Positions 1-6,905 of a stretch of 6,905 nucleotides of DNA are shown here, piece after piece. The notes beneath the pieces were generated by a model, which did no database searches, was not told the DNA's origin, and was given only the letters and a program-made list of their open reading frames with translations. Origin of the DNA: Candidatus Cloacimonadota bacterium (GTDB lineage: Bacteria > Cloacimonadota > Cloacimonadia > JGIOTU-2 > B8-G9). The position numbers were made by a program, and so were the translations under genes. The stretch spans positions 1 to 6,905 of the forward strand of contig QMNM01000078.1 in assembly GCA_003647765.1 (NCBI GenBank), given 5' to 3'. How positions within the stretch are numbered: the first letter of the stretch is position 1; the number at the start of each line of letters is the position of its first letter.

Positions 1-48
1 AACGCTTACGAAACTGCTTTGGAGAGATTCCCAGAGAAGTTTATTTAA
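1..48 (+). CDS. C-terminal end of an upstream gene (partial)
   Basis: The first 48 bases read as an open frame ending in TAA at 46-48, giving the last 15 residues (NAYETALERFPEKFI) of a protein that begins outside the window. The stop overlaps the AAGGA ribosome binding site of the next gene, the same close packing seen in the genes that follow. This suggests one transcription unit entering from the left. Nothing can be said about function. Confidence 0.55.
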   Translation, partial: NAYETALERFPEKFI

Positions 49-56
49 GGATAACT

Positions 57-671
57 ATGAATATCAAAAGTAATAAAGAAAACAAATCAATGTGGAATAT
101 GGATGTTGGCAAGTGGATCGGTAGTCTTATTACGGATAAAAAATATTGGCTAACATTAATAGTATGGGGTATTTTTGCCACATTTGTATTGGCACTTGAA
201 GGAACTTGGGGTATCCAAGCAGCCGTTTCTATTATAGCGATTTCAGTTCATTTAGTTGTAGTCGGTATTGCTGAAAATAATCGTGTTGATAGTGAAAGAT
301 GGAATGATAGAAAAGCCGACATAAGTATATTTTCACTCTTTGGTATTCCACTGATTATAGTGGCTTTAAGTTATTGGAATGTGACTGCACCAATGTATCA
401 AGATTATAAGACTGCCGATAGAATTGACAGAGTTCTCCCAATGAATGAAGTTAATTTATTCTACAATGACGAAAATAGTATATTTGTCTTATTTGTTGAA
501 GGACAAAAACAACCACTAATCATTGATAAAGGTGGTCATTCTGACACATACAACAGGCTTAAAGCTGATTTCTTGGACAAAAAAATTCAAGTAATTAAGA
601 AAGAGACAAAGGGTTGGACAGATACTAACTCTTCAATTCAATATCACTTAGATGATAGTATATTTGATTAA
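57..671 (+). CDS. Three-TM membrane protein of unknown function
   Basis: This 204-aa protein is not recognised. It has a polar N-terminus of about 28 residues, then three hydrophobic segments at roughly residues 30-47, 52-72 and 89-107. A soluble C-terminal half of about 95 residues follows, mixed in charge and containing a probable beta strand (SIFVLFVEG, about 141-149). The start is supported by AAGGA at 47-51, just upstream of the ATG. It is the first complete gene of a + strand run: the 69-aa gene starts 9 nt after it and the RNA-repair gene 2 nt after that, so all three are probably cotranscribed. The layout (three TMs, then a soluble tail of about 100 residues) resembles that of the gene at 3663, but I see no convincing sequence similarity. 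A membrane location is well supported; the role is unknown. Confidence 0.85.
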   Translation: MNIKSNKENKSMWNMDVGKWIGSLITDKKYWLTLIVWGIFATFVLALEGTWGIQAAVSIIAISVHLVVVGIAENNRVDSERWNDRKADISIFSLFGIPLIIVALSYWNVTAPMYQDYKTADRIDRVLPMNEVNLFYNDENSIFVLFVEGQKQPLIIDKGGHSDTYNRLKADFLDKKIQVIKKETKGWTDTNSSIQYHLDDSIFD

Positions 672-680
672 GGGACAATC

Positions 681-890
681 ATGGAAAGAAAGTTATATAC
701 AGCTATTAAATCAGCTAAAGTCAATAAGGTTCAAGAGTTTATCAAGGGTAATGAATATTTATTTCTTGATAGTTGGTGTGAAGATAGAGATAATAGAGAT
801 GTCACCGTTTTTGACTTCAAGGGTGAACAGAATAATCAAGTCCGCATAACAGAAGCGAGACTCAAAACAATATTTGGATTAAAGGGATAA
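681..890 (+). CDS. Small hypothetical protein, 69 aa
   Basis: A 69-aa soluble protein that I do not recognise. The N-terminal 25 residues are lysine-rich and probably helical (ERKLYTAIKSAKVNKVQEF). An acidic patch (CEDRDNRD) and a short beta-like stretch (VTVFDFKG) follow. The start is chosen because AAGGG at 670-674 sits at a normal distance from ATG 681. An ORF in another frame (652-849) overlaps the same DNA but overlaps its neighbour and lacks a ribosome binding site. The end of this gene supplies the AAAGGG binding site for the large RNA-repair gene, which begins 2 nt after the stop, so translation of the two may be coupled. Confidence 0.75.
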   Translation: MERKLYTAIKSAKVNKVQEFIKGNEYLFLDSWCEDRDNRDVTVFDFKGEQNNQVRITEARLKTIFGLKG

Positions 891-892
891 TC

Positions 893-3613
893 ATGGAAAA
901 AACACAAATCAAAACACAAGTTCATACAATAATTATGTTAGTTGGACCAAGCGGTTCAGGAAAAACTACTTTCGCCAAAAAAGTATTAATCCCAGGACTA
1001 AGTGCTAATTATGACAAGAGCAAGAACTTTGCACCAAATATTCAGTATATTAGTTCTGATGATATTCGTAAAAATATACTTGGTGTAAATTACGATAAGA
1101 TGGATGAGATTATGACTGAGAGTTCAACTCAAGCCTTTGAAATCCTTTTCACACAATTAAGAGCAGTTACATCATACCCTATTAATGCGGAATATGTGAT
1201 TCTTGATACTACTGGTTTATCTGAAAAGTTTAGAACTGATGTTCTTGCTATTGCAGACGATAACAACTATAATGTTGATGTAGTCGTATTTGATTACAAG
1301 AAAGTTGATGAATACCAAAAGAATTTTGTTGCAGATAGCCTCAAAAGTAGAGAAACTGGTGGTAGATTGATTGCTAAACACATGAAGCGATTAAAGACTG
1401 AGGTTCTTAAAACTCTTAGAAAAGGGACTTACCAAAACATATTCAAGATTAAAAGTAAAGACTTTGTAACAGAAGAAACTACTAATGTATACAATATTGA
1501 TTCTGGTGAATATGAAATGGTTGATAATCTTGTTTCAAACTATGATGTTTTTGCTTGGGATTATGAGAAGTACATGGATAGAATTCTTCCATCTAAATAT
1601 GAGTGGATTACAATTGGTGATGTTCATGGTTGTATTAATGAACTTAAAGAGCTTATCAAGAAATATGGCTTTGAAATCAATGAAAATGATGAGATTATTG
1701 ACACTGAAAAATCTAAAGGTTTTGGTCTAATTTTAGCTGGTGACATCGTTGATAAGTCAAGTAATGAGGACATTGAAAAAACCATTCGCTTTGTCCATAA
1801 AAATATGGGTGTTCTGGGCGACAGATTACAGCTTGTTCTTGGTAATCATGAGGAAATGGTGTGGAAGTGGACGACTAACCACAAAGACCTTGAACATACT
1901 GTTGAAAGACTTGACCAAAAAGTTAAGTATTACAACACTGCTATCCTTCTTGAAGAAAAAGAAGATGTTAGAGAACTGTTCTTAGAAATCTTTGCTAAGA
2001 TGAAGGGATGGGTTAAAACAATTGGAACTGATAGAAAAAGTTTCATTGTTACTCATGCACCTTGTGAAGTTAAATTTCTTGAAAAAATGGATGGAAGATC
2101 ACTACATAAACAATATAAGTGTGCGAGTAGAAGCAAAAACAAAGATATGAGTAATGACCAACTTACACCATACCTTAAAGATGAAGCTGTGAAGAACCAA
2201 CCCGTTCATATTTTTGGACACATGGGACAAAACTCTGTTAGAACCTTTAAGAACAAGGTTTGTATTGATGCTGGTTGTGTGTATGGAGCTAAACTTGTTG
2301 GTTATAGTGTTGGGTTTGGGAAACCATATATTCAAACTGTAAGTCAAATCAATGGAACTGAAGCAAGAAATGATTTCAGCAACAACCTATTTGAAGAAGT
2401 AGCTGCTGAGAGAAAAGCTGTTGATATTGATAGCCTTAGTGAGTTCAATCAAAAAAGATTAACTTACCTTATGAACAACGGTATTGGTTATGTTGGTGGA
2501 ACAATTTCTCCAGCTCCAAAAGATGAAGAAAGTGGTGAGTTTGAATCACTTAAATCTGGGCTTGATTACTACAAAGGTAAAGTAAAGTCTGTTGTTTTAC
2601 AACCTAAGTATATGGGTTCAAGAGCACAGATGTATCTTAATAGAGATATTGAGAAGTGTTATGCTACAAGTAGAAATGGTTATAAGATTAAAGAAGATTT
2701 AAGTGCTGTATTTGCAGACCAACTTAAAGAACAAGAAACTCTTATGGGAGCATTCAATATCCAAGAGTTAGTTATGGATGGAGAGCTTATGCCGTGGGCA
2801 TCACTTGGTCGTGGTTTAATTGAAAGCCAGTTTGTTGTTATTGACAAAGCAATCAAGAGTGAAATTGATTTCCTTAGAGAGAATGGTTTTGACGAAGCAT
2901 TTATGGACTTAGAAAAGTCTTACCTTGAAAGTGGTTTTGCAGAAGACAGAAATACTCTGAACAAGAAAGACCTAAACAAAAAGTATGGTCATTCTTACCA
3001 AAACTTTAAGAACATTAAATGGGAACTTGATAGATTTCAGTCAAATGCCACACACGAAGCTGCTTGGAGCATTTACCATGAACAAGTAGAGATTTATGGT
3101 GCTGAGGGTGATACTCATTACAAGCCGTTTAGAATACTTAAAGCGACTAAAACAGAAGAACATGGTGGAGAAATCTTCAAAGTTGATATGAATGCAGCAA
3201 TGCAGTTTGGTTCAATCAATAATGATAGTGTATGTGTTATTGACTTTGAGGACGAGAACTATTTAGAGTTCGCTCAGAAGTGGTATGATGAGATTACTAA
3301 TGTTGGTGAAATGGAAGGTTGTGTTATTAAACCAAATGATGCAGAGAACCCAGAGTGGTTAGCACCATTTATGAAGGTTAGAAATCCAAACTACCTACAT
3401 ATCATTTATGGATATGATATGAACTTCCCTAAAAAGTTCACAAAACTATTCAACCAAAAGAATATTGGTAGAAAGCTTAGAGCTTCTATCGCAGAGTATA
3501 AACTTGGTGAGCAAATGCTTGATATGAAAGTTGGAAGCCCAGAAATCAAACAAGTTCTTGCGAATATGATGTTTGAAAATGAAAAGGAAGTGGGTATTGA
3601 CCCACGCCTTTAA
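893..3613 (+). CDS. pnkp: Trifunctional RNA repair enzyme: polynucleotide kinase, phosphatase and ligase (bacterial Pnkp type)
   Basis: This 906-aa enzyme should heal and seal broken RNA: phosphorylate 5'-OH ends, remove 2',3'-phosphates and rejoin strands. The domain order matches bacterial Pnkp (Clostridium thermocellum enzyme about 870 aa). Kinase, about 10-190: P-loop GPSGSGKT at 18-25 (K24), SSDDIR at 54-59 with the D-x-x-R pair D56/R59, DTTG at 105-108, and an arginine-rich lid around R153-R166. Binuclear metallophosphatase, about 238-480: GDVHG (D243, H245), GDIVD (D284), GNHE (N318, H319), THAP (H388), GHMG (H443) and D459, with spacing very like the known enzyme. Ligase, about 520-900: nucleotidyl lysine K572 in KYMGSRA, MDGE at 628-631, EGCVIKP from E808 (K813), and MKVRN with K828. 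All catalytic signatures look intact. The start has AAAGGG at 881-886. The usual partner methyltransferase Hen1 is absent here. T4 uses separate, unrelated proteins for this job. Substrates are likely tRNAs cut by host nucleases (inference). Confidence 0.93.
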   Translation: MEKTQIKTQVHTIIMLVGPSGSGKTTFAKKVLIPGLSANYDKSKNFAPNIQYISSDDIRKNILGVNYDKMDEIMTESSTQAFEILFTQLRAVTSYPINAEYVILDTTGLSEKFRTDVLAIADDNNYNVDVVVFDYKKVDEYQKNFVADSLKSRETGGRLIAKHMKRLKTEVLKTLRKGTYQNIFKIKSKDFVTEETTNVYNIDSGEYEMVDNLVSNYDVFAWDYEKYMDRILPSKYEWITIGDVHGCINELKELIKKYGFEINENDEIIDTEKSKGFGLILAGDIVDKSSNEDIEKTIRFVHKNMGVLGDRLQLVLGNHEEMVWKWTTNHKDLEHTVERLDQKVKYYNTAILLEEKEDVRELFLEIFAKMKGWVKTIGTDRKSFIVTHAPCEVKFLEKMDGRSLHKQYKCASRSKNKDMSNDQLTPYLKDEAVKNQPVHIFGHMGQNSVRTFKNKVCIDAGCVYGAKLVGYSVGFGKPYIQTVSQINGTEARNDFSNNLFEEVAAERKAVDIDSLSEFNQKRLTYLMNNGIGYVGGTISPAPKDEESGEFESLKSGLDYYKGKVKSVVLQPKYMGSRAQMYLNRDIEKCYATSRNGYKIKEDLSAVFADQLKEQETLMGAFNIQELVMDGELMPWASLGRGLIESQFVVIDKAIKSEIDFLRENGFDEAFMDLEKSYLESGFAEDRNTLNKKDLNKKYGHSYQNFKNIKWELDRFQSNATHEAAWSIYHEQVEIYGAEGDTHYKPFRILKATKTEEHGGEIFKVDMNAAMQFGSINNDSVCVIDFEDENYLEFAQKWYDEITNVGEMEGCVIKPNDAENPEWLAPFMKVRNPNYLHIIYGYDMNFPKKFTKLFNQKNIGRKLRASIAEYKLGEQMLDMKVGSPEIKQVLANMMFENEKEVGIDPRL

Positions 3614-3619
3614 TACCGC

Positions 3620-3642
3620 TTTAAGACGAAGTATGCTACAAT
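3620..3642 (+). promoter_or_regulatory. Promoter TTTAAG-N11-TACAAT, extended -10
   Basis: TTTAAG at 3620-3625 is followed after 11 bases by TACAAT at 3637-3642, with TGC just before it (extended -10). It lies only 7 nt after the stop of the RNA-repair gene and about 20 nt before ATG 3663, so the leader would be short. The same TTTAAG-N11-TANAAT arrangement occurs at 5540 and 6772, again in gaps upstream of + strand genes. The TTTAAG element and T/TG-TANAAT pattern resemble the published Campylobacter vegetative promoter. Confidence 0.7.
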
Positions 3643-3662
3643 AACGGATAAAAAGGATTTAT

Positions 3663-4145
3663 ATGGAAATCAATAGTTTTTCTAAGACAGATAGATTAAG
3701 TGGGGCTTTTGGCTCCATGTTCAAATTTTTATTCGGTTGGGTATTAAAGATAGATATTATTATGATATTTTTAATGCTTGGTGCTTTAGGTTGGATATTT
3801 GGTATGTATATGGACTTTGTTTCTACTATAAAGATATTTGGTTTTGTGTTAGTTGGAACAATCGTTGTTGCTATGTTTGTCGTTGATACTGCAGATGATT
3901 TAGGTGTATGGGTTGGGTTCTGTTTTATTCTTAGTGGTTTAGCTGGATTTTGGTTTGAAGGTAATGTTCAAACTACTACTAAAATTGACACTAAAACAGC
4001 TTATATGGTTGATGCAGTTCTTACTGGTAATTCAATAGAATATATTGGTGGTGACCAGATGACTAAAATCATTACCATCAAAGATGCTGAAATATATCAC
4101 ACTATAAGAAGTTCAAAGATAGTGATAGATTTACTTATATGGTAA
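3663..4145 (+). CDS. Three-TM membrane protein, probably frame-disrupted near its 3' end
   Basis: The visible frame gives 160 aa. Hydrophobic segments lie at about 29-50, 57-75 and 81-98, followed by a soluble tail (VQTTTKIDTKTAYM and onward). It starts after an AAAGGA site at 3652-3657 and its own promoter at 3620. The C-terminus looks wrong: after about residue 146 (DAEIYH) the frame gives TIRSSKIVIDLLIW and stops, while the overlapping -1 frame is open from 4091 and continues as YKKFKDSDRFTYMVN and onward to 4267. Removing two bases in the CACAC run near 4098-4102 would join the two into a protein of about 200 aa with a normal soluble C-terminal domain. Function is not recognised; membrane location is clear. 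Confidence 0.8.
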   Translation: MEINSFSKTDRLSGAFGSMFKFLFGWVLKIDIIMIFLMLGALGWIFGMYMDFVSTIKIFGFVLVGTIVVAMFVVDTADDLGVWVGFCFILSGLAGFWFEGNVQTTTKIDTKTAYMVDAVLTGNSIEYIGGDQMTKIITIKDAEIYHTIRSSKIVIDLLIW

Positions 4146-4267
4146 ATACAACACTGACTAAAAATGTAATTCTTAATTATGTAGGTATCGACTATGAAGT
4201 AGATAAGAAACAATGGATTACATTACACGACATTAAGGCTAGAAAAGACCTTTTCCGCATAAAATAA
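4139..4267 (+). CDS. Displaced C-terminal part of the preceding membrane protein, or a separate 42-aa ORF
   Basis: The first ATG of this frame is at 4139, overlapping the end of the previous gene, and gives 42 aa (starting MVNTTLTKNVILNYVGIDYE). Unlike nearly every other gene here it has no purine-rich ribosome binding site: the bases before the ATG are T-rich coding sequence. The same frame is open upstream to 4091, and the residues there (HYKKFKDSDRFTY) read naturally as a continuation of the 3663 gene. I therefore favour a single gene broken by a 2-nt slip, or read by a -1 shift, over an independent small gene. The next gene has its AAAGG site at the stop of this one. Confidence 0.5.
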   Translation: MVNTTLTKNVILNYVGIDYEVDKKQWITLHDIKARKDLFRIK

Positions 4268-4276
4268 AGGACTATT

Positions 4277-4435
4277 ATGAGAGATAATATAACTTTGAAA
4301 GATATGGAAACACTGTGGGCTGATATAGAAGCTTTAGCTAATATTGGGGAGTGGAAGCAGAGAGTATCGGTGTTTAGGGATACACATACATTAACTGATT
4401 CTGAGGCTATTCAAATAGCCAATAAACAGTTTTAA
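4277..4435 (+). CDS. Small hypothetical protein, 52 aa
   Basis: ATG 4277 follows AAAGGA at 4266-4271 with normal spacing and opens a 52-aa frame ending in TAA at 4433-4435. The product is soluble and acidic, probably mostly helical (TLKDMETLWADIEALANIGE), with a second helix-like part (LTDSEAIQIANKQF) at the C-terminus. I do not recognise it. It lies 9 nt after the stop of the preceding frame and is probably cotranscribed with it from the promoter at 3620. Its last bases merge into the candidate promoter at 4439. Confidence 0.65.
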   Translation: MRDNITLKDMETLWADIEALANIGEWKQRVSVFRDTHTLTDSEAIQIANKQF

Positions 4436-4436
4436 T

Positions 4437-4444
4437 TGTATAAT
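4437..4444 (+). promoter_or_regulatory. Candidate promoter -10 (TGTATAAT)
   Basis: A perfect TATAAT at 4439-4444 preceded directly by TG lies about 45 nt upstream of the start at 4489. The sequence 11 bases upstream is ATAAAC, not TTTAAG, so it lacks the upstream element shared by the other three promoters. A second similar hexamer, TATAAA, lies at 4449-4454. It could drive the small ORFs and the tRNA-Leu downstream. Confidence 0.45.
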
Positions 4445-4488
4445 ATCGTATAAATAACAATGTCACATCGACACAAAGGAGATTTATT

Positions 4489-4548
4489 ATGAATACATTT
4501 AAGAAACTTAACTTAAATTTTATACCAGCACAAGGTGTAAGAACGTAA
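4489..4548 (+). CDS. Leader-size ORF of 19 aa with a possible -1 frameshift
   Basis: ATG 4489 has one of the strongest ribosome binding sites in the window (AAAGGAG at 4476-4482), yet the frame stops after 19 aa (MNTFKKLNLNFIPAQGVRT). At codons 10-11 the zero frame reads A-AAT-TTT, the canonical X-XXY-YYZ pattern of -1 slippery sites. A -1 shift, or one extra base in the T run, would extend the product to 38 aa, ending at TGA 4602-4604, which overlaps the next ATG (4601) as ATGA. The strong binding site indicates translation. Whether the short or extended form is real cannot be decided here. Function is not recognised. Confidence 0.45.
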   Translation: MNTFKKLNLNFIPAQGVRT

Positions 4549-4600
4549 TAGACGAAGACAAAGTTACTAGCTGCTCAACTAATTTATTGAGGATTGAACT

Positions 4601-4657
4601 ATGAGTTTAATTGTAATAGGTTATATAGTTAAGTGGTATCGTTCTAAACGAAAATAG
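4601..4657 (+). CDS. Very small ORF, 18 aa, membrane-peptide-like
   Basis: ATG 4601 follows a GAGG element at 4589-4592 with 8-nt spacing and opens an 18-aa frame (MSLIVIGYIVKWYRSKRK). The product would be a short hydrophobic stretch followed by a strongly basic tail, a plausible membrane-associated micropeptide. The ATG overlaps the TGA of the extended -1 frame of the preceding ORF, a typical coupling arrangement. The length alone is weak evidence, so this stays tentative. Confidence 0.35.
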   Translation: MSLIVIGYIVKWYRSKRK

Positions 4658-4691
4658 TAGACAACCATTATAGCAACCTGGTTGGCGAAAC

Positions 4692-4723
4692 AGAGGGTCG
4701 GCAATAGCTAGACTGCCCCCTCT
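4692..4723 (+). other. GC-rich stem-loop just upstream of the tRNA gene
   Basis: AGAGGG (4692-4697) pairs with CCCTCT (4718-4723), and GGCA (4700-4703) with TGCC (4714-4717). A two-base bulge separates the stems and a 10-base loop closes the structure. This stands out in an AT-rich window. It is followed by only a few scattered Ts, so it would be a weak rho-independent terminator. Being 6 nt before the tRNA it may be a processing signal, a terminator for the small ORFs, or part of a small RNA. It lacks the T-arm consensus of a second tRNA. Confidence 0.5.
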
Positions 4724-4729
4724 CTTTAT

Positions 4730-4816
4730 GCGAGTGTGGTGAAATTGGTATACACGCTACCTTGAGGGGGTAGTGAGAGAAATCTCGTGTCGGTTCAAAT
4801 CCGACCATTCGCACCA
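4730..4816 (+). tRNA. tRNA-Leu, anticodon GAG
   Basis: A complete class II tRNA of 87 nt including the encoded CCA. The acceptor stem GCGAGTG/CATTCGC has seven pairs (one G-U), with discriminator A at 4813 and CCA at 4814-4816. The D-loop contains ATTGGTATAC. The anticodon stem CTACC/GGTAG (4757-4761/4769-4773) holds loop TTGAGGG, so the anticodon is GAG at 4764-4766, reading CUU and CUC leucine codons. The long variable arm is GAGA-GAAA-TCTC, and the T-arm GTCGG/CCGAC encloses TTCAAAT. All stems pair without mismatch, so it looks functional. It ends 2 nt before the stop of a convergent - strand gene. Confidence 0.96.
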
Positions 4817-4818
4817 AA

Positions 4819-5133
4819 TTAAAATTGATTATATGGATTAGCTCTATATGAATTAGCCTGTTGATACTTATTAGGTTCAATAGTAACACCTGACTTACTC
4901 CCATCAGATATTTTTGGAGAATAAAAATCTTTCTTACATTCATCAAACATTGATTTATATTGCACGGCAATTACCAAGTATCTTGACGACATTTTCTTAT
5001 TTTTATCAGCCTTATTAACATATTTTTCATACTGCACTTTATAACTCACACATTCTTTAGGATCTTTTCTATTAGAAACATCATATCCAAATAATATACT
5101 TGCCATTAGTAATATTAATATTATTTTGTGCAT
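4819..5133 (-). CDS. Secreted small protein with Sec-type signal peptide, 104 aa
   Basis: The N-terminus (MHKIILILLMASILFG) is a classic signal peptide, probably cleaved before YDVSN at residue 17. There is no lipobox cysteine, so it should be a soluble periplasmic or extracellular protein rather than a lipoprotein. The mature part is lysine- and tyrosine-rich with two cysteines, C28 and C66, that could form a disulfide, and a C-terminal tail rich in N, Q, S and Y. The ATG overlaps the end of the upstream gene by 13 nt and has TAAGGA at suitable spacing, so the two are translated as a pair. The pair's order recalls inner- and outer-membrane spanins, but the missing lipobox argues against that. 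Its stop lies 2 nt from the tRNA-Leu. Function unknown. Confidence 0.78.
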   Translation of the reverse strand: MHKIILILLMASILFGYDVSNRKDPKECVSYKVQYEKYVNKADKNKKMSSRYLVIAVQYKSMFDECKKDFYSPKISDGSKSGVTIEPNKYQQANSYRANPYNQF

Positions 5134-5498
5134 TGGTCATTCCTTACTACTACTCGTGCTATTGGCTGCCATGGTGCATTTTTCCCTATCTTCCCATATT
5201 TAATTTCCAAGTTATATAGAGTCGTGTAATTTTCTGTATAATCGTCTCGTTCGGCATCGGACACAATGCACGGATTTCTTTCCGCTTTTCTAACAATATC
5301 TTTCATTATCATCATCTGAGTTATTTCTATCTGTGTAGTATTCTCAGCTATGGATGTTAATACATTTGAATACCATGTATAACCAGTAATAGAACTCGTT
5401 GCAAGTAGTGCTACAAGCCCATAAATGGCTACAACAGTATTACTCATTTTATTGAACTTTTCAATAAATGACGGTGTTTCTTCTTTTTCTTTTGGCAT
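5121..5498 (-). CDS. Single-TM membrane protein with extracytoplasmic cysteine pair, 125 aa
   Basis: A charged N-terminus of about 20 residues (MPKEKEETPSFIEKFNKMSN) precedes one hydrophobic segment at about 20-42. A C-terminal domain of some 80 residues follows. The acidic and basic N-terminus would stay in the cytoplasm and the C-terminal domain would lie outside. That domain has a helix with polar repeats (about 46-75) and two cysteines, C77 and C123, near its ends, suggesting a disulfide-closed unit. The start is fixed by AAAGGAG on the - strand (plus 5504-5510). It overlaps the secreted protein gene by 13 nt. A role in lysis, in superinfection exclusion or at the cell surface is possible; I do not recognise the family. 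Confidence 0.8.
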   Translation of the reverse strand: MPKEKEETPSFIEKFNKMSNTVVAIYGLVALLATSSITGYTWYSNVLTSIAENTTQIEITQMMIMKDIVRKAERNPCIVSDAERDDYTENYTTLYNLEIKYGKIGKNAPWQPIARVVVRNDQCTK

Positions 5499-5539
5499 AC
5501 CAACTCCTTTGTTTATCTTTATTTATTGGTTAAGCACAA

Positions 5540-5562
5540 TTTAAGCCTTATTAATGTATAAT
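5540..5562 (+). promoter_or_regulatory. Promoter TTTAAG-N11-TATAAT in the divergent intergenic region
   Basis: TTTAAG at 5540-5545 and a perfect TATAAT at 5557-5562, separated by exactly 11 bases, match the two other promoters of this type. It faces the nicotinamidase-like gene at 5654, giving a leader of about 85 nt that contains two inverted repeats. The TTAAGC of the upstream element also occurs once more at 5530-5535, a short direct repeat. Confidence 0.7.
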
Positions 5563-5580
5563 TACTATAAATAAATACAC

Positions 5581-5596
5581 ATAAGATGTATCTTAT
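5581..5596. promoter_or_regulatory. Perfect inverted repeat ATAAGAT-GT-ATCTTAT, candidate operator
   Basis: Seven-base arms with a 2-base centre begin about 19 bases after the TATAAT at 5557-5562, so the repeat lies just downstream of the expected transcription start. The gap is too short for a good RNA hairpin, and no T run follows on the + strand. A dimeric repressor site fits better than a terminator. Confidence 0.45.
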
Positions 5597-5615
5597 TAAA
5601 AAAACTGTTATTGTA

Positions 5616-5631
5616 TCTAACTAATGTTAGA
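5616..5631. promoter_or_regulatory. Inverted repeat TCTAAC-TAAT-GTTAGA, overlapping a possible second -10
   Basis: Six-base perfect arms around a 4-base loop lie 11 nt before the AAGGA site of the nicotinamidase-like gene. The right arm overlaps TG-T-TAGAAT (5625-5633), a fair extended -10, with CTGTTA 17 bases upstream as a weak -35. It could be an operator over a second promoter or a small hairpin near the ribosome binding site. Confidence 0.4.
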
Positions 5632-5653
5632 ATGAGTAACCAAGGAAACTAAT

Positions 5654-6268
5654 ATGAAAAAACAAAAAATACTAATCATCGTTGATTACCAAAATGACTT
5701 CGTTGACCCTAGAGGCGCACTTACAGTTCCAAATGCCAATGCAATTGTTAATAATATTCAAACTAAAATAGATAGTGATGAATATACATCTACAATTTTT
5801 ACATTTGATACTCACACCAAAAAAGTTTATGAGACTTCTGATGAATCTAAAATATTTCCAATTCACTGCGAATTTAATACTAAGGGTTGGAATTTCTTCA
5901 AAATCAAACCACAATCTATTAAATGGACTAAATTCATAAAGGGTAGAAAAGAACCTTTTGAAATGTATCAATCCGATAATGAATATTTTTTCACTAAAGA
6001 TGTATTTAATATTTGGGATGGTAATACTACTTACCCTAAATGGTTTGAGGGAACTTTCCCTAAAGATGAATATGAGATTGATATTGTTGGTGTTGCCACT
6101 AACTATTGTGTCTTTATGAATGTTATGGGTATGGTAGAAAGAGGTTATACTGTAAATATAATTCAAGATTGTGTTGAAGGTATTAAAGCCTTTCCAGATG
6201 GTTCGATTGATGAGAGCTATGAAAAAAACATTACTGTTATGAAAAACAGAGGTGTAAACTTTATCTAA
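5654..6268 (+). CDS. Nicotinamidase-like cysteine hydrolase (isochorismatase superfamily)
   Basis: A 204-aa protein with the full catalytic layout of nicotinamidase (PncA), which converts nicotinamide to nicotinate for NAD salvage through the Preiss-Handler route. The catalytic triad is D11 (VDYQNDF), K115 (FTKDVFNIWDGN) and C152 (GVATNYCV). The metal-site pattern D52-x-H54 (FDTH), an acidic residue at E60 or E64, and H71 (FPIHC) closely follows characterised nicotinamidases. Isochorismatases without the metal site lack this D-x-H/H pattern, so nicotinamidase is favoured. Other amidases of the superfamily cannot be excluded. Length is typical. The start has AAGGA at 5642-5646. It is first in an operon with two small genes, behind a promoter and two inverted repeats, so it may be regulated. 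A long antisense ORF over the same DNA is a shadow. Confidence 0.85.
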   Translation: MKKQKILIIVDYQNDFVDPRGALTVPNANAIVNNIQTKIDSDEYTSTIFTFDTHTKKVYETSDESKIFPIHCEFNTKGWNFFKIKPQSIKWTKFIKGRKEPFEMYQSDNEYFFTKDVFNIWDGNTTYPKWFEGTFPKDEYEIDIVGVATNYCVFMNVMGMVERGYTVNIIQDCVEGIKAFPDGSIDESYEKNITVMKNRGVNFI

Positions 6269-6277
6269 GGAGCTGTT

Positions 6278-6523
6278 ATGATTAAGAAACAAGATGTGAA
6301 ATCTTTTAAGAAGATTGTTAAGAAAGTTAAAGCTGGTTATGAAGATTACAACCAGACTAAGAGAGGAACTAATGCATGTTATTTCACTTTTAGAAATATT
6401 ATAGATATTGAGAAAAAGAAAGGTAAGTTATTTGTAACTGTTCTGGAAATGGATGATACGATGTATGATTCACCCGGTTCATCTGCAACCTTTAACTCAG
6501 CATCTTTTGAAATGGAGGCTTAA
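6278..6523 (+). CDS. Small hypothetical protein, 81 aa
   Basis: An 81-aa soluble protein that I do not recognise. The N-terminal third is very lysine-rich and probably helical (KKQDVKSFKKIVKKVKAGYE). The remainder alternates polar and hydrophobic residues as in a small beta sheet (KLFVTVLEMDD) and ends with a Ser/Ala-rich, acidic tail. The AAGGAG site at 6267-6272 overlaps the stop of the nicotinamidase-like gene and is 5 nt from the ATG, and the next gene starts 1 nt after its stop. The three are thus one operon. The basic N-terminus could bind nucleic acid, but nothing specific shows this. Confidence 0.75.
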   Translation: MIKKQDVKSFKKIVKKVKAGYEDYNQTKRGTNACYFTFRNIIDIEKKKGKLFVTVLEMDDTMYDSPGSSATFNSASFEMEA

Positions 6524-6524
6524 T

Positions 6525-6761
6525 ATGGAAATAGATATGGAAGTAATAGCAAAAATTACGCCAGATGATATTAATGAGATTGTTAGAGAATACCTAGAGA
6601 AAAAAGGCTTTACAGTTTCAGAGATTAAGCCGATAGTCGGAACAAGGACTGTTGGACACCAAATGAATGAGTATGAAGAAACTTACTTTAGTGGTATAGA
6701 AGCTAAAGTAAAAGTAAGACCAGTTGAAAGACAAGGTTGTTCAGACCAATTAAGACAGTAG
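6525..6761 (+). CDS. Small hypothetical protein, 78 aa
   Basis: The start is placed at ATG 6525, because GGAGG at 6514-6518 lies 6 nt upstream and the preceding stop is at 6521-6523. The same frame is open further upstream to an ATG at 6453, but that start would run through the previous gene and has no binding site. The product begins with an acidic beta/helix segment (EVIAKITPDDINEIVREYLE), then KKGFTVSEIKPIVG, and a second beta-rich part (YFSGIEAKVKVRP), a compact alpha/beta layout. The style is familiar from small phage proteins, but I cannot name a family or function. It is the last gene of the nicotinamidase operon; a new promoter starts 11 nt after its stop. Confidence 0.75.
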   Translation: MEIDMEVIAKITPDDINEIVREYLEKKGFTVSEIKPIVGTRTVGHQMNEYEETYFSGIEAKVKVRPVERQGCSDQLRQ

Positions 6762-6771
6762 TTAAATAAAG

Positions 6772-6794
6772 TTTAAGGAAGCTTTTGGTATAAT
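6772..6794 (+). promoter_or_regulatory. Promoter TTTAAG-N11-TATAAT with TTTTG -16 element
   Basis: TTTAAG at 6772-6777 and TATAAT at 6789-6794 are again 11 bases apart. Between them CTTTTGG supplies the T-rich TTTTG-N-TATAAT pattern described for Campylobacter vegetative promoters, which is also an extended -10. It drives the gene starting at 6812, whose leader would be about ten bases long. This is the best match of the three. Confidence 0.78.
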
Positions 6795-6811
6795 GAGACC
6801 ATAGGATAGAT

Positions 6812-6905
6812 ATGCAACTTAAACTTTATGATTACTTCTTAATATTAGGACTTGTAGGAACTACTTCATACATCTTCTTGTTTATGTGGATGCCAGTAAT
6901 GAATG
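6812..6905 (+). CDS. N-terminus of a membrane protein (partial)
   Basis: ATG 6812 follows AGGATA at 6803-6808 and a strong promoter at 6772. The 31 codons before the window ends encode a polar start (MQLKLYDY) and then a long hydrophobic segment (FLILGLVGTTSYIFLFMWMP), consistent with an N-terminal membrane anchor or the first of several TMs. The rest lies outside the window, so no function can be given. Confidence 0.65.
   Translation, partial: MQLKLYDYFLILGLVGTTSYIFLFMWMPVMN

Follow-up and report, generated by a model that had tools for sequence, protein, structure and literature searches.

Which enzyme does a 906-residue open reading frame encode on a short contig filed with a bacterial genome, does the locus belong to a phage, and which RNAs would its product mend? 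The window, i.e. the whole stretch of DNA analysed here, is a complete contig of 6,905 bases from a bacterial bin of 1.97 Mb. A preliminary description had proposed a phage-type locus carrying a complete, bacterial Pnkp-style kinase-phosphatase-ligase, with a possible role in the repair of tRNAs cut by host anticodon nucleases. The closest relative is a full-length protein, 61% identical to that of the window, encoded at locus L002 of a 224,467-base viral contig (G098). The features of the window, with their counterparts in this relative, are as follows.

1..48, + strand: C-terminal end of a gene (NAYETALERFPEKFI, then stop), the same gene as L002:7092-7382, which lies between Hen1 and the membrane-protein gene
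57..671, + strand: putative membrane protein of 204 aa; as upstream neighbour it is conserved, with 41% identity to its G098 counterpart
681..890, + strand: small ORF of 69 aa without a family match, probably in the same transcription unit by its spacing
893..3613, + strand: predicted RNA end-healing and sealing enzyme, single chain of 906 aa (kinase, calcineurin-type phosphatase, ligase), ATG start
893..1561, + strand: 5'-OH polynucleotide kinase domain, aa 1-223, with K24, D56 and R59 (AAA_33; 4mde/4gp6; Z 21)
1562..2380, + strand: calcineurin-type phosphatase domain, aa 224-496, with D243, H245, D284, N318, H388, H443 and D459 (4j6o; Z 26.8)
2396..3610, + strand: RNA ligase domain, aa 502-906, with the adenylated lysine K572 and E631, E808, K813 and K828 (bit scores, Z and tree, see below)
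4730..4816, + strand: tRNA-Leu with anticodon GAG and an encoded CCA end; the G098 tRNA array, too, includes a Leu-GAG tRNA
5121..5498, - strand: small protein of 125 aa, 55% identical to its syntenic counterpart L002:11284-11664
5654..6268, + strand: isochorismatase of the nicotinamidase type, for NAD+ salvage; the G098 counterpart is 60% identical

Domains and active sites of the window protein

Pfam searches place the PNKP_ligase family at residues 531-887 of the window protein (E = 1.4e-30, 107 bits, cut-off 28) and the AAA_33 kinase family at residues 14-134 (E = 5.6e-11). Sequence matches to solved structures relate the kinase part to the kinase of Clostridium thermocellum Pnkp (CthPnkp; 4mde/4gp6, E = 5e-6) and the phosphatase part to the CthPnkp phosphatase (4j6o, E = 1.5e-12), while the ligase part matches Rnl (4xrp; 7.7e-44, 153.6 bits) better than the CthPnkp ligase (3ty9; 6e-15, 58 bits). 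In an AlphaFold2 model (mean pLDDT 83.5 and pTM 0.54, with uncertain relative placement of the domains), VIA aligns residues 3-223 with the CthPnkp kinase (Z 21.0), 224-496 with the CthPnkp phosphatase (Z 26.8), 514-906 with Rnl (Z 37.3) and 502-906 with CthPnkp-C as complexed with Hen1-N (Z 33.2). In the last of these, 357 residues of the window ligase match Pnkp-C of the Pnkp-C/Hen1-N complex, including the region that contacts Hen1-N.

The catalytic residues lie where these folds predict them. K24 sits in the P-loop of the kinase and D56/R59 in its ISSDxxR motif; in the phosphatase, D243/H245 belong to GDVHGC, D284 to GDxVDK, N318/H319 to GNHE, H388 to THA, H443 to GH and D459 to IDxG; in the ligase, K572 lies in KYMGSR and is accompanied by E631, E808, K813 and K828. 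An alignment of 17 sequences, 28-62% identical to the window protein, shows no variation at K24, R59, D243, H245, D284, N318, H319, H443, D459, K572, E631, E808, K813 and K828, and next to none at D56 and H388. The E-values together with conservation at such identities exclude chance as a source of the domain and active-site matches; these, like the phage context and the family's partnership with Hen1 treated below, are results of computation.

The preliminary description had claimed three intact active sites in one 906-residue chain, and had proposed as checks a family HMM search and a structural comparison with the CthPnkp domains. Pfam, solved-structure and VIA matches bear the claim out, with every residue that it named on the right motif. 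The ligase, for which a failure to align with the Pnkp fold had been put forward as refuting evidence, lies on the Pnkp/Rnl ligase fold over residues 502-906 (Z 33-37). Judged by its sequence, the window protein is fully equipped for its part in Hen1-linked repair, an activity that is predicted here.

Phage origin of the locus

The window and L002 have a common gene order, in which an upstream membrane protein is followed by the repair gene, antisense small genes and a nicotinamidase, and this synteny reaches the very edge of the contig, its first 48 bases included. Since those bases are the end of an L002-type gene, the contig is cut inside the cassette. G098 encodes rIIA, a T4-type topoisomerase II, a DnaB helicase and 22 tRNAs, as well as a phrog_850 RNA-binding protein and a match to the phrog_388 nucleotidyltransferase family, and SmpB and Thg1 lie beside its repair genes. 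By gene content and gene order we take the window locus to be a fragment of a large tailed phage.

The ligase domain was found in none of the other 123 genomes among the 124 searched in the bin's phylum, and the window protein in none of 97 relatives. Together with the gene order common to a 224-kb phage contig and a window without any recognisable chromosomal gene (its small ORFs have no family matches), this leads us to reject a bacterial chromosome with an RNA repair gene of the bin's own; such an origin retains only a very slight probability, even though the contig was binned in a 1.97-Mb bacterial genome and homologues of ~40% identity are chromosomal in Bacillales. The phage-type assignment of the preliminary description is thereby upheld, and the chromosomal context that it had named as contrary evidence did not materialise, the order of genes being that of a viral contig with rIIA, topoisomerase and DnaB. 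The 6.9-kb window holds no phage structural gene, a search of the bin for the rIIA of G098 gave no match and is uninformative, and further relatives sought through the nicotinamidase and membrane-protein genes led to the same 224-kb contig only, or to none.

Several neighbouring features are recorded here in their own right. The tRNA-Leu (GAG) of the window stands alone, with the repair gene on one side and antisense small genes on the other; its counterpart in the related phage lies within a large array elsewhere. Thg1, SmpB and an RlmN-like radical SAM protein are found at L002:15241-16380, 2406-2855 and 12440-13336, respectively, and Thg1, which adds nucleotides to tRNA in the 3'-5' direction, recurs beside the cassette in another phage (L021:5576-6391) and on a Paenibacillus plasmid (L133:9152-9862). 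The nicotinamidase-type gene (window 5654-6268; L002:11805-12443) is joined in the relative by look-alikes, as read from sequence alone, of NAD synthetase and nicotinate phosphoribosyltransferase (L002:13341-14294 and G098:114641-116002); together these may supply a pathway of NAD+ salvage able to offset defences that deplete NAD. The phages XacN1 and RAS14 likewise encode a nicotin(am)ate phosphoribosyltransferase ~5 kb from Hen1/Rnl. Two T4-type late promoters (TATAAATA) occur in the window, and this reading was dropped, as G098 is not enriched in them (47 and 29 against ~52 expected per strand).

Lineage, Hen1 partner and spread of the family

The label 'bacterial Pnkp-style' holds for the three-domain chain and its intact active sites, and gives way on lineage, the ligase being of the Rnl type. 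Against TIGR04075 the window protein scores 190.1 bits and the Bacillales homologues 187-193 bits, short of the equivalog cut-off of 750 bits. A branch with 100% SH-aLRT support parts the window ligase from that of CthPnkp, and in quick trees of both proteins the lineage's ligase and Hen1 fall with their Capnocytophaga counterparts, Rnl and Hen1, and with the stand-alone Rnl of phages, apart from the classical sequences; since these trees are rooted on the classical group, the split counts as a supported bipartition and falls short of a proven clade. These data place the window protein in a second Pnkp/Hen1 lineage of hybrid make-up, with kinase, phosphatase and domain order of the CthPnkp kind and a ligase and Hen1 of the C. 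gingivalis (Cgi) type. RefSeq names the Bacillales proteins examined 'metallophosphoesterase' or 'AAA family ATPase', and 'class I SAM-dependent methyltransferase' is the one other label given to the lineage in the records examined.

With the classical Pnkp-Hen1 systems of C. thermocellum and Anabaena (TIGR04075/TIGR04074), the window protein has in common the one-chain domain order, the calcineurin-type phosphatase and Hen1 as operon partner, but identity is only ~22-23%, the score of 190 bits lies below the 750-bit cut-off, and a long, fully supported branch separates the ligase and Hen1 of the two groups. The Pnkp1-Rnl-Hen1 system of Capnocytophaga gingivalis (PMC4411300; PDB 4xrp/4xru) provides the best match to the window ligase (Rnl, 153.6 bits, Z 37.3), and CgiHen1 matches the phage Hen1 of L002 over its full length, whereas its kinase and ligase are separate proteins and its phosphatase is of the T4 (HAD) type, in contrast to the complete fusion and calcineurin-type phosphatase of the window. 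Phages XacN1, RAS14, RYC and sm033 likewise carry a ligase of the same family adjoining Hen1, yet none has the single-chain calcineurin-type form: XacN1 and RAS14 encode separate Rnl and Hen1 (the 'PNKP' of XacN1, ORF197, is a ligase only), and RYC and sm033 encode Rnl beside a fused Hen1-kinase protein, with a HAD-type match in sm033. This further architecture, a Hen1-polynucleotide kinase fusion beside a separate Rnl, was recorded at L004:9122-11275, L005:9146-11326 and L024:8312-10453 (the last by Hen1 and length only), and the fusion is labelled only polynucleotide kinase in RYC and sm033.

With T4 Pnkp and Rnl1 the window protein would share the role of a phage answer to tRNA cleavage by end healing and sealing, and the difference lies in the HAD phosphatase, separate ligase and lack of Hen1 methylation of T4, the window having neither a HAD phosphatase nor a separate Rnl1. 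On T4 the preliminary description requires correction, since it spoke of a separate kinase plus HAD phosphatase and of an unrelated ligase: in T4, kinase and HAD phosphatase are joined in a single polypeptide, Pnkp, and Rnl1 is a member of the nucleotidyltransferase superfamily that also includes the window ligase. T4 repair has been described as the work of two proteins, Pnkp and Rnl1 (PMC4411300). Among the papers searched that treat Hen1, Pnkp and phages jointly, the pair turned up in a phage in the XacN1 paper alone (PMC5852040), and calcineurin-like RNA-repair phosphatases have been noted in a few jumbo phages with Hen1 unmentioned (PMC7824862). Neither the one-chain enzyme paired with Hen1 across many large phages nor the Bacillales lineage was found in the literature searched, which did not include the Burroughs and Aravind 2016 survey of RNA repair.

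Hen1, the RNA 2'-O-methyltransferase, is the constant partner of the family in the viral and Bacillales copies examined. All 20 viral records with a relative gave a Hen1_N match and, among the best 80 of 169 bacterial relatives, Hen1 lies directly upstream in all 80 Bacillales loci. The L002 Hen1 scores 218 bits against Hen1_N and matches CgiHen1 of the Pnkp1-Rnl-Hen1 crystal structure (4xrp_C) end to end (4.3e-39, aa 3-413), and the ExxEH metal motif is present in every phage Hen1 found near the ligase. Eleven of the 19 fused phage loci have the Hen1 stop and the Pnkp start abutting or overlapping within ~10 nt; in L002, L009, L021, L023 and L026 the two genes are not directly adjacent. Hen1 is absent from the 6.9-kb contig, and a Hen1_N search elsewhere in the bin, run without a positive control genome though positive in all viral records, found none. 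In L002, Hen1 ends ~1.8 kb before Pnkp, so the Hen1 of the window would sit just off the contig's left end, and we infer from this closest relative that the window's own phage probably encodes it. The preliminary description missed Hen1 because the contig starts just downstream of its place in the closest phage.

A profile search of viral contigs recovered 20 loci on contigs of 38-504 kb, 19 of them with the full three-domain form (~16 distinct sequences), the records being mostly fragments without a completeness estimate; five (G100, G111, G115, G116 and G117) hold a strong terminase match. Among bacterial genomes, 169 relatives were found, the best 80 of which are all from Bacillales, chiefly Paenibacillaceae and Bacillaceae, at ~40% identity and full length, so that at least 80 Bacillales genomes hold the lineage. 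As WYL-like regulators adjoin ~29 of 82 bacterial copies and none of 24 phage copies, the phage form appears to have left bacterial regulation behind. A quick tree suggests, but does not show, repeated transfer between phages and Bacillales, since the AU test fails to reject a single origin of the phage copies (p 0.069).

Three observations concern individual members. Bacterial copies often have a pair of WYL-domain regulators and a nucleotidyltransferase, possibly RlaP, as neighbours (L077, L128, L134 and ~30 other Bacillota loci), in what is apparently a damage-induced RNA repair cassette, unrecognised by the NCBI Pnkp model at its cut-off. The Pnkp gene of L016 is interrupted in its phosphatase part (7729-8009) by ~240 bases with stops, its halves remaining in the same frame; no Rfam intron matches there, and an insertion, a misassembly or an intron of unrecognised type might each explain it. 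The terminase of G115, the record of L024, has 8 TAG codons in frame and no other stops (23073-24200), which suggests that this phage reads TAG as an amino acid.

Proposed function and alternative readings

We consider it probable that the phage-borne single-chain kinase-phosphatase-ligase, with a phage Hen1, repairs RNA cut by metal-independent ribonucleases, likely mainly tRNAs cleaved in the anticodon loop. The phosphatase would remove the 2',3'-cyclic phosphate, the kinase would phosphorylate the 5'-OH, Hen1 (encoded off the contig's left end) would methylate the terminal 2'-OH, and the ligase would seal, leaving a methylated junction resistant to a second cut; the main substrates would likely be tRNAs cut by host abortive-infection nucleases. 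Both the succession of steps and the methylation of the junction are taken, by analogy, from work on Pnkp-Hen1 and Pnkp1-Rnl-Hen1 (PMC4411300). The phage home, the neighbouring SmpB, Thg1 and tRNAs, and the WYL-like regulators beside ~29 of 82 bacterial copies support a role against anticodon nucleases, and from these we infer tRNA repair and anti-defence as roles of the window protein. Evenly poised, in our judgement, is the claim that large phages hold in this lineage a third architecture (CthPnkp-like kinase and phosphatase, Cgi-type ligase and Hen1) for complete repair-with-immunity, where the 2'-O-methyl on the rescued tRNA cut site blocks re-cutting by host anticodon nucleases, and that Bacillales widely carry this lineage as an RNA repair cassette without annotation.

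Repair by the window protein alone, after the manner of T4 Pnkp/Rnl1 and with neither Hen1 nor an immunised junction, would fit the absence of Hen1 from window and bin, and the five phage loci with non-adjacent genes indicate that the two can separate. We hold it to be unlikely given Hen1 in all 20 viral records with relatives, the syntenic sister L002 included, and given that the CthPnkp ligase, whose Pnkp-C the window ligase matches over 357 residues, is inactive until Hen1-N binds (PMC4411300). Hardly more probable is a main job in processing phage or host RNA ends (phage tRNA maturation, intron-like events, RNA maintenance in a long infection) instead of counter-defence, for which the 22 tRNAs of G098, the nearby Thg1 and SmpB, and the chromosomal presence of the same enzyme pair in many Bacillales might be adduced. 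To our knowledge, however, tRNA maturation in most bacteria and phages proceeds without such repair enzymes, and the reaction set suits the ends left by metal-independent ribotoxins. The WYL regulators at ~29 of 82 bacterial loci also argue against it, as WYL domains are tied to defence regulation (PMC4012209). The chromosomal Bacillales copies mean that the system is not solely a phage counter-defence tool; for the phage copies, repair together with Hen1 remains our preferred reading.

What Hen1-linked RNA repair acts on in vivo, and to what end, is given as unknown in the principal structural study (PMC4411300), and complete systems in many large phages offer a setting, phage versus host anticodon nuclease, in which that purpose is directly testable. 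The analysis also uncovers a Bacillales lineage that scores far below the cut-off of the NCBI family model and bears only generic names in the records examined. The near-constant presence of Hen1 among the viral relatives suggests that such large viruses can both repair and immunise the tRNAs that bacteria cut to stop infection; if true, methyl immunisation of repaired tRNA would join the phage counter-defences, beyond the strategy of T4.
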